In this document: one piece after another, positions 1 through 64,000 of the stretch | How positions within the stretch are numbered: the stretch's first letter is position 1 | Layout of the letters: every line of letters starts with the position of its first letter | From: Candidatus Finniella inopinata | GTDB lineage: Bacteria; Pseudomonadota; Alphaproteobacteria; Holosporales; Holosporaceae | Assembly (NCBI GenBank): GCA_945888455.1 | Contig: CAMCZV010000004.1 | Span: forward strand, 62,001 to 126,000 | Direction: 5' to 3' | DNA length: 64,000 bases | Notes under the pieces: generated by a model | Told to the model about the DNA's origin: nothing | Seen by the model: the letters and a program-made list of their open reading frames with translations, nothing else | Database searches by the model: none | Translations under genes and position numbers: made by a program

Positions 1-2
1 CC

Positions 3-491
3 GTTCACATTGTCCATCGTCGGGCCCGTTTCAGTGCCCATGAACACAGTGTGGCGCGATTACAAGAAGAGTTTCAATCGGGCCGGGTTCAATTGCATGT
101 GCCGTATCAATTATTAGGGATAGAAGGGCAAGTCGGACAAATCAGTGTTGTCCATGTTCATGATGGGGCAGGGAGTAGTAAAAGCCTATCGGCTGATATT
201 TTATTGCCCTTTTTTGGCATGCAAAATGATCTGGGGCCATTAAGCCGTTGGGGGTTAGATATTGCCCAACAGCGTATCGTAACCAACCCTTTAACAGGAC
301 AAACCAGCCGTGCAGGCATTTATGCTGCGGGCGATATTGTGACGTACCCCCATAAATTAAAGCTGATTATGACGGGTTTTGCAGAGGTCGCCCAGAGCAT
401 GCATCACCTAAAGGGATATTTATTTCCCGATCAATATGTCGGCGTCAAGCATTCCACCACTTTGGGCAATCCGGGGTCTTGGGCCAGCTAG
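3..491 (+). CDS. Ferredoxin-NADP reductase, C-terminal part (5' end outside window)
   Basis: The frame is open from the left edge, and an internal GTG at 51 is not needed as a start. The visible 162 residues match the C-terminal half of the thioredoxin-reductase-like ferredoxin-NADP(+) reductases, which move electrons between NADPH and ferredoxin or flavodoxin in the cytoplasm. Seen are the end of the NADP-binding domain (VHRRARFSAHE) and the FAD-binding motif near the C-terminus (GIYAAGDIVTYPHKLKLI), followed by the family-typical TGFAEVA segment. The N-terminal FAD motif is missing only because the gene is cut by the window. It ends with TAG at 489-491. A distant thioredoxin reductase is the alternative, but no CxxC redox pair is seen in the part present. 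Confidence 0.88.
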   Translation, partial: VHIVHRRARFSAHEHSVARLQEEFQSGRVQLHVPYQLLGIEGQVGQISVVHVHDGAGSSKSLSADILLPFFGMQNDLGPLSRWGLDIAQQRIVTNPLTGQTSRAGIYAAGDIVTYPHKLKLIMTGFAEVAQSMHHLKGYLFPDQYVGVKHSTTLGNPGSWAS

Positions 492-499
492 GGTTTTTT

Positions 500-574
500 C
501 TGGGATGGCTTGTGGGGTGGGGGACGTTGTGGTGTGGAATCGGCCGGTGGGGTTGTGCTGGGATGGCTTGTGGT
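500..574. repeat. 16-bp direct repeat, two copies
   Basis: The word CTGGGATGGCTTGTGG occurs at 500-515 and again at 558-573, in G-rich DNA between the reductase stop and the csaA remnant. No coding function is seen here. Confidence 0.6.
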
Positions 575-603
575 GGACCAGGTCAAGGATTCCTGACAGG
601 ATC

Positions 604-935
604 TCAACACATTTTTTGTCCATTTGGAACCTTGGGATCCACGGTGATCAGACATATGGCGCCGCTTTCATCCCCAAATCCCACAAGTAAAAATTAAGAA
701 GTAAAGCCCGCTATGTTCTTTTCTGCCAAGTTAACGCACCCCACAATCTGGCGCCCAAGAAGAGTCTGGGGCGTATAATGCACAGTCACTTGGGCTGAAG
801 TTTGCAATACGCCAATGGTGGCTCCAAAATCAGCCCACACTTTAAATGCCGGCTTTTTTGCGTTCGGAAATTCTTCTGCTTTCTCGTACCAGAGCGCAAA
901 TTTACACGCTCAAATGCTTCGTATGGTATTGTCAT
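604..935 (-). pseudogene. csaA: Broken csaA (tRNA-binding-domain chaperone-like protein)
   Basis: Reading the minus strand from ATG at 935 gives [17 protein letters not shown]. After a frame change at about 885 the protein continues as [20 protein letters not shown], then [16 protein letters not shown] and [24 protein letters not shown] at 694-696 interrupts the frame where CsaA normally has Glu in a GF-S-E-FLLVG-type segment. The same frame then runs on as FLLVGFGDESGAICL to VPNGQKMC and a TGA at 604-606. Intact CsaA is about 110 residues, which this span equals if about 4 nt lost at the frameshift are restored. CsaA is a small OB-fold protein related to the MetRS C-terminal tRNA-binding domain. 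Two independent lesions argue for decay rather than a sequencing error. Confidence 0.85.
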
Positions 936-1220
936 AGATTACTTTTTATGCATGGCTCTTATTTCTAATGATACCAAACATCATGAACAAGGTGCAAATC
1001 ATTGCGAAATAATTAGGTTGTATTCTTGTATTCGCGCCAGAGGGTAAATTTTTGGGTTTGAATAATGGGTGTACTTGATTTTCAGGCTTTTTCATTTACT
1101 GTCTTTGATTTTTCTTTGTCCATCAGGATGGGAGTGGTTTTTAAAGGCCCCCTTAAAGGGAGCAAGGGCATCGGTAAGGCCTATCCCTGTGGGGGCGCCG
1201 CAGCACAACAGGCCCCAGCA

Positions 1221-2585
1221 TCAAGCGCTTGCTTTCTGGTTGCGACAGGCGTCCGACCGAGTGCGCTCTGAAATCCAGCCGCCACCCAACAGGCGTGTAC
1301 CATGATAAAATACACACGCTTGACCGGGCGAAATGGCATAATCCGGATTTTCCAAATAAATGATGGCACTGTCCCCAAGCAAGTGAATTTTTGCAGGTAC
1401 AGCCCGACTGGACGATCGAACTTTGACCTGAATATCTTGAATATGGGGCAGATTACTGTTTTCTGCGCTACCCTTTTCTGCCATATCATTTTCCCCATGG
1501 CCATGCTGGGATGCTAGCGCTGCAGTATCAGGGTTTTGTTCAGCGTTTTCACCGCCACAACCCCCATCGCCACAACCCCCACCACCAGCATTTCCGCCAA
1601 CCCCTGCATCGGCGGCATTTTCTTGCCCCATGCCGTCTTGTTGTTGATGTCTGTCTTCAGAACCCCCAGAGCGTTCACAAGAAGCATGCACCCCAGAGGA
1701 TATGTGCGTTGGCAATAATTCTGGTGCCAGCCAATTGACCTGATCCAAATGAATGACAGAGCATGCCAAATGATGACGCGGCCCCACCACCACCTGATTT
1801 TTTTTAACATCCAGAGCCACGACATGCAGACTCTCGCTCTGCCCACCAATGCCCAGACCTTGACGTTGACCGATGGTAAAGCCCGTAACGCCTTGGTGTT
1901 GCCCCAAAATTCGCCCATCATCAATATGAATAATGTCCCCTGGGGTTGCAGAAAAAAGGGTTTTATACGATTTTTTCGCAATAAAGCACAAATCTTGACT
2001 GGCGGGCGTATCGGCCACCAAAAGACCAAGTTCTTGAGCCTTTGCCCGGGTTTCAGCCTTGGAGTACGCCCCAAGCGGAAACAGCATCTTGTCAAAATAA
2101 TGAGAACCCAGGGCAAACAAGAAAAAGCTCTGATCGCGTATCACATCCTGGCCCTGATGAATATGCGCTTGGCCATCGACATCAATGCGTCGCACATAAT
2201 GACCTGTGGCCATGGCATCTGCTTTAAATTCCGCCATCATGTTGTACAGAGCCGACGTTTTCACATCGCGATTGCATTTAGCGCAGGGCAGAGGTGTTTT
2301 TCCCTGACGGTAGGATTCCATAAAGGGATCAATGATTTCAGACTGAAAAATATGCTGGTGGGATAACAGGTGGTGGGGAATGCCCAAATTTGCGCATACC
2401 TGTCGAGCCGCATCAATGAATGCCAAAGGATGACAGTGTCGTTTACTGGGGTCTGTTTCTTCCAGGGTGGTGTCGTAATCATACAGTTGTAAGGTCACGC
2501 CAATGACGTCATGACCTTGTTGACACAGCAATGCTGCAACCAATGAACTGTCCACCCCACCAGACATACCAACGATAACCCGCAC
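1221..2585 (-). CDS. mnmA: tRNA-specific 2-thiouridylase MnmA with a low-complexity insert
   Basis: 454 residues against about 360-390 for the family. MnmA activates U34 of tRNA-Lys/Glu/Gln with ATP and transfers sulfur to make 2-thiouridine. The N-terminal PP-loop is clear (GMSGGVDSS, residues 6-14). The two catalytic cysteines sit in CNRDVK (Cys104) and in SQDLCFI (Cys200), with TGHY, DQSFFL and FTIGQRQGLGIGG between and after. After NWLAPELLP (about residue 292) comes an extra stretch of about 85 residues rich in Gly, Gln, Asn, His and Cys. The C-terminal beta-barrel then resumes at QVKVRSSSRAVPAKI and ends with GQACVFYHG...GGGWI. The frame is open throughout, so the gene is probably functional. 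About 15 extra residues follow the usual GGGWI end. Confidence 0.95.
   Translation of the reverse strand: MRVIVGMSGGVDSSLVAALLCQQGHDVIGVTLQLYDYDTTLEETDPSKRHCHPLAFIDAARQVCANLGIPHHLLSHQHIFQSEIIDPFMESYRQGKTPLPCAKCNRDVKTSALYNMMAEFKADAMATGHYVRRIDVDGQAHIHQGQDVIRDQSFFLFALGSHYFDKMLFPLGAYSKAETRAKAQELGLLVADTPASQDLCFIAKKSYKTLFSATPGDIIHIDDGRILGQHQGVTGFTIGQRQGLGIGGQSESLHVVALDVKKNQVVVGPRHHLACSVIHLDQVNWLAPELLPTHISSGVHASCERSGGSEDRHQQQDGMGQENAADAGVGGNAGGGGCGDGGCGGENAEQNPDTAALASQHGHGENDMAEKGSAENSNLPHIQDIQVKVRSSSRAVPAKIHLLGDSAIIYLENPDYAISPGQACVFYHGTRLLGGGWISERTRSDACRNQKASA
1440..1694 (-). other. Low-complexity insert coding region inside mnmA
   Basis: This segment codes for residues about 298-382 of MnmA. It includes runs such as GGGGCGDGGCGGEN and many His, Gln and Asn residues. 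On the plus strand it appears as CCACCA/CCGCCA-like triplet-rich DNA, which suggests growth by replication slippage. It falls between the central domain and the C-terminal barrel, a loop position likely to tolerate insertion. Confidence 0.8.
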
Positions 2586-2656
2586 AGAAATTCCCTTATT
2601 TTACATCATCTGTACCCATTATACACCAGAATGGGGATGTGGGCTAATTTTGGATG

Positions 2657-3235
2657 TTAGAATTCGGATTGTGCTATTTGTTTTTTTGGGCAATACAAGC
2701 CTAAATTGCGATAAAGATACTCATTCATTGCTGTAGAATAATTTCCTGGATTTGTATTTTTTAAAACTTTATCATGTATATTTATTTTTTTTTCGGAATT
2801 TTTTTGCTTTGTTTCAGACAAAAGCAACTGTTGTTGGAGACATTTCGCTATCTCTTCATTTTCAATTACTTGTTTTTGAGTTAAAAGCAACTCTTGTTTT
2901 AGATTTGTAATATCTGCCTGGATTTTCTCATCTTTACTATATGTGTTATTATTAAATGTACAGTTAAAATTAAAATTAACTTTTTCTTTAAAATTTGATT
3001 CAGTTGTAAAATATTTGATCAAGTCCCACACATCATCATTATTACAGACCTCTAATGCATCTGCGCTGCTGGTGTCGGTACTACTGCCTCTAGAATTCAA
3101 GTTATGCTGTTCAATTGTCCTCTTTGCTGTTACCACCTGTTTGCCATCCACCCTATCCATCGCTATGGTTACCATCCCCACAACACTTAGAAAGAAAACA
3201 CATGAAATTTGGAAACATTTTATTAAATTTTTCAC
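2657..3235 (-). CDS. Hypothetical secreted protein with coiled coil
   Basis: 192 residues, not recognised. The N-terminus (MKNLIKC then a hydrophobic run ISCVFFLSVVGMVTIAM) looks like a Sec signal peptide. Residues about 105-155 are rich in Gln, Lys, Glu and Leu in a heptad-like pattern (ITNLKQELLLTQKQVIENEE), which suggests a coiled coil. A short C-terminal part carries Tyr and one Cys. The DNA is clearly more AT-rich than mnmA beside it. It lies alone, 70 nt from mnmA and with an AT-rich gap upstream. Presumably periplasmic or exported; function unknown. Confidence 0.6.
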   Translation of the reverse strand: MKNLIKCFQISCVFFLSVVGMVTIAMDRVDGKQVVTAKRTIEQHNLNSRGSSTDTSSADALEVCNNDDVWDLIKYFTTESNFKEKVNFNFNCTFNNNTYSKDEKIQADITNLKQELLLTQKQVIENEEIAKCLQQQLLLSETKQKNSEKKINIHDKVLKNTNPGNYSTAMNEYLYRNLGLYCPKKQIAQSEF

Positions 3236-3819
3236 TTTAAATACTCTTGTTTACGGTTTGTACACTGGTATTTTTAATGGGAAAAACACCTCTTGTCAAC
3301 ACCAAGTTACTGATTTTAATGAATTTTTTACACTCTGGTGCCCACAGAACGATGTTAAATCATTCAATAAAATTGACTACTTTTCTTTGTCATTTGTTAA
3401 AAACCTTAAAAATCTTTAATTTTTTAGAAATTTTTCAAAAAATAATTATAAAAAATATATAAAATTGTATCAAAAAGGTTGGGGTGTTTTACCCACCATT
3501 CCTCTCTGTGGCACAGCGCAATGCCATGAAAAACAATCCAAACACCATGACGTCACGGGGCTCGTGGAGTGTTTCTGCGATACAAAAATGATGCAAAAAT
3601 GATACAAAATGCATTAAAAAAAGGATCCAGATCCAACAGAACGTTGTAAAAGACACCATTCAACAGCACAACGCACAGGCATTGAATGCGCGCGCAAGAA
3701 GGTCTTACAGCGGAAAGGGTTGAATCAACGCCCACGGGGGAAGATCAGCCCTTCTGGAAAGTATTCTGGAAAGGGGTTTGAAATAAGAAAGTGAGTTTTC
3801 TTCAGAAAAGTCAAAAACG
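3236..3819. other. AT-rich intergenic stretch
   Basis: No convincing gene is seen. The left half is very AT-rich. Around 3581-3612 an 11-nt unit (ACAAAAATGAT and variants) is repeated about three times. Short open frames on both strands lack recognisable products and start signals. It may contain the promoter of the secreted protein to its left. Confidence 0.5.
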
Positions 3820-3893
3820 TGGAGCGGGTGATGGGAATCGAACCCACATAGCCAGCTTGGAAGGCTGGGACTTTACCACTAAGCTACACCCGC
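3820..3893 (-). tRNA. tRNA-Gly (anticodon TCC)
   Basis: The minus strand gives a 7-bp acceptor stem GCGGGTG/CACCCGC, a D arm starting TAGCTTAGTGG, an anticodon loop CTTCCAA (anticodon TCC), a T arm with GGTTCGATTCC, discriminator T and an encoded CCA. It lies 2 nt downstream of tRNA-Tyr on the same strand, so the two are likely co-transcribed. Confidence 0.96.
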
Positions 3894-3895
3894 GT

Positions 3896-3981
3896 TGGTG
3901 GAGGGGGTAGGATTCGAACCTACGTAGACATACGTCGTCAGATTTACAGTCTGATGCCTTTAACCACTCGGCCACCCATCC
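3896..3981 (-). tRNA. tRNA-Tyr (anticodon GTA)
   Basis: The 86-nt minus-strand gene has the long variable arm expected for Tyr. The anticodon loop is CTGTAAA (anticodon GTA), the T loop is TTCGAAT, the discriminator is A and CCA is encoded. The acceptor stem GGATGGG/CCCCTCC shows one apparent U4:C69 mismatch; all other pairs form. Confidence 0.95.
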
Positions 3982-4109
3982 TCTATATAAAATTTTGATC
4001 AATATTCATCATAAAGTCAACCCTGGTCATATCAATAAAGAGGATTTTCTGAAAATTTTTATCTTTCGGACATGACCTTGGATTTTGAAATCCCTGGCCC
4101 CACCCTATA

Positions 4110-4400
4110 TCACTTCTCTTCCAAATTCATCTGGTCGAGCAGTCCATAAAAGTTTTTACAAGATTTGTCATTTACGGTCTGTTCAGAGAAGCGCTTGATT
4201 TTATCATCCACTTTACCATTAAGACTTTTCCTCAGGTCTATATACTGTCTTAATACTGTAGTATGCTGTTTTTTTGTCTGCTCAGCTGCCCGCACATGGT
4301 TGTCCCCTGTTGCTGTAACAATCAGGGTTGCAAATATAATACCTAGGATATTTTTCATATATTTTTCCATATAAATCCAAAACAATCTTATCCTAAGCAT
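4110..4400 (-). CDS. Small hypothetical secreted protein
   Basis: Up to 96 residues, not recognised. The real start is probably ATG 4370 or 4358, since MKNILGIIFATLIVTATG followed by a polar AEQTKK segment reads as a signal peptide. The mature part is short, basic and helical in character (VLRQYIDLRKSLNGKVDDKIKRF), with a single Cys. It sits alone between the tRNA pair and the ABC ATPase. Likely exported; function unknown. Confidence 0.5.
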   Translation of the reverse strand: MLRIRLFWIYMEKYMKNILGIIFATLIVTATGDNHVRAAEQTKKQHTTVLRQYIDLRKSLNGKVDDKIKRFSEQTVNDKSCKNFYGLLDQMNLEEK

Positions 4401-4451
4401 AAGTTAAAAGCCATCATTTTGGTTCACCCGACTGACAAAAAAGAGGGATGT

Positions 4452-5183
4452 TTACCGACCCAACGCCCCATCATTGCGATAATCTTTGACCACAATGCCG
4501 TCTTCTAGAACAATAACGCGATTGACCAAGGGCATTAAACGTTGATCATGGGTGACCATAATGGTTGTGGTGCCCCACAGGGATGCGGCTTCTTTGAAAC
4601 AGGCCATAACCTCTGTTGCGGATGCAAAATCCAAAGATGCCGTGGGTTCATCGGCCAAAATCAAGGCTGGTTGACGAACCAAAGCCCGAGCAATGGCCAC
4701 ACGTTGGCGTTGACCGCCTGATAATTGGGCGGGATAAGACAGAAAATGATGACCAAGACCCAAACGTTTCAACATGGTTTTGGCCCGTTTTTCCCTGTCT
4801 TTTGGAGGAACATTATCCAGTTCCAATGCCATTTCCACATTACTTTGGGCCGTTAATGATTTGATTAAATTGTGATTTTGAAAAATAAACCCGATGTTTT
4901 TCCGTAAATTCAGAGCTGTTTTCAGGGGGGCAAATGATTTAAACAAAGACTTTTTCTGCCCATTGGCGGCCATTAAATCATGCCCCATGACGGTAATCTG
5001 CCCCACAGTGGCCGAACGCAACGCCCCCATCAAGGTTAACAGGGTTGTTTTTCCAGATCCCGATGGCCCGGTAATAATGATGATTTCTTTTGGATCAAAA
5101 CTCAGGGTTAACCCATTTAAAATGGGCAGACTGTTGCCGTACCCATAGGACAATTCAGAAATGCTGACAACAGGCGTAACCAC
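4452..5183 (-). CDS. ABC transporter ATP-binding protein, LolD/MacB-like, orphan
   Basis: 243 residues, normal for a LolD/DevA/MacB-type ATPase. Walker A is GPSGSGKTT (about residues 39-47), the Q-loop lies in IGFIFQNHNL, the signature is LSGGQRQRVAIARAL, Walker B is LILADEPTASLD, and the switch His lies in MVTHDQR. Members of this family power lipoprotein release, macrolide or peptide export, or cell-division transport at the inner membrane. No permease gene is adjacent, so the partner must be encoded elsewhere or this is an orphan. The substrate cannot be read from the ATPase alone. Confidence 0.88.
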   Translation of the reverse strand: MVTPVVSISELSYGYGNSLPILNGLTLSFDPKEIIIITGPSGSGKTTLLTLMGALRSATVGQITVMGHDLMAANGQKKSLFKSFAPLKTALNLRKNIGFIFQNHNLIKSLTAQSNVEMALELDNVPPKDREKRAKTMLKRLGLGHHFLSYPAQLSGGQRQRVAIARALVRQPALILADEPTASLDFASATEVMACFKEAASLWGTTTIMVTHDQRLMPLVNRVIVLEDGIVVKDYRNDGALGR

Positions 5184-5273
5184 GAAAAGAACAGGTGCAA
5201 AACATACAATACGTTATGATACCACAGCATGTGCCCAAAAGATAACCGCACCGGTTTAACCCAAGACAATGGC

Positions 5274-6515
5274 CTATGTTACCCTTGCCCCAGAGGGGGT
5301 CAGAGCCGCACAAGACCAGTGGTTTCGAACATCGTGCAAAGAATTTGTGGCAATGCCTTTCCGAATGGCGGCCATTAATCGATTCATAAAAGACACATTG
5401 TGTACGGTCAGAGCCGTCAACGCCAAGATTTCTTTGGCTTTTAACAGGTGATGCAAATAGGCCCGACTGTAGACCGCACAGGTGGCACAGGGGCAAGAAA
5501 CATCAATGGGTTTGGGGTCTGTCCGAAAACAGGATTTCCACAAATTAATATGGTTTTTTGGCCGCCAATCCTCTGATGCATCATTCCAATAGGCGTTGTC
5601 TATTAACGCCCCCCCATGCCGGCCCAATCGCGTAGGGGACACACAATCAAAGGTATCAATGCCTTTTGATACCCCTTGAAAAATATCTTCCACGCCTCCT
5701 ATACCTAATAAATGAATGGGGCGAGCATATAGGGCGTCATCGCACAGTGCCATATCTATGACTTCACCCATCTGGGATTTTGTGGCCCCCAGTGATCCGC
5801 CAATGGCATGACCGAAAAAGGGCATGTTGGCTATCATTTCGGTGCTGTGTTTACGAAAATCTGGATAAATTCCCCCCTGAACAATTCCATACAACCCCTG
5901 ATGAGGTTTTTTACACAGTTCAAAGGCTTCTAATGATCGCTTGCCCCAACGATGACTGAGATGCATAGAGCGTTCCGTTTGAGCGCGGGTCATGTGCAAT
6001 GGTGTGCACTCATCCAAAACACAAATCAAGTCGGCCCCCAATTCGCATTGAACCTGAATGGATTTTTCAGGGGTTAGGTGATGACGTTTTCCATCGCGGT
6101 GTGATACGAACAGGGCGCCTTCTTCGGTGACTTTTACAGGTGGAAAAGACGACATATTGCGACGCTTGCCTTTGATTTCATCGGAAACGGATCCGTGATG
6201 CAGACTGAAAATCTGATATCCGCCTGAATCGGTAAATACAGGGCCATCCCAACCCATAAAGGTGTGAATTCCACCCAATTGTTCAATTAAATCTGATCCG
6301 GGTTGCAGCATTAAATGATACGTGTTGCTGAGTAAAATCGGTGTGCCGGCTGCCTTGATGCTGTCAATGGATAATCCCTTTAATGTGGCGTGGGTGGCGC
6401 AAAACAAAAAGGCTGGGGTTTCCAGTACGCCGTGGGCTGTGGTAATGCGACCCGTGCGGGATTTGCCTGATTGGGCAGTGACGTTAAATATGGGGTGCAC
6501 AGGAGGCGTGATCAT
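5274..6515 (-). CDS. tgt: Queuine tRNA-ribosyltransferase (TGT)
   Basis: 413 residues, slightly longer than usual. The enzyme exchanges G34 of GUN-anticodon tRNAs for preQ1 in the queuosine pathway. Visible family elements are TPAFLFCATHATLKGL near the N-terminus, the substrate-binding DSGGYQIFSL, the YGIVQGGIYPDFR and IGGSLGA segments, the nucleophilic Asp in FDCVSPTRLGRHG, and the zinc site CPCATC with a following His (YLHHLLK). It lies about 90 nt upstream of the ABC ATPase gene on the same strand, so one transcript is possible. Confidence 0.96.
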   Translation of the reverse strand: MITPPVHPIFNVTAQSGKSRTGRITTAHGVLETPAFLFCATHATLKGLSIDSIKAAGTPILLSNTYHLMLQPGSDLIEQLGGIHTFMGWDGPVFTDSGGYQIFSLHHGSVSDEIKGKRRNMSSFPPVKVTEEGALFVSHRDGKRHHLTPEKSIQVQCELGADLICVLDECTPLHMTRAQTERSMHLSHRWGKRSLEAFELCKKPHQGLYGIVQGGIYPDFRKHSTEMIANMPFFGHAIGGSLGATKSQMGEVIDMALCDDALYARPIHLLGIGGVEDIFQGVSKGIDTFDCVSPTRLGRHGGALIDNAYWNDASEDWRPKNHINLWKSCFRTDPKPIDVSCPCATCAVYSRAYLHHLLKAKEILALTALTVHNVSFMNRLMAAIRKGIATNSLHDVRNHWSCAALTPSGARVT

Positions 6516-6594
6516 GGTTTTTTAGTCAAAAATGAATACGAGATTCAGTATAACGGGGGATGGGTCCCAAGGGAAAGATCGGTCCACAGCATCC

Positions 6595-7044
6595 TTACAG
6601 CATGCACAATGTGCTGGATCCAAATGTCTTGATTAGAAAAAAGGCTGTGGCGATGGCTGGGGCAAAAGGAATGGGGTTTTTTCGAAATACCCATCGGTGC
6701 AGGATGCTGAGCAAACCTATTCCAATAACAAATTTCCCTACATCATCTGGGGGAATAAACAGGGCGCACACCCCCATTAACTTTATGTCTCCTCCACCAA
6801 AATAGACGGCACGTCCCAAAATACACCCCATCATAATGGGTAAAAGGGACAAAGCAAGAAAGAGAAAAAGGGCTGAAACAGGATAAATTTCCGCCCCAAT
6901 CGTGGCATGTGCGACCGCCAAGATTACAATCGTCACAATGGCGATATTGGGAATGCGATAGGTACGCTGATCAATATAAGCCACCACAGCCAGCACCAGG
7001 TACAGGATGGCTTGAATCAGATCTGAAAGGATAAAAATCGACAT
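6595..7044 (-). CDS. Type IV prepilin peptidase, A24 family (CpaA-like)
   Basis: 149 residues from ATG 7044 (MSIFILSDLIQ); an upstream in-frame ATG at 7110 would add a 22-residue non-hydrophobic leader. The protein is almost all membrane segments. It carries the two catalytic aspartates of aspartic prepilin peptidases: YIDQRTYRIPN and the FGGGDIKLMG motif. It lacks the N-terminal zinc and methylase domain of PilD, as CpaA-type enzymes do. Its role would be to cut leader peptides of pilin-like proteins at the inner membrane. No pilin or secretion ATPase gene is in this window, so its substrate is unknown. Confidence 0.85.
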   Translation of the reverse strand: MSIFILSDLIQAILYLVLAVVAYIDQRTYRIPNIAIVTIVILAVAHATIGAEIYPVSALFLFLALSLLPIMMGCILGRAVYFGGGDIKLMGVCALFIPPDDVGKFVIGIGLLSILHRWVFRKNPIPFAPAIATAFFLIKTFGSSTLCML

Positions 7045-7128
7045 GGGGTTGTGGAATGCGAATAAAGCCTCTGGCTGCTGGATTGTAGGGGGTTTAACAC
7101 AGCCTGGCACAGAGGCAAGGGGGGCCTG

Positions 7129-8319
7129 TTAATAAGAAGCATCCTCCTCTCTTGCGTTGTCTTCTGCTGAATGGGACGGTAAGACAGTGGGTTCCTTTTC
7201 AGGACCGCGTTCTAAACCATCAGAGACGTTGGTCACCAGCAAGGGGCCTGATTCTGCAGGGATCACATTGGGCAATGGCTGGGCAATGGGTTTGTGCAAT
7301 TCTTTGGTGCCAGCGGTGACAGCTGCTGGAGCAGGGGATGGGCATGATTCAGCGGTCTCGATTGCTGGGGCAGGGCTTTGCTCCACTGCTTTTTTCAACT
7401 TTTTCATGGTTGCCCGCATTTTTCGAATGCCATACAGGATATGTCGAGGAAGAGGTATGGTGATGGATTTGGACAGTTTTTGACAGTGTTCAAAGTGTTT
7501 TTTCGCCTGGAGAATATTGTTTTGGCGTAAACGGGTCTGAGCCATGCGTAATAATGCGGCCACACACAATTGTTGAATTTCGGAATTTGGGTTGTTTTTG
7601 CAATGATCGTAAATGTTCAAAAACAAGGCAAAGGCACTGTCTAAACGATTTTCGTGCAGATCCAACATGCCCAACCAATACAGGGCAAAGGGATAGTCTT
7701 CTGCCCTATGGTTTCTTACCAATTCAGCCAACATATGGCGGGCGCGCAGCATTTCCCTTTTTTCCAATAACAGCTTTGCCTGCTGTACACTGATTTCAGG
7801 CATGACTGACACACTTCCTGATGGATTTTGGCCAACAGCTGGGATAAGGGCAGAGGCGGTTACGGTGCCCGCAACCCATCCAGGAGGGACAGGCGTGATG
7901 GAAAATGCCACATTTCCCCCAATGAGTTCGTCAATGGACAGTGTTCTTGGCGCTCTTGTTTGGTTTTGTGTGTTTTCTGAATCATTTGATTCAGGCTGAT
8001 CTTGGCTGTCGTGGCCATTTGAGTTTTCGAATAAATGGTCTTCCTCATCATGGGTTTGTTCAATCGTTCTTACAGATGCCGTTGACGTTGTGGGTGCCAA
8101 AGATGGTGCAGGGATGGATTGTTCTGCTCGCGCCCTGTTCTCTAATCGGGCAATCTTTTCATAAACCTGGGCAAGTTCTGTTCTTAACGCATGAAATTCT
8201 TGATCCAAAGAAGGGGGGGAAGAATAGGGGTTTAGGGAAAAAAAGATCAGAAAAACAGCCAAGGGTTTTTTCAAAATTGTGGCCGAGATTTTGAACGAAC
8301 GAAAAGGGGAAAAATCCAT
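7129..8319 (-). CDS. Periplasmic TPR protein with N-terminal coiled coil (CpoB/YbgF-like architecture)
   Basis: 396 residues. A hydrophobic stretch (PLAVFLIFFSL) near the N-terminus is probably a signal sequence. It is followed by a short coiled coil (LDQEFHALRTELAQVYEKIARLENRAR) and an acidic, Ser/Asn-rich linker. Helical repeats come next, about residues 180-310 (ARHMLAELVRNHRAEDYPFALYWLGMLDLHENRLDSAF and similar), which read as TPR-like. A Pro/Ala-rich tail ends the protein. The order coiled coil then TPR recalls CpoB of the Tol-Pal system, but no tol/pal genes are adjacent and the match is only architectural. Confidence 0.65.
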   Translation of the reverse strand: MDFSPFRSFKISATILKKPLAVFLIFFSLNPYSSPPSLDQEFHALRTELAQVYEKIARLENRARAEQSIPAPSLAPTTSTASVRTIEQTHDEEDHLFENSNGHDSQDQPESNDSENTQNQTRAPRTLSIDELIGGNVAFSITPVPPGWVAGTVTASALIPAVGQNPSGSVSVMPEISVQQAKLLLEKREMLRARHMLAELVRNHRAEDYPFALYWLGMLDLHENRLDSAFALFLNIYDHCKNNPNSEIQQLCVAALLRMAQTRLRQNNILQAKKHFEHCQKLSKSITIPLPRHILYGIRKMRATMKKLKKAVEQSPAPAIETAESCPSPAPAAVTAGTKELHKPIAQPLPNVIPAESGPLLVTNVSDGLERGPEKEPTVLPSHSAEDNAREEDASY

Positions 8320-8469
8320 AAATGAATCACAGTAATTGATATGATCTTATATCAGCATAAAATTCAAGGAGATTCCAGCCATTTTTTACAAACAGCCTTG
8401 TTTTTATGATAGACCTTTACTGTCAGAGCAGTTAAAGTGGTTTAATAATATCTTGGTCAAAAAAGTCAT

Positions 8470-10422
8470 ATGCCAAACATTCAGACAAACGCTTTTTCTA
8501 ATACGTTTTCCTCTTTAACAGGTCACGATTTTCTTAATACGTTGAGGGCTGAAAACAAGATTCCGCGGCATAAAAAAGAGGCCCAAGATCCCAGTTTTGG
8601 CGGCAGTCGCATCATTGCCATGGCCGTGGGGGGAACGTTAAAAGACTTGTCGTCCATGATCCATCAGGGCGAATCGGTGTCGTGGATTAATGCAGATTCC
8701 ACAGAGGGCGTGGACATCATACGGCACAGTATGGCGCACGTGTTGGCCCAAGCCGTACAAGAATTGTTTCCTGGAACTCAGGTGACCATCGGTCCCGTCA
8801 TTGAAAATGGTTTTTATTACGATTTTTATCGATCCGAACCGTTTTGTTTGGACGATTTGGCAACAATACAGGAACGCATGAAAGACATTGTGGATCGGAA
8901 TTTGCCCGTGCAGCGCCATGTGTGGTCTAGAGATCAGGCCATTGCGTTTTTTCAGAATTTGGGCGAAGCGTTCAAAGTCAAAATCATTGAAAGCATTCCA
9001 GAAGACCAGACGTTAAGCATTTATCAGCAAGGGGATTTTTACGATTTATGTCGTGGACCACATGTGGCGTCTACGGGGGTTTTGGGTTATCATTTTGCGC
9101 TGACCAAATTGTCGGGGTCCTATTGGCGGGGCGATCAAAAGGCCGAATCCTTACAACGTATTTATGGAACAGCTTGGGCGAGTGCCGCCGATTTAAAGGC
9201 ATACCAAGATCGTTTGGCCGAGGCTGAAAAGCGCGATCACCGTAAATTGGGTGCCGCAATGGAGCTGTTTCATTTCCAAGAAGAGGCCCCAGGATCGATT
9301 TTTTGGCACCCCAAAGGATGGTCCATTTATCAAAATTTGAAAAGCTATATGCGTAATGTATTGACGCACGCAGGATATCAAGAGGTCAATACGCCCCAAT
9401 TGGTGTCCAAAACCCTGTGGGAGGCATCTGGCCACTGGCAGAAATTTCGCGATCATATGTATGCCGTGCATCAAGACGAGACAACGTATGCCATGAAGCC
9501 CATGAATTGTCCGTGTCATGTGCAAATTTTTAACCACAGTTTGAAAAGTTATCGCGATTTGCCCTATCGTATGGCAGAATTTGGCAGCTGTATGCGTCAT
9601 GAACCATCGGGTTCGCGTATGGGCATCATGCGGGTCAGCAGCTTTGTTCAGGATGATGCCCACATTTTTTGCACACCCGATCAGATGATTTCGGAAACCC
9701 GCGATTTTTGTAAACTGTTGTTTTCAGTGTATAAAACCTTGGGTTTCGAGGATGTGGTGGTGCGTTTTTCCACGCGACCAGAGGCCCGTTTGGGCAGCGA
9801 CGAGGTCTGGGATCATGCCGAGGACTCCTTACGTCAGGGGGCAGAAAGTGCAGGCCTAGGGTACACCATTTTCCCAGGGGAGGGGGCATTTTATGGGCCA
9901 AAATTAGAATTTGCCTTAAAGGACAGCTTGGGCCGTTTATGGCAATGTGGCACTCTACAGGCCGACTTTGTTTTGCCAGAGCGCCTGGATGCCTGGTATG
10001 TCGCAGCAGACGGTAAAAAACATCGCCCTGTGATGCTGCATCGGGCCATTTTGGGTTCCTTTGAACGGTTTATTGGTGTATTTTTGGAACATACGGCGGG
10101 CCATTTGCCCGTGTGGTTGGCACCAACTCAGGCCGTGATTATCCCCATCAGTGAGGCTTTTGCCCCGTACGCGCACCAAGTGGCCAAAGATTTGGGATTC
10201 TTGCGTCTGCATGTGGATGATCGCAATGAAAAGCTGAATTACAAGCTGCGCGACCATTTAAGCAAAAAAGTACCCTATGTCTTGATTGTTGGGGAAAAAG
10301 AGCAATCGACCAACACCATTGTGGTGCGTCATAAAAACGAACAACAAACCCTGGCATTACAGGATGCTGTTGCGTTTTTAAACCAAGCATCTTGTTTGCC
10401 GGAATTGGGGAATATCCCTTGA
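8470..10422 (+). CDS. thrS: Threonyl-tRNA synthetase
   Basis: 650 residues. ThrRS charges tRNA-Thr. The N-terminal TGS-like domain is atypical: a segment resembling SSLTGHDFL is separated from GGTLKDLSSMI by about 20 extra polar residues. The editing domain starts at IIRHSMAHVLAQAV (HxxxH) and carries RGPHV. Class II motifs are present in the catalytic core, with zinc ligands in MNCPCH, in RHEPSG and in MLHRAILGS. The C-terminal anticodon-binding domain includes LRLHVDDRNEKLNYKLRDH and VPYVLIVGEKE. No clear Shine-Dalgarno site precedes ATG 8470. infC follows on the same strand, the usual bacterial neighbour order. Confidence 0.97.
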   Translation: MPNIQTNAFSNTFSSLTGHDFLNTLRAENKIPRHKKEAQDPSFGGSRIIAMAVGGTLKDLSSMIHQGESVSWINADSTEGVDIIRHSMAHVLAQAVQELFPGTQVTIGPVIENGFYYDFYRSEPFCLDDLATIQERMKDIVDRNLPVQRHVWSRDQAIAFFQNLGEAFKVKIIESIPEDQTLSIYQQGDFYDLCRGPHVASTGVLGYHFALTKLSGSYWRGDQKAESLQRIYGTAWASAADLKAYQDRLAEAEKRDHRKLGAAMELFHFQEEAPGSIFWHPKGWSIYQNLKSYMRNVLTHAGYQEVNTPQLVSKTLWEASGHWQKFRDHMYAVHQDETTYAMKPMNCPCHVQIFNHSLKSYRDLPYRMAEFGSCMRHEPSGSRMGIMRVSSFVQDDAHIFCTPDQMISETRDFCKLLFSVYKTLGFEDVVVRFSTRPEARLGSDEVWDHAEDSLRQGAESAGLGYTIFPGEGAFYGPKLEFALKDSLGRLWQCGTLQADFVLPERLDAWYVAADGKKHRPVMLHRAILGSFERFIGVFLEHTAGHLPVWLAPTQAVIIPISEAFAPYAHQVAKDLGFLRLHVDDRNEKLNYKLRDHLSKKVPYVLIVGEKEQSTNTIVVRHKNEQQTLALQDAVAFLNQASCLPELGNIP

Positions 10423-10581
10423 CAAATGGACGCATACGCTGTGGAATAAAGACAGGGTGAGGAAAAGAAATTCTGGTGTGCAAAACGCCTGCATCATTGT
10501 TCAAAATAATGCATTTGGTTTTTGCCTGTTGCGAATAAAATCTTGACTCTGTTTTTATTGTTGCATAGCGTGGAGAATGCC

Positions 10582-11127
10582 TTGGATTATCCAAAAAAAC
10601 CCGTCAGAGGGAATCCTATAATTAGTGCACATCAGGTGCGATTAATCGATGAAAATGGTGCGGCATTGGGCATTTTTTTGTTGAGAGAAGCTCAAGAAAT
10701 GGCTCAACAGCGTGGATTAGATTTAATCGAGGTGGCACCCGATGCCAGTCCCCCCGTATGTAAAATTGCAGACTATGGTCGTTTGCGGTATGCGGAGCAA
10801 AAAAAGAAGACAGAAATGCGTAAAAAGCAAAAAATTACGCTGTTAAAAGAAATTCAGTTGCGTCCGAATATTCAAGAGCACGATTATCAGGTCAAGTTGT
10901 CTCATGCCATCGGTTTTTTGCAAAATCGGGATAAAGTGAAATTAACGCTGCAATTTCGTGGACGAGAGGTCGCTTTTGCCGATGCGGGCCGAAAAGTCAT
11001 CGAGCGCATCATTGCCGACTTATCCTCTGTTGGAAAGGTGGAAAGCCCACCAAAACTAGAGGGTCGACGCATTATTGGGATTATTTCTCCTTTGCGAGCT
11101 GCTGAAATGGAAGGCTCTGGGGCCTAG
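10582..11127 (+). CDS. infC: Translation initiation factor IF-3
   Basis: 181 residues with the start placed at TTG 10582, because GGAG at 10572-10575 lies six bases before it and the product then has normal IF-3 length. The longer frame from TTG 10522 adds an unlikely hydrophobic leader. IF-3 binds the 30S subunit and proofreads the start codon. Seen are the N-domain (ISAHQVRLIDENGAALGI and LDLIEVAPDASPPVCKI), the basic linker (KKKTEMRKKQK), and the C-domain (LKEIQLRPNIQEHDYQVKL, VKLTLQFRGRE). A poor start codon is typical of infC, where it supports autoregulation. A TTGACT at about 10543 with a weak -10 17 nt further might be a promoter. Confidence 0.95.
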   Translation: MDYPKKPVRGNPIISAHQVRLIDENGAALGIFLLREAQEMAQQRGLDLIEVAPDASPPVCKIADYGRLRYAEQKKKTEMRKKQKITLLKEIQLRPNIQEHDYQVKLSHAIGFLQNRDKVKLTLQFRGREVAFADAGRKVIERIIADLSSVGKVESPPKLEGRRIIGIISPLRAAEMEGSGA

Positions 11128-11167
11128 TTTCATCAGAATCCTGGCTTTGTGTGGGGTGCCTGCTTAT

Positions 11168-11206
11168 CGAAGTGGGGGGGGGCGGGACTGCTCCCCCGCT
11201 CAGTCC
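11168..11206. other. GC-rich inverted repeat after infC
   Basis: GGACTG at 11185-11190 pairs with CAGTCC at 11201-11206 around a C-rich loop, just after a run of eight G. It lies 40-80 nt downstream of infC and could end that transcript, but no U-run follows. Confidence 0.35.
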
Positions 11207-11323
11207 TGTAAGTTGGTCTGATTCGTGGACAGTTTTCTCTTAAACGGGGCACGACACTTGAAACCCTTGTGTCACAAAGGGTACAATACAATGTACGTTC
11301 TATTCAGCAAGGCAGAGCCGTTC

Positions 11324-11566
11324 ATGAATATATATACGACCATCCAGGCAAAAAACAAATTGGTTAAATTGGTTGATGATGCCAATCAAACACACGAACC
11401 CATTTATATTATTGGAAAAAACCATAAGGCTGTTTTGATTGCAGAAGACGATTACAGTGCCATGGTGGAAACATTGCACATTGTTTCCGTTCCTGGATTA
11501 AAGGAATCCATTATTGATATGCATGGGCAACCGCTGCACGAGTATTCCAAAGACATCGATTTATAA
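11324..11566 (+). CDS. Antitoxin, YefM/Phd family
   Basis: 80 residues from ATG 11324 (MNIYTTIQAKNKLVKLVDDA). Upstream in-frame starts give an unlikely leader. The N-terminal half resembles the DNA-binding fold of Phd/YefM antitoxins, with the typical IIGKNHKAVLIAEDDYSAM segment; the C-terminal tail (IDMHGQPLHEYSKDIDL) is the toxin-wrapping part. The stop TAA overlaps the toxin ATG by one base (TAATG). Such antitoxins neutralise the partner RNase and repress their own promoter, probably just upstream. Confidence 0.9.
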   Translation: MNIYTTIQAKNKLVKLVDDANQTHEPIYIIGKNHKAVLIAEDDYSAMVETLHIVSVPGLKESIIDMHGQPLHEYSKDIDL

Positions 11567-11826
11567 TGTACACCGTGTTGTTTTCAAAAGAAGCCCAAAA
11601 AGATGCGGAAAAGATCAAACATTCCAACCTCAGTGACAAGTGTAAACATTTAGTCGAAGTTATCAAGGATGATCCCTTTAATAAAACACCTCCCTTTGAA
11701 AAATTACTGGGTGATTTACATGGATTTTATTCCAGACGCATCAATATCCATCACAGACTGGTTTACAGCGTGGATCCAGAAGAAAAAACCGTAAAGGTTT
11801 TACGCATGTGGACCCATTATGAATAG
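11566..11826 (+). CDS. Toxin, YoeB/Txe family mRNA interferase
   Basis: 86 residues, the usual size. YoeB-type toxins cut mRNA on the ribosome. Seen are VLFSKEAQKDAEK at the N-terminus, the family core PFEKLLGDLHGFYSRRINIHHRLVY, and the C-terminal VKVLRMWTHYE with the catalytic His-Tyr pair. It overlaps the antitoxin gene by one base. Its own end overlaps the ATG of the degraded cyclase fragment that follows. Confidence 0.93.
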   Translation: MYTVLFSKEAQKDAEKIKHSNLSDKCKHLVEVIKDDPFNKTPPFEKLLGDLHGFYSRRINIHHRLVYSVDPEEKTVKVLRMWTHYE

Positions 11827-11966
11827 CCCTTTTTTCCCCTATAAACTCATCGATCTGACGCATACGCTGCATCCCCATATTCCCACTTGGCCTTAGGGCT
11901 GTGGGTTTCACCATGATAAATCCACGATTCCAGTTTATCGCTATCGGCTTAATGATGAACTGGTGC
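11819..11966 (+). pseudogene. 5' remnant of a second cyclase-family gene
   Basis: From ATG 11819 the frame reads MNSPFFPYKLIDLTH, then TLHPHIPTWP, a TAG stop, GCGFHHDKSTIPVYRYRLNDEL. This matches the N-terminus of the intact cyclase at 12813 (MNFPYTLIDLTHALRPDIPTW, GGCGFNHD). Similarity is strong over about 100 nt and then fades, so it is a paralogous fragment or an old duplicate. It is cut off where the AT-rich HAD gene begins. Confidence 0.75.
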
Positions 11967-12000
11967 TGTGGTTTACGAAGAAATTGAGGTGAGAGGTTTT

Positions 12001-12816
12001 ATGAGGAAATTTTATACATTTTTATTATTTGCATTATTGGCGGGGTGTGCTGCTAACAACCAAACTATCACCATAAAAAGTATTCAAAGCTATGATCAGG
12101 TTAACTTTGAAAATATAACAGATCCTGCAACGGTCGTTTTGTTTGATGTGGATGAAACTCTAATTCAACCTGAAGATACATACCTCATAAACGAGCACTC
12201 GGAAAGAGGACTAAAATTTCGCCAATCTTTAATCCAAAAACATCCGGAAATAAGCAAAATGCATGATATTGGCGGTATTATACTTGATCAAGCTGCAAGA
12301 CCTCTTATAGAAAAAGAAGTGATAAATAAGATTAGTACTTTGAAAAAGAACAATATAAACGTGTTTGCAATTACAGCTATGAACACTGGTGAATATTCTA
12401 ATATAGGAAGAATGGAGAGGTGGCGTTATGAGCATTTAAAAAAACTAGGCTTTGAAGGTACTTATCAAAACGATGATTTTTATCTACAAGGATTCAAAAG
12501 AAAACCCGTATTTTATAAAAGTATAATTGCGACTGACCTTGAGGATAAAGGTGAAGTTTTAATGGCTGTTTTAGATAAAATAAACCTTAGACCTCAAAAA
12601 ATCATTATGTTTGATGATACCTTAGAGTTTCTTTATTCAGTCGAAAAAGAGTGCAAAAAGAGGGGGATCATTTTCTTTGGGTATCACTACAATGGAGCTA
12701 AGAAGAAAAATTGGGATGAAAATCTAATCTCATATCAAGCCGAGTATTTGATTAAGCATAAAAAGTGGTTGAGTGATGCAGAAGTAAAAGAAAAAATGAG
12801 AAAGAAGGCCTTATGA
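12001..12816 (+). CDS. HAD-superfamily lipoprotein, probably DUF2608
   Basis: 271 residues from ATG 12001, chosen because GAGAGG precedes it and a lipoprotein signal follows at once (MRKFYTFLLFALLAGC, lipobox LAGC). The mature part has the HAD nucleophile motif FDVDETLI, a Thr-containing motif II (VFAITAMN) and a late Asp pair (IIMFDDTLEF), as expected of an Asp-based phosphatase. The overall pattern resembles DUF2608 proteins known from Legionella, Coxiella and protist symbionts; that assignment is from memory. It would sit lipid-anchored in the envelope. The gene is clearly more AT-rich than its flanks. Its TGA overlaps the ATG of the next gene. Confidence 0.75.
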   Translation: MRKFYTFLLFALLAGCAANNQTITIKSIQSYDQVNFENITDPATVVLFDVDETLIQPEDTYLINEHSERGLKFRQSLIQKHPEISKMHDIGGIILDQAARPLIEKEVINKISTLKKNNINVFAITAMNTGEYSNIGRMERWRYEHLKKLGFEGTYQNDDFYLQGFKRKPVFYKSIIATDLEDKGEVLMAVLDKINLRPQKIIMFDDTLEFLYSVEKECKKRGIIFFGYHYNGAKKKNWDENLISYQAEYLIKHKKWLSDAEVKEKMRKKAL

Positions 12817-13496
12817 ATTTCCCCTATACACTGATCGATCTGACGCATGCACTGCGTCCAGATATTCCGACTTGGTCTGGGGGATGCGGGTTTAATCATG
12901 ATGTGCATATCGATTATGCCGATTGTGAAGGCGAAGATGCATTCCGCGTCATGACATTGGAAATGCATGCTGGGATCGGCACCCATATGGATGCGCCCAG
13001 TCACTGTTTTGCTCGCAGAAAAAGCATTCATGATTTTGATGTGAATGATTTGGTCATGCCGTGCATCGTCATGGATGTTTCTGATCAATGCCATGAACGA
13101 TACAGCCTGTCGGTTCAGAATATTTTGGATTTTGATCGCATTCATGGAGCCATTCTCCATGGCGCATGTGTGTTTGTGAAAACCGGGTGGAGCCAGTTTT
13201 GGCACGACCCTTTAAAATACCGCAACAATCATGTGTTCCCATCCGTTTCTGCTGATGCTGCGTCACTTTTACTGGATCGTGGTGTAAATGCTCTTGGTAT
13301 TGATACGCTGTCGCCCGATCGACCAGAAGATGGTTTTCCTGTGCATCGTCTGTTTTTGGGCGCAGATAAGATTTTAATTGAAAATGTAGGAAACTTGGGT
13401 AATATGCCGACAACAGGGGCCAGCGTCATGATTTTGCCCATGAAAATTAAAGATGGTACAGAGGCACCGGTAAGGCTTGTTGGATTGTTATCATGA
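12813..13496 (+). CDS. Cyclase-family metal-dependent hydrolase (KynB-like)
   Basis: 227 residues. The metal-binding signature HAGIGTHMDAPSH (about residues 51-63) is that of the cyclase family, which includes kynurenine formamidase KynB and isatin hydrolase. LIDLTHALRPDIPTW starts the fold, and ALGIDTLSPD and HRLFLGADKILIENVGNL are further family segments. The substrate cannot be told from sequence; no tryptophan or kynurenine gene is near. ATG overlaps the upstream HAD stop (ATGA), but given the remnant upstream this arrangement may come from insertion rather than an old operon. Confidence 0.85.
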   Translation: MNFPYTLIDLTHALRPDIPTWSGGCGFNHDVHIDYADCEGEDAFRVMTLEMHAGIGTHMDAPSHCFARRKSIHDFDVNDLVMPCIVMDVSDQCHERYSLSVQNILDFDRIHGAILHGACVFVKTGWSQFWHDPLKYRNNHVFPSVSADAASLLLDRGVNALGIDTLSPDRPEDGFPVHRLFLGADKILIENVGNLGNMPTTGASVMILPMKIKDGTEAPVRLVGLLS

Positions 13497-13552
13497 AATG
13501 ATATATGATAAAAAAGGTTAAAAGCTTTTTATGATATATATACTAATATACT

Positions 13553-14407
13553 ATGAAAAAACTTTTATTAGTTGCGATTGGATTGTTAAGTGCGGTTGTT
13601 TCGGCCCAAAATTGCTTTGTGGCACAGACAGCACAGGAAATCATCGCCCAAGAAGGTGACACGAATTTGACCTATGCGCCTATGTCTACTTTTAAAATAC
13701 CACTTAGTTTAATAGGATTTGATTCTGGCATTCTTGTCGATGAAATGCAGCCTGTATGGTCTTTTAAAGAAGGTTATGTTGATTGGCGAGATGTTTGGAA
13801 GCAAGATCAAACTCCAAAAAGCTGGATCAAAGAATCCTGCGTGTGGTACAGCCAAGTTTTGACGCAAAAATTGGGGATGCCCGTATTTCAAAATTATGTC
13901 ACGCAATTTGATTATGGCAACAAGGATGTTTCGGGTGATTCTGGGCAAAACAATGGCCTGAGCCAATCCTGGTTGGGCAGTTCTTTGCGTATATCCAGTG
14001 CCCAGCAATGTACTTTTTTACAGCAGATGCTGGCAGGCAAATGGCCTATTAAGCCGCAAGCGTATGCCATGACGAAAAAGATTCTGTTTGTTGAAGAATT
14101 GAAAAATGGCTGGATATTGTATGGAAAAACGGGAACGGGCAGCCTGATCAACCAAGATGGCAGCAAAAATCCGGATCTGAATCATGGCTGGTTTGTAGGC
14201 TGGATTGAAAAAGGTCACCAATACATTGTTTTCTCTAATCACCTAGAGGACGATAAAAAAGAGGATGTGGGGGCGGGGCGACGGGCCAAAGCCGATGCCA
14301 TAACCCGACTAAATGCCATCATCGATCAAATGGATGATACAGGGCACGCAGGAGCACAGAAAGAGAAAGCGCAATCGGTCCAAGAAGAATCAAAGCAACA
14401 GATATAA
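13553..14407 (+). CDS. Class D (OXA-type) beta-lactamase
   Basis: 284 residues with a signal peptide (MKKLLLVAIGLLSAVVSAQN). Class D landmarks are all present and in order: STFK at 45-48 with the catalytic Ser and the carbamylated Lys, SCV at 95-97 (SxV), YGN at 121-123, a Trp at 140 before LRIS, and KTG at 192-194 in YGKTGTG, then HGWFVGW. It should hydrolyse beta-lactams in the periplasm; a penicillin sensor such as BlaR1 is excluded by size and lack of a membrane sensor part. The last 25 or so residues, rich in Lys, Glu and Gln, go beyond the usual end. An AT-rich promoter-like stretch lies just upstream. Confidence 0.93.
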   Translation: MKKLLLVAIGLLSAVVSAQNCFVAQTAQEIIAQEGDTNLTYAPMSTFKIPLSLIGFDSGILVDEMQPVWSFKEGYVDWRDVWKQDQTPKSWIKESCVWYSQVLTQKLGMPVFQNYVTQFDYGNKDVSGDSGQNNGLSQSWLGSSLRISSAQQCTFLQQMLAGKWPIKPQAYAMTKKILFVEELKNGWILYGKTGTGSLINQDGSKNPDLNHGWFVGWIEKGHQYIVFSNHLEDDKKEDVGAGRRAKADAITRLNAIIDQMDDTGHAGAQKEKAQSVQEESKQQI

Positions 14408-14455
14408 GGCCACAAGATGGGGTGGATGGAGCCCAATCTCTTTAGAAGCAACTCC

Positions 14456-14487
14456 AGAGGGGCAGGGTAGAACCTAAACGCCCCTCT
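14456..14487 (+). terminator. Stem-loop after the beta-lactamase gene
   Basis: AGAGGGGC at 14456-14463 pairs perfectly with GCCCCTCT at 14480-14487. It lies about 50 nt after the OXA stop. No long U-run follows, so it may be a Rho-aided end or a convergent barrier facing the pump operon. Confidence 0.45.
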
Positions 14488-14640
14488 ATCTAGTCCCCCA
14501 GAGGGGAGGGGGCGCACAAATGCTTCAACCAGCTTCTGCACGTTCAACCCAGCTTCTGCACGCCCAATCCCACAGGGTTTTTCTATACCCAATCCGAGGC
14601 CCCCACAAATGCTTCAACCCCAGAGGGGGACAGATCTCCC
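14488..14640. repeat. Cluster of short direct repeats
   Basis: In this gene-less gap CACAAATGCTTCAACC occurs twice (near 14515 and 14605), CAGCTTCTGCACG occurs twice in a row (near 14530 and 14549), and CCCAGAGGGG-type words occur near 14497 and 14620. No open frame of interest is seen. Confidence 0.6.
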
Positions 14641-14656
14641 TGGCCCCAAATCAACC

Positions 14657-17600
14657 TTATCCTTTTGCCCCAGGTACATTTTGTATGCGCTGTTTGGCTG
14701 GACGACTGAACACCACATACAAAATGGGCACAACAAACAGGGTAAACAGCGTTCCAATACTCATGCCGCCCACAATGACCACACCAATTTGACGTCGGGC
14801 TTCTGATCCGGCACCTGTGGCTATGGCCAAAGGAATGGCCCCCAAAACCATAGCAAAGGTCGTCATCAAAATGGGGCGCAATCGCAATTGGCACGATTCC
14901 AAAATCGCCACTGTTTTGGATACCCCTTGTTCTTTGGCTTGATTTGCAAAATCCACCAATAAAATACCATGTTTTGTGATCAATCCAATTAACGTAATCA
15001 ATCCAATTTGACTGTACACATTAATGCTTCCTGATTTCAGAAAAAGCAGCGACAGCAAAGCCCCACCCAGCGCCAAAGGAACGCTAATTAAAATGATCAG
15101 AGGATCACGCACACTTTCAAATTGTGCAGCCATGACCAAAAAGATAAAGACCAATGCCAAACCCAAAATCAAGTAAATGGACCCTTGCTCTTTAAAATAA
15201 CTTTCCAATTCGCCACTGGGCTCTAGACTGTATTCTGGTGGCAACACATTGGCCATAATATGCTCTTTGAATTCCAAATAGGTATCAGGCAAGCTGGCAC
15301 CAGGAGTGATTGCCGCATCAATTTTAAAGGATCTGTTTTTGGAAGAGTGATCAATGGATGAATCCCCTTTTTTTATAGAGTAAGTAATGATTTCACTTAA
15401 CGGAACCATGACATATTTGTTATTGGCATCCTTGCCCCTGACAAAAATCGATGCGATGCCTTCAATAGAACTCACCGATGCCGGAGCAATGCGGACATGA
15501 ACGGGACAAATTCGGGCATCTTTTTCAAACGTGCCAATATTTGATCCACGAACCAGTGTGTACAGTGTGCTGGATATTTCCTCTGGATCAATACCCAATT
15601 GATCAATGCGATCGCGATTAATGATGATTTCGTATTCATCCATTTGTATGGTTTCAGAATCATCCAAACGTACAACACCAGGCCATTTTTTTAGATGACG
15701 GCGAACAATGCGCCCCATTTTGATCAAGTCTTCTGCTGATTTATGAGTTAAAATTTCGAACGACAGAGGATATTGACTTTCTCTTGTTGATAACAAAGAG
15801 CTGTTGACACAGCGTGCAGTGTACGTCAAACCCAACAAGCTTTCTGCATCCGCATTGATCTCTTTTACAATGTCTGCACAAGGACGAGAACGTGACTCCC
15901 AAGGAGAAAGCGCACTCTTGGTCAATGATTGATCACCACTTTGAAGGGTTATTAATCGAGTGCGTATATCAGGATGCTTTTTTAACAGGGCGTCAATCTG
16001 ACTGGCGCGCTTTTTAATATACGTCAAGTTCATGGATGGTGCAGGAATAAATCTGCCTGATAGCAATCCCTCGTCCATGACAGGGGAAAGTTCTTTTTTC
16101 AGGCCATACCAACCGACCAATCCAGAAGAAATGGAAAACACAGCGGAAAGGATTAAAATCAAGGTTTTTTTGCGTAACGAGGCCGTCACAGCACGCAGAT
16201 ACAGCACATCACATTTAAGAAAGATTTTTTCGATTGTATAGGATAAATACCCCCAAAATCCAGAACTGGCATGGCCAGAACCGTGGTGCCCCAGGGTTTG
16301 ATTTTTTAACAGTTTTGTACACATGACCGGCGACAGGGTCAATGCTGTAAATCCAGACAGAATGACGGCACCCGCCAACGTCAACGCAAATTCCTTGAAC
16401 ACTTTGCCTATCACACCAGGGGCCAAAGCAATGGGTGCGTACACGGCCGCCAAGGTAATGGTCATGGCAATCACAGAAAACTGAATTTCCCGAGTTCCAA
16501 AAATCGCTGCCTCAAATGAACTCTTTCCGCGCTCCATATACCGATAAATGTTTTCCAACACGATGATGGCGTCATCCACCACCAAACCAATGGCCAAAAC
16601 CAAGGCGAGAAGAGACAAAACGTTGATGGTAAATCCCATTAAATACATCAAGAAAAATGCACCAATCAACGCAATGGGGATGGTAACTAGCGGAACCAAA
16701 GATGCTTTTGCAGAGCGTAAAAATACAAACACCACCAACAAAACCAGAACAATGGATTCGATTAACGCGTGATAAACCTGGGTAATAGAGTCTTGGATAA
16801 AAATAGATTTATCCATGGCAATATGGATCTCTGTTCCTTTAGGCAGTCGTGATTTGTATTCTTCTAAACGTTTTTGGACTTCTTTTGAAATTTCTATCGG
16901 ATTGGCATTGGATTGAGCGCGAATGGTCAGGGATACGGCAGGTTCACTGTTGTAATAAATGGACATGTCCTCTTCTTTGGGCTCTATGTTTACAACCCCA
17001 ATATCCGATATTCGAATCAAACGATCATCGTGTTTGCCCACGAGAACATTTCTAAATTCCCCAGGTGTTTTTAACTTGGCTTGAGTGGTGATGTTAAATT
17101 CACGTGCCACCTCTTTAATCTGACCCGCAGATTTTTGAAAGTTTTGAGTGCGCAATGCCTGGCTTACGTCCGTAGCAGCGATATTGTACGATGCCATTTT
17201 GATGGGATCCAGCACGATGTTCATTTGAATTTCGCTTCCACCAAATACTTCTACGGTGGATACTCCGGGTACGGATTCTATGGTGCTTTTTAATATACTG
17301 TCAGCACCATAGTACAGATCCACCAGAGAAACCTTCCCCCCCCCTGTAAGGGCCACCTCCATAATGGACGGAGAGTCCACGTTTCCTTTGGTGACTTCTA
17401 TTTCCGCATGTTCTGGAAAGCTTGATTTTGCCTTTGTCTTATTCACCGTATCTCTGACATCCGCCGATGCCCCATCAGCCGATCGCTGTTCTTTAAACTT
17501 TAAATAGATTTTTGACTCACCCTTTTGGGTGGTGCTTGTCATAGAGTCCAACCCCTGCAGAGCAGACAAGGCGTCCTCTAGGGGCTTTGTGATTTGCTGC

Positions 17601-17797
17601 TCTAGGATCTTTCCAGAGCCATCCATGCGGGTTGTAACGCTGATTTGGGTGCTTTCCGTTAAGGGGTATTGTCGTGTGGACAACTGAAAGAATGCAGTGA
17701 TCCCCAAAAGAACAACAATGATGTTTAAAACCCATGAAAAAACCGGGCGATAAACGAAAAAATCGCTGAAAGACGACTGATTAGGAGAATTGGACAT
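14657..17797 (-). CDS. RND efflux pump, inner-membrane subunit (AcrB/MexB-type, HAE1)
   Basis: 1046 residues, full length for the HAE family. The protein uses the proton gradient to extrude drugs or toxic compounds through a tripartite envelope channel. Twelve membrane segments are readable. TM4 carries the proton-relay pair in AIGLVVDDAIIVLENI, and TM10 has the conserved Lys in GLITKHGILLVDFAN. The N-terminus FFVYRPVFSWVLNIIVVLLG and the two large periplasmic loops are typical. The adaptor gene lies 3 nt upstream in the same operon. No outer-membrane TolC gene is adjacent. The exact substrates cannot be told. Confidence 0.95.
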   Translation of the reverse strand: MSNSPNQSSFSDFFVYRPVFSWVLNIIVVLLGITAFFQLSTRQYPLTESTQISVTTRMDGSGKILEQQITKPLEDALSALQGLDSMTSTTQKGESKIYLKFKEQRSADGASADVRDTVNKTKAKSSFPEHAEIEVTKGNVDSPSIMEVALTGGGKVSLVDLYYGADSILKSTIESVPGVSTVEVFGGSEIQMNIVLDPIKMASYNIAATDVSQALRTQNFQKSAGQIKEVAREFNITTQAKLKTPGEFRNVLVGKHDDRLIRISDIGVVNIEPKEEDMSIYYNSEPAVSLTIRAQSNANPIEISKEVQKRLEEYKSRLPKGTEIHIAMDKSIFIQDSITQVYHALIESIVLVLLVVFVFLRSAKASLVPLVTIPIALIGAFFLMYLMGFTINVLSLLALVLAIGLVVDDAIIVLENIYRYMERGKSSFEAAIFGTREIQFSVIAMTITLAAVYAPIALAPGVIGKVFKEFALTLAGAVILSGFTALTLSPVMCTKLLKNQTLGHHGSGHASSGFWGYLSYTIEKIFLKCDVLYLRAVTASLRKKTLILILSAVFSISSGLVGWYGLKKELSPVMDEGLLSGRFIPAPSMNLTYIKKRASQIDALLKKHPDIRTRLITLQSGDQSLTKSALSPWESRSRPCADIVKEINADAESLLGLTYTARCVNSSLLSTRESQYPLSFEILTHKSAEDLIKMGRIVRRHLKKWPGVVRLDDSETIQMDEYEIIINRDRIDQLGIDPEEISSTLYTLVRGSNIGTFEKDARICPVHVRIAPASVSSIEGIASIFVRGKDANNKYVMVPLSEIITYSIKKGDSSIDHSSKNRSFKIDAAITPGASLPDTYLEFKEHIMANVLPPEYSLEPSGELESYFKEQGSIYLILGLALVFIFLVMAAQFESVRDPLIILISVPLALGGALLSLLFLKSGSINVYSQIGLITLIGLITKHGILLVDFANQAKEQGVSKTVAILESCQLRLRPILMTTFAMVLGAIPLAIATGAGSEARRQIGVVIVGGMSIGTLFTLFVVPILYVVFSRPAKQRIQNVPGAKG

Positions 17798-17800
17798 GAA

Positions 17801-18910
17801 TTAGCCTCCTTGACTTTGATTGGCACTGGTTTTGGCAAAGGAGTCGGAGGGCTCGCTTACAGGTTTGACAGGCATACCATCGAACAATTCTTCTACGGGG
17901 TCAATGATCAGCGTGGTGCCTGGTTCAAGACCAGATTCGATTTGAACGCGACTGCCATCATGGTATCCAACGCTGACCTCTACTTTGCTGGCACGGCCAT
18001 CAGACAGTTTGTACGCATAATCAAAATCACCTTCGCGAATGATGGCTTCTTGAGGAACAACGATACAGTCGTGGGCTTCTCCCAGCGTCATGGTGACATG
18101 GGCAAAGGCGCCATCGCGCAGTTTAGAGCTCTCTTGGCTTAGGGTTCCCTTGACTTGAACGGTGTGTGTGGTGGGGTCAGAATAGGGATTAATGGCTGTA
18201 ACGGTCGCAGAAACGGGAAGCTCGTCCAATAATTCCGACAAAACATCGATGTTTTGCCCCTCTTTGATGTCATTGCGATCGGATTCAGGAACTTGAAATT
18301 CCACCACCAATGGACGGAACGAAATCAAGCGCGCCAGTTCTTGATTCGGGGAAACGTGGGTGCCAATAGACAAAGAAAACAGACCAATTTGTCCATCAAA
18401 TGGTGCGGTAATGATGGTGCTGGTGTAATCGGCCTGAGCTTTTTTCAATCGTCCGCAGGCCTGTAAAAAGGCGCCCTCTGATTTTTCCAACTCTGAGAGA
18501 GCCATGGCTTTTTTCCGATGCAGGTTTTTCTTGCGATCATAATCGATTTTGAAAACCTTTAAATTGGCTTTGGCTTCTTGTAATTCCGCCTTGGCCTTCA
18601 TGGAATCCAGCTGAAACAACAGCTGACCTTTTTTAACAAAATCCCCTTGTTTACAATTGATTTTCTCTATGCGACCATGATTTTCACTGACCAAAGAAAT
18701 GCTGTCGGACGATTTCAATACACCAGAAAACGTTTTTCTGCGAGAAATATCGGATTTTTCAACCACGATGCATTCAACGACCTTTGGCGGCATCTGCTGA
18801 TAGGTAGAAGACTGATCTTTTTTTCCCAGCAGGGTTTTCCACAACATGACACCGCCTATGGTTGCAATGGATAACAGGGCAGTCCAAATTATGATTTTAT
18901 TGCGATTCAT
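17801..18910 (-). CDS. RND efflux periplasmic adaptor (membrane fusion protein)
   Basis: 369 residues from ATG 18910 (MNRNKIIIWTALLSIATIGG), preferred because AGGA lies eight bases upstream; an earlier in-frame ATG at 18940 lacks this. A single N-terminal membrane anchor is followed by the split lipoyl half-motifs (GRIEKINCKQGDFVKKGQLLFQ and ITAPFDGQIGLFSLSIG). A helical hairpin (AKAELQEAKANLKVFKIDYDRKKNLHRKKAM) and beta-barrel/membrane-proximal domains complete the family order. It bridges the pump to a TolC-type channel. It is transcribed first in the two-gene operon. Confidence 0.94.
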   Translation of the reverse strand: MNRNKIIIWTALLSIATIGGVMLWKTLLGKKDQSSTYQQMPPKVVECIVVEKSDISRRKTFSGVLKSSDSISLVSENHGRIEKINCKQGDFVKKGQLLFQLDSMKAKAELQEAKANLKVFKIDYDRKKNLHRKKAMALSELEKSEGAFLQACGRLKKAQADYTSTIITAPFDGQIGLFSLSIGTHVSPNQELARLISFRPLVVEFQVPESDRNDIKEGQNIDVLSELLDELPVSATVTAINPYSDPTTHTVQVKGTLSQESSKLRDGAFAHVTMTLGEAHDCIVVPQEAIIREGDFDYAYKLSDGRASKVEVSVGYHDGSRVQIESGLEPGTTLIIDPVEELFDGMPVKPVSEPSDSFAKTSANQSQGG

Positions 18911-19065
18911 AGTCAAATCCTGTAAAGGTTTGGGGTTCAATGGGTTTGATTCTGTTCAAAAATCTGACTGTGCTTTTTGCAACAGCAGGCAAGATTCTGT
19001 TTTTTTCACGTTCAAAAGACATCGTCATTTTCAGTGATCCTGTTTACGTTGTCATGGCCACAGAT

Positions 19066-19788
19066 TTACTGCGCTGGGCCGTTTTGGGGTGATTTTTGAA
19101 CGGCGTTCTTGGTTGACCCCTTTGATACAGCCGTTTCTTTGATGTGGCTTAACAGTTCACTTTGAACGGATGCATTATCCCACTGTTTTGCCCCAGTATA
19201 CGTGTGCAAAATAGCCCCACTGGGTGAAAACAACAAGAAGGAGGGCAGGCCAAGCAAGCCTTTTTTAGCCATAATCCCAGAGGCCTGTGGCGCGTAATAC
19301 ATGGACAGAGCGTAGGGAGCACGATGGAATTTTTGCAAACTGGGTTTCAGCTGGGGGTTTTTCTGATCAGAACTCATGATTTCATCCACAAAAACGATCA
19401 ATACATCCATTTTGTCGGCCAACGTTTTTTTCATGGATGCCAAAAAGGAAAGTTCATGCATGCAAGGAGGGCACCATGTGGCGGACAACACCACAAAAAC
19501 GGGCTTGGTATGGGTCTGAAACCTCTGTCTTAAGGTCATATTTTTGCCCGAAACACTGCGTAAATTCATGTCTAACCAATCTGCATTTTTCTCGTCTAGC
19601 TTTTTAGCGGATTGTTGCATCTGGGTTTTGGAGGCAGGTTGGATTGCTTTGGACCCATTTGGCATGGCAAGCACAACAGAGTTAACCGAAGAAGAATTAG
19701 AGGAGCTGTTGGGTGGTGCGGCTAAAACAGAGATGGCGAGTAGGCCTAAAAGGGCTAAAGCGCTGTTTTTAAATTCCAAAATCATCAT
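19066..19788 (-). CDS. TlpA-like periplasmic thioredoxin-fold protein
   Basis: About 240 residues from ATG 19788, preceded by GGGGAG. The N-terminal hydrophobic run (ALALLGLLAISVLAAPP) is a signal peptide or anchor, followed by a Ser/Asn-rich linker. The thioredoxin-like domain has FVVLSATWCPPCMHELSFL, a reducing WCPPC active site as in TlpA/ResA, and the cis-Pro region LGLPSFLLFSPSG. Such proteins reduce disulfides in the periplasm, often for cytochrome maturation. No cytochrome gene is adjacent. The tail is rich in Lys, Gln and Ser. Confidence 0.88.
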   Translation of the reverse strand: MMILEFKNSALALLGLLAISVLAAPPNSSSNSSSVNSVVLAMPNGSKAIQPASKTQMQQSAKKLDEKNADWLDMNLRSVSGKNMTLRQRFQTHTKPVFVVLSATWCPPCMHELSFLASMKKTLADKMDVLIVFVDEIMSSDQKNPQLKPSLQKFHRAPYALSMYYAPQASGIMAKKGLLGLPSFLLFSPSGAILHTYTGAKQWDNASVQSELLSHIKETAVSKGSTKNAVQKSPQNGPAQ

Positions 19789-20027
19789 TTTTGACTCCCC
19801 ATATAAATTTTGCATCGTTGTACACTGTTTTTTGACTGGCCCCAGAACGCTTTTTAGAAAAACTTACACCATAGGCCTCATTTGTATGATACAGGGCTGT
19901 GTTTTTGCTATTCTAAATGAAATTTCTTAAAAAGGACAGAATCCCTGTGGGATATTTTCTCTTGAAAAAGGCAGGCTGTAGAAGGACCTTTTCCCCCCAG
20001 GTGGGGCCTTGCAAGCGGTTGACAGGC

Positions 20028-20231
20028 ATGGGTGCGCAGAACGCATGTCCAAGACAAGGATGGGGTTTCGCCATTGTTCTGTTGGGGGCCATCATTTTAT
20101 ATGGTTGTGGCAGAAAAACAGATCCGATTCCGGCAGAAACACAAACCAGAACAGTATATTTTAGCAATGGGTGTACGTTGGTTCAAACGGCATCGTGCAA
20201 ACCTCTGAGATATCGCTATCCGAAAGATTGA
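20028..20231 (+). CDS. Small lipoprotein, LptM (YifL)-like
   Basis: 67 residues from ATG 20028. A hydrophobic segment (GFAIVLLGAIILYGC) ends in a lipobox-like LYGC, and the mature start CGRKTDPIPAE resembles the CGxKGPL-type start of LptM lipoproteins, which help LptD assemble. The frame is open further upstream (to 19917), but that part looks non-coding. It lies about 100 nt before rpsE and is not a ribosomal gene. Assignment rests on a short motif only. Confidence 0.55.
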   Translation: MGAQNACPRQGWGFAIVLLGAIILYGCGRKTDPIPAETQTRTVYFSNGCTLVQTASCKPLRYRYPKD

Positions 20232-20328
20232 ACCGCAGGGTTTTGTTTTCAGGCAGAGTGCGTGGGGGGGGCTTTATAAGTACGAACAAAGGTGATAACA
20301 TGGGTGAAACTTATTTTATGTCTAAACA

Positions 20329-20859
20329 ATGGTCAAGCGCGTTAAAACTGAAAAAGAGCTGTTGCGGCGTAATGTTTCTGTTTCCCGTGTTTCCAAAGTC
20401 GTCAAAGGCGGAAAACGATTCACGTTTTCTGTATTGGTGGTTGTGGGAGACGGGAAAGGGATGATTGGATATGCGGTTGGAAAAGCAAAGGAAGTGCCCG
20501 ATGCCATCAAAAAGGCCACGGATATCGCATCCCGCTCTATGGAGAAAATTCCTGTAAAAGAAGGTCGGACCATCCATCAGGATATTCACGGATCTTTCGG
20601 AGCAGGAAAAGTGTTTATTCGCTCTGCTCCCAAGGGAACGGGCGTGATTGCTGGTGGTGCTATGCGTTTTATTTTCGAAGTGTTGGGGATTCAAGATGTG
20701 GTTGCCAAAGTTTTGAACTCGAACAACCCACACAACGTGGTCAAGGCGACTTTACAAGCCTTGCGCTCTGTTGAGACACCCCGAATGGTGGCGATGAAAC
20801 GAGGCAGGAAAGTGGTAGAACTCTTTAATACCAGTCCCATGCAGGAGGTCGAAGCCTGA
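20329..20859 (+). CDS. rpsE: Ribosomal protein S5
   Basis: 176 residues, normal length. S5 of the 30S subunit takes part in decoding accuracy. Seen are the double-stranded RNA-binding part ([27 protein letters not shown]) and the C-terminal domain ([19 protein letters not shown]). No good Shine-Dalgarno site precedes ATG 20329, although an upstream stop (TAA) fixes the start nearby. Remarkably, rplR, its usual upstream neighbour, is absent. The stop overlaps the next ATG by one base. Confidence 0.97.
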
Positions 20860-21041
20860 TGCGTATTCAGCAATATAGGAGCGTGATTCGGACAACTGTT
20901 CGCCAGCGCAGCACCGTAGAAACATTGGGTCTTCGTCGCATTGGTCATGTTGTGGAGGTTCAGGATAATCCTTGTATTCGAGGAATGTTAAGAAAAGTTG
21001 CTCATTTGGTCAAAATTATATCAGAGGACAATGCGTCATGA
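20859..21041 (+). CDS. rpmD: Ribosomal protein L30
   Basis: 60 residues, normal for bacterial L30 ([28 protein letters not shown], then [11 protein letters not shown]). It overlaps rpsE at TGATG and rplO at ATGA, so the three are translationally coupled. It is part of the 50S subunit. Confidence 0.96.
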
Positions 21042-21499
21042 AATTATGTGAAATAAGGGATAACCCGGGGGCTCATAAGAGAAAACAACTGGTGGGTCGT
21101 GGTATAGGCAGTGGAAAAGGTAAAACCTCTGGACGTGGTGGAAAGGGTCAAACAGCCCGATCTGGTGTGCGTTTAAAGGGGTTTCAAGGTGGTCAAACCC
21201 CGTTGTCTCGTCGTTTGCCAAAGCGTGGATTTGTGAATATCCATCGGTTAAATTTTGTCGAGGTTAATTTGGGTCAAATTCAGGCGGCCATAGAAGAAGG
21301 ACGTTTGGTTGCTGGTCAAAATATTGATATCGAAGCCATGAAAAGCGCTGGATTTTTCAAAAATTCCAGGGATGGGGTTCGGGTATTGGCCAAGGGGTCT
21401 TTGACGCATAAAATCCACTGCACTGTTTCAGGGATCAGCCAAAAGGCACGATCGGAAATAGAAGGGCTTGGTGGTCAAGTTACTTGTGTAAAAGGATAA
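21038..21499 (+). CDS. rplO: Ribosomal protein L15
   Basis: 153 residues from ATG 21038, overlapping the rpmD stop by four bases. The Gly/Arg/Lys-rich N-terminal tail ([25 protein letters not shown]) that threads into the 50S subunit is clear, followed by the globular part ending [12 protein letters not shown]. secY starts six bases after the stop. Confidence 0.97.
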
Positions 21500-21505
21500 T
21501 CGTTC

Positions 21506-22852
21506 ATGGCATCTGTTTCAGAACAATTTTTAGCCAATCTTAGTTGGAAATCATGGGCACAAGCAAAGGATTTGCAAAAACGCATCCTATTTATGTTGGG
21601 TGTTTTGATTGTTTATCGCTTTGGAACCTATATTCCTTTGCCTGGCGTTAACGCAACAGCAATGCAGGCCTTGGCCCAGCAATATAGCGGAAAAGGCATT
21701 TTGTCCATGTTTAACATGGTTTCTGGGGGTGCCCTGGAGCGCATGAGCGTTTTTGTTCTTAACTTGATGCCTTATATCTCTGCCAGCATTATTGTGCAGT
21801 TGATGTCGGCCATTTCGCCCCATTTTATGGCATTGAAAAAGGAGGGGGACAGCGGAAAACGGAAACTGGCTCAATATACCCGTTACGGGACAGTGGCGTT
21901 GGCGTCTTTTCAGGCGCTGGCTATGTCTTCTGCTCTGATGATGCAGCCCAATGTGGTGTTTGATCCTGGGTTGTTTTTCCATCTCTCAACGCTGGTAACG
22001 ATTGTGGGTGCAACCCTGTTTTTAATGTGGCTGGGAGAGCAAATTACCAATCGCGGCATTGGAAATGGTTCGTCCATGATTATTTATGCCGGCATTATGG
22101 CCAATTTACCAAGATCTATTTTTAAAACCTTGGAACTGGGTCGAACAGGTGGGGTTTCTTCGTCTCAAATGCTATTGACGGTCGTTTTTGCTGTGGCCAT
22201 TATTGCATTTATCGTTTTTATGGAACGGGCCTATAGAAAGGTCATTGTGCAATATCCAAAACGTCAAGTTGGCCAACGTGTTTATGCCGGAGAGCAAACG
22301 TATATGCCCTTCAAACTGAATGCATCTGGTGTGCTTTCGCCCATTTTTGCGGCGACATTGCTGGGTTTTTTCAAGCTTTTGGGCAATTGGCCGTTTTTGC
22401 AAAGTGTTCCAGTGGTCAGCAGTGTCTTCTCTGTTCTGTTTTCAGATGGAACGCCTATTGGTCTCTTGGTTCAGATTATGTTGATCGTATTCTTTTCCTT
22501 TTTTTACACAACCATTGTGTTTAATCCTGATGAAACGGCTGAAAACCTGAGGAAAAATGGGGCATTTGTCCCAGGGTATAGACCTGGAATAATGACTCGA
22601 GATTATTTTATATACCTTTTAAATCGATTAACGGTTATTGGTGCGGCGTATATTGCGTTTGTTGTGATTATGCCAGAATTAATGAATATTGTTTTTGGTT
22701 TGAACTTTCCTTTTCAGGGAACAAGCTTTTTAATCTCGGTTAGCGTCAGTTTAGAGTTGATTTCTCAAGTGCACTCTTATATTATTTCTCATCAATACAA
22801 GTCGTTATTACGTCGGTCAGAGCCTCTAAAAGGTGCCAATCAGAATCTATGA
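21506..22852 (+). CDS. secY: Preprotein translocase subunit SecY
   Basis: 448 residues, ten membrane segments. SecY is the protein-conducting channel of the inner membrane. Typical segments are YRFGTYIPLPGVN, MFNMVSGGALERMSVFVLNLMPYISASIIVQL, GIGNGSSMIIYAGI, the cytoplasmic ribosome- and SecA-contact loop (YPKRQVGQRVYAGEQTYMPFKLN), and ENLRKNGAFVPGYRPG. It follows rplO by 6 nt and precedes adk, as in the standard spc operon. Confidence 0.98.
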   Translation: MASVSEQFLANLSWKSWAQAKDLQKRILFMLGVLIVYRFGTYIPLPGVNATAMQALAQQYSGKGILSMFNMVSGGALERMSVFVLNLMPYISASIIVQLMSAISPHFMALKKEGDSGKRKLAQYTRYGTVALASFQALAMSSALMMQPNVVFDPGLFFHLSTLVTIVGATLFLMWLGEQITNRGIGNGSSMIIYAGIMANLPRSIFKTLELGRTGGVSSSQMLLTVVFAVAIIAFIVFMERAYRKVIVQYPKRQVGQRVYAGEQTYMPFKLNASGVLSPIFAATLLGFFKLLGNWPFLQSVPVVSSVFSVLFSDGTPIGLLVQIMLIVFFSFFYTTIVFNPDETAENLRKNGAFVPGYRPGIMTRDYFIYLLNRLTVIGAAYIAFVVIMPELMNIVFGLNFPFQGTSFLISVSVSLELISQVHSYIISHQYKSLLRRSEPLKGANQNL

Positions 22853-22865
22853 AAGGATAAACATT

Positions 22866-23549
22866 GTGGAAGTCGTTATTTTTTTAGGCCCACCAGGTTC
22901 TGGGAAAGGAACCCAAGCGCGTTTGTTGTCTCGTTCGTTAAAAATTCCTTTGATGGGGATGGGGGACTTGCTGCGTAACGAAATCAATGGGCAAACCGAT
23001 AGGGGACAAAAAATTCAAAAAGCTGTAGACTCTGGTGAAATGCCAGATTGGTCTTTGGTGTGTGAAATTTTTGAAGAAAACTTAATGGGAATTCATTCCA
23101 ACCGAATTATTTTTGATGGCATCCCCAGAAACAGCATGCAAATACCTGATGTGATGGATATTTTAAAGCGTCGTAATGCATCTGTAGAAAAAGCCATTTT
23201 TTTGAATGTTCCTGAAACCATTCTTAGTCAGCGGATTCAACAGCGTTTTCAATGCGCCCAATGCGGAACGTCCTATTCTATTAAAGAGGAGGGTGAGACC
23301 ATATTGTGCAATATTTGTCAGGGTTCAAATTTTGTACGACGTAACGATGACCAGCAAGAAGCCATGAAGCGGCGTTTTCGTGTGTATAAAGAGAGTATTT
23401 CAGACTTGATTGGATATTACAAAGATAACAATGTTTTACTGGAATTAGACGGAACCCTTCCTATTGATATGGTGCATCGTTCTATTTTGAGTCATCTAAA
23501 TCCTTTGGACTATTCTGTAATAGTGCCCATCATCAAATCAACAGCATAA
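22866..23549 (+). CDS. adk: Adenylate kinase
   Basis: 227 residues from GTG 22866, preceded by AAAGGAT; this start puts VEVVIFLGPPGSGKGTQA at the N-terminus as expected. The enzyme interconverts ATP, AMP and ADP. It has the P-loop GPPGSGKGT, a FDGIPRN variant of the usual FDGFPRT, and a long LID with four cysteines (CAQC and CNIC) that should bind zinc. It overlaps no gene; the usual next gene, rpsM, is absent here. Confidence 0.95.
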   Translation: MEVVIFLGPPGSGKGTQARLLSRSLKIPLMGMGDLLRNEINGQTDRGQKIQKAVDSGEMPDWSLVCEIFEENLMGIHSNRIIFDGIPRNSMQIPDVMDILKRRNASVEKAIFLNVPETILSQRIQQRFQCAQCGTSYSIKEEGETILCNICQGSNFVRRNDDQQEAMKRRFRVYKESISDLIGYYKDNNVLLELDGTLPIDMVHRSILSHLNPLDYSVIVPIIKSTA

Positions 23550-23829
23550 TTCAGAAGATAAAACCATAAAAATGCTGATTAGGGGGGTTTTAAAGCTATT
23601 TTTGAAATATTTTGTGTTAAAACTTTTGATTTAATTCTGGATGAAAAACACAGCCTAAACGTTGCGGGTTGTGTCCACAGCATTGCCTTTGAAGTGAATG
23701 CCTTAAAACAAAATATCAATTTCTGCATTTTTATAGCGCATTGTAAATACGCTGGAAGCAATTATATTTTGAAATGATCTGACGCTTGTTATTTAACATT
23801 AAAGCCCCCTGCAATCAAATGTAAAATGT

Positions 23830-23850
23830 GATGATTGCCAGGCAATCATC
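23830..23850. promoter_or_regulatory. 21-bp perfect palindrome, possible operator
   Basis: GATGATTGCC and GGCAATCATC are exact reverse complements separated by one A. Such symmetry suits a dimeric DNA-binding protein. No gene start is close, so its target is unclear. Confidence 0.4.
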
Positions 23851-24184
23851 CTGGATTTTGATGACTGATCATAGTCTTTGAAATATTGCGCGGGTATGGT
23901 GTTGTATTTTCAATTTGATAAAAATGTTAAAAACATAGAGTTTTAATCGGACAAAGCGCAGCATATATTGATAAAGCGATGGTGAAAACAGGAGTGCCAG
24001 TAAAAGGGAATAGAGATCTTAATGATAGAGATCTTTAAATTCTATATCGATTTATTTTTGTGAATTGGGACGATTCGAGTAAATCGCAAATGATGCTGGG
24101 GTGTGAATATTTTTACCTGAAAACCTCGCTCAGATGCTCTTTTCTGTTAAATTGTGAATTCGAATTAATCCCTGGACCCCACAA

Positions 24185-24334
24185 ATGTCTTGGTATGAAC
24201 TGAAAATAGAGATGAAAAAATTTAGGAATGACTATTGTTTACGCCCATATGATCTAGGAAATGTCCCCCGTCGCAACAGAATTTTCCATCAGCGTCGCCT
24301 CATTGAGAAATATTATCATGTGAGATTGTTCTAA
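24185..24334 (+). CDS. Possible small basic protein
   Basis: 49 codons starting MSWYELKIEMKKFRND and ending with LIEKYYHVRLF, with several Arg (VPRRNRIFHQRR). No Shine-Dalgarno site and no recognised family. Its composition is protein-like and it is the best frame in this gap, but chance is quite possible. Confidence 0.25.
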   Translation: MSWYELKIEMKKFRNDYCLRPYDLGNVPRRNRIFHQRRLIEKYYHVRLF

Positions 24335-24421
24335 GATTTGTAATCTTTAGAAATGGTTCAAAAAAAGGGGGTGATCGCTTTCAATCATGCAAAACATAAT
24401 GTCAAGCAATCACATAATAAG

Positions 24422-25687
24422 TTACTTTTTTACAGTTTTCGGAATAAAGGGTATCAATAAAAAGGAAATGCTGATAATCACAGCAATGCAAATAAACGCA
24501 GGCTCCATTCTGTTGTAATGGTTAATAATGGGCGCAACAATCACAACATTGCTGAAAACAATGGACAGACCTGATGTAAAAAAGAATATCCCAAACCCAG
24601 TTCCATAGAGGTGGCTTGGCATTTTTGTCGATAACCATCCCATCAATGATCCGTGAACAGCGTACTGTAATCCATAAAATATGGTTCCAAAATACATGTA
24701 TTCAGGGGAAGATCCTTGGGAAAAAATAGCCAACGCTGCGATCATACAAAGAAAACCAATACTGATGACAATACGTCGATCAATGCGATCAGATAAAATG
24801 CCTAAAGGATAAGAGAACAAAGTGCATGCTAAGCATTGAAATAGTTGGAAAACAGCATTCGATAAAATGCGATTGGTTCTTAAATCTTCACCGAAAAAGC
24901 AAGCCCCAGAATCTCTGAAACGTGCCATTAAGTGCGTTCCGCTAAATAACCCCAATTTGAACAAGCAGATAATACCAATGGTTGCCCAAAATGTCGTAGA
25001 AAATTGTTTGATTTCTGAAAAAACAACCCCCCACTCTTCACGAAGTGAACTGGATCTGGTCTTTATTTTCTCTATTTTTGGGTCCTTGATGCCGAAAAAC
25101 AAAATGAAAGCACTTAAAATTGCGCAATATCCAGAAATCCATAATAGTGTTGTCACGTCAAAAGAGGCATTGCCTTTGGACAAATACATAATCAATAAAC
25201 CGCCCATCAAAGACCCCCCCATGCTCCACGTTTTATTCAAGCTATACGCTCGGCCAATCATGGATGGAGGCGAAACATCGCTGATAAAAGCTTCTCTGGG
25301 GCTGGCTTGCAATCCATTGCCAACTTTTTCAAAAATCCTGCCGATAATGACCTGTTCGATTATTGTTGATGGAGCAAGTAAAAATCGAGACACAGCGGAA
25401 ATACCGTATCCCCACATCAAGAATAATTTTCGTCTTCCAATAAAATCGCTGAAAATTCCCGTAACCGATCGTACAATCAGTGCTAATCCTTCTACGGTTC
25501 CTTCGAGTATTCCGGTTTGTAAATCGGTGCTACCAAATCGTTGCATCATAAAAATAGGCGTTATGGCAAAAGCAATAACAGAGGATACATTTAGAAAAAA
25601 AGCAGCAATGCTGAGACACCACAAGGAAGAAGGCAGTCCTAAAATCGTTCCGGGTGTTTTGCCCTCTGACAATGTTTTTGTAATCAT
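24422..25687 (-). CDS. MFS transporter
   Basis: 421 residues, about 12 membrane segments. The MFS loop signature is seen as GIFSDFIGRRKLFLMWGYG after TM2 and again in the second half as GILSDRIDRRIVISIG. AAAGGA lies nine bases before ATG 25687. The start overlaps the stop of the small 74-codon frame upstream (ATGA), so it is probably the last gene of the rpmH-to-ysxC transcript. Substrate unknown; a drug or small-metabolite carrier is possible. Confidence 0.88.
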   Translation of the reverse strand: MITKTLSEGKTPGTILGLPSSLWCLSIAAFFLNVSSVIAFAITPIFMMQRFGSTDLQTGILEGTVEGLALIVRSVTGIFSDFIGRRKLFLMWGYGISAVSRFLLAPSTIIEQVIIGRIFEKVGNGLQASPREAFISDVSPPSMIGRAYSLNKTWSMGGSLMGGLLIMYLSKGNASFDVTTLLWISGYCAILSAFILFFGIKDPKIEKIKTRSSSLREEWGVVFSEIKQFSTTFWATIGIICLFKLGLFSGTHLMARFRDSGACFFGEDLRTNRILSNAVFQLFQCLACTLFSYPLGILSDRIDRRIVISIGFLCMIAALAIFSQGSSPEYMYFGTIFYGLQYAVHGSLMGWLSTKMPSHLYGTGFGIFFFTSGLSIVFSNVVIVAPIINHYNRMEPAFICIAVIISISFLLIPFIPKTVKK

Positions 25688-25908
25688 ATTAAAAAATCCT
25701 TTGTAGAAAAGAAATCATTTATTGGAGTGGGTGTAATATGTCTTTTAGACAGATCAGAATGAATGCCGCAAATAGGCATAAAAGGTTTAACGAATGAAAA
25801 ATTATTGGGATTGAGTAGGTTCGTATTCAAAATGTGTAAAACAGAGAAAATAGTTTGAAAAAATAGGTTAAAAACAAAAAGACTCTTGATTAGGAAAACA
25901 TTGGTCAT
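25684..25908 (-). CDS. Possible small membrane-associated protein between ysxC and the MFS gene
   Basis: 74 codons. The start overlaps the ysxC stop (TAATG) and the stop overlaps the MFS start (ATGA), an arrangement seen in translationally coupled genes. The first 30 residues are hydrophobic (VFLIKSLFVFNLFFQTIFSVLHIL), the rest is polar. No family is recognised and the region is AT-rich, so it could be chance. Confidence 0.4.
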   Translation of the reverse strand: MTNVFLIKSLFVFNLFFQTIFSVLHILNTNLLNPNNFSFVKPFMPICGIHSDLSKRHITPTPINDFFSTKDFLI

Positions 25909-26519
25909 TACGGTTGATCTGGGGTTAAGAGAACTTCAGATCTTGGATTGGCCGAAATGCCCAAAAATGATCGAACAGATTCCAAGCCGCGTTTTTCTTT
26001 TGCGCTGGCCGCAATCCAAGGAATTTTTTGAAATTGGCTGGAAAATTCTGATGTGCGTTGGTTTAATAGCGAAGCACTGATGGCATCAATTTTTGTAAAA
26101 ATAACTTCGTAACGACGCCCCAATTTTTGTAAAAAGGATAATGCCTCTAAATCTGCTGGCTGTAACACATGGCGACTGTCGATGAGGATGAAAATTTTCC
26201 ATAATGGGGCGCGTGTTGTCAAATACTCTGGAACCAAATAGCTCCAGCGTTTTTGCATATTATGGGGGACTTTTGCATACCCATAACCAGGTAAATCCAC
26301 CAACCGTATTCCAGAAGGACAATGATAAAAATTCAAATTTTGCGTACAGCCTGGGGTTTTTGACACCCTTGCCAATGATTTTGAACCCATAACCGCATTT
26401 AAAATGGATGACTTTCCCACATTGGATCTGCCCCAAAATGCGACTTCTGGGTGTAAAGCAGGAGGGAATGCTCTGGGATGGGGTGCGCTGGCTAAAAAAA
26501 TACATGATTTTTGTTTCAT
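25908..26519 (-). CDS. engB: Ribosome-biogenesis GTPase YsxC/EngB
   Basis: 203 residues from ATG 26519, with GAGAGG just before it. The upstream ATG at 26567 is rejected because it would lie inside a strong stem-loop. The GTPase helps late 50S assembly. G motifs: G1 GRSNVGKSS, G2 region TPGCTQ, G3 DLPGYGYA, G4 TKID and G5 SAKEK. It follows yidC by about 125 nt on the same strand. Confidence 0.95.
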   Translation of the reverse strand: MKQKSCIFLASAPHPRAFPPALHPEVAFWGRSNVGKSSILNAVMGSKSLARVSKTPGCTQNLNFYHCPSGIRLVDLPGYGYAKVPHNMQKRWSYLVPEYLTTRAPLWKIFILIDSRHVLQPADLEALSFLQKLGRRYEVIFTKIDAISASLLNQRTSEFSSQFQKIPWIAASAKEKRGLESVRSFLGISANPRSEVLLTPDQP

Positions 26520-26537
26520 CATACCCTCTCTAAACAC

Positions 26538-26579
26538 AAAAGAGATGCGTCGGCCACAGTTGGCCAAGACATCTCTTTT
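26538..26579 (-). terminator. Strong stem-loop between yidC and engB
   Basis: AAAAGAGATG pairs perfectly with CATCTCTTTT across the element, and an inner TTGGCC/GGCCGA stem (one G-U) extends it. T-rich sequence follows on both strands. It fits a Rho-independent terminator or attenuator reducing read-through from yidC into engB. Confidence 0.7.
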
Positions 26580-26644
26580 CTTTTATCCGATTTTTTACTA
26601 AAACAAGCCGGCTTGCAACAAAATCTTTGAATTTGTCTCATTCA

Positions 26645-28432
26645 TTATACCGATTGATGATACCTCATCATGAACCATTGTTGGGCCATCGTCAAGAAGT
26701 TGCTCCACGTCCAATAAATCACCAAGCCCACAGGAAAACTTGCCATCATATAGGTAAAAACAACAGGCATGACGTAGGTCAACATGATTTTTTGCTGAGT
26801 ATCCGTAATGCTGGACGAATTCATCATCTGTTGCACCACCATGGTTACACCCATTAAAATGGGCCAAATCCCGATATGCATCCACGCAGGTACAATCCAT
26901 GGGAACAAACCAAACCCAGAAAGCAGGGACGTGGGATCAGGGGCAGATAAATCAGAAATTACCCCTAAAAACGATGCATGGCGCATTTCAATAGAAATAA
27001 ACAGAACTTTGTACAGCGAAAATAAGATTGGAATCTGTACCAACATGGGTAAGCACCCTGAAACAGGGTTAATCTTTTCTCGTTTATACAAATCAACCAT
27101 GGCTTGATTAAGGCGCATTTTGTCATCGGCAAAACGTGTTTTCAAGGCCTGGATTTGTGGTTGCAGCAGGCGCATGCGTGACATCGAACGAAACGAGCGC
27201 GCAGAGAGAGGGAAAAGCACAATTTTGATGGCAATGGTCATGATTAAAATGGCCAGCACAAAATTGCCCACCAGCTGTTGCAATGATGACAACAGGAAAA
27301 ACATGGGTTTTGTGATAAAGTAAAACCACCCAAAATCAACGGCCATATCGAAATGATCAATATTCAGCTTTTTCTCGTAATCTTCTAGCAACGAAACTTT
27401 TTTTGGCCCCAAAAAGAGGTGCCAGTTTCCGTACGTGCGAGACTGGCCTGGCTCAAGGGTTGGCAGCGCAGGTGCATTCGCCCCATTTAACCAACTGTTT
27501 TCTCTGACTTCTACTTTGTAAACGTCTGATTGATTAGGACTTGCCCCCTCTGCGACAAAGCGACCATCGGCATGATTGCTGGGAATGATGGCGGCCAACC
27601 AATACTTATCCGTAATGCCTAACCAGCCTTTACCACCTTGTTTTCCCTCTTGAATGGATCCAGAGTAAGGCATCCAAGGGCCTTGGCCACTTTTTAGTAA
27701 ATCTTTATAGGTTTTTTCTTGTAATTTTCCATCCACCATACCAACGGCCCCTTCGTGCAGCATCATATACCTAGAATTTTTTCCATATTTTCCATATCCT
27801 TTATACCCAGAAGTGTTTACAGGCTCTTGTCGGATCAATGCAGACAACGGAGTACCGGGATCAACAGATTCATTGCTGTTGTTTTCCACCCGCTGTGCAA
27901 CGGTGATTAAATATTGATCATCTAGCGATAGGTCTATAAAAAAGGATTGACCCTTTTGGTTTGTCCACGACAATGTTACCCCTTGATCGGGCGTTAATTT
28001 GGGATGACTCACCGTCCATATGGTTTCTGAATCAGGTAAATCCGTCTGCTGTCCTGCCGTTTTTGTCCAGCCCAAACACGCCCCATAGCCTGTTCCATTT
28101 TGTGACAATATTTCTACAGGTGGACTGTTGGGCTCTGTTGTTTGTTTGTAATCTTTTAACTGACACTGGCGAATAATCGCCCCTTTTAAGTCCACAGATC
28201 CAGATATTTTCTGGTTTTCAAAGGATACCATTGTCCGAGAAGGGGGGGCAGCGATCCCTTTGGAAAAATCCGCGTTTTCTGTGTTGGCAATGGAATCTCT
28301 AGACGTTGTCGTCATGGCTGATTGCGACGAATGATTTACCTTGGATGGATCGGGTTTTAACCACAGATCAATGCCCAACCACACCACAGTGCAGGCCAGT
28401 AAAACAATAAGAAGGTTTTTTTTGTCTTGCAT
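26645..28432 (-). CDS. yidC: Membrane protein insertase YidC
   Basis: 595 residues, the long Gram-negative form. YidC inserts and folds inner-membrane proteins alone or with SecYEG. The N-terminal anchor (LLIVLLACTVVWLGIDLWL) is followed by a large periplasmic domain with GWLGITDKYWLAAIIP. The five-helix core has the conserved cytoplasmic Arg (FPLSARSFRSMSRM) and the LYKREKINPVSGCLPMLVQIPILFSLYKVL segment, ending IYWTWSNFLTMAQQWFMM. It follows yidD by 7 nt. Confidence 0.97.
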   Translation of the reverse strand: MQDKKNLLIVLLACTVVWLGIDLWLKPDPSKVNHSSQSAMTTTSRDSIANTENADFSKGIAAPPSRTMVSFENQKISGSVDLKGAIIRQCQLKDYKQTTEPNSPPVEILSQNGTGYGACLGWTKTAGQQTDLPDSETIWTVSHPKLTPDQGVTLSWTNQKGQSFFIDLSLDDQYLITVAQRVENNSNESVDPGTPLSALIRQEPVNTSGYKGYGKYGKNSRYMMLHEGAVGMVDGKLQEKTYKDLLKSGQGPWMPYSGSIQEGKQGGKGWLGITDKYWLAAIIPSNHADGRFVAEGASPNQSDVYKVEVRENSWLNGANAPALPTLEPGQSRTYGNWHLFLGPKKVSLLEDYEKKLNIDHFDMAVDFGWFYFITKPMFFLLSSLQQLVGNFVLAILIMTIAIKIVLFPLSARSFRSMSRMRLLQPQIQALKTRFADDKMRLNQAMVDLYKREKINPVSGCLPMLVQIPILFSLYKVLFISIEMRHASFLGVISDLSAPDPTSLLSGFGLFPWIVPAWMHIGIWPILMGVTMVVQQMMNSSSITDTQQKIMLTYVMPVVFTYMMASFPVGLVIYWTWSNFLTMAQQWFMMRYHQSV

Positions 28433-28439
28433 AAATCAA

Positions 28440-29111
28440 TTAACTCGATGAAAAAAGAGAGGAAGGAACAGGGTCATATCCGCATTTTCCCCAAGGATTA
28501 CAGCGGATGATGCGCCATACAATTAAAACAATGGCTGTCATAAGGCCATGTTGATGAAAAGCGTCGATGGCATAGACGGAGCAGGTCGGATAGAATCGGC
28601 ATGAACCAACCATGGAAGGGCGTAGAATGCCCTGATACAGCATGATTCCTGCGATAAATACAGAGCTCAAAATCGCCTGAAGAAAGTAGATTATCCTGGA
28701 TGTTCCCCCCCGCACCAGGGGTTTTGATGTCCAAAGGCCAGTCCATACAGACTCTTTGATGTCAACATCAGGCAAAGTCTCCTCATCGGTGTGCACGAAT
28801 GCGGATGCATTATGTTCAGAACGCGTTACAGAGAGTGGAGACCTAGAGTAGGCAGGCCATACATCAGAGAACACCATGGCAGAACAGCGCGCAGACCTGG
28901 ACAAATCAAGCATACCCCCAAGCCATTTAAAGGTGCGCCCTGTCTTATATGCAAACCATAGTCCCAACATTAAAAGAGATAATTCCCCTAAAATCATAGC
29001 GATTCCACAGAAAGATGTCTTCAAAATGCAGTCAGATATTCCACTGAACGATGTCTTTAGAAAATGTCCCATATCCCACACCATGGTCCGCAAAATATCA
29101 AGCCTAACCAT
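28440..29111 (-). CDS. yidD: YidD insertion-efficiency factor with long N-terminal extension
   Basis: 223 residues, while YidD is normally about 70-90. The C-terminal residues 143-216 are a complete YidD: AGIMLYQGILRPSMVGSCRFYPTCSVYA then GLMTAIVLIVWRIIRCNPW and GGYDPVP-like CGYDPVP. The first 140 residues contain a hydrophobic segment (GIAMILGELSLLMLGLWFAY), a doubled LKTSFxGI unit, and a polar region. The ATG at 29111 overlaps rnpA by 8 nt. A shorter start such as GTG coding for residue 133 is possible but lacks a ribosome site. YidD assists YidC at the membrane. Confidence 0.88.
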   Translation of the reverse strand: MVRLDILRTMVWDMGHFLKTSFSGISDCILKTSFCGIAMILGELSLLMLGLWFAYKTGRTFKWLGGMLDLSRSARCSAMVFSDVWPAYSRSPLSVTRSEHNASAFVHTDEETLPDVDIKESVWTGLWTSKPLVRGGTSRIIYFLQAILSSVFIAGIMLYQGILRPSMVGSCRFYPTCSVYAIDAFHQHGLMTAIVLIVWRIIRCNPWGKCGYDPVPSSLFSSS

Positions 29112-29475
29112 AGATTTTTAACACACCTTTTAGATGATGGCACACCGCAAAAAAAGGCAGTTCTGCCACTGTTGCCGATCGAACGACAACAATATAGGCT
29201 GGGGAAATGGAAAGGGTTTTGGATTGATGTAAAACCCTAAATGCAGCACGCAACCGTCGTTTAATACGATTGCGTAACACTGCGCTGCCCAGTTTTTTCT
29301 TGACAACAATTCCATACTGCAAGCATAAACCAGGATCAAAACCCGTTGTTTTGGACAGAATGTTTCCAGAAACCCCAATGGTTCGTGCTGCAAAAAAATC
29401 ATTCGCCAAATAGCGGGCTTTTTTGGTCCATGCAGGATGACCTTGGCAAAGGGCTCTGACAGGCTGTAAAGTCAC
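29104..29475 (-). CDS. rnpA: Ribonuclease P protein component
   Basis: 123 residues. RnpA is the basic partner of RNase P RNA in tRNA 5' processing. The RNR signature is seen in LGSAVLRNRIKRRLRAAFR, with GIVVKKKLGSAV before it. It lies 8 nt after rpmH and overlaps the yidD frame, the classical order rpmH-rnpA-yidD-yidC. Confidence 0.95.
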   Translation of the reverse strand: MTLQPVRALCQGHPAWTKKARYLANDFFAARTIGVSGNILSKTTGFDPGLCLQYGIVVKKKLGSAVLRNRIKRRLRAAFRVLHQSKTLSISPAYIVVVRSATVAELPFFAVCHHLKGVLKIYG

Positions 29476-29483
29476 GGGAAAAC

Positions 29484-29618
29484 TTATGCAGAAAGACGTT
29501 GACGACCCTTACGACGTCTGTTGGCTAGAACTCTGCGTCCACCCACTGTGGCGCTTCGTGCTCTAAATCCATGGCGACGTTTACGTACCAGGCGACTGGG
29601 TTGGTATGTCCGTTTCAT
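29484..29618 (-). CDS. rpmH: Ribosomal protein L34
   Basis: 44 residues, full length: [18 protein letters not shown] then [20 protein letters not shown] and RQRLSA. L34 is part of the 50S subunit. It starts the rpmH-rnpA-yidD-yidC run. No dnaA is found upstream, so this locus is not clearly next to the origin. Confidence 0.97.
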
Positions 29619-29645
29619 ACTAAACTCTTTGATTCCAATTTTAAT

Positions 29646-29674
29646 AGCTTAGGCATTTTTTACGCCTATGTAAA
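29646..29674 (-). promoter_or_regulatory. Candidate promoter for rpmH
   Basis: On the minus strand TTTACA is followed after exactly 17 bases by TAAGCT, which would start RNA about 20 bases before the rpmH ATG. The spacer contains a TAGGC/GCCTA inverted repeat. Confidence 0.4.
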
Positions 29675-29737
29675 GACTTGACTGGAACTCGAAACCCAGA
29701 TTGAACATAACAGGTGGGGAATAGGTAAGGCAAACTG

Positions 29738-29811
29738 TCGGAGTGGCGGGATTTGAACCCACGGCCCCCACACCCCCAGCGTGGTGCGCTACCAGGCTGC
29801 GCTACACTCCG
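29738..29811 (-). tRNA. tRNA-Pro (anticodon GGG)
   Basis: The minus strand gives the acceptor CGGAGTG/CACTCCG, an anticodon stem CCACG/TGTGG and loop CTGGGGG (anticodon GGG), a T arm GGTTCAAATCC and discriminator A. CCA is not encoded (CAG follows), unlike the other tRNA genes here. Confidence 0.95.
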
Positions 29812-29970
29812 TTTTACACACGTAAAGATTATCGCACATTAAACGGCCTGTCAAATGGTCCAACAGTGCAGGTATTTCCGTGTGGCCTTTTCTTTCATTT
29901 TTTGATTATAATAAAGAATGATAGGTCTTGTTTTACACCTATTTTTAAACCCATTTTGAGGATTTTTTGC

Positions 29971-30789
29971 ATGCGCGTTCCAGAACTGAAAGAATGGTTA
30001 CAAAAATATGGCTTACAACCCACAAAATCTTTTGGACAGCATTTTTTATGCCACGAACCCACGTTACAGAAAATTTCAGACTGTGTAGAGGGAAAAAACG
30101 TTCTTGAAATTGGACCAGGTGCAGGATGCTTGACGGAATATTTAATTCAAAATCCCGAACGCAGCGTAACCGTTGTGGAAAAAGATCCTAAATTTCACGA
30201 TCTGATTCATGCCCGCTTTCCAGAGGTGCATTGGGTAGAGATGGATGCGTTACAGCTGAATTGGGCTGATTATGCTGGTTTTTTTGTGGCCAGCAACTTG
30301 CCGTATAATGTCAGCGTTCCTTTGATGCTGCACTATACAGAGCATGCAGACCTGTTTCCTGGCGCCATTTTTATGATGCAAAAAGAGGTGGCAGAGCGTG
30401 TTACAGCTCAGATCCGCACCAAAGATTACGGACGCTTGTCTGTGATGATACAAACGTATCTTGATATCTCTTGGGTGATGGATGTTCCACCCAGTGCCTT
30501 TTGGCCAAAACCGTCCGTTGATTCTACGATTTTGTTGATGCGGCCTAAAAATCCGTGGCCTGTTTTGCCCTTTAAAAAGCTCTCTTCGCTGGTGGCGTGT
30601 GCTTTTTTCAGTCGCAGAAAAATGCTGCACCACAATGTTCAATTGTCTGCAGATGTATGGGAGAAAAGTGGCATCGATTCTCGTCGCAGGGCCGAAACAT
30701 TGACGCACGAAGAATTTACGCACTTGCTGAAAACCATTGCAGAACATGGACAAAAAAACAAGGAGGCCCTTCATGTGGAATCGCGTTAA
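29971..30789 (+). CDS. rsmA: 16S rRNA dimethyladenosine methyltransferase KsgA/RsmA
   Basis: 272 residues from ATG 29971, which follows GAGGAT; the longer open frame upstream crosses the tRNA-Pro gene and is not real. The enzyme dimethylates two adenines near the 3' end of 16S rRNA. Seen are TKSFGQHFL, motif I NVLEIGPGAGCLTEYL, motif II VTVVEKD, and the catalytic NLPYNVS. The last 17 nt overlap ftsY. Confidence 0.96.
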   Translation: MRVPELKEWLQKYGLQPTKSFGQHFLCHEPTLQKISDCVEGKNVLEIGPGAGCLTEYLIQNPERSVTVVEKDPKFHDLIHARFPEVHWVEMDALQLNWADYAGFFVASNLPYNVSVPLMLHYTEHADLFPGAIFMMQKEVAERVTAQIRTKDYGRLSVMIQTYLDISWVMDVPPSAFWPKPSVDSTILLMRPKNPWPVLPFKKLSSLVACAFFSRRKMLHHNVQLSADVWEKSGIDSRRRAETLTHEEFTHLLKTIAEHGQKNKEALHVESR

Positions 30790-31666
30790 AACCAACCTGA
30801 AAAGCGTATTATCGCGTACAGCTGGCGGTGTGCAACAGGGGTGGTCCAGCCTGTTCAAAGCGAAATCATGGCAAGATGTGGATTGGGACACATTAGAAGA
30901 AACCCTGTTGTTGGCTGATGTGGGAACGGATGCCGCTGAAAAGCTGTTGGATGCGGTTAAGGCCTATAAAGGCGATATAGGGACAGGTATTCGTGCCCAT
31001 TTAATCCAGCATACCACCACGGTGATGAAGCCCTTTGAGGGGGCACTGCACCCTAGTCCTGTGGTTCTGTTTGTTGGGGTTAATGGTTCGGGTAAAACCA
31101 CAACATTAGGAAAATTGGCGGCATTGTGGGGCCATCAGGGTCATCGGGTCCATATTATCGCTGGCGATACATTCAGGGCTGGTGCAACAGAACAGTTGAG
31201 TCTGTGGGCAAAAGATTTTTCCATGACAACAGGGCAGGGGGATCCTGCAAGTGTGGTGTACAAAGGGCTGATGGCTGCCCAAGAGAACAATGACGACGTG
31301 GTCCTGATTGATACAGCTGGGCGATTGCCCAATCAGGTGGGGTTGATGGATCAAATGAAAAAACTGTATGGTGTGATTCAAAAATTACGCCCCGAACAGT
31401 CTTGCCAAGGGGTGTTGACATTGGATGCAACGGTGGGCCAGCACGCCCTGGTTCAAATCGAGAATTTTCAAAAATGTGTTCCAGTCACTGGCCTGATCAT
31501 GAATAAAATGGATGGAACGGCCAAGGGGGGTATTCTGATTCAAGCGTGTCATCGATATGGTCTGCCCATTTATGGTCTGGGCGTAGGGGAATCTGTATCC
31601 GATTTTCGCCCCTTTGTTGCATCTGATTATGCCGATGCGTTGTGGTCAACGCCCGAAGGGGCATGA
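30773..31666 (+). CDS. ftsY: Signal recognition particle receptor FtsY
   Basis: 297 residues from ATG 30773, preceded by AAGGAGG at the right distance. FtsY docks SRP-ribosome complexes at SecY. The N domain (TLEETLLLADVGTDAAEKLLD) is followed by the G domain: GVNGSGKTTTLGKLA, DTFRAGATEQL, DTAGRLPN, MNKMDGTAKGG and GVGESVSDFRPF. There is no long acidic N-terminal arm. It overlaps rsmA, suggesting coupling. Confidence 0.96.
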   Translation: MWNRVKTNLKSVLSRTAGGVQQGWSSLFKAKSWQDVDWDTLEETLLLADVGTDAAEKLLDAVKAYKGDIGTGIRAHLIQHTTTVMKPFEGALHPSPVVLFVGVNGSGKTTTLGKLAALWGHQGHRVHIIAGDTFRAGATEQLSLWAKDFSMTTGQGDPASVVYKGLMAAQENNDDVVLIDTAGRLPNQVGLMDQMKKLYGVIQKLRPEQSCQGVLTLDATVGQHALVQIENFQKCVPVTGLIMNKMDGTAKGGILIQACHRYGLPIYGLGVGESVSDFRPFVASDYADALWSTPEGA

Positions 31667-31823
31667 TGCCAGACAGAACAGGGGGCAGGGGGTTTAGGGG
31701 TGTCCTCGTTACCAGATAGACTAGATTGGTCTAAATGGCCAGCCAAACAGAGGTGTTTTGAGGGCATTTGGTGATTTTGGCGCAAACCATGTAAACTGAA
31801 AATTATTTGGATGAGGAGAGCCC

Positions 31824-32384
31824 ATGCACTTGCCAAACGTTTTGACCCTGCTCCGAATGATCTTGACCCCAGTCATTTGTTGGGGGCTGTGTTGGCACAC
31901 ATCATCTGGGATTCACTTGGCCACGGCTGTATTTTTGGTGGCAGCCTTGACGGATTTTGCCGATGGATATGTGGCTGAAAAATACAATGCGCGTTCTGTT
32001 TTGGGTGCAGCGCTGGATCCTCTGGCAGACAAAGTTTTGATTGTTTTGGTGTTGTTTTTTCTGGCTGCCAATGGTCATTTGTCAGGGCCATGGATGTTTT
32101 GGCCGTGCGCATGCATCATTGCCAGAGAAATTCTGGTGCTGGGGTTGCGCAGCGTGATGGGGGCAGAACGGGTTCCAGTGATTGGGGTGGCCAAAGCAAA
32201 AACCTTTTTACAAATGGTCAGTGTGGGGTTGTTAATCAACAACAACGTTTCCGATCATCCGTACAGCATGTGGGTGACCATGATGTTACTGTGGCTTAGC
32301 GCCGTACTCAGTACAGCCAGCGCCTATGTATACTTAAAAATCAGCATTCAGGAATATCGTGCCCAAGGTCCAAGATCACTGTGA
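31824..32384 (+). CDS. pgsA: CDP-diacylglycerol-glycerol-3-phosphate phosphatidyltransferase
   Basis: 186 residues with a GGAG site before ATG 31824. The enzyme makes phosphatidylglycerol phosphate in the inner membrane. The CDP-alcohol phosphotransferase motif reads TDFADGYVAEKYNARSVLG and then ALDPLADK, so the four metal-binding Asp are kept. The Arg that normally follows Ala in the DGxxAR part is Glu here. The rest (IIAREILVLGLRSVM, KAKTFLQM) is PgsA-like. A cardiolipin or other CDP-alcohol transferase is less likely. Confidence 0.9.
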   Translation: MHLPNVLTLLRMILTPVICWGLCWHTSSGIHLATAVFLVAALTDFADGYVAEKYNARSVLGAALDPLADKVLIVLVLFFLAANGHLSGPWMFWPCACIIAREILVLGLRSVMGAERVPVIGVAKAKTFLQMVSVGLLINNNVSDHPYSMWVTMMLLWLSAVLSTASAYVYLKISIQEYRAQGPRSL

Positions 32385-32460
32385 ACACTGTTGTGATCAA
32401 GAATGCTTTGCGCCAGCAATCGGCAGAATAATCACAACGATACAGACATGAAGTAAATAC

Positions 32461-33387
32461 ATGGGTTCATCACAGTACGATACATTTTTAGGCCGTTTTG
32501 GAAAACGTATTTTCAGTGCACAAGTTTGGAAAAAGCCAGCTTTTCGCGGTTTTTTGTGGGCCATGTGTTCCAATATCAGTTTTGTGGCCGTTATGATTTT
32601 GAACAAATTATTTCGACAAGAATTGCCCGTCATGTGGTTGGTCTGGGGCAGGTGCTTGTTTGCTCTGATGTTTGTCATTCCCTTTTTAAAGTGGAGCAAC
32701 TTGAGGGTATTGTGGGTGGTGCAGGGCATTCGCGGGGTTCTTGTCGCTGGTGCCATGGTGTGCTCGTATACGGCATACCGGCATTTACCCAGTCATTTTG
32801 CCGCATTAATTGGTGCCAGCAGCGCGCTGTTTACCATGGTCTTGGCCCGGGTTTTTTTACAAGAACCCGTGGATTCAAAGCGTATGATTGCTCTGGCTGT
32901 TGGGTATTGTGGGGTCGTTATTTTACTGGGTGATGCTATCAATACATCCTGGAGTCATTACGTTCTGTGGGCCGTTTTGGGGAATGTGTTGGCCGCCACA
33001 GTGGCCATTTTATCAAAATGGTTAACCACACGATCCATTCACCCGCAATCCAGCATGGTTTACGGCATCGTTGTGCCTTTGATGGCGTTCAGCGCCATTC
33101 TGTACGCCGATCCCCAATGGCATCAGATCAAGCTGGGGGTATATCAGTGGCAATTGTTGGCCGTTTTGGGCAGCATTGGTGCCTGTATACAATACACTTT
33201 GTTACGCGCCTATCAAGTGACAAAAGCATCCTTTGTTGCTCCGTTGGAATATGTTCGGTTGTGCCTGATGATTCCTGCAGGATATGTATTTTTGGGTGAA
33301 ATGCCGACCCTTTGGTCTTATGTGGGTGGCACCTTGATTGTGGGAATTTCCATTTGTTTTGTACACTGGGAAACAAAGGAATCTTAA
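32461..33387 (+). CDS. EamA/DMT-family transporter
   Basis: 308 residues with ten hydrophobic segments in two EamA repeats (first half FVAVMILNKLFRQ to VVILLGDAI, second half VLWAVLGNVLAATVAILSK to LIVGISICFVHW). Drug/metabolite carriers of this type export or exchange metabolites; in intracellular alphaproteobacteria related proteins carry S-adenosylmethionine, but the substrate here cannot be read. It stands alone 76 nt after pgsA. Confidence 0.85.
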   Translation: MGSSQYDTFLGRFGKRIFSAQVWKKPAFRGFLWAMCSNISFVAVMILNKLFRQELPVMWLVWGRCLFALMFVIPFLKWSNLRVLWVVQGIRGVLVAGAMVCSYTAYRHLPSHFAALIGASSALFTMVLARVFLQEPVDSKRMIALAVGYCGVVILLGDAINTSWSHYVLWAVLGNVLAATVAILSKWLTTRSIHPQSSMVYGIVVPLMAFSAILYADPQWHQIKLGVYQWQLLAVLGSIGACIQYTLLRAYQVTKASFVAPLEYVRLCLMIPAGYVFLGEMPTLWSYVGGTLIVGISICFVHWETKES

Positions 33388-33651
33388 GCATTGCTCATCC
33401 AACATCCCCTTGTCTGGTGAAGAAATTCTGGCGGAGTGATTCTGGTAAAAAGGGCAGCAGGCGTATTCAGCCCTATATCGTGTATTCCTTTTAAAATCAC
33501 CAATCCGTACATTCAAAATTTAGAAAAATTACAGCCAAAGATTGACCATTGCCTCTTTTTTGTACAATAATGAAAGCTGGTTTTTTCTTTTTGTAAAAAA
33601 CCTATTTTTAGGTTTCAAATCCCAATACAAATATTTAAAAGGGGGGGAGCT

Positions 33652-34965
33652 ATGACAAAAGATTTTCGTAACACCTATTCGTTAAAAAGCTTGACGATGT
33701 GGATTATTCCTAGCATCTTTTTTATGTTCCAATTTATCCCTAGACTTTGGTTGGGGCAAAATGCAGACCATATCAGGGGACAATTGTCCATCGACTGGCA
33801 ATGTTTTGGGTACATCAACGCACTGTATTATTTTGGATATGCGGGGATGCAAATTCCTGTGGCCATGATGTTGGATCGTTTCCAGCCCCGATATGTGATT
33901 TCTAGTTTGATTGCTTTGCTCAGCCTTTCTTTTCTGGCTTTTACCCTGACAGACAACTGGATGGTGGCGGCTGGGGCTCGATTTTTTATTGGCATAGGTT
34001 CTGCTGCTGGTTTTTTGGGGGTTTCTAAAATCATTTCCCAGTGGTTTGACCGCAAAACCTACTCTAAATTACTAGGCATTTCTATTGCGTTTGGTATTTT
34101 GGGTGCCGTTTATGGTGGGGGGCCGACCTATGTTTTGGTGCAAAAATATGGGGTAGACACAGTGGCTTTTGGCATTGTTGGTGTGGGCTTGGCATTGGCA
34201 TTGGCTGTTTTCTTCTCTGTACGATCCCCTGAAAAAAGCCACGAAAACAATGAAAAATTGACCATTGCTCACTTAAAGGAACTGATTTCTTCCCCCACCA
34301 TTTGGATTTTGGGTGCTGTAAACCTGTTGCTGGTCGGCCCCTTAGAAGGGTTTGCTGATTTGTGGGGAGAGCGGTATCTGGTAGATTACTTTGGATTTGA
34401 AAAAACCAGAGCCCTAGAGCTGGTCTCTTTTATATTCATTGGTTTAATTTCCGCCTCACCCATTACACCATGGATCGGGAAAAAGATTGGGGATTATGCC
34501 CTGATTAATGTGTGTGGGTTAGGTATTGTATTGTGTTTTATGGTTTTGTTTATGCATTGGGCCCCATCTTGGTGGGGTGTGGCCACGACGTTGTTCATGA
34601 TGGGGGCTTTTTCAGCCTATCAGACCAATTTGTTGTCTGCCGGGAGTGAAATGGTGCGGCCCGTATTGATGGGCGTTACCATTGCCTTTTTGAACTCTTG
34701 GAATATGTCTGGTGGATCGGTGTTTCACCCTCTTGTTGGTATGATTATGGATTCTGGTAAAACAGGCGAATCCAACTTGATGGGGGATATCATTGCCTTT
34801 TTGGACTCTTGGAATATATTTGGTGGAGCGACAGGCCAATCCAACTTGGTTTCAGAATCCACCTATATTGCAGCATTGAGTACGATTCCGTTGGCAGCCA
34901 CCATTGGCGTTGTTTTGATGTTTTTTATTGGGATCATTCATTATAAAAAAAATAGATTAAAATAA
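33652..34965 (+). CDS. MFS transporter with internal duplication
   Basis: 437 residues, about 12 membrane segments, with a very strong purine-rich ribosome site (GGGGGGGAG) before ATG. The first-half features (GYAGMQIPVAMMLDRFQPRYVI, RFFIGIGSAAGFLGVSKIISQWF) are those of MFS carriers. In the C-terminal half AFLNSWNMSGGS and AFLDSWNIFGGA are two copies of one segment, arising from a tandem duplication of about 110 bp. The duplicated part lies in a membrane-loop region and keeps the frame. Substrate unknown. Confidence 0.85.
   Translation: MTKDFRNTYSLKSLTMWIIPSIFFMFQFIPRLWLGQNADHIRGQLSIDWQCFGYINALYYFGYAGMQIPVAMMLDRFQPRYVISSLIALLSLSFLAFTLTDNWMVAAGARFFIGIGSAAGFLGVSKIISQWFDRKTYSKLLGISIAFGILGAVYGGGPTYVLVQKYGVDTVAFGIVGVGLALALAVFFSVRSPEKSHENNEKLTIAHLKELISSPTIWILGAVNLLLVGPLEGFADLWGERYLVDYFGFEKTRALELVSFIFIGLISASPITPWIGKKIGDYALINVCGLGIVLCFMVLFMHWAPSWWGVATTLFMMGAFSAYQTNLLSAGSEMVRPVLMGVTIAFLNSWNMSGGSVFHPLVGMIMDSGKTGESNLMGDIIAFLDSWNIFGGATGQSNLVSESTYIAALSTIPLAATIGVVLMFFIGIIHYKKNRLK
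34681..34851 (+). repeat. Imperfect tandem duplication inside the MFS gene
   Basis: 34681-34719 and 34792-34830 are near-identical 39-bp blocks. The blocks at 34762-34782 and 34831-34851 also match. Copy B lacks the 42 bp (14 codons) that separate the two blocks in copy A. Confidence 0.8.
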
Positions 34966-35334
34966 ATCTGTTGTTTTTAATGGGTGTTGGTTAAGTGTTT
35001 ATAAAAAGTGTGCCCACTGTGTCCGTACAGGGTATATCAAACGGAGGGATGCCCTCTGACTGGGTTTTATCCAGCCCTGTCCTTCTGCGTCCAGTACGGG
35101 GGCGCAGCGGTGTGTACTAATGGGAGTCAGCGGGGTGTGCATTTGCGCCCATTAGATCCATCAGAGTATAGGTCTGATTCCAAAAATGACACGTTGTTTT
35201 TTCTGTTTGAATCAACCTTTGAACATAAAAAGAGGTTGGGTCAATGGCGCTCTGGGTTTTACGGGTAACATCCGTTTTAAACATCATGGCGGTGGGTAAA
35301 GCCCCCCCCAGAGTGGTGGCACCAGGCAGAGGGT
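34966..35334. other. Intergenic stretch with an inverted repeat
   Basis: No convincing gene. CTAATGGG at 35117-35124 is the reverse complement of CCCATTAG at 35148-35155, and GAGGG/CCCTC lies nearby around 35044-35058. A run of eight C sits near 35304. A small RNA is possible but no known one is recognised. Confidence 0.4.
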
Positions 35335-35928
35335 TTAGGGAATGCTGGCGCTAACAGAGGAACAGTTGGATTGGGGAAATTCGAGAGAAAACGTTTGGGG
35401 TTGACCCGATAAAATTTGAATATTTTCTAGAACATGGTCTCTTTTTATGATTGTTTTCTTGCCCGATGAATCGAATTCGCATAAAGAGAGTTGTATTTTC
35501 GGTGAAATAATTGTTTTATCCGATAAGTTTCGTATAGCTCCGTGACAGACCATTTTTCCTTCATCCGTACTTTGAAATGCAAAAGACGTCAGTTCCAATT
35601 TTGGCTTTTTTCTGTGATTAAACAGCAACTCTGTCCATCCGTCTACCCACGGCCCCAAAGTATCCAGACTCTGTCTGCCCAAATAAAAAGATCCGCTCCC
35701 CACGATACATAATGCAATAAAACCAATAATACGCCTTGTTCCAATGGAAAACCCACGTTGTTCTTTGCCCGATTCTTGTGGCACAGTGATCATCATGTTT
35801 TTGGATTCTGGCGCTGATTGATGCCAAATATGGCCGCATGCCGTACATCGTACTTGGCATCCCTTAGAGCCTAGGATGCTGTCGTCTAAATGGTAACGCA
35901 TTTTGCACGGGCGACATTGAACAATCAT
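35335..35928 (-). CDS. MJ0042-type zinc-ribbon membrane protein
   Basis: 197 residues. The N-terminus is an MJ0042 zinc ribbon: IVQCRPCKMRYHLDD and VRCTACGHIWHQ supply four Cys. A single membrane segment (IIGFIALCIVGSGSFYLG) follows, then a beta-rich C-terminal domain (LTSFAFQSTDEGKMVCHGAIRNLSDK) resembling DUF3426. This domain order is common in alphaproteobacteria, with no settled function. The C-terminal part would be periplasmic. Confidence 0.85.
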   Translation of the reverse strand: MIVQCRPCKMRYHLDDSILGSKGCQVRCTACGHIWHQSAPESKNMMITVPQESGKEQRGFSIGTRRIIGFIALCIVGSGSFYLGRQSLDTLGPWVDGWTELLFNHRKKPKLELTSFAFQSTDEGKMVCHGAIRNLSDKTIISPKIQLSLCEFDSSGKKTIIKRDHVLENIQILSGQPQTFSLEFPQSNCSSVSASIP

Positions 35929-36131
35929 GACATATGTGCGTGGGCAAAATAGATGATATAATTTTATGGTTTTTTAAACCCTTTGTCCAGAGTTTATTTT
36001 TAAATGATGCACTGTTGTGTATTTAGGGTTAACAGGACGGCTTTAAATTCGTCCTGAAGGAAGGCAAGGTGTCTAGCTAGTACATGATGATTGCAAATAT
36101 GTATAAAAGTTTCAATAAAAACCATAATGAA

Positions 36132-36322
36132 AATCATCCGAAATGAATCAAAAAATGAGAACGGATGGCAGGATAGGCGATATAATCATACATCAGGCCA
36201 TAGGAGGGGAGGGTGATTTTTTACTGTGAGTAACAAAAAATTCGTAAAAAAACAGGTGTACTTTTAAAAAAAAGTAAAATCAATCATCCGAAATTCAATC
36301 ATCCGAAATGAATCAAAAAATG
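36132..36322. repeat. 26-bp direct repeat, two full copies and one partial
   Basis: AATCATCCGAAATGAATCAA plus AAAATG is found exactly at 36132-36157 and 36297-36322. A partial copy (AATCATCCGAAAT) at 36282-36294 abuts the second, making a 15-bp tandem. Spacing between the full copies is 165 bp. Confidence 0.8.
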
Positions 36323-36335
36323 TCGAATCCCAAAA

Positions 36336-36367
36336 GCCCCCCTCACACACTTTTATATGAGGGGGCC
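36336..36367 (-). terminator. Rho-independent-type terminator of the RNase J gene
   Basis: GCCCCCCTCA and TGAGGGGGCC face each other around an AT-rich loop, with a T-run after the stem on the minus strand. It lies about 60 nt past the RNase J stop. Confidence 0.75.
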
Positions 36368-36427
36368 CTTTGTCGGACCATTCCCACCCCTAAGGTCCAA
36401 AGACGACAAAAGGGAGGGGGCGTGTGC

Positions 36428-38188
36428 TTATACCCAGACGCTGTGAACTCTGACCACAGGTTGAACGCCCCATTTTTTATAAAATAAATTGCGTATGCGT
36501 CGTGCCGCAGTGATGTGGGTGGGAGCAGAAGATTTTGAAGCAGGCGCCACGACAATGTTGCCTTCAGGTGCAGCAGAGGCAGATTTTGCGTCTTTTGCGC
36601 CTTTGGTCTTTTTTTTCAAATCACCCTGATTAATGGCCTCGGTGTACACCTCTGTAATCAAATTTTTAATTTGACTTTCCACCGCATCCCTTTCTGCTTC
36701 GTACTCGAAAACCCCGTGAGACATCACCGTGCGCGATAAAATCTTGCGATTTGCGCTGGATAATACCACAAAAACGAACAAGGATCCCCGATCCAGCAGC
36801 TCTTTTCTCTGGGTAACCACAGGACCGGTGTATTCCACCAAACGACGCCCATCCAGAGCCAATCTTCCCACAGGAACATCGCCCAATAATTTAACGGGTC
36901 CAGGGGAAAGATGGAAAATGTTTCCATTTTTTGGAACAATGGCAGACGGCACTCCTTTGGAAAGGGCAAAGGCCGCATGCTCTTTCAGATGAATGGCTTC
37001 TCCGTGCACAGGCACCACGATTTGAGGCTTTAACCAATCATACATTTGGGCCAATTCATCGCGACACGGATGTCCTGATACGTGCAAACCCTCTTTGTAC
37101 GTAATCATTTTAACGTTTTGCAAGGTTAAACGGTTTTGCAGGGCTGATATGGCTTCTTGATTGCCTGGAATGACCCGAGAAGAGAAAATGACCGTATCGT
37201 GTTCACCCAAAGTCACAAAAGGATGATCCTTGTTGGACATGCGGGTTAGGGCTGCCCGAGCTTCGGCTTGGCTGCCTGTGGTTAAAATCATGACGGATGC
37301 GTGGGTGTGATTTTTGACTTCTTCCACCGCAATAAATTGGAAAGAATCATCAAAATATCCGCAATGTCGCGCCGCATCGACCATGCGCTGTAATGATCTG
37401 CCCACCAAACATACTTTGCGGTGTGTGGCAACGGCGGCTTTGTAACAGCTGTGAATACGCGCCAAATTGGATGAAAAGCACGAAATAACCACACGCCCTT
37501 TGCAATCGGCCACCACATCATAGATGGCATTTTCCACATTGCCCTCGGATCCGGAAAACCCTTCTTCGAACACATTGGTCGAATCGCATACCAGAGCCAA
37601 AACGCCTTCTTGCCCCAACTCAATCAAGCGATTTTTGTCAATGGCCTTACCAATCAACGGTTTTGGGTCGATTTTCCAGTCGCCTGTATGAAAAATATTG
37701 CCGTGTGCCGTGCGAATCATCAAGGCACTGGGTTCTGGAATAGAGTGGGTCAGCGATACAAATTCGATGTTAAAATTGCCAACCTGAGTTCTGCTGAGCA
37801 AGGGGACTTCATTAACCTGAACCTTTAGGTTCAATTCTTTTAACTTTTCGCCCAAAATATAGGACGTAAATGGCGTGGCATACAGGGGGCAGTTTAAATA
37901 GCCCAAAAGATAGGCAACAGCACCCACATGGTCTTCATGAGCATGGGTGACAAAAAGCCCTTGCAGCTTGCTCAGATCCACACTCTCTACGAAATGGCGA
38001 ATGTCGCTCATTAAAACCATGTCTGGGCTGCGGGAAAATGTAATTCCATTGTCCACCATTAGCCATTGGCCGTCGCAACAATAGAAATTAGCATTCATTC
38101 CAATTTCCCCGCTTCCTCCTAAAGGAACAAAAGACAGTCCTTGTGGGTTTTCTAAAATTTTCTTAAATTGATGAGAAGGAGTACTCAC
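36428..38188 (-). CDS. rnj: Ribonuclease J
   Basis: 586 residues. A beta-CASP metallo-beta-lactamase RNase that degrades and matures RNA, with 5'-exonuclease and endonuclease activity. The metal site motif is THAHEDHVGAV, with further ligands in FHTGDWKIDP and VCDSTN. The beta-CASP domain contains ISCFSSNLARI and LTTGSQAEARAAL, and the C-terminal HVSGHP supplies the late His. The C-terminal domain is Lys/Ala-rich. The gene is followed by a terminator and stands alone. Confidence 0.96.
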   Translation of the reverse strand: MSTPSHQFKKILENPQGLSFVPLGGSGEIGMNANFYCCDGQWLMVDNGITFSRSPDMVLMSDIRHFVESVDLSKLQGLFVTHAHEDHVGAVAYLLGYLNCPLYATPFTSYILGEKLKELNLKVQVNEVPLLSRTQVGNFNIEFVSLTHSIPEPSALMIRTAHGNIFHTGDWKIDPKPLIGKAIDKNRLIELGQEGVLALVCDSTNVFEEGFSGSEGNVENAIYDVVADCKGRVVISCFSSNLARIHSCYKAAVATHRKVCLVGRSLQRMVDAARHCGYFDDSFQFIAVEEVKNHTHASVMILTTGSQAEARAALTRMSNKDHPFVTLGEHDTVIFSSRVIPGNQEAISALQNRLTLQNVKMITYKEGLHVSGHPCRDELAQMYDWLKPQIVVPVHGEAIHLKEHAAFALSKGVPSAIVPKNGNIFHLSPGPVKLLGDVPVGRLALDGRRLVEYTGPVVTQRKELLDRGSLFVFVVLSSANRKILSRTVMSHGVFEYEAERDAVESQIKNLITEVYTEAINQGDLKKKTKGAKDAKSASAAPEGNIVVAPASKSSAPTHITAARRIRNLFYKKWGVQPVVRVHSVWV

Positions 38189-38425
38189 TGCGGTAAAAAT
38201 ATATTATGATCGTTATCTTTATTCTAGCACGCTTTTTTCCATAAAAGATAGAATATCGCCCTTTTTTTTTGATTTTGCTCACCAATACACCCCCCCTATG
38301 GTTAGGCCTGGGCATGAACGTTGTTCATAGGGCCGTTGTTAATAAAAAAACCAATTTTTTACTCTTTTTTAATCAAACTTTGATTACAATGTTTTTAAGT
38401 AAAATATAAAATCAGTAAACTGTAT

Positions 38426-39079
38426 ATGAAAAAAAGAACATTAAAATTCATTCTTTCCACCGTTGTATTCGGTGTATTGGCCACAGCGTCATCCGCTCAC
38501 CAAAACCTATGGATTCAGACATCGGGCATGACATCGAATCTGTCATCGGCAAAAGGGGCCTCTGGTCAATCCAAACAGGTGACATCTCAAACCTATCGCG
38601 ATGAGGATGAATGGGTGAAAAAAACCATCGAAGTGACCACAGAAAATGGTGTAAAAACCACAACAATCACAGAAAAACGCAGCAAAGATGGTCACACAAA
38701 CGTAACAACGCAGGTCAAAACAGAAAAATTGGAAAATCCTAAATGCTGTGGAATGAAAAAATGGAAAAAATGGAAAAAATGGCTTCAACGCGACAAGAAC
38801 CATTCTGGAGGCGGACCACATCAAGACAATGGTGTGCTAGAGCAGGATGAATCCACCTCTGATGAACATGAAGACGCCGCAAGAGAAGACGCCGCAAGAG
38901 AACGCGCCCGTCAGATTATGGCCCAAAAAATCGCCAAAAAAATCGCCAAAAAAATGGCCCAACATCAAAAAAACATACAGAATCAGGCCAAGAGCATACA
39001 GAGCAGCATTCATGACGATATTCAGAAGAATATGGCTGCCCTTGACCAAGAAATCCAAAAATTATTTGGCATGGTTTAA
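38426..39079 (+). CDS. Hypothetical secreted, highly charged protein
   Basis: 217 residues, not recognised. The N-terminus (MKKRTLKFILSTVVFGVLATASSAHQ) is a clear signal peptide. After a Thr/Lys-rich part (VKKTIEVTTENGVKTTTITEKRS) come short repeats: KKWKKWKKW, DAAREDAARERA and KIAKKIAKKMA. The C-terminal 60 residues are Gln/Lys-rich and probably helical. The gene faces sua5 and shares a bidirectional terminator with it. Confidence 0.65.
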   Translation: MKKRTLKFILSTVVFGVLATASSAHQNLWIQTSGMTSNLSSAKGASGQSKQVTSQTYRDEDEWVKKTIEVTTENGVKTTTITEKRSKDGHTNVTTQVKTEKLENPKCCGMKKWKKWKKWLQRDKNHSGGGPHQDNGVLEQDESTSDEHEDAAREDAARERARQIMAQKIAKKIAKKMAQHQKNIQNQAKSIQSSIHDDIQKNMAALDQEIQKLFGMV

Positions 39080-39102
39080 ACCCATACTGGGTGCCGACAG
39101 CC

Positions 39103-39128
39103 AAAAAAAGGGGGGTAATGCCCCCTTT
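39103..39128. terminator. Bidirectional terminator between the secreted-protein gene and sua5
   Basis: AAAGGGGG and CCCCCTTT form an 8-bp stem around GTAATG, with seven A on the left, i.e. a U-run for minus-strand RNA. It lies 24 nt after the plus-strand stop and 77 nt past the sua5 stop. Confidence 0.8.
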
Positions 39129-39204
39129 GGTTTTCCAGGGCATAACGGTGTCCCAGAATTGATAGGGCAATCTAGCCCAATCGTCCAGCATCACCGTGGC
39201 CACA

Positions 39205-40197
39205 TTACACAGAACACGTCGCAGGGGCAAAGGCCGCGCATGCACGCAACAATCGGTCATTAATGGCGCAGCCTAGGCCCGTCTGGGGAATGGGCATAAC
39301 AGCGATTGTTTGGCACGCGCTTTGATCCAATTGGTGTAAAGCCGCAAACAAATTGGCCGCAGCTTGGGTAGTATTGCCCTCTAAACTCAGTTGTACACAC
39401 ACATTTGCACCCAATAATGGTGGACCAAAGGCCAACAGACCTTCACCATCTTTGATATGGGTCGCATTTAAACGCAGGGGTTTTTTAGGGGCATAATGGG
39501 CCAACAACTGGCCAGGACACAATACTTTGATGTCAGGGGCAGGGTTTGTGGTAATGGCATCGCCTTTTCCAGGTGCATAATCTGAAACTGAGGGTTCTTG
39601 AAACCCCAGCAATAGGGTGCTGATGTCTTCGACCGACAAAGCACCAGGACGCAATATATTGATGGGCCAAGTGCGGCCATCCAAAATGGTGGACTCTAGA
39701 CCATAAACACACGGCCCACCGTCTAAAATCGGTACATCCAAATCTTTGGCCACGTGCGCCGCAGTGGTGGGGCTGAGCTGGCCTGATAAATTGGCGCTGG
39801 GGGCCGCCAATGGACCCGGTAGAGCCCTTAAAATGTTTTGGATCATGGGGTGCGATGGCACCCGAATGGCGGCTGAATTTAATCCACCCGTTGCAGCCAG
39901 AGGAATGCGTGATGTGGGCGTCAACGATAACACCAACGTTAACGGCCCAGGCCAACATGCCGCAGCCAAATGCTGAGCCCACGGCGTCCAAACCACATCA
40001 GTCCTCGTATCTTCTAAACAGGCGTAATGTAAAATTAATGGATTGTGCTGGGGGCGATTTTTTAACGCATAAATATGTTGAACCGCTTGTTCATCATAAC
40101 CCAGACCCGCCAATCCATAGACCGTTTCCGTCGGCAAGGCCACAACCTCTTTGTTTAAAAGAAGGTTTATGGCCCGATTAATATCCGTAAAAATCAT
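39205..40197 (-). CDS. tsaC: L-threonylcarbamoyladenylate synthase, Sua5 type
   Basis: 330 residues, the two-domain Sua5 form. It makes threonylcarbamoyl-AMP for the t6A37 tRNA modification. The YrdC domain shows VALPTETVYGLAG, KNRPQHNPLILH, WPGPLTLVL, AIRVPSHP and APSANLSGQLSPTTA. The linker (LCPGQLLAHYAPKKPL) and the C-terminal Sua5 domain follow. It is the last gene of the rpiB-to-sua5 minus-strand run. Confidence 0.96.
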   Translation of the reverse strand: MIFTDINRAINLLLNKEVVALPTETVYGLAGLGYDEQAVQHIYALKNRPQHNPLILHYACLEDTRTDVVWTPWAQHLAAACWPGPLTLVLSLTPTSRIPLAATGGLNSAAIRVPSHPMIQNILRALPGPLAAPSANLSGQLSPTTAAHVAKDLDVPILDGGPCVYGLESTILDGRTWPINILRPGALSVEDISTLLLGFQEPSVSDYAPGKGDAITTNPAPDIKVLCPGQLLAHYAPKKPLRLNATHIKDGEGLLAFGPPLLGANVCVQLSLEGNTTQAAANLFAALHQLDQSACQTIAVMPIPQTGLGCAINDRLLRACAAFAPATCSV

Positions 40198-40269
40198 GGA
40201 TTTTTTTGGTAATGATAAGGTGTAGCCATTATTTTGGACAAACCAAATACAAGATCTTCAGTTATTGTG

Positions 40270-41244
40270 TCAGAAAAAACCCTTGCCCTCAACCTTGGTT
40301 CCTTTTTTATCGGGTGCATTATTCACACCATCCATCGTGGGTAAGCTCTTTCCAAACACCATGGCTTCTTTTAATTGCTGGCCAATATCCGAAACACTGC
40401 CTGGGGTGTACGGCACCATGATGGTGTTCATTTTTCCACCCATTCCCATTTCTTTCAGGGTATCAAAATATTGGGTCATTAAAATCAAGTGCATAATGGC
40501 ATCGTGATCGGCACCTGGGATGTGGGCCTGAAAATCGCAAAGAGACTCTTTTAATCCATCCATAATGGCTTTGCGTTGCCAAGAAATGCCTTTTCCGTGC
40601 AGAGCTTTGCTTTCGGCTTCGGCCTCGGCCTGTTTAACCTTTAAGATTTTTTCAGCTTCACCACGCTCATTGGCGGCAATGCGTAAACGTTGGGCCTCGT
40701 TAATTTCATTCATGGCGGCTTTGACTTTGGCGTCCGGCATAATATCCGTGACCAACGTTTGCGTAATGTCATAACCAAAATTATTCATGACCTCTTTTAA
40801 TTCATCGCGCACAGAAAGGGCAATGTCATCCTTGGTGGAAAATACATCGTCTAGCCTAATTTTGGGAACCCGAGAACGCACCACATCAAATACAAAAGCT
40901 TTGATTTGCTTTTCTGGATCATCCAGAGTATAAAACGCATCAAACACTTTATGCGGCAAAACCCGATATTGAACGGATGTGGTAATGTCCACAAAAACAT
41001 CGTCTAATGTCTTGGTTTCCACCTTGATGTCCAATTGCATCAAACGCAAACTGACCATACCTGCACATTTGTCCACCACTGGAATTTTAAAATGCAGGCC
41101 AGCAGAACATAGGGTGTGAAATTTTCCAAAACGTTCAAGAATATATACCGATTGCTGGGGAACGATGATATAGGATGCCACAACGATACAAAGCATAACG
41201 ACTAATACGAAGACAGCAATCAATGAAAAAAGTGGAATTAACAT
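40270..41244 (-). CDS. SPFH/stomatin-family membrane protein (QmcA-like)
   Basis: 324 residues. One N-terminal membrane segment (FSLIAVFVLVVMLCIVVASYIIV) precedes the SPFH domain (VYILERFGKFHTLCSAGLHFKIPVVDK). A coiled-coil tail rich in Ala/Glu (AQRLRIAANERGEAEKILKVKQAEAEAESKAL) follows. Such proteins form membrane microdomain cages that often work with proteases. No NfeD or protease partner is adjacent. Confidence 0.88.
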   Translation of the reverse strand: MLIPLFSLIAVFVLVVMLCIVVASYIIVPQQSVYILERFGKFHTLCSAGLHFKIPVVDKCAGMVSLRLMQLDIKVETKTLDDVFVDITTSVQYRVLPHKVFDAFYTLDDPEKQIKAFVFDVVRSRVPKIRLDDVFSTKDDIALSVRDELKEVMNNFGYDITQTLVTDIMPDAKVKAAMNEINEAQRLRIAANERGEAEKILKVKQAEAEAESKALHGKGISWQRKAIMDGLKESLCDFQAHIPGADHDAIMHLILMTQYFDTLKEMGMGGKMNTIMVPYTPGSVSDIGQQLKEAMVFGKSLPTMDGVNNAPDKKGTKVEGKGFF

Positions 41245-41476
41245 TGTGGTGGTTTACAATGATTATGAATGATGGTTTATCATAACTCTTTTTTTATAAA
41301 ATAATATGAATTCTGGGCCTGTTTGTTGCTGTTTTTTATGGTGCCTCTGACGCGATCTCTTCTAGATTTTTACAAAATTATTGCCCCGATCATTTTCTTT
41401 CTAACCCCATGCTCCCCGCTTTACAGACCCCAAATCCCTTGACCAAGTGCCCGCACCCATCAAAAACATGTCCTGC

Positions 41477-42412
41477 CTATAAATCTCTGCCCATGGCGAG
41501 AAATTTTTTGCGTCTTTTTTCTGCAAAGTGCGTTTGGTTTTTCATGGCCTGTAATTGAGAAAACAAGCACTGGCTGACACGATCAATGGTTTCTGCACAG
41601 TGTCGGTGTGCCCCACCTATGGGTTCTGGAATAATTTCATCAATCACACCAAGGGATTTTAAATGTTGTGCCGTTAATTTCTGAGCCATCGCCGCATCTT
41701 GTTTCTTGGTGGCCGTACGCCACAAAATAGAAGCGCACCCTTCAGGGGAAATCACAGAATAGACAGAGTGTTCCAACATGGCAATAAAATTGGCTGTGGC
41801 AAAGGCGACTGCTCCCCCCGATCCCCCTTCTCCGATAATGATGGATAAAATGGGTACTTTGATTTTTAAACTGGTGTCAATGCATTCGGCAATGGCTTGG
41901 GCTTGACCGCGTTCTTCGGCCTGCGTTCCCGCAGCTGCCCCAGGGGTATCCACCAAAAAAACCACAGGCAATCGAAATCGTTCGGCCAGCACCATTAATC
42001 GTTGGGCTTTTCGATACCCTTCTGGGCTGGCCATGCCAAAATGATGGTGAATGCGCGATGTGGTGTCGTGACCTTTTTCATGGCCCATAATCATGATGGG
42101 TATGCCCTTGAATAACCCCATTCCAGATACAACGGCATGATCTTCACCGAATAGACGATCGCCAGACAGGGGCACAAACTTATCCATCATGGCCGCAATG
42201 TAATCGCGGGCTTTTGGACGCTCTGGCAACCGAGCCACTTGAACCTTATCCCAAGGCGATAAATTTTTGTACAAATCGGACAGAGATTTGTGGTACTTTT
42301 TTTCCAGTTTTTGAATGTCTTCGTTGATCTTCAAAGACAAAGGCGCTGGCAGGGTTTTTAACCCCTCAATTCGATCTTTAAGCTCTTTGATATGGTTTTC
42401 AAAATCCAACAT
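41477..42412 (-). CDS. accA: Acetyl-CoA carboxylase carboxyltransferase subunit alpha
   Basis: 311 residues, normal. With AccD it transfers CO2 from biotin to acetyl-CoA, the first step of fatty acid synthesis. Seen are RDYIAAMMDKFVPLSGDRLFGEDHA, the PGAAAGTQAEERGQ core, GEGGSGGAVAFA and EGCASILWRTA. It sits between mlaC and the SPFH gene on the minus strand. Confidence 0.97.
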   Translation of the reverse strand: MLDFENHIKELKDRIEGLKTLPAPLSLKINEDIQKLEKKYHKSLSDLYKNLSPWDKVQVARLPERPKARDYIAAMMDKFVPLSGDRLFGEDHAVVSGMGLFKGIPIMIMGHEKGHDTTSRIHHHFGMASPEGYRKAQRLMVLAERFRLPVVFLVDTPGAAAGTQAEERGQAQAIAECIDTSLKIKVPILSIIIGEGGSGGAVAFATANFIAMLEHSVYSVISPEGCASILWRTATKKQDAAMAQKLTAQHLKSLGVIDEIIPEPIGGAHRHCAETIDRVSQCLFSQLQAMKNQTHFAEKRRKKFLAMGRDL

Positions 42413-42487
42413 AGGGACCGATCACGATGGCGTTTTTTACGTATTGTACCAAATATACTCCGCTGTGACGACCCTATTCTTTGATTA

Positions 42488-43156
42488 TTACGCCTTGCGT
42501 ACCGATGCTGGTTTAGACGTTGCGCCTCTCTTTGAAACTTGGCCCTCTATGGCCTTTAAAAAGGCAGGTATTGCATTACGATTTTGACGCATCAAAGAGG
42601 CATACTCTTTTCTTTTGGCATCAACCAAATCCAATTTTTCGACAAAAAGATTGCGTATTTTTCCGGCTGCCACCTGAAAGCGAACATCCACAGTGCGGCC
42701 GTCTTCTGCATTGATCACTTTGCAATGCGCATCGTATGCATTGGGTTTGTTTTGAACAGGGGCGATTTTGGCGATTTCTAGGCTGCTGAGGTATTTTTTA
42801 GATACCCTTTGGAACGTCCGAACCACATTTTGTGTTAACAGATTTTTGAAGTGTGTTTTTTCTGCGTTGGAAAAAGACTTCCAATGGGGAAATAAGATAT
42901 AGGATGCAATTTTATCAATATCCCAAATGGACAAAACCAATGCCGTCAGCTGATCCGCCTTTGTTTTTTCAGATGTTTTGCCAGAGGTAATCTGTTTTGC
43001 CGATTCGTACAAACGGTTGATCAGCAATTTTGCGGAATGTGCTCCTGCATCTGCAGAAGCCGAATCAATAGAAGACTGTTTTTTGGATGTTTGGGGGCCG
43101 GCAACAATACTGTTGCAAAGAATGGTGCAAAAGCAAATGAATAATAGGTGATTCAT
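42488..43156 (-). CDS. mlaC: MlaC-like periplasmic phospholipid shuttle
   Basis: 222 residues with a signal peptide (LLFICFCTILCNSIVAG). The Tol_Tol_Ttg2/MlaC family pattern is seen: SIWDIDKIASYILFPHWKSFSNAEKTHFKNLL and AHCKVINAEDGRTVDVRFQV. MlaC carries phospholipids between the outer-membrane MlaA and the MlaFEDB transporter. mlaA lies 158 nt upstream, as in other alphaproteobacteria; the ABC part is not in the window. Confidence 0.88.
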   Translation of the reverse strand: MNHLLFICFCTILCNSIVAGPQTSKKQSSIDSASADAGAHSAKLLINRLYESAKQITSGKTSEKTKADQLTALVLSIWDIDKIASYILFPHWKSFSNAEKTHFKNLLTQNVVRTFQRVSKKYLSSLEIAKIAPVQNKPNAYDAHCKVINAEDGRTVDVRFQVAAGKIRNLFVEKLDLVDAKRKEYASLMRQNRNAIPAFLKAIEGQVSKRGATSKPASVRKA

Positions 43157-43314
43157 AATGAAAAACTCGTGTAATAACTTGAACTGACGATTGTCATATG
43201 GTTTTTATCAGGCTGCTCGATCCATCTTATAACCAAAACAATGTACAAGGAGAAATATAGGTACTGGGACAGTATACCATTAAAATGTGATTTTTGTCTG
43301 AAAAATTATATCCC

Positions 43315-44199
43315 CTAATCCAATAAATCGGGTGGCTGTTCTGTGGCCGAATCTGTGGTTTTTGCGGTGCCCTCTGTCCCCCTTACATCATCATCGTCCA
43401 ATAAATCGGGTGGCTGTTCTGTGGCCAAATCTGTGGTTTTTGCGGTGCCCTCTGTCCCCCTTACATCATCATCACCACGTGACATTAAGTAGGTGTTACG
43501 CAAAGCCTCGTACCCATCGTCAAAGGTTTCTCCTAAGTCGTATTGTATGCTGGTAATTTTGGCTTGAGTGATCAAATACGATGCAGGATAATAGGCTATC
43601 GCCGTTTTTTTGTAATAGGTTGTGGGCAAAAGGGTGCAATCCACGGCTTGACCAATGGCATCACGCAAACTGCTGGGGCCTAAAAGAGGCATGACCAAAA
43701 AGGGCCCCGGCGGAACCTTTAAAATTCCTTGCAACGTCTTTCCAAAATCTTGACGCTGGGGTGTAATCTTTAATACGGATGCAAAATCAAACAACCCACA
43801 CAGGCCAAAGGTCAGGTTAAAGAACAATCGTGCCGTATGGGCCAAAAAGTCATGGATTTTGCCTTGAAACACACAGTTGGCTATGCTCATAGGCGTTTCC
43901 ACCGTATCCATTACACTGGTGATGCGATTTTTTATACACAGCGGCATAACCCGATAAAAACCAATAAATGGGCGAAAAATACTGTTATCCAAGGCGTTAT
44001 TAAAGGAAAACATGGCCCGATTAAAGGATTCCAGTGGATCTCTGGGGTCTTTTGCAATGGGCTCATCTTTAGGCTCTTTGTCATTCGTTGGGTTAACGGG
44101 CGGGTGCCGGTAATGGGGCGCAGAAACGCATAAACATTGGGGGTGGTGCTTTGCGCATCCTGACAGGGCAAGGCCAAATAATAAAATACGAAAACACAT
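43315..44199 (-). CDS. mlaA: MlaA (VacJ) lipoprotein with C-terminal tandem repeat
   Basis: 294 residues. A lipoprotein signal (CFRILLFGLALSGC) is followed by the MlaA core: DPLESFNRAMFSFNNALDN, RLFFNLTFGLCGLFDFA, FGKTLQGILKVPPGPFLVMPLLGPSSLRDAIG. It removes phospholipids from the outer leaflet of the outer membrane. The last 52 residues are two copies of a 26-residue unit beginning DDDVRGTEGTAKTTD and ending ATEQPPDLLD; they differ at one residue. This tail is not part of the family. It follows pssA by 8 nt. Confidence 0.93.
   Translation of the reverse strand: MCFRILLFGLALSGCAKHHPQCLCVSAPHYRHPPVNPTNDKEPKDEPIAKDPRDPLESFNRAMFSFNNALDNSIFRPFIGFYRVMPLCIKNRITSVMDTVETPMSIANCVFQGKIHDFLAHTARLFFNLTFGLCGLFDFASVLKITPQRQDFGKTLQGILKVPPGPFLVMPLLGPSSLRDAIGQAVDCTLLPTTYYKKTAIAYYPASYLITQAKITSIQYDLGETFDDGYEALRNTYLMSRGDDDVRGTEGTAKTTDLATEQPPDLLDDDDVRGTEGTAKTTDSATEQPPDLLD
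43320..43475. repeat. 78-bp tandem repeat, two copies, at the 3' end of mlaA
   Basis: 43320-43397 and 43398-43475 are almost identical (for example CCGAATCT versus CCAAATCT). The period is 26 codons, so copy-number change keeps the frame. Confidence 0.9.
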
Positions 44200-44207
44200 A
44201 ATGTTTA

Positions 44208-53133: not shown

Positions 53134-55674
53134 TTATGCAAATGGGGGTAAGGATACTTTTTTGGACCATTTCTGGGTTGCAGGAATGGACGGCAAGGGC
53201 TGCAGGGTGTTTAAAATGGCTTCTGCACGATGAATGATGGCTTCTGGAATGCCGGCCAAACGTGCCACATTTAGACCATAGGACTGATCAGTCACCCCCT
53301 GTTTGATTTTATGAAAAAATACCACTTTGCCCTTCCATTCTTTAATTTCCATCGTATAAAACCCCAGTTTTTTCATGTGCTGCAAGGCCGATAATTCATG
53401 ATAATGGGTGGCAAAAAAGGTGCGACAGGGTAAACTTTGATCCAAATATTCAATGCATGCCCAGGCCAGCGCCAACCCATCATGGGTGGATGTACCCCTG
53501 CCCACTTCATCCAAAATGACAAAACTCTGGGTTGTAGCTTTGTTTAAAATGGTCGCCGTTTCGATCATTTCTACCATAAATGTTGAATGCCCTCTGGCCA
53601 AATCATCGGATGCGCCAACGCGGCTGAAAATTCGATCAATGATGCCAATGTGCGCTCTGGCCGCTGGAACAAAACTGCCCATATGGGCCAACAGGGCAAT
53701 CAAAGCGTTTTGTCGTAAAAATGTACTTTTTCCTGCCATATTTGGGCCCGTTAAAATCCAAATGGGACGTTCTGGATATAACGCACAATCATTGGGCACA
53801 AAGGCATTATTTAAAACCCGTTCCACCACAGGGTGCCGTCCGGCATCAATTTCAAAGGTGGTGGAATAATCCAGCGTGGGGCAGGTATAGCCATGATTTT
53901 CGGCCAACTCTGCCAACGCGCACGACACGTCATAAACGGCAATGGCATTCAAAGTTTCCCGCAAAGAATCGGCCGCTTGGCATAACTGGACCACAATTTC
54001 TTCGAACAACTGACATTCTCTGGCGTACGCCGCATCCGTACTGCTGGCGCGACGTTGTTCCATGGCCAATAATTCGGGTGTGGTATACCGATGGCTGGAT
54101 ACCAGCGTTTGCTTTAAAATAAAGTGAAAGGGCATTTTTCCAGCCGATGCCGGAGGAATCTCGATATAATATCCAATAATGGCGTTGCGCTTGATCCGCA
54201 AATGGGCAATGCCCGTTTCCGCACTGTATCGATTTTGCAATTCTTGTAAAATGTCCTCACACTCTCCATGATTTTCCCGTGCTTGATCCAATACGGCGTC
54301 ATAGCCTTGTGCAAACACCATGCCATCACGCAATTGTGCCGGTAATTCCTTCATCAGCGAATGATGCAAGCGTTCTAACAGCGGCGTGTGGGCTCGAAAG
54401 GCATGAAAAAGATGGGATAATTCTGTATCCAAATGGGCATGATGAACAGACAATGCATCTGCAATGGAGGGTAAAACCTGCAAGCCACCACGCAGAGCGC
54501 CTAAATCTTTGGGTGTGCCTCGACGTAAAAACAATCGCGATAACGCCCGATCCATATCGGTTATGGTTTTGAGCAATTCTCGGATGACGTTTCTTGTGCT
54601 GGTGCGCTCTACAAAAAACCGAACACTGTTTTGTCGTTCTTGCAATGTGGTTAAATTTTTCAAAGGATTAGACAGGCGCATGGCCAATAAACGCGCGCCC
54701 ATGGGGGTGACTGTTTCATCGATGGTATGCAGCAGTGATCCTGTTTTTTCCCCAGAAAACGTTTTGACGATTTCCAAATTACGCCGTGTGAACCCATCTA
54801 ATTCTAAAAAATCAGATGGAGCCATTTTTTTCGGATGCGATAACAACAAACTGTTTTTCTTCTGAGTAATGAGCACATAATCCAAAAGTGCTCCAGCTGC
54901 AGCCAATTCTGCGGTGCTGAATGCCCCAAAGCTTTCCGTGGTTTGAATGTTGAAAAAGCTGGTCAGACGCGATTCTCCCCGATCAAAGCGGGGCAAGGCC
55001 AGCGGTTGAATTTTGCTTTTCCAATCTTGCCAAATGCCTTGAATATCCGCCCTGTTCAGGCACGGTTCTGGCAACAAAATTTCTTGCGGCATGATGCGGT
55101 GCAGGACTGACGATAAATCTCCGCTGCCATGGGATTCAATGAAAAAGTCCCCTGTGGAAATATCCACGCAAGCCAAAGAAAAAGATTCATCTTGGGGATA
55201 CAGTGCCATCAGGAAATTGTGGGCTCTGGCATTAAGCAAGGTATCTTCTGTCAAGGTTCCTGGCGTAATGATGCGTACGACTTCCCTGTGAATGGGCCCT
55301 TTTGTGCCTTTTGCCCCGGCTTGCTCCATTTGCTCGCATATGGCCACACGAAACCCCTTTTTGATCAATCGTGCAATATAAGCCTCACTGGCATGGGCTG
55401 GAACACCACACATGGGAATATCCTCTGCACCATTTTTATGCCGTCGGGTCAAGATAATATCCAATGCTTGGGATGCAATTTTTGCATCCTCTAAAAACAG
55501 CTCATAAAAATCACCTAGACGAAAAAAGAGCAAACAATCAGGGTTTTCCTCTTTGATCGACAGATATTGCGCCATAATTGGCGTTATGGATGGCGTTTTA
55601 GACGTGCTCGTTGGTATAGTCATGGTTCCATGGGGGGGGGCTGGAGTGCTGAAAATGATGGGTAAGGCAGACAT
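53134..55674 (-). CDS. mutS: DNA mismatch repair protein MutS
   Basis: 846 residues. MutS recognises mismatches. The N-terminal mismatch-binding domain has the FxE-type segment FFRLGDFYELF, and the ATPase shows GPNMAGKSTFLRQNAL, a signature SRVGASDDLARGHSTFMVEM, Walker B FVILDEVGRGTSTHDG and ATHYHEL. The start may be ATG 55674 or ATG 55623 (MTIPTSTSKTP); a run of nine C lies between the two. It follows alaS by 88 nt. Confidence 0.97.
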   Translation of the reverse strand: MSALPIIFSTPAPPHGTMTIPTSTSKTPSITPIMAQYLSIKEENPDCLLFFRLGDFYELFLEDAKIASQALDIILTRRHKNGAEDIPMCGVPAHASEAYIARLIKKGFRVAICEQMEQAGAKGTKGPIHREVVRIITPGTLTEDTLLNARAHNFLMALYPQDESFSLACVDISTGDFFIESHGSGDLSSVLHRIMPQEILLPEPCLNRADIQGIWQDWKSKIQPLALPRFDRGESRLTSFFNIQTTESFGAFSTAELAAAGALLDYVLITQKKNSLLLSHPKKMAPSDFLELDGFTRRNLEIVKTFSGEKTGSLLHTIDETVTPMGARLLAMRLSNPLKNLTTLQERQNSVRFFVERTSTRNVIRELLKTITDMDRALSRLFLRRGTPKDLGALRGGLQVLPSIADALSVHHAHLDTELSHLFHAFRAHTPLLERLHHSLMKELPAQLRDGMVFAQGYDAVLDQARENHGECEDILQELQNRYSAETGIAHLRIKRNAIIGYYIEIPPASAGKMPFHFILKQTLVSSHRYTTPELLAMEQRRASSTDAAYARECQLFEEIVVQLCQAADSLRETLNAIAVYDVSCALAELAENHGYTCPTLDYSTTFEIDAGRHPVVERVLNNAFVPNDCALYPERPIWILTGPNMAGKSTFLRQNALIALLAHMGSFVPAARAHIGIIDRIFSRVGASDDLARGHSTFMVEMIETATILNKATTQSFVILDEVGRGTSTHDGLALAWACIEYLDQSLPCRTFFATHYHELSALQHMKKLGFYTMEIKEWKGKVVFFHKIKQGVTDQSYGLNVARLAGIPEAIIHRAEAILNTLQPLPSIPATQKWSKKVSLPPFA

Positions 55675-55762
55675 AGGGCAGTGCGCGCAACAGAGGGGTG
55701 TTAGGGTGCTGTGCCCAGGTTTTCCCGCCTATGGTCCCGGTTGTTGAAACACTGTGGATTGA

Positions 55763-58363
55763 TCACGGGGTACATAACAGGGGTTCCAGGGTTTGAACAA
55801 CATGATTCATCAGGGCAGGGTGCAAGGGCAAACCTTTTCCGCCACCTTGAGCCAAATCTTTGCGCCCACCACTGGACACTTGAAACGGGGCCAATAGGGT
55901 TTTTAGCAATACAGAGGCATCCTGATTTAAATCAGGCGTAATGCCTAAAATCAAACTGGTTTTGTCGTCTTCTGTGCTGGTTAACACGATCATCCCAGAT
56001 GCTAGGTTTTTTTTGACTTGATCGTACGCACTTTTCAGGTCTTTTAACGATGCGCCTGGATGTTCTGCATGCCAAAAAATGATCCCACCAATGGTGGATT
56101 CTTGACATGGAATGGCTGAACAAGAGGGCTTTGTGTTTTGCCGATTCGCGCTTAATGCATCTATTTTTTCCGACAATTGAGGAATAGACGTTTTTAATTT
56201 GTGCGAAAGACAGCGCAATTGATCATGCCATGTTTGAACCAATTTTAACGCCGAGTTCCTCACCACTGCCTCGATGCGACGCACCCCACAGGCCACGCCA
56301 GATTCAGACGTAATTTTAAACAATCCCAAATCTCCTGTCCGTTTTGCATGCGTTCCACCACATAATTCCATAGAGGCATCGCCCATGGAAACGACACGCA
56401 CCACATCGTCATATTTTTCCCCGAAAAAAGCCATGGCTCCCGATTCCAACGCAACATCTTGGGACATGTGTTCTGCCTGAATGGCCACATTGCCCGCAAT
56501 CCATCCATTGACCATGGTTTCCACAGCGTGCAGATTTTCCCAAGACACGGCACTGGGATGGCTGAAATCAAAACGCAATCGATCTGGACTGACCGATGAC
56601 CCTTTTTGCATGACGTGTTTTCCCAAAACAGACCGCAGCGCCGCTTGCAACAAATGGGTGGCTGAATGATGGGCCGCTGTATCATGTCTAGACCCATCAA
56701 CAGAACACAATACAGTTTGCCCCACACTTAATTGGTCGCTCTTGACCTGAATCAAATGGGCAATCAAATGACCTTTTTTGACCGTATCCAAAACCGTGGC
56801 CGCCCCGCCCCAGATGAATTGCCCAGTGTCGCCTTTTTGCCCACCAGATTCTGGATAAAATGGGGTTTTTTCTAGTACAACATACCCCGTTTCTTCTGCC
56901 TTCAGCACAGACGTTTCCAAAACATCCGATTCTGCCTGATCGCGCACCATGCACAGGATTCGAGCTTGGGATTCCAGACCATCATAGCCCACAAATTCTG
57001 TGGCGGCATAACGCTGATTCAAATCATCCCAAATGGGGGACTTTGCGCACCCCCCGCTGCCTGACCATGATGCACGAGATTGCTCTTTTTGTACCCTCAT
57101 GCACGCGTGAAATTCTTGCTCGTTCACAGAACATCCCCTTTCTTTTAAAATATCTTGGGTCAAATCCAACGGAAATCCAAAGGTGTCATACAGGGTAAAG
57201 GCATCAGCCCCAGGCAAGACATCGCCCTTTTTTGCCTGACCCAACCACCCATCCATACGGCGCAATCCTTTTCGCAACAATTCCTCAAATTGCTCGCTTT
57301 CTTGGTACAAAACGGATGTGATTAAATCTTGTGTACGGGCGAGCTCTGGGTATGCTGTCCCCATTTTTTCAATTAAAACAGGCAACAATTGGGACAAATG
57401 ATTGGATTTCGCGCCCAGGAAATGAATATGCCGTAATGCTCTGCGTAAAATGCGTCGGACCACATATCCACGCCCTTCGTTTCTAGGCAAAACCCCTTCG
57501 GCCAATAAAAAGCTGCTGCTGCGTAAATGGTCGGCCACCACCCTGTGGGCAATGTGTGCGTGGACAGAATCCCCGTGATCCGGGCACAAGGATTGAGACT
57601 GTTCGATAATGGCCTTGAAAATATCCGTTTCAAAATTGTCTGTTACCCCCTGAACCACGGCGGCAATGCGCTCTAGGCCCATACCCGTATCAATGCTGGG
57701 TGAGGGCAAATCAATGCGCTGATCTGGACCTTTTTGATCAAATTGCATGAATACCAAATTCCATAATTCCACATACCGATCGCCATCCTCGTTTGCTGTT
57801 CCAGGCAAGCCTCCAAAAATATGATCCCCATGATCATAGAAAATCTCAGAGCATGGTCCGCAAGGGCCGATATCGCCAGCAGACCAAAAATTATCAGACG
57901 TCGCAATACGAATAATGCGATCATCACCCAGACCGGCTATTTTTTTCCACAATTGGGCCGCCTGGTGGTCTGTATGGTATACGGTAATCCACAGACGGTT
58001 TTTATCCAGGTGTAACACATCGGTTAAAAATTCCCAGGCATACAAAATGGCAGCCTCTTTGAAATAATCGCCAAAGGAAAAATTACCCAACATTTCAAAA
58101 AACGTATGATGCCTTTTGGTATGTCCCACCTGTTCCAAATCATTGTGTTTTCCACCTGCTCGCACGCATTTTTGACAGCTTGCGGCGGTGGGATAAGGGC
58201 GGGGCAAAGACCCTGTAAAATAATCCTTAAAAGGCACCATGCCCGCGCTTGTAAACAATAACGTGGGGTCATTTTGTGGAACCAATGGCGCAGACGACAC
58301 AAGAGTATGGCCTTTTCTTTGAAAAAAATCTAAAAACAGTGTGCGTAATTCTGCAGAATTCAT
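55763..58363 (-). CDS. alaS: Alanyl-tRNA synthetase
   Basis: 866 residues, normal. It charges tRNA-Ala and edits Ser/Gly. The N-terminus (LRTLFLDFFQRKGHTLVSSAPLVPQNDPTLLFTSAGMVPFKDYF) is the class II core. The editing site shows HHSATHLLQAALR and CGGTHAKRTGDLG. A C-Ala domain ends the protein. It is the first gene of the alaS-mutS-topA-SemiSWEET run. Confidence 0.98.
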   Translation of the reverse strand: MNSAELRTLFLDFFQRKGHTLVSSAPLVPQNDPTLLFTSAGMVPFKDYFTGSLPRPYPTAASCQKCVRAGGKHNDLEQVGHTKRHHTFFEMLGNFSFGDYFKEAAILYAWEFLTDVLHLDKNRLWITVYHTDHQAAQLWKKIAGLGDDRIIRIATSDNFWSAGDIGPCGPCSEIFYDHGDHIFGGLPGTANEDGDRYVELWNLVFMQFDQKGPDQRIDLPSPSIDTGMGLERIAAVVQGVTDNFETDIFKAIIEQSQSLCPDHGDSVHAHIAHRVVADHLRSSSFLLAEGVLPRNEGRGYVVRRILRRALRHIHFLGAKSNHLSQLLPVLIEKMGTAYPELARTQDLITSVLYQESEQFEELLRKGLRRMDGWLGQAKKGDVLPGADAFTLYDTFGFPLDLTQDILKERGCSVNEQEFHACMRVQKEQSRASWSGSGGCAKSPIWDDLNQRYAATEFVGYDGLESQARILCMVRDQAESDVLETSVLKAEETGYVVLEKTPFYPESGGQKGDTGQFIWGGAATVLDTVKKGHLIAHLIQVKSDQLSVGQTVLCSVDGSRHDTAAHHSATHLLQAALRSVLGKHVMQKGSSVSPDRLRFDFSHPSAVSWENLHAVETMVNGWIAGNVAIQAEHMSQDVALESGAMAFFGEKYDDVVRVVSMGDASMELCGGTHAKRTGDLGLFKITSESGVACGVRRIEAVVRNSALKLVQTWHDQLRCLSHKLKTSIPQLSEKIDALSANRQNTKPSCSAIPCQESTIGGIIFWHAEHPGASLKDLKSAYDQVKKNLASGMIVLTSTEDDKTSLILGITPDLNQDASVLLKTLLAPFQVSSGGRKDLAQGGGKGLPLHPALMNHVVQTLEPLLCTP

Positions 58364-58560
58364 GGCTGGGTTGGAATTAAAACTTTATAGTACAGTATAC
58401 GGCTTTTAATCTTATAAATCAATAAACAACACGAGCATGATCTTGACCACATGCCACTGATCCGGCACAGCGTCGTAACCGACAAAACACGAATGCCAAA
58501 ACCCACTACCAATTTTATCCCCTTGAGGAAGATTAATTTTGAATGCTTTTTCAGATTTTT

Positions 58561-58637
58561 TGGCACGCCCTAGAAGACTTGAACTCCTAACCTTCAGATC
58601 CGTAGTCTGACGCTCTATCCAATTGAGCTAAGGGCGC
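58561..58637 (-). tRNA. tRNA-Arg (anticodon ACG)
   Basis: The minus strand gives the acceptor GCGCCCT/AGGGCGT (G1-U72 wobble), an anticodon loop CTACGGA (anticodon ACG, read as ICG after deamination), a T arm GAGTTCAAGTC, discriminator G and encoded CCA. Confidence 0.96.
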
Positions 58638-58855
58638 ATGATTATTCACATTTTATAAACAAAAGGTTGGTAAAGTCAAGGGTTGTTTTTTGTTTTTCAA
58701 AAAAACAGGTTGAACGGCTCTATGGCGTTGCGGCGCATGGGATCGCCCCATTCAAAACAAGTGTTGATTCTGTAAAAAAGCTATATTTTGTATAGATTTT
58801 TTACAAGATTCTATGGGATAGTTGTTTACAGAGGTTATTTTTCCAGAAAGTTACT

Positions 58856-61435
58856 ATGAATCATTTTACAGATCGAACCCAAGGGTTTTTGCAAGAAGCC
58901 CATCAAAGTGCCGTGCGAAAAGAGCACCCACACGTACTGCCCATCCATGTTTTGGGCGCCTTGTTGTCCGATCCTCAAGGAGGCGTTAGTGCATTGATGA
59001 CGGAGGCGGGTGGAACGCCAACAGATGCCATGGCACAGGTGGCATTAATGTTGGAAAAGCAGCCTGTGGCCAAAAACAGTCAGGTGACAACGTCGCCAGC
59101 ATTGCAAAAAGTATTGATTCAAGCCAAAGATTTTGCGACCAGTTTGGGGGACCAATTTGTCACAGTGGAAAGTGTATTTTGGGGGTTGTTGCAGGATGCC
59201 ACCACAGGAGACATTCTGACCAAGGCGGGTCTGAGGCCAGATGCATTAAAAGCTGCCATTGCCGCATTGCGCAAGGGGCGTACGGCTCAATCGGCCAGCG
59301 CAGAGGATCAGTACGATGCATTAAAGAAATATGCTAAGGATATGACACAGCTGGCTAAGGAGGGAAAATTGGACCCCGTCATTGGTCGCGAAGAAGAAAT
59401 TCGTCGCACCATTCAGGTGTTGTCGCGGCGTACCAAAAATAATCCCGTCTTGATCGGTGAACCTGGCGTGGGAAAAACGGCCATTATCGAGGGTCTGGCA
59501 CTGCGTATTGCGTGCAACGATATTCCCGATACGTTACGCAACACCCGTGTGATGTCCCTAGATTTAGGGGCGCTAATTGCGGGCAGTAAATACCGCGGGG
59601 AATTCGAAGAGCGTTTAAAGGCGGTGCTGAACGAGATTACAGAGGGGCAGGGGGACGTGGTGTTGTTTATTGACGAACTGCACACCTTGGTGGGCGCAGG
59701 AAAAGGCGACGGGGCCATGGATGCGGCCAATATTTTAAAACCAGCGTTGGCGCGTGGTGAATTGCATTGTATTGGGGCGACCACGTTGGACGAATACCGT
59801 AAATACATTGAAAAAGATGCGGCATTGGCCCGACGGTTTCAAACCATCTATGTGGATCAACCCAGCGTAGAAGAAAGCATTTCCATTTTACGTGGATTGA
59901 AAGAGCGGTATGAAATGCACCATGGTGTGCGCATTACGGATGGGGCCATTATTGCGGCTGCAACCCTGTCGGATCGGTATTTAACCGAACGATTTTTACC
60001 AGACAAAGCCATTGATTTAATGGACGAGGCGGCCAGTCGATTGCGTATGGAGGTGCACTCTAAACCAGAGGCGCTGGACGAAATGGATCGCCGGTTGATG
60101 CAATTGAAAATAGAGCGCGAGGCGTTAAAAAAGGAAACGGACGAAGCCAGTATTCGCCGGTTGAAACAATGCCAAAAAGACATTGCGGATCTAGAGGAAA
60201 ACAGTGCGGAAATGACGATGCGTTGGCAAAAAGAGCGCAAAGCCATTTCTGATTTGCAAACACTGAAAACGGACCTGGATCATGCGCGACATGCATTAAT
60301 TCAGGCCCAACGGCAAGGCGAGTTGGCAAGAGCTGGTGAGTTAATGTACAGCGCCATTCCAAAACTGGAAGAAAGCATCGCCAAAAAAGAAGAGGAATCC
60401 CTGTCTGGGGGCACTTTGTTGCGTGAAGAAGTGTCGGACAAAGATATTGCCGCCATTGTGTCGCGCTGGACGGGAATTCCCATGGATAAAATGATTGCAG
60501 GGGAAAACAGCAAGTTATTGAACATGGAGTCCTTGCTGCACCAACGGGTGGTGGGTCAAGAGCATGCCATTTCTGTCATCAGCTTGGCCATACGGCGCGC
60601 GCGTTCTGGATTGGGGGATCAAAAACGACCCATGGGATGTTTTTTGTTTCTGGGGCCAACGGGGGTTGGAAAAACAGAATTGTGTAAGGCGTTGGCTGAA
60701 TTTTTATTCGACGATGATACAGCTCTGTTGCGCATCGATATGTCCGAATATATGGAAAAACATGCCGTAGCAAGACTGATTGGGGCCCCTCCTGGGTATG
60801 TGGGTTACGAAGAAGGCGGTGTGTTAACAGAGGTGGTGCGACGTCGACCCTATCAAGTCATTTTATTAGACGAGGTGGAAAAGGCTCATCCTGATGTATT
60901 CAATTTATTTTTGCAAATTTTTGACGAGGGGCGTCTGACGGACAGTCAAGGGCATGTGGTGAATTTTCGAAATACGATTGTGATTTTAACGTCTAATTTG
61001 GGCAGTCAGTGGCTGAGTGCCGATGTGGCACGTCATACCAAGGCGTGGGAGCATGCCGAGCAAGAAGTTATGCAAACGGTTCGGGGAACTTTTCGCCCAG
61101 AATTTTTGAATCGCCTAGATGATATTTTGATTTTTTCTCCGTTACAAAGAGAATCCATGGACAGCATTGTGCGCATTCAATTGATGGCGTTGCGTAAAGC
61201 CATACAGGATCGCCATATGCATTTTACCATTACGGATCAGGCCATTTCTTGGTTGGGAGAAAAGGGGTACGATCCGGCTTATGGTGCGCGCCCCTTAAAG
61301 CGGGTGATTCAAAAGGATGTGGTTGATCCTTTGTCGACTCTGGTTTTGCAAGGAAAACTGTTGCAAGGGTCGTCGGTTCATGTGCATGTGGCCAATGATC
61401 AACTGCTCATTGATCATCACGGGGGCGAGTCGTAA
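58856..61435 (+). CDS. clpB: ATP-dependent chaperone ClpB
   Basis: 859 residues, normal. ClpB pulls apart aggregated proteins with DnaK. The N domain is followed by AAA1 ([28 protein letters not shown]), a coiled-coil middle domain (about residues 400-520), and AAA2 ([45 protein letters not shown]). No CIRCE or sigma-32 promoter was recognised upstream. Confidence 0.98.
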
Positions 61436-61547
61436 GGTTAAAGGTGGAGGGACATCTGTTTGGCGGCGGTTGGCGTTGATCCGGGCATCTTTTTTGGTTA
61501 AAAGGATTGACTTTGCACGCCAAATTGGTTTAGAAATAAGAATGCAA

Positions 61548-61640
61548 GGAGAGGTGGCCGAGCGGTTGAAGGCGCCCGATTGGAAATCGTGTATACAGCT
61601 TAAAACTGTATCGAGGGTTCGAATCCCTCTCTCTCCGCCA
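61548..61640 (+). tRNA. tRNA-Ser (anticodon GGA)
   Basis: Acceptor GGAGAGG/CTCTCC-type stem, D arm TGGCCGAGCGG, anticodon loop TTGGAAA (anticodon GGA), a long variable arm (GTATACAGCTTAAAACTGTAT), T arm GGGTTCGAATCCC and encoded GCCA. A T-run follows at once. It may be an integration site for the accessory genes to its right. Confidence 0.96.
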
Positions 61641-62085
61641 GATTTTTTAAAGAGAACTTTTCTCATGTCTTTTTGTGCTAGCGTTAGCACCCCTCAGAAC
61701 CCCAGTATTCGCGGGCTTTCCAGCGTTTACATCTAGTATTAGACCCGTACCTCGCTTTCTCCAATTTTGTCTTTTTCTCCCCAAAATCTCCCTTTTTGCC
61801 CTCTCTATCTCCGATACATGCGAACACTCGGGTCGAAGGTACGCATGTTCTCAAACCCTTGATTTACCTGGGTTTCAGAGAATCTCCATTTTTTGCTCAT
61901 GCATTTTTTAGAGAAAGATAAAGCGGAGTAGCGATAGGAATTCGAAACGGAGAAAATGAGGTATATCAAGGTATAGAAAGTAGTTTCCACTATCCTTCTG
62001 AAAAGAAATATGTTATGTTTACATATGTTATGCGTAGCTAAATTTATTTAACAGGAACGATGACTATTATATTGAGTAACCAATA
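61641..62085. other. Gap between tRNA-Ser and the APH-like gene
   Basis: No convincing gene. GTGCTA/TAGCAC form a small hairpin near 61676. ATATGTTATG is repeated at 62008-62017 and 62023-62032, just before the APH-like gene, and could mark an operator or promoter region. No integrase or transposase motif was found. Confidence 0.5.
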
Positions 62086-63102
62086 ATGCTAATAAAACCT
62101 AATCTCAAAGACGAAGAAATCATTGCTTGTTTACGGGATGCCTATGGACTGGATATAGCAACCGTTTCATTTCTGCCTCTTGGTGCTGATTTCAATACGG
62201 CTGTTTATCGCGTGACAACCACTGACGGAGCAGACCACTTTCTTAAATTAAGAAGCGGTAAGTTTTTAGAGGCTTCGGTCTCAGTTCCAAAATATTTGGC
62301 TGATCTGGGTATCAAACAAGTGATCCCACCTCTTGCAACCAAAACAGAGCAACTTTGGACAAGTTTGGCATCCTTCAAGGCAATTCTGTACCCTTATGTC
62401 GAAGGCCGTAATGGCGTTGATACCAAACCATCAGAAGATCAGTGGACCCAATTTGGGGAGGCCATTAAAAAGCTTCACAGCACCGATATTCCTGCATCAA
62501 TAACAAAAGATGTGCCACGGGAGACCTTCTCTTCTAAATGGCGCGAGACCGTCAAAGCGTTTCTGATACGCATTGAAAGTGAGGTTTTTGAAGAACCTGT
62601 TGCTGTAAAAATGTCACTGTTCTTGAAATCCAAAAGTAGCGAGATCCTTAAACTTGTGGAGCGCGCTGAAGAACTTGCGATCACGATTCAAAAACAACCT
62701 CTCGACTATGTTTTATGCCACGCTGATATGCATGGCTGGAATCTATTTGTTGATAAAGAAGAAGCTCTTTATATTGTTGACTGGGATACTCTCATCTTCG
62801 CACCCAAGGAGCGTGATTTAATGTTTATCGGTGCTGGTATTTGGGATAGTGGCCTGACAGCCGCCGAAGAAGAATCACTGTTTTATCAGGGTTATACTCA
62901 GACAAAGATCAATCAGGATGCGATGGCCTACTATCGTTTTGAACGTATTATTCAAGACATCGGCGACTATTGTGAATACATCTTTCTATCCGATGAAGGT
63001 GGTGACGATCGGATGCAATGCTTTGAACACTTGCAGCCTGTTTTTCGCACCTATGGCGCAATAGAGAGAGCGTATAACTCTTATAATACGAGGAAAATGT
63101 GA
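62086..63102 (+). CDS. APH(9)-like aminoglycoside/spectinomycin phosphotransferase
   Basis: 338 residues. The protein-kinase-like APH fold is shown by the catalytic loop CHADMHGWNLF and the metal site VDWDTLIFAPKERDLMFIGAG. Start and overall spacing (LGADFNTAVYRV, YPYVEGRNG, LHSTDIPASI, SKWRETVKAF) recall the Legionella spectinomycin kinase APH(9)-Ia; this comparison is from memory. It would phosphorylate spectinomycin or a related small molecule in the cytoplasm. The stop overlaps the next ATG (TGATG). Confidence 0.85.
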   Translation: MLIKPNLKDEEIIACLRDAYGLDIATVSFLPLGADFNTAVYRVTTTDGADHFLKLRSGKFLEASVSVPKYLADLGIKQVIPPLATKTEQLWTSLASFKAILYPYVEGRNGVDTKPSEDQWTQFGEAIKKLHSTDIPASITKDVPRETFSSKWRETVKAFLIRIESEVFEEPVAVKMSLFLKSKSSEILKLVERAEELAITIQKQPLDYVLCHADMHGWNLFVDKEEALYIVDWDTLIFAPKERDLMFIGAGIWDSGLTAAEEESLFYQGYTQTKINQDAMAYYRFERIIQDIGDYCEYIFLSDEGGDDRMQCFEHLQPVFRTYGAIERAYNSYNTRKM

Positions 63103-64000
63103 TGAGATTATATTTTATAGGAGGCGCCAGTGGCAGCGGTAAAACGGCTGTGATGCCTCATTTAAAAGAGCTTTTGGGAGATGACATCGCCGTTTATGAT
63201 TTTGATGATATTGGCGTACCAGAAGGTGCTGATAAAAAATGGCGCCAAGAATCCACCGAAAAGTGGCTGCAGAAAAGATTGAGCGAAGGCAAAGATGCCT
63301 GCTTGCTGGGTCAAATTGTTTTAGGCGAAATACTGAGCTGCCCTTCAGCCAAACACATAGATAAAATCAACTTCTGTCTTTTAGACGTGCATGATTTCGA
63401 GCGTATTGGGCGACTCAAAAAGCGCAACACCTATGGTGCTGATCAAAACATGTTGAACTGGTCTGCCTGGCTTCGTATGCATCATCAAGACCCGCAGTGG
63501 GGGCCGCATGTTATTCAAGAAGACGCTGCAAGTATCATGGATTTTACCAAGCTATCTGCTCTTAAAAGCTATGAAGAAGTTGCGAATGTAAAAATCCTCG
63601 ATACAACCGACCTTGCTTTGCATGAAGTTGCAGGGGAATTGGCAGATTGGGTCAGATCATTTGATATTACCCCATTTCATGTTGTTAAAGTCCAACCACA
63701 TGAAGTTGTTGTTATAGAAAATAAAATAACCTCCTACAATAACAGCAAAGTACCATTCATTCAGAAACAACCTTTTATTAATTTAAATTTTTGTATAAAG
63801 GATGATAGCGGATTAATTATTGCAGGCATTACTTCTTTGATGTATTGTTGGGGCATGTTGTTTGTCGATATTTTAGCCGTAGACGAAAAATATTATAAAA
63901 ATGGTCTGGGTAGTAAACTGCTTAGTCATGTAGAAAATGAGGCTAAGAAACTTGGGGCAACCCTGGCTCATCTAGATACCTTTGATTTCCAGGCGAAAGA
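63102..64000 (+). CDS. P-loop kinase-like domain fused to GNAT acetyltransferase (3' end outside window)
   Basis: At least 299 residues, open to the window edge. The first about 190 residues begin with RLYFIGGASGSGKTAVM, a Walker A of small-molecule or nucleotide kinases, and include VYDFDDIG and CLLDVHDFERIGRLKKRN. From about residue 200 (FHVVKVQPHEVVVIENKI) a GNAT domain follows, with LFVDILAVDEKYYKNGLGSKLLSHVENEAKKLG containing the acetyl-CoA-binding Q/RxxGxG/A-like turn (KNGLGS). One protein would thus carry a phosphotransferase-like and an acetyltransferase unit. GAGG lies before the ATG, which overlaps the APH stop. The substrate is unknown. Confidence 0.75.
   Translation, partial: MRLYFIGGASGSGKTAVMPHLKELLGDDIAVYDFDDIGVPEGADKKWRQESTEKWLQKRLSEGKDACLLGQIVLGEILSCPSAKHIDKINFCLLDVHDFERIGRLKKRNTYGADQNMLNWSAWLRMHHQDPQWGPHVIQEDAASIMDFTKLSALKSYEEVANVKILDTTDLALHEVAGELADWVRSFDITPFHVVKVQPHEVVVIENKITSYNNSKVPFIQKQPFINLNFCIKDDSGLIIAGITSLMYCWGMLFVDILAVDEKYYKNGLGSKLLSHVENEAKKLGATLAHLDTFDFQAK

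Follow-up and report, generated by a model that had tools for sequence, protein, structure and literature searches.

The locus examined here raises the question of how an AT-rich gene of the HAD fold came to lie between a broken piece of a cyclase gene and an intact cyclase gene in a bacterium with a genome of 0.81 Mb. The window, by which we mean the whole stretch of 64,000 nucleotides that was analysed (G000:C4:62001-126000), comes from a bacterium with a tiny genome that is related to the protist symbiont Holospora. It was compared with two genomes of the same genus, G001 and G002, which appear to correspond to the MAG record VGCF01000046 and the Holosporales MAG record CANHKV010000004, and with five genomes of the same family (G003-G007), of which G005, G006, and G007 seem to be Holospora obtusa, H. 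undulata, and H. curviuscula, respectively. The order of genes in the window is infC (which we take to be the gene ahead of yefM), yefM, yoeB, the remnant, the HAD gene, the cyclase, and a class D beta-lactamase gene:

11324-11566, + strand: yefM antitoxin gene (Pfam PhdYeFM_antitox, 49.6 bits, cut-off 29.8), syntenic in G001 and G002
11566-11826, + strand: yoeB toxin gene (Pfam YoeB_toxin, 47 bits, cut-off 27), whose last codons give ATGAATAG
11830-11917, + strand: remnant of the resident cyclase (5' end without its start codon, with a TAG at 11894), 93% identity over 86 bp to the G002 cyclase
11918-11992, + strand: remnant of a GNAT acetyltransferase gene (3' end, closing with the TGA at 11990; left edge placed approximately)
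12001-12816, + strand: HAD-fold gene, DUF2608 (PF11019; Pfam 97.3 bits, gathering cut-off 22.6)
12813-13496, + strand: intact cyclase gene (Pfam PF04199 Cyclase, 116.6 bits, gathering cut-off 23.1)
13553-14407, + strand: beta-lactamase gene, class D as predicted from the profile score (NCBIfam bla_class_D_alt, NF000270, 305.1 bits, equivalog cut-off 280)

A composite remnant behind yoeB

The remnant is a composite of the 5' end of a cyclase gene and the 3' end of a GNAT gene. The cyclase piece spans about 29 codons (approximately 11830-11917) and is followed by the GNAT 3' end, which runs to the TGA at 11990; the two pieces share one reading frame, in which the TAG at 11894 is the sole internal stop. 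A sequence-only reading of the same DNA had described this stretch as about 40 codons of a cyclase homolog with an in-frame stop directly before the HAD gene. The homology and the stop stand; the length does not, as the cyclase piece ends after some 29 codons and the rest is the GNAT 3' end. Local alignment of positions 11819-12000 gave scores of 142 with the 5' end of the G002 cyclase, 95 with positions 12813-12960 of the window (the comparison that had been put forward earlier as a check), and 94 with the GNAT 3' end, against background maxima of 27, 28, and 30, respectively, from 679 other 182-nt window pieces on both strands. The match of the cyclase piece to the G002 gene has a blastn E of 1e-30, and that of 11834-11917 to the window's own cyclase a tblastn E of about 1e-9.

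The GNAT tail aligns with G005 at 86% over 95 bp and with the copies in G006 and G007 at 85-90%, and the G005 GNAT protein, when used as a query, independently recovers window positions 11891-11989. In same-family genomes the GNAT 3' ends that match the tail, with 85-90% DNA identity, sit upstream of cyclases. The genome's other GNAT gene (G000:C2:74444-74953) was considered as the source of the tail and is not supported, with just 87% identity over 53 of 97 bases; the G005 copy aligns at 86% over 95. The possibility that 11918-12014 represents a dispersed repeat found upstream of cyclases was also rejected, as reading of the locus L037 shows it to be a GNAT 3' end. The cyclase 5' end meets the GNAT 3' end near 11918, and no microhomology was definable at this left join, the true donor sequence not being in hand.

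The gene before the remnant is the yoeB of the yefM-yoeB pair, and the cyclase piece begins a few bases past its stop, lacking the start codon region of its own that the G002 cyclase has. The earlier reading had pointed to a start context common to the remnant and the intact cyclase, and any argument for a common origin from this context falls because the left copy is yoeB sequence: TTATGAAT at 11817 is the end of yoeB (..HYE-stop) and is the same in G001 and G002, where no cyclase directly follows, and ATGAATAG at 11819 is likewise the yoeB 3' end. On the right, TTATGAAT at 12811 is the HAD stop overlapping the genuine cyclase ATG. The match between the two contexts is coincidental, and they have two origins. 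After yoeB, G001 has a methyltransferase and then a Nudix gene, and G002 has about 680 bp with a decayed methyltransferase gene and then the cyclase; this methyltransferase stretch between yoeB and the cyclase is absent from the window. One full-length cyclase is found at the same yoeB-to-beta-lactamase position in both G001 and G002, so that the full-length yoeB-side copy that the earlier reading had proposed to seek in relatives is present.

The HAD gene and the intact cyclase

The AT-richness of the HAD gene, noted in the earlier reading, is borne out by a GC content of 0.328, against 0.444 in the window as a whole; the HAD N-terminus has, by eye, a lipoprotein signal. The HAD gene shares 94.5% DNA identity with a gene on the contig L062, from a MAG that bears the label "Candidatus Jidaibacter," with differences at 45 of 813 sites and 15 of 271 residues, and its dN of 0.026 relative to a dS of 0.205 points to purifying selection. 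HAD matches in same-family genomes have 24-33% identity only, and G001, G002, and the window's own genome (C2:83345) carry merely a distant paralog at 29-32%. Among the 385 class-level genomes sampled, six, including the window's own, had matches at 1e-20 or better, and the best non-self match had 59% identity over about half the protein. By these comparisons the HAD gene is foreign to the genus and laterally acquired, and its source was probably another intracellular bacterium, via DNA exchange. A search of the literature on DUF2608 found no paper.

The gene order in L062 is GNAT, HAD, and cyclase. Its GNAT has 94% protein identity to a Holospora one and its cyclase 92% DNA identity to that of H. 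curviuscula, and because the contig carries these Holospora-like genes the Jidaibacter label of the bin is no proof of its host. The identity between the window and L062 falls from ~0.95 within the HAD gene to ~0.7 at the start of the cyclase.

The cyclase downstream of the HAD gene is indeed intact, as first described; with the Arylformamidase model (TIGR03035) it scored 53.7 bits, below the equivalog cut-off of 223.05. In cyclase trees, from which L070 (internal stop) was left out, it groups with the G002 cyclase with support of 100/100, and its grouping with the L062 cyclase is rejected (p-AU 0.0006). The HAD gene and the intact cyclase have different histories, and the transfer of both as a single block from a Jidaibacter-like donor is rejected because the cyclase groups with that of G002 and not with that of L062. 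Two other cyclases were unusual in their own right: the G002 gene (L035:7111-7959, minus strand) has an in-frame mid-domain insert of ~50 residues that is missing in the other eight aligned cyclases, and the gene at L070:496-700 has its stop at a conserved Trp (window cyclase position 21), which may reflect a pseudogene or a MAG sequencing error.

That the intact cyclase and the G002 cyclase are sisters would suit an account in which the locus had one resident cyclase, now the intact copy, whose 5' end was duplicated when a GNAT tail and HAD gene were inserted into it. We consider this improbable, as G002 is matched more closely by the remnant than by the intact copy, and the intact cyclase has 80% identity to that of G002, compared with 0.78-0.97 between the window and G002 over thrS, infC, yefM-yoeB, and the RND gene. 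The 5' ends of the remnant and intact cyclase differ at 15 of 84 sites, which is more divergence than a duplication during the insertion would leave, unless decay of the remnant was rapid. Over these 84 bp the remnant sides with G002 at 11 informative sites and the intact copy at four (p = 0.12); since this test is not significant, the identification of the remnant as the resident copy, or true ortholog, rests mainly on its place beside yoeB. An attempt to place the remnant in a tree from 84 bp gave no supported position. A clean internal crossover in the intact cyclase was likewise sought by sliding identity to G002 and rejected, the profile being uneven with no single break. Elsewhere in the window, the product of 7129-8319 has 64% protein identity to its G002 counterpart, and the thrS and 5274-6515 genes have >93%.

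In the beta-lactamase gene the identity to G002 rises from 0.696 to 0.959 at 13823, and none of 2000 permutations gave a break as strong (0/2000); compared with that of G002 the gene is a mosaic, broken at this position. At 46 sites in the N-half G001 matches the window but not G002, and at 18 it matches G002 but not the window. G002 is thus further from G001 on this half, and it is feasible that the tract was replaced in G002, or in both.

Proposed origin of the scar

We favour, with modest confidence, a reading in which gene replacement by recombination left the locus as its scar: a foreign GNAT-tail/HAD/cyclase fragment would have taken the place of the 3' portion of the resident cyclase. 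The ancestor would have had yefM-yoeB, a single cyclase, and the class D beta-lactamase gene, as in G002, and the incoming fragment, from a related intracellular bacterium, would have carried GNAT, HAD, and cyclase genes and possibly a beta-lactamase gene. On its right side the fragment would have recombined with homologous resident sequence within either the cyclase or the beta-lactamase gene, in the latter case near 13823. On its left side, the fragment end inside the GNAT gene would have been joined to the resident cyclase after ~29 codons; the join itself is present in the DNA, and the process is one that we infer. A single event could have produced all the pieces, with the right end anchored by homology and the left joined without much homology, and its outcome would be a dead cyclase-GNAT fusion followed by HAD and cyclase genes that are both intact. 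Perhaps the GNAT tail was kept since the ribosome-binding region of the HAD gene directly follows it. A separate deletion would have taken the methyltransferase region that lies between yoeB and the cyclase start in G001 and G002.

Replacement is supported by the composite remnant, by the full-length cyclase that G001 and G002 have at this position, by the HAD gene of L062 (94.5% DNA identity) in its GNAT-HAD-cyclase order with the drop in identity at the cyclase start, by the differing histories of the HAD gene and cyclase, by the mosaic break, and by the varied occupants of the GNAT-cyclase junction at other loci and the low dS of these middle genes relative to their flanks (see below). Against it are the facts that the L062 cyclase is not the window's and the donor is not in hand, and that the right-hand boundary is not fixed. 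The two dead ends of the remnant record the donor order, GNAT before HAD before cyclase. The earlier suggestion that the 3' end of one cyclase copy had been replaced holds in part, in that a resident cyclase is cut after ~29 codons and is then followed by a GNAT 3' end, the acquired HAD gene, and a second cyclase.

The chief rival is a single ordinary deletion, which would also yield the exact join. If the locus had once been an array of yoeB, cyclase A, an unspecified stretch, GNAT, HAD, cyclase B, and beta-lactamase genes, one deletion could have joined the opening ~29 codons of cyclase A with ~24 codons from the end of the GNAT gene. This reading is favoured by the small size of the genome (0.81 Mb) and by other decay (e.g., the methyltransferase remains in G002), and the tandem cyclase pair envisaged in the sequence-only reading is a form of this array. 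We regard such a deletion as possible but unlikely, as side-by-side cyclases occurred at none of the 44 other cyclase loci examined (0/44; L095 is one broken gene), G001 and G002 have one cyclase at this position, and the mosaic break at 13823 requires a separate event. The same count speaks against insertion of the HAD gene into a tandem pair. Genomes with two cyclase copies have them on different contigs or >200 kb apart; a pair could still have arisen within the window's own lineage.

Reduced symbiont genomes undergo ordinary pseudogene decay, and the truncated genes and in-frame stop in this genome resemble it, but here truncation coincides with the gain of a foreign gene. In homology-facilitated illegitimate recombination, as the relevant parts of two reports describe it, homology anchors one end and the other is joined without much homology (PMC5361080, PMC3240628), and one of these describes effector displacement by this route in the T6SS clusters of Vibrio cholerae (PMC5361080). 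As in those clusters, a homology-anchored module would here have displaced part of a resident gene and left a row of remnants next to the newly arrived one (PMC5361080). The two cases differ in that immunity genes thought useful are kept in V. cholerae, according to that part of the account, whereas the ends left here are those of a dead cyclase and a dead GNAT gene, with the homologous end located only loosely. The scar is ordinary genome decay plus gene transfer, an event of a known kind.

The junction between GNAT and cyclase genes

A same-strand GNAT gene lies upstream of the cyclase at 12 of the 44 other cyclase loci, and a further eight distinct GNAT-cyclase loci were found among 36 loci (seven from a search of the genus Legionella, plus L142; L113 and L114 repeat L063 and L066). 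Half of the 20 loci (10/20) have a gene, referred to here as X, between the GNAT and cyclase genes, and the other 10 have none. The X genes encode the regulator TipAS (four loci), VOC (two), and MepB, an ABC transporter, HAD, and a methyltransferase (one each); the TipAS, VOC, MepB, and ABC families were confirmed by Pfam, and the methyltransferase of L142 was named by eye from its sequence.

For TipAS, the dS between H. obtusa and an Odyssella-labelled MAG is 0.007, compared with 0.673 for the flanking GNAT gene and 0.494 for the cyclase, and between H. obtusa and Legionella L066 it is 0.079 (GNAT 0.534, cyclase 0.483). Corresponding values are 0.072 for the X genes of L061 and L066 (GNAT 0.245, cyclase 0.489) and 0.220 for the VOC genes of L038 and L065 (GNAT 0.637, cyclase 0.579). 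The dS of X was below that of both flanks in four of the five pairs tested on both sides, the exception being L063-L066 (X 0.042, GNAT 0.510, cyclase 0.014). Between the window and L062 the HAD gene has a dS of 0.205 vs. 1.155 for the cyclase, the comparable flanks in this pair being the cyclase and the short GNAT tail only. Among relatives the gene in the middle of GNAT-X-cyclase is exchanged: X differs less between hosts than the genes on either side of it do, as movement of X by recombination in the conserved flanks would predict.

Tentatively, then, the junction between the double-GNAT gene and the cyclase may be an exchangeable cargo slot across intracellular bacteria of different classes, a suggestion that we advance with less than even confidence. 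The conserved flanks would serve as recombination arms that swap small cargo, and the window would represent one swap gone wrong on the left; the sharers of the slot would be the Holospora family, the Odyssella-labelled MAG, the Jidaibacter-labelled MAG, and Legionella. The presence of at least six kinds of X gene at one junction, together with a short repeat that by eye flanks TipAS on both sides in L037, could instead reflect a dedicated mobile element or site-specific integration that moves X genes at this junction. We think this very improbable, given that the loci that were read showed no integrase or transposase gene within the slot and that the L037 repeat is missing around VOC and HAD.

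In L067, one of the 10 loci without X, the only stretch between the GNAT and cyclase genes (7916-8001) is, by eye, the one that follows TipAS in L037, and L067 has probably lost a TipAS gene. Long, mostly same-strand runs with shuffled order recur in L037, L039, L040, L062, and L066 (Holospora, Legionella, and MAGs of other intracellular bacteria), their recurring genes being GNATs, GrpB-GNAT, TipAS, VOC, MepB, Nudix, ABC transporter, and beta-lactamase genes.

A limited search of open-licence papers found nothing on the GNAT-cyclase slot. Amoeba-associated bacteria exchange genes laterally, as parts of two reports describe (PMC3423634, PMC3220658), and the slot is like the exchange described there in that unrelated intracellular bacteria (the Holospora family, Legionella, and the Jidaibacter-labelled MAG) share genes. 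Unlike that exchange as described, it concerns one defined slot between two conserved genes. The slot is more interesting than the scar event itself: the scar leads to a place where protist-dwelling bacteria would exchange a middle gene, and the GNAT-cyclase slot offers a concrete, countable place in which to study gene trade among intracellular bacteria of two proteobacterial classes.

Follow-up and report, generated by a model that had tools for sequence, protein, structure and literature searches.

An overlapping pair of genes, the first coding for an APH(9)-like kinase and the second for a P-loop kinase-like domain fused to a GNAT domain, stands at the head of a 9.15-kb segment bounded by repeats of the 3' end of a tRNA-Ser(GGA) gene in a reduced Holosporaceae endosymbiont. 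We consider it probable (about 0.72 for the explanation as a whole) that the pair heads the cargo of a tRNA-Ser element and is exchanged among protist-associated bacteria, and that it modifies drugs or xenobiotics. The window, by which we mean the whole 64,000-base stretch that was analysed, covers bases 62001-126000 of contig C4; the host genome comprises 810,702 bases (~811 kb) and belongs to the same family as Holospora obtusa, H. undulata and H. curviuscula (G005-G007). Obligate endosymbionts whose genomes measure less than a megabase should have little capacity to acquire genes. Small-genome endosymbionts nevertheless still swap biotin and other operons across bacterial orders, and the carrier of these operons is at issue (PMC13134042).

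Insertion site and ends of the element

The sequence-only reading of the window had taken the tRNA-Ser gene and the gene-less gap behind it for an insertion boundary and had proposed looking downstream for a repeat of the tRNA 3' end. That repeat was found beyond the window as an exact 17-bp match (Table 1). The two copies of TCTCCGCCAGATTTTTT lie 9,150 bp apart and are the only ones in the whole 811-kb genome, with none expected in shuffles; the core shared by the eight right ends compared is TCTCCGCCA. In one genome of the same genus (G002) the site is empty, the tRNA-Ser running directly into the sequence found here past the right repeat, and in a second (G001) different cargo stands behind the same left end module at the same tRNA-Ser (L029); the clpB-tRNA-Ser order is kept in both. 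The insertion boundary is therefore borne out by the flanking repeat, the empty site and the conserved end module. The gap does mark the boundary, but it is not empty sequence, since it consists of a conserved non-coding module, here called LEFT.

Table 1. Features of the insertion site, the tRNA-Ser element and the gene pair (window positions; those past 64000 are window-equivalent positions on the extended contig)
Feature	Position	Strand	Remarks
clpB	58856..61435	+	ORF of 859 aa; chromosomal flank left of the insertion site
tRNA-Ser(GGA)	61548..61640	+	ARAGORN; integration target
17-bp flanking repeat TCTCCGCCAGATTTTTT, left copy	61632..61648	+	last 9 nt of tRNA-Ser plus GATTTTTT
tRNA-Ser element, in-window part	61632..64000	.	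remainder at equivalent 64001-70798
LEFT end module, non-coding	61649..62044	+	core 61649-61955; several families have it at tRNA-Ser 3' ends
33-bp conserved motif of LEFT, ACATGCGNACACTCNGGNNGAAGGTACGCATGT	61816-61848	+	inside LEFT module
APH(9)-like kinase	62086..63102	+	338 aa; PF01636, catalytic motifs intact
P-loop kinase-like domain of fusion	63102..63671	+	residues 1-190
GNAT domain of fusion	63678..64000	+	runs on to the stop at equivalent 64100
Element beyond the window, genes on same strand	equivalent 64001-70798	+	methyltransferase/TspO remnant, TPP riboswitch, thiE-thiM-thiL-thiD-tenA, hipB-hipA, RIGHT
17-bp flanking repeat TCTCCGCCAGATTTTTT, right copy	equivalent 70782-70798		beyond the window

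LEFT fills the ~310-400 bp between the tRNA-Ser and the APH gene and recurs at many loci of the family. It was detected in 8 of 385 Alphaproteobacteria genomes from several families, in all eight at the 3' end of a tRNA-Ser (GGA, GCT or CGA); distant matches stop after about 307 bases, past which different genes follow. The module adjoins tRNA-Ser in Jidaibacter, where it is accompanied by the pair, and in Sarmatiella, where it is accompanied by the fusion. Within the order of Legionella santicrucis, 5 of 143 genomes carry LEFT, two of them with tRNA-Ser(GGA) on the contig and one with a RIGHT-repeat-LEFT arrangement; this crossing of classes rests partly on metagenome bins, which could be misassigned. 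Searches of plasmid and phage collections with LEFT matched only the tRNA itself, and the LEFT motif had no match in viral contigs. Considered as a structured strand, LEFT yields weak scores (z of -2.0 as RNA and -2.7 as DNA).

The opposite end module, RIGHT, is near-invariant in eight loci and ends in AAACYGATCTCCGCCA. It abuts LEFT at a single shared repeat in H. obtusa, on two contigs of H. curviuscula and in one Legionellales genome, and such junctions of RIGHT, shared repeat and LEFT point to elements standing in tandem. On our reading, a 9.15-kb integrative element would have inserted into the 3' end of tRNA-Ser(GGA) with the pair leading its cargo, and the copy in the window keeps both ends of the family, LEFT on the tRNA side and RIGHT ending in the copy of the tRNA 3' end.

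The notion of a mere local hotspot of unrelated genes was also considered, and was abandoned in view of the recurrence of the same ends at many tRNA-Ser sites. RIGHT and its homologous right ends hold a conserved open frame of ~40 codons (L005:11650-11770) ending in NMTIPPQFGVG, an ending that is also present in a Legionellales genome and in G029, a genome from another family; the frame had no PHROG match. A 24-bp minisatellite of 10.8 copies (L005:11938-12196) follows closely beyond the right boundary of the element.

The kinase and kinase-acetyltransferase genes

The first gene had been read as an APH(9)-like kinase, and profile and structure comparisons agree: its product matches PF01636 at 59.1 bits against a cut-off of 23.2 (E 7e-16), and among solved structures it lies closest to 3i0o, the spectinomycin kinase of L. 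pneumophila (E 2e-68), with 34% identity across 326 aligned residues. In the alignment to 3i0o the protein keeps the HxDxxxxN motif (CHADMHGWN), DWD as the metal-binding DxD motif and the ATP-site Lys (FLKL). It misses the cut-off of the curated APH(9)-Ia model NF000052 (266.7 vs 680 bits), a model of the 'exception' type intended for one enzyme. APH(9)-Ic is functional though only 33.75% identical to APH(9)-Ia (PMC9868417), so the distance from 3i0o does not exclude spectinomycin activity here, nor does the comparison prove it. With APH(9)-Ia (3i0o; NF000052) and APH(9)-Ic the protein shares full-length homology, catalytic motifs and a protist-associated host lineage; unlike APH(9)-Ia, from which its identity and model score set it apart, it is usually encoded in an operon with a P-loop kinase and is a candidate spectinomycin kinase. 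Phosphorylation of spectinomycin is a plausible activity on these grounds.

The fusion gene starts at ATG 63102 inside the TGA of the APH gene (TGATG), which confirms the one-base overlap first seen; an alternative GTG start upstream at 63099 would make the overlap four bases. When the contig was extended past 64000, as had been suggested, the gene proved to be intact, with no frameshift, a stop at window-equivalent 64100 and a product of 332 aa. Its composition of a P-loop kinase-like and a GNAT domain was likewise upheld, with the P-loop half scoring just under the profile cut-off for AAA_18 (27.6 against 29.4 bits) and its Walker A, GASGSGKT, invariant in 19 relatives. The GNAT half matches PF00583 (25.1 bits vs a cut-off of 20.7) and has 1y9w as its nearest solved relative (E 7e-26); the acetyl-CoA motif (R/Q-x-x-G-x-G/A) reads Y-K-N-G-L-G, with the glycines kept and a first-position Tyr that most fusions of the same type share. 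Structure models, made for the whole fusion and for its P-loop domain, are of low confidence (pLDDT 64-68), with a clear fold match for the GNAT half only (1y9w) and no relative of the P-loop domain identified from them. One scan of named genomes returned 22 relatives, viral contigs yielded none of the fusion protein, and the P-loop domain also exists as a stand-alone protein (L027, L082, L088-L091).

The same pair occurs in other genomes, with the same gene order, the APH gene directly upstream, and an overlap at 11 loci. The overlap, one base in the window and elsewhere four (ATGA), is present in Ca. Jidaibacter, one gammaproteobacterial MAG, L. santicrucis, L. worsleiensis, L. sp. km772, H. 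curviuscula and four more MAGs (Legionella-like, Proteobacteria or Finniella); in H. undulata the genes are adjacent and cut by a contig end. H. obtusa has the two genes on different contigs. The APH is 76-89% identical in the other pair-carrying loci, and both genes are under purifying selection: measured against the window genome across 11 relatives, dN/dS is 0.12-0.18 in the APH, and in the kinase domain it is 0.09-0.25.

The pair has also been transferred recently. Compared with L. santicrucis, the APH is 80.5%, the kinase domain 89% and ClpB 53% identical; the APH and kinase domain are 89% and 94% identical to those of Jidaibacter, and for ClpB the identity to H. obtusa, of the same family, is 62%. 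The pair thus lies far above ClpB in identity; ClpB is a single marker, but the difference is large and indicates that the pair moves horizontally. Isolate genomes, those of L. santicrucis and L. worsleiensis, are among the evidence that the pair crosses classes. We infer that it is exchanged between protist-associated Alpha- and Gammaproteobacteria.

The tight coupling on which the sequence-only reading had built stands, since the overlap is conserved, and the pair is probably translated as one unit. Neither of the two outcomes that this reading had named as counting against a joint function, genes never found together in other genomes or a frameshift in the second gene, was seen. The proposal of one substrate or one defence fared less well: PADLOC returned no match, the APH gene is often found with an S66 (LD-carboxypeptidase/MccF-type) gene that replaces the fusion or accompanies it (L046, L047, L048, L025), and the histories of the paired genes are partly separate. 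In L. worsleiensis-type loci the identity is 79-85% for the APH but no more than about 72% for the kinase domain. There have been swaps of the GNAT partner as well, the Legionella and Finniella fusions carrying another GNAT (about 30-35% identical) and their loci often having a separate adjacent GNAT gene closer to the type in the window. That a GNAT recurs behind the kinase though the GNAT itself changes argues for a linked function.

Two further arrangements of these domains were seen. In L. santicrucis a single chain of 475 aa combines the kinase with both GNAT types, in the order kinase-GNAT-GNAT (L075:6001-7428), and in G001 (C51; L029:1490-2161) a GNAT of the same family is fused to an N-terminal domain that by eye resembles DUF1653, its last 40 residues being near-identical to those of the fusion in the window, as after recombination.

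Cargo, prophages and mobilisation

The cargo genes are arranged in operons in which stops and starts overlap; the open frames of the thi genes are intact, and the TPP riboswitch scores above its cut-off. Between the fusion and the riboswitch, the beginning of a methyltransferase gene is joined out of frame to the last part of a TspO gene (L005:5098-5683, window-equivalent 64097-64682), a joint that is a deletion scar in the cargo. In G003, 56 bp are 98% identical to the TPP riboswitch region (L070:5157-5212), whereas the surrounding thi genes are only ~75% identical.

Related elements are accompanied by other genes, of which kynureninase, trpD, trpB, prsA, bioB and bioA were checked against Pfam and the remainder named by eye from translations. 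A complete-looking biotin operon lies beside LEFT and two tRNA-Ser 3'-end repeats in G001 (C32; L052:3580-8991), and a kynureninase-trpDCFBA-prsA operon with an ABC transporter reaches LEFT in H. curviuscula (G007, C114; L060:3971-10336); the latter resembles the kynurenine-recycling operon of Chlamydia caviae. The only tryptophan pathway mentioned in the Holospora genome paper is a partial one (PMC5911502). Metal-resistance genes (by eye) are the cargo in G029 and G368. Near RIGHT there is often hipA, as here, or Fic (H. obtusa, H. undulata, H. curviuscula C147, Legionellales L137 and L140), which are possibly addiction genes. The genes at L063:1733-9249 on H. curviuscula C107, read by eye as non-ribosomal peptide/polyketide synthesis genes, a thioesterase gene and one resembling a phosphopantetheinyl transferase gene, run up to a RIGHT-LEFT junction; they may form a natural-product cluster, here in a symbiont that lives in the nucleus.

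The 9.15-kb element has no integrase or recombinase and no recognisable phage gene, whereas at least three members of its family hold a prophage with a serine recombinase. In G029, from another family, the order is LEFT, a large serine recombinase, DUF2924, a complete-looking tailed prophage, metal-resistance genes, RIGHT, TCTCCGCCA and chromosome, and the complete element measures ~52 kb. Over ~35 kb this prophage shares 86-90% identity with the one behind LEFT at tRNA-Ser(GCT) in H. undulata, and it is mostly 81-86% identical to a copy at tRNA-Ser(GGA) in G368. Comparison of L103-L104/L117 with L106-L107 shows the prophage flipped in G368 relative to G029, with LEFT still beside the tRNA. 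The recombinase-less copy in the window may thus represent a non-autonomous cargo element that depends on mobilisation in trans, or what is left of a phage element after the loss of its body.

It is possible, if rather doubtful, that the prophage is instead an independent visitor to tRNA-Ser islands and that LEFT and RIGHT belong to a separate tyrosine-recombinase element. Repeats of tRNA 3' ends are typical of tyrosine recombinases, while serine recombinases usually leave none, and both the reversal in G368 and the variable distance from LEFT to the recombinase (0.7 kb in G029, ~6 kb in H. undulata) fit such a visitor. Inspection of the ORFs of the complete G029 element, however, revealed no tyrosine integrase, the serine recombinase being the only recombinase noticed there, and the prophage and LEFT occur together in at least three families. 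Nor does the genome of the window hold an extra tyrosine recombinase: its two Phage_integrase matches both lie outside the element (with no Resolvase match), and nine of ten genomes of the order likewise have two each, the tenth having none, a number that we take most simply to represent XerC and XerD.

An element of the kind we favour, integrated at a tRNA and related to phages, belongs with known cargo elements of that description. Like tRNA-targeted islands and cis-mobilisable elements, it sits at a tRNA 3' end between direct repeats, accretes in tandem and lacks a recombinase in the window copy; unlike them, its family has a long conserved non-coding left end, is specific to tRNA-Ser across several bacterial orders, and includes relatives with serine-recombinase prophages between the same ends. 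Prophages with a large serine recombinase and DUF2924 offer a second comparison, the same gene set being present in G029 and H. undulata, and both terms occur in a Wolbachia paper (PMC11376236). From these prophages the family differs in its tRNA-Ser site between LEFT and RIGHT and its host-benefit cargo, and the element in the window also in having no phage body. The family appears to be undescribed in the openly licensed literature that was searched.

The BOOM biotin operon has moved among Paramecium symbionts, and a 2026 paper leaves its carrier open while listing candidate mobile elements (PMC13134042). The biotin operon of G001, beside LEFT at tRNA 3'-end repeats, resembles this case of nutrient operon transfer in protist symbionts and makes the tRNA-Ser element a candidate carrier for BOOM-type transfers. 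Related elements with other cargo in Holospora, Rickettsiales and Legionella-like bacteria suggest one vehicle for symbiont gene swaps. Going further, and only tentatively, a single tRNA-Ser-specific, phage-related family across Holosporales, Rickettsiales and Legionellales might be a main carrier of nutrient operons (thiamine, biotin, kynurenine-tryptophan) and xenobiotic cassettes, its recombinase-less copies relying on relatives or helper phages for movement in trans. The element brings nutrient provision, drug-modifying enzymes and a prophage into one system, and its conserved ends provide a searchable tag for one carrier, which opens the question to genome scans and excision assays.

Predicted function of the pair

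Elimination and homology together make the inactivation of an aminocyclitol-like antibiotic or another xenobiotic the most likely function of the pair. The substrate phosphorylated by the APH would be an aminocyclitol-like antibiotic or some similar hydroxylated xenobiotic. The kinase-GNAT protein would modify the same compound or one that occurs with it, which may shield the symbiont from its neighbours inside the host cell. Among the genes that accompany the pair are acetyltransferase, S66 peptidase, NUDIX, methyltransferase and GFA-type genes, a combination that would be typical of detoxification; the S66 type includes microcin C immunity. Judged by sequence, the kinase and kinase-acetyltransferase pair may form a further branch of the resistance-enzyme family.

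A role in metabolic salvage, such as phosphorylation of choline, thiamine or another host metabolite, seems to us unlikely. The APH fold does include choline and thiamine kinases, a thi operon under a TPP riboswitch neighbours the pair, and the APH gives weak matches to ThiK and choline kinase models; the thiK match, however, reaches 15 bits against a cut-off of 299, and the spectinomycin kinase family is the best match by far. In the other loci no thi genes were found near the pair, thiM standing only beside the stand-alone kinase of L090, and this occurrence of the pair without thi genes makes a thiamine-related function unlikely.

We regard as equally improbable that the element is an ordinary decaying prophage or genomic island remnant whose genes no longer matter to the host. 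Broken genes are indeed close by in the methyltransferase/TspO joint, APH remnants lie on contig C8, and frameshifted or stop-ridden APH copies occur in G001, G002 and G007. Both genes of the pair are nevertheless intact with dN/dS well below 1, and the 811-kb genome has kept intact thi genes and a riboswitch over its cut-off.

An anti-phage or toxin-antitoxin module is very improbable: GNAT toxins exist, the P-loop domain weakly resembles zeta-toxin (E 0.007) and hipBA or Fic genes stand at the right end of tRNA-Ser elements, but the zeta match is under its cut-off, PADLOC recognised no known defence system, no antitoxin-like small gene lies beside the pair, and the APH and kinase genes are also found apart.

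Further copies of the APH gene were seen in other settings. Decayed APH copies lie upstream of murD in three same-genus genomes (L006:1143-1446; L048:1435-2495; L049:7688-8647) and are an older resident copy, preceded in G001 by GNAT and S66 genes. In L. adelaidensis, an APH gene (78.7% identical) follows an AAA-family ATPase gene on plasmid NZ_LR134433 (L094:8337-10020), which is 365 kb in size and typed as mobilizable.
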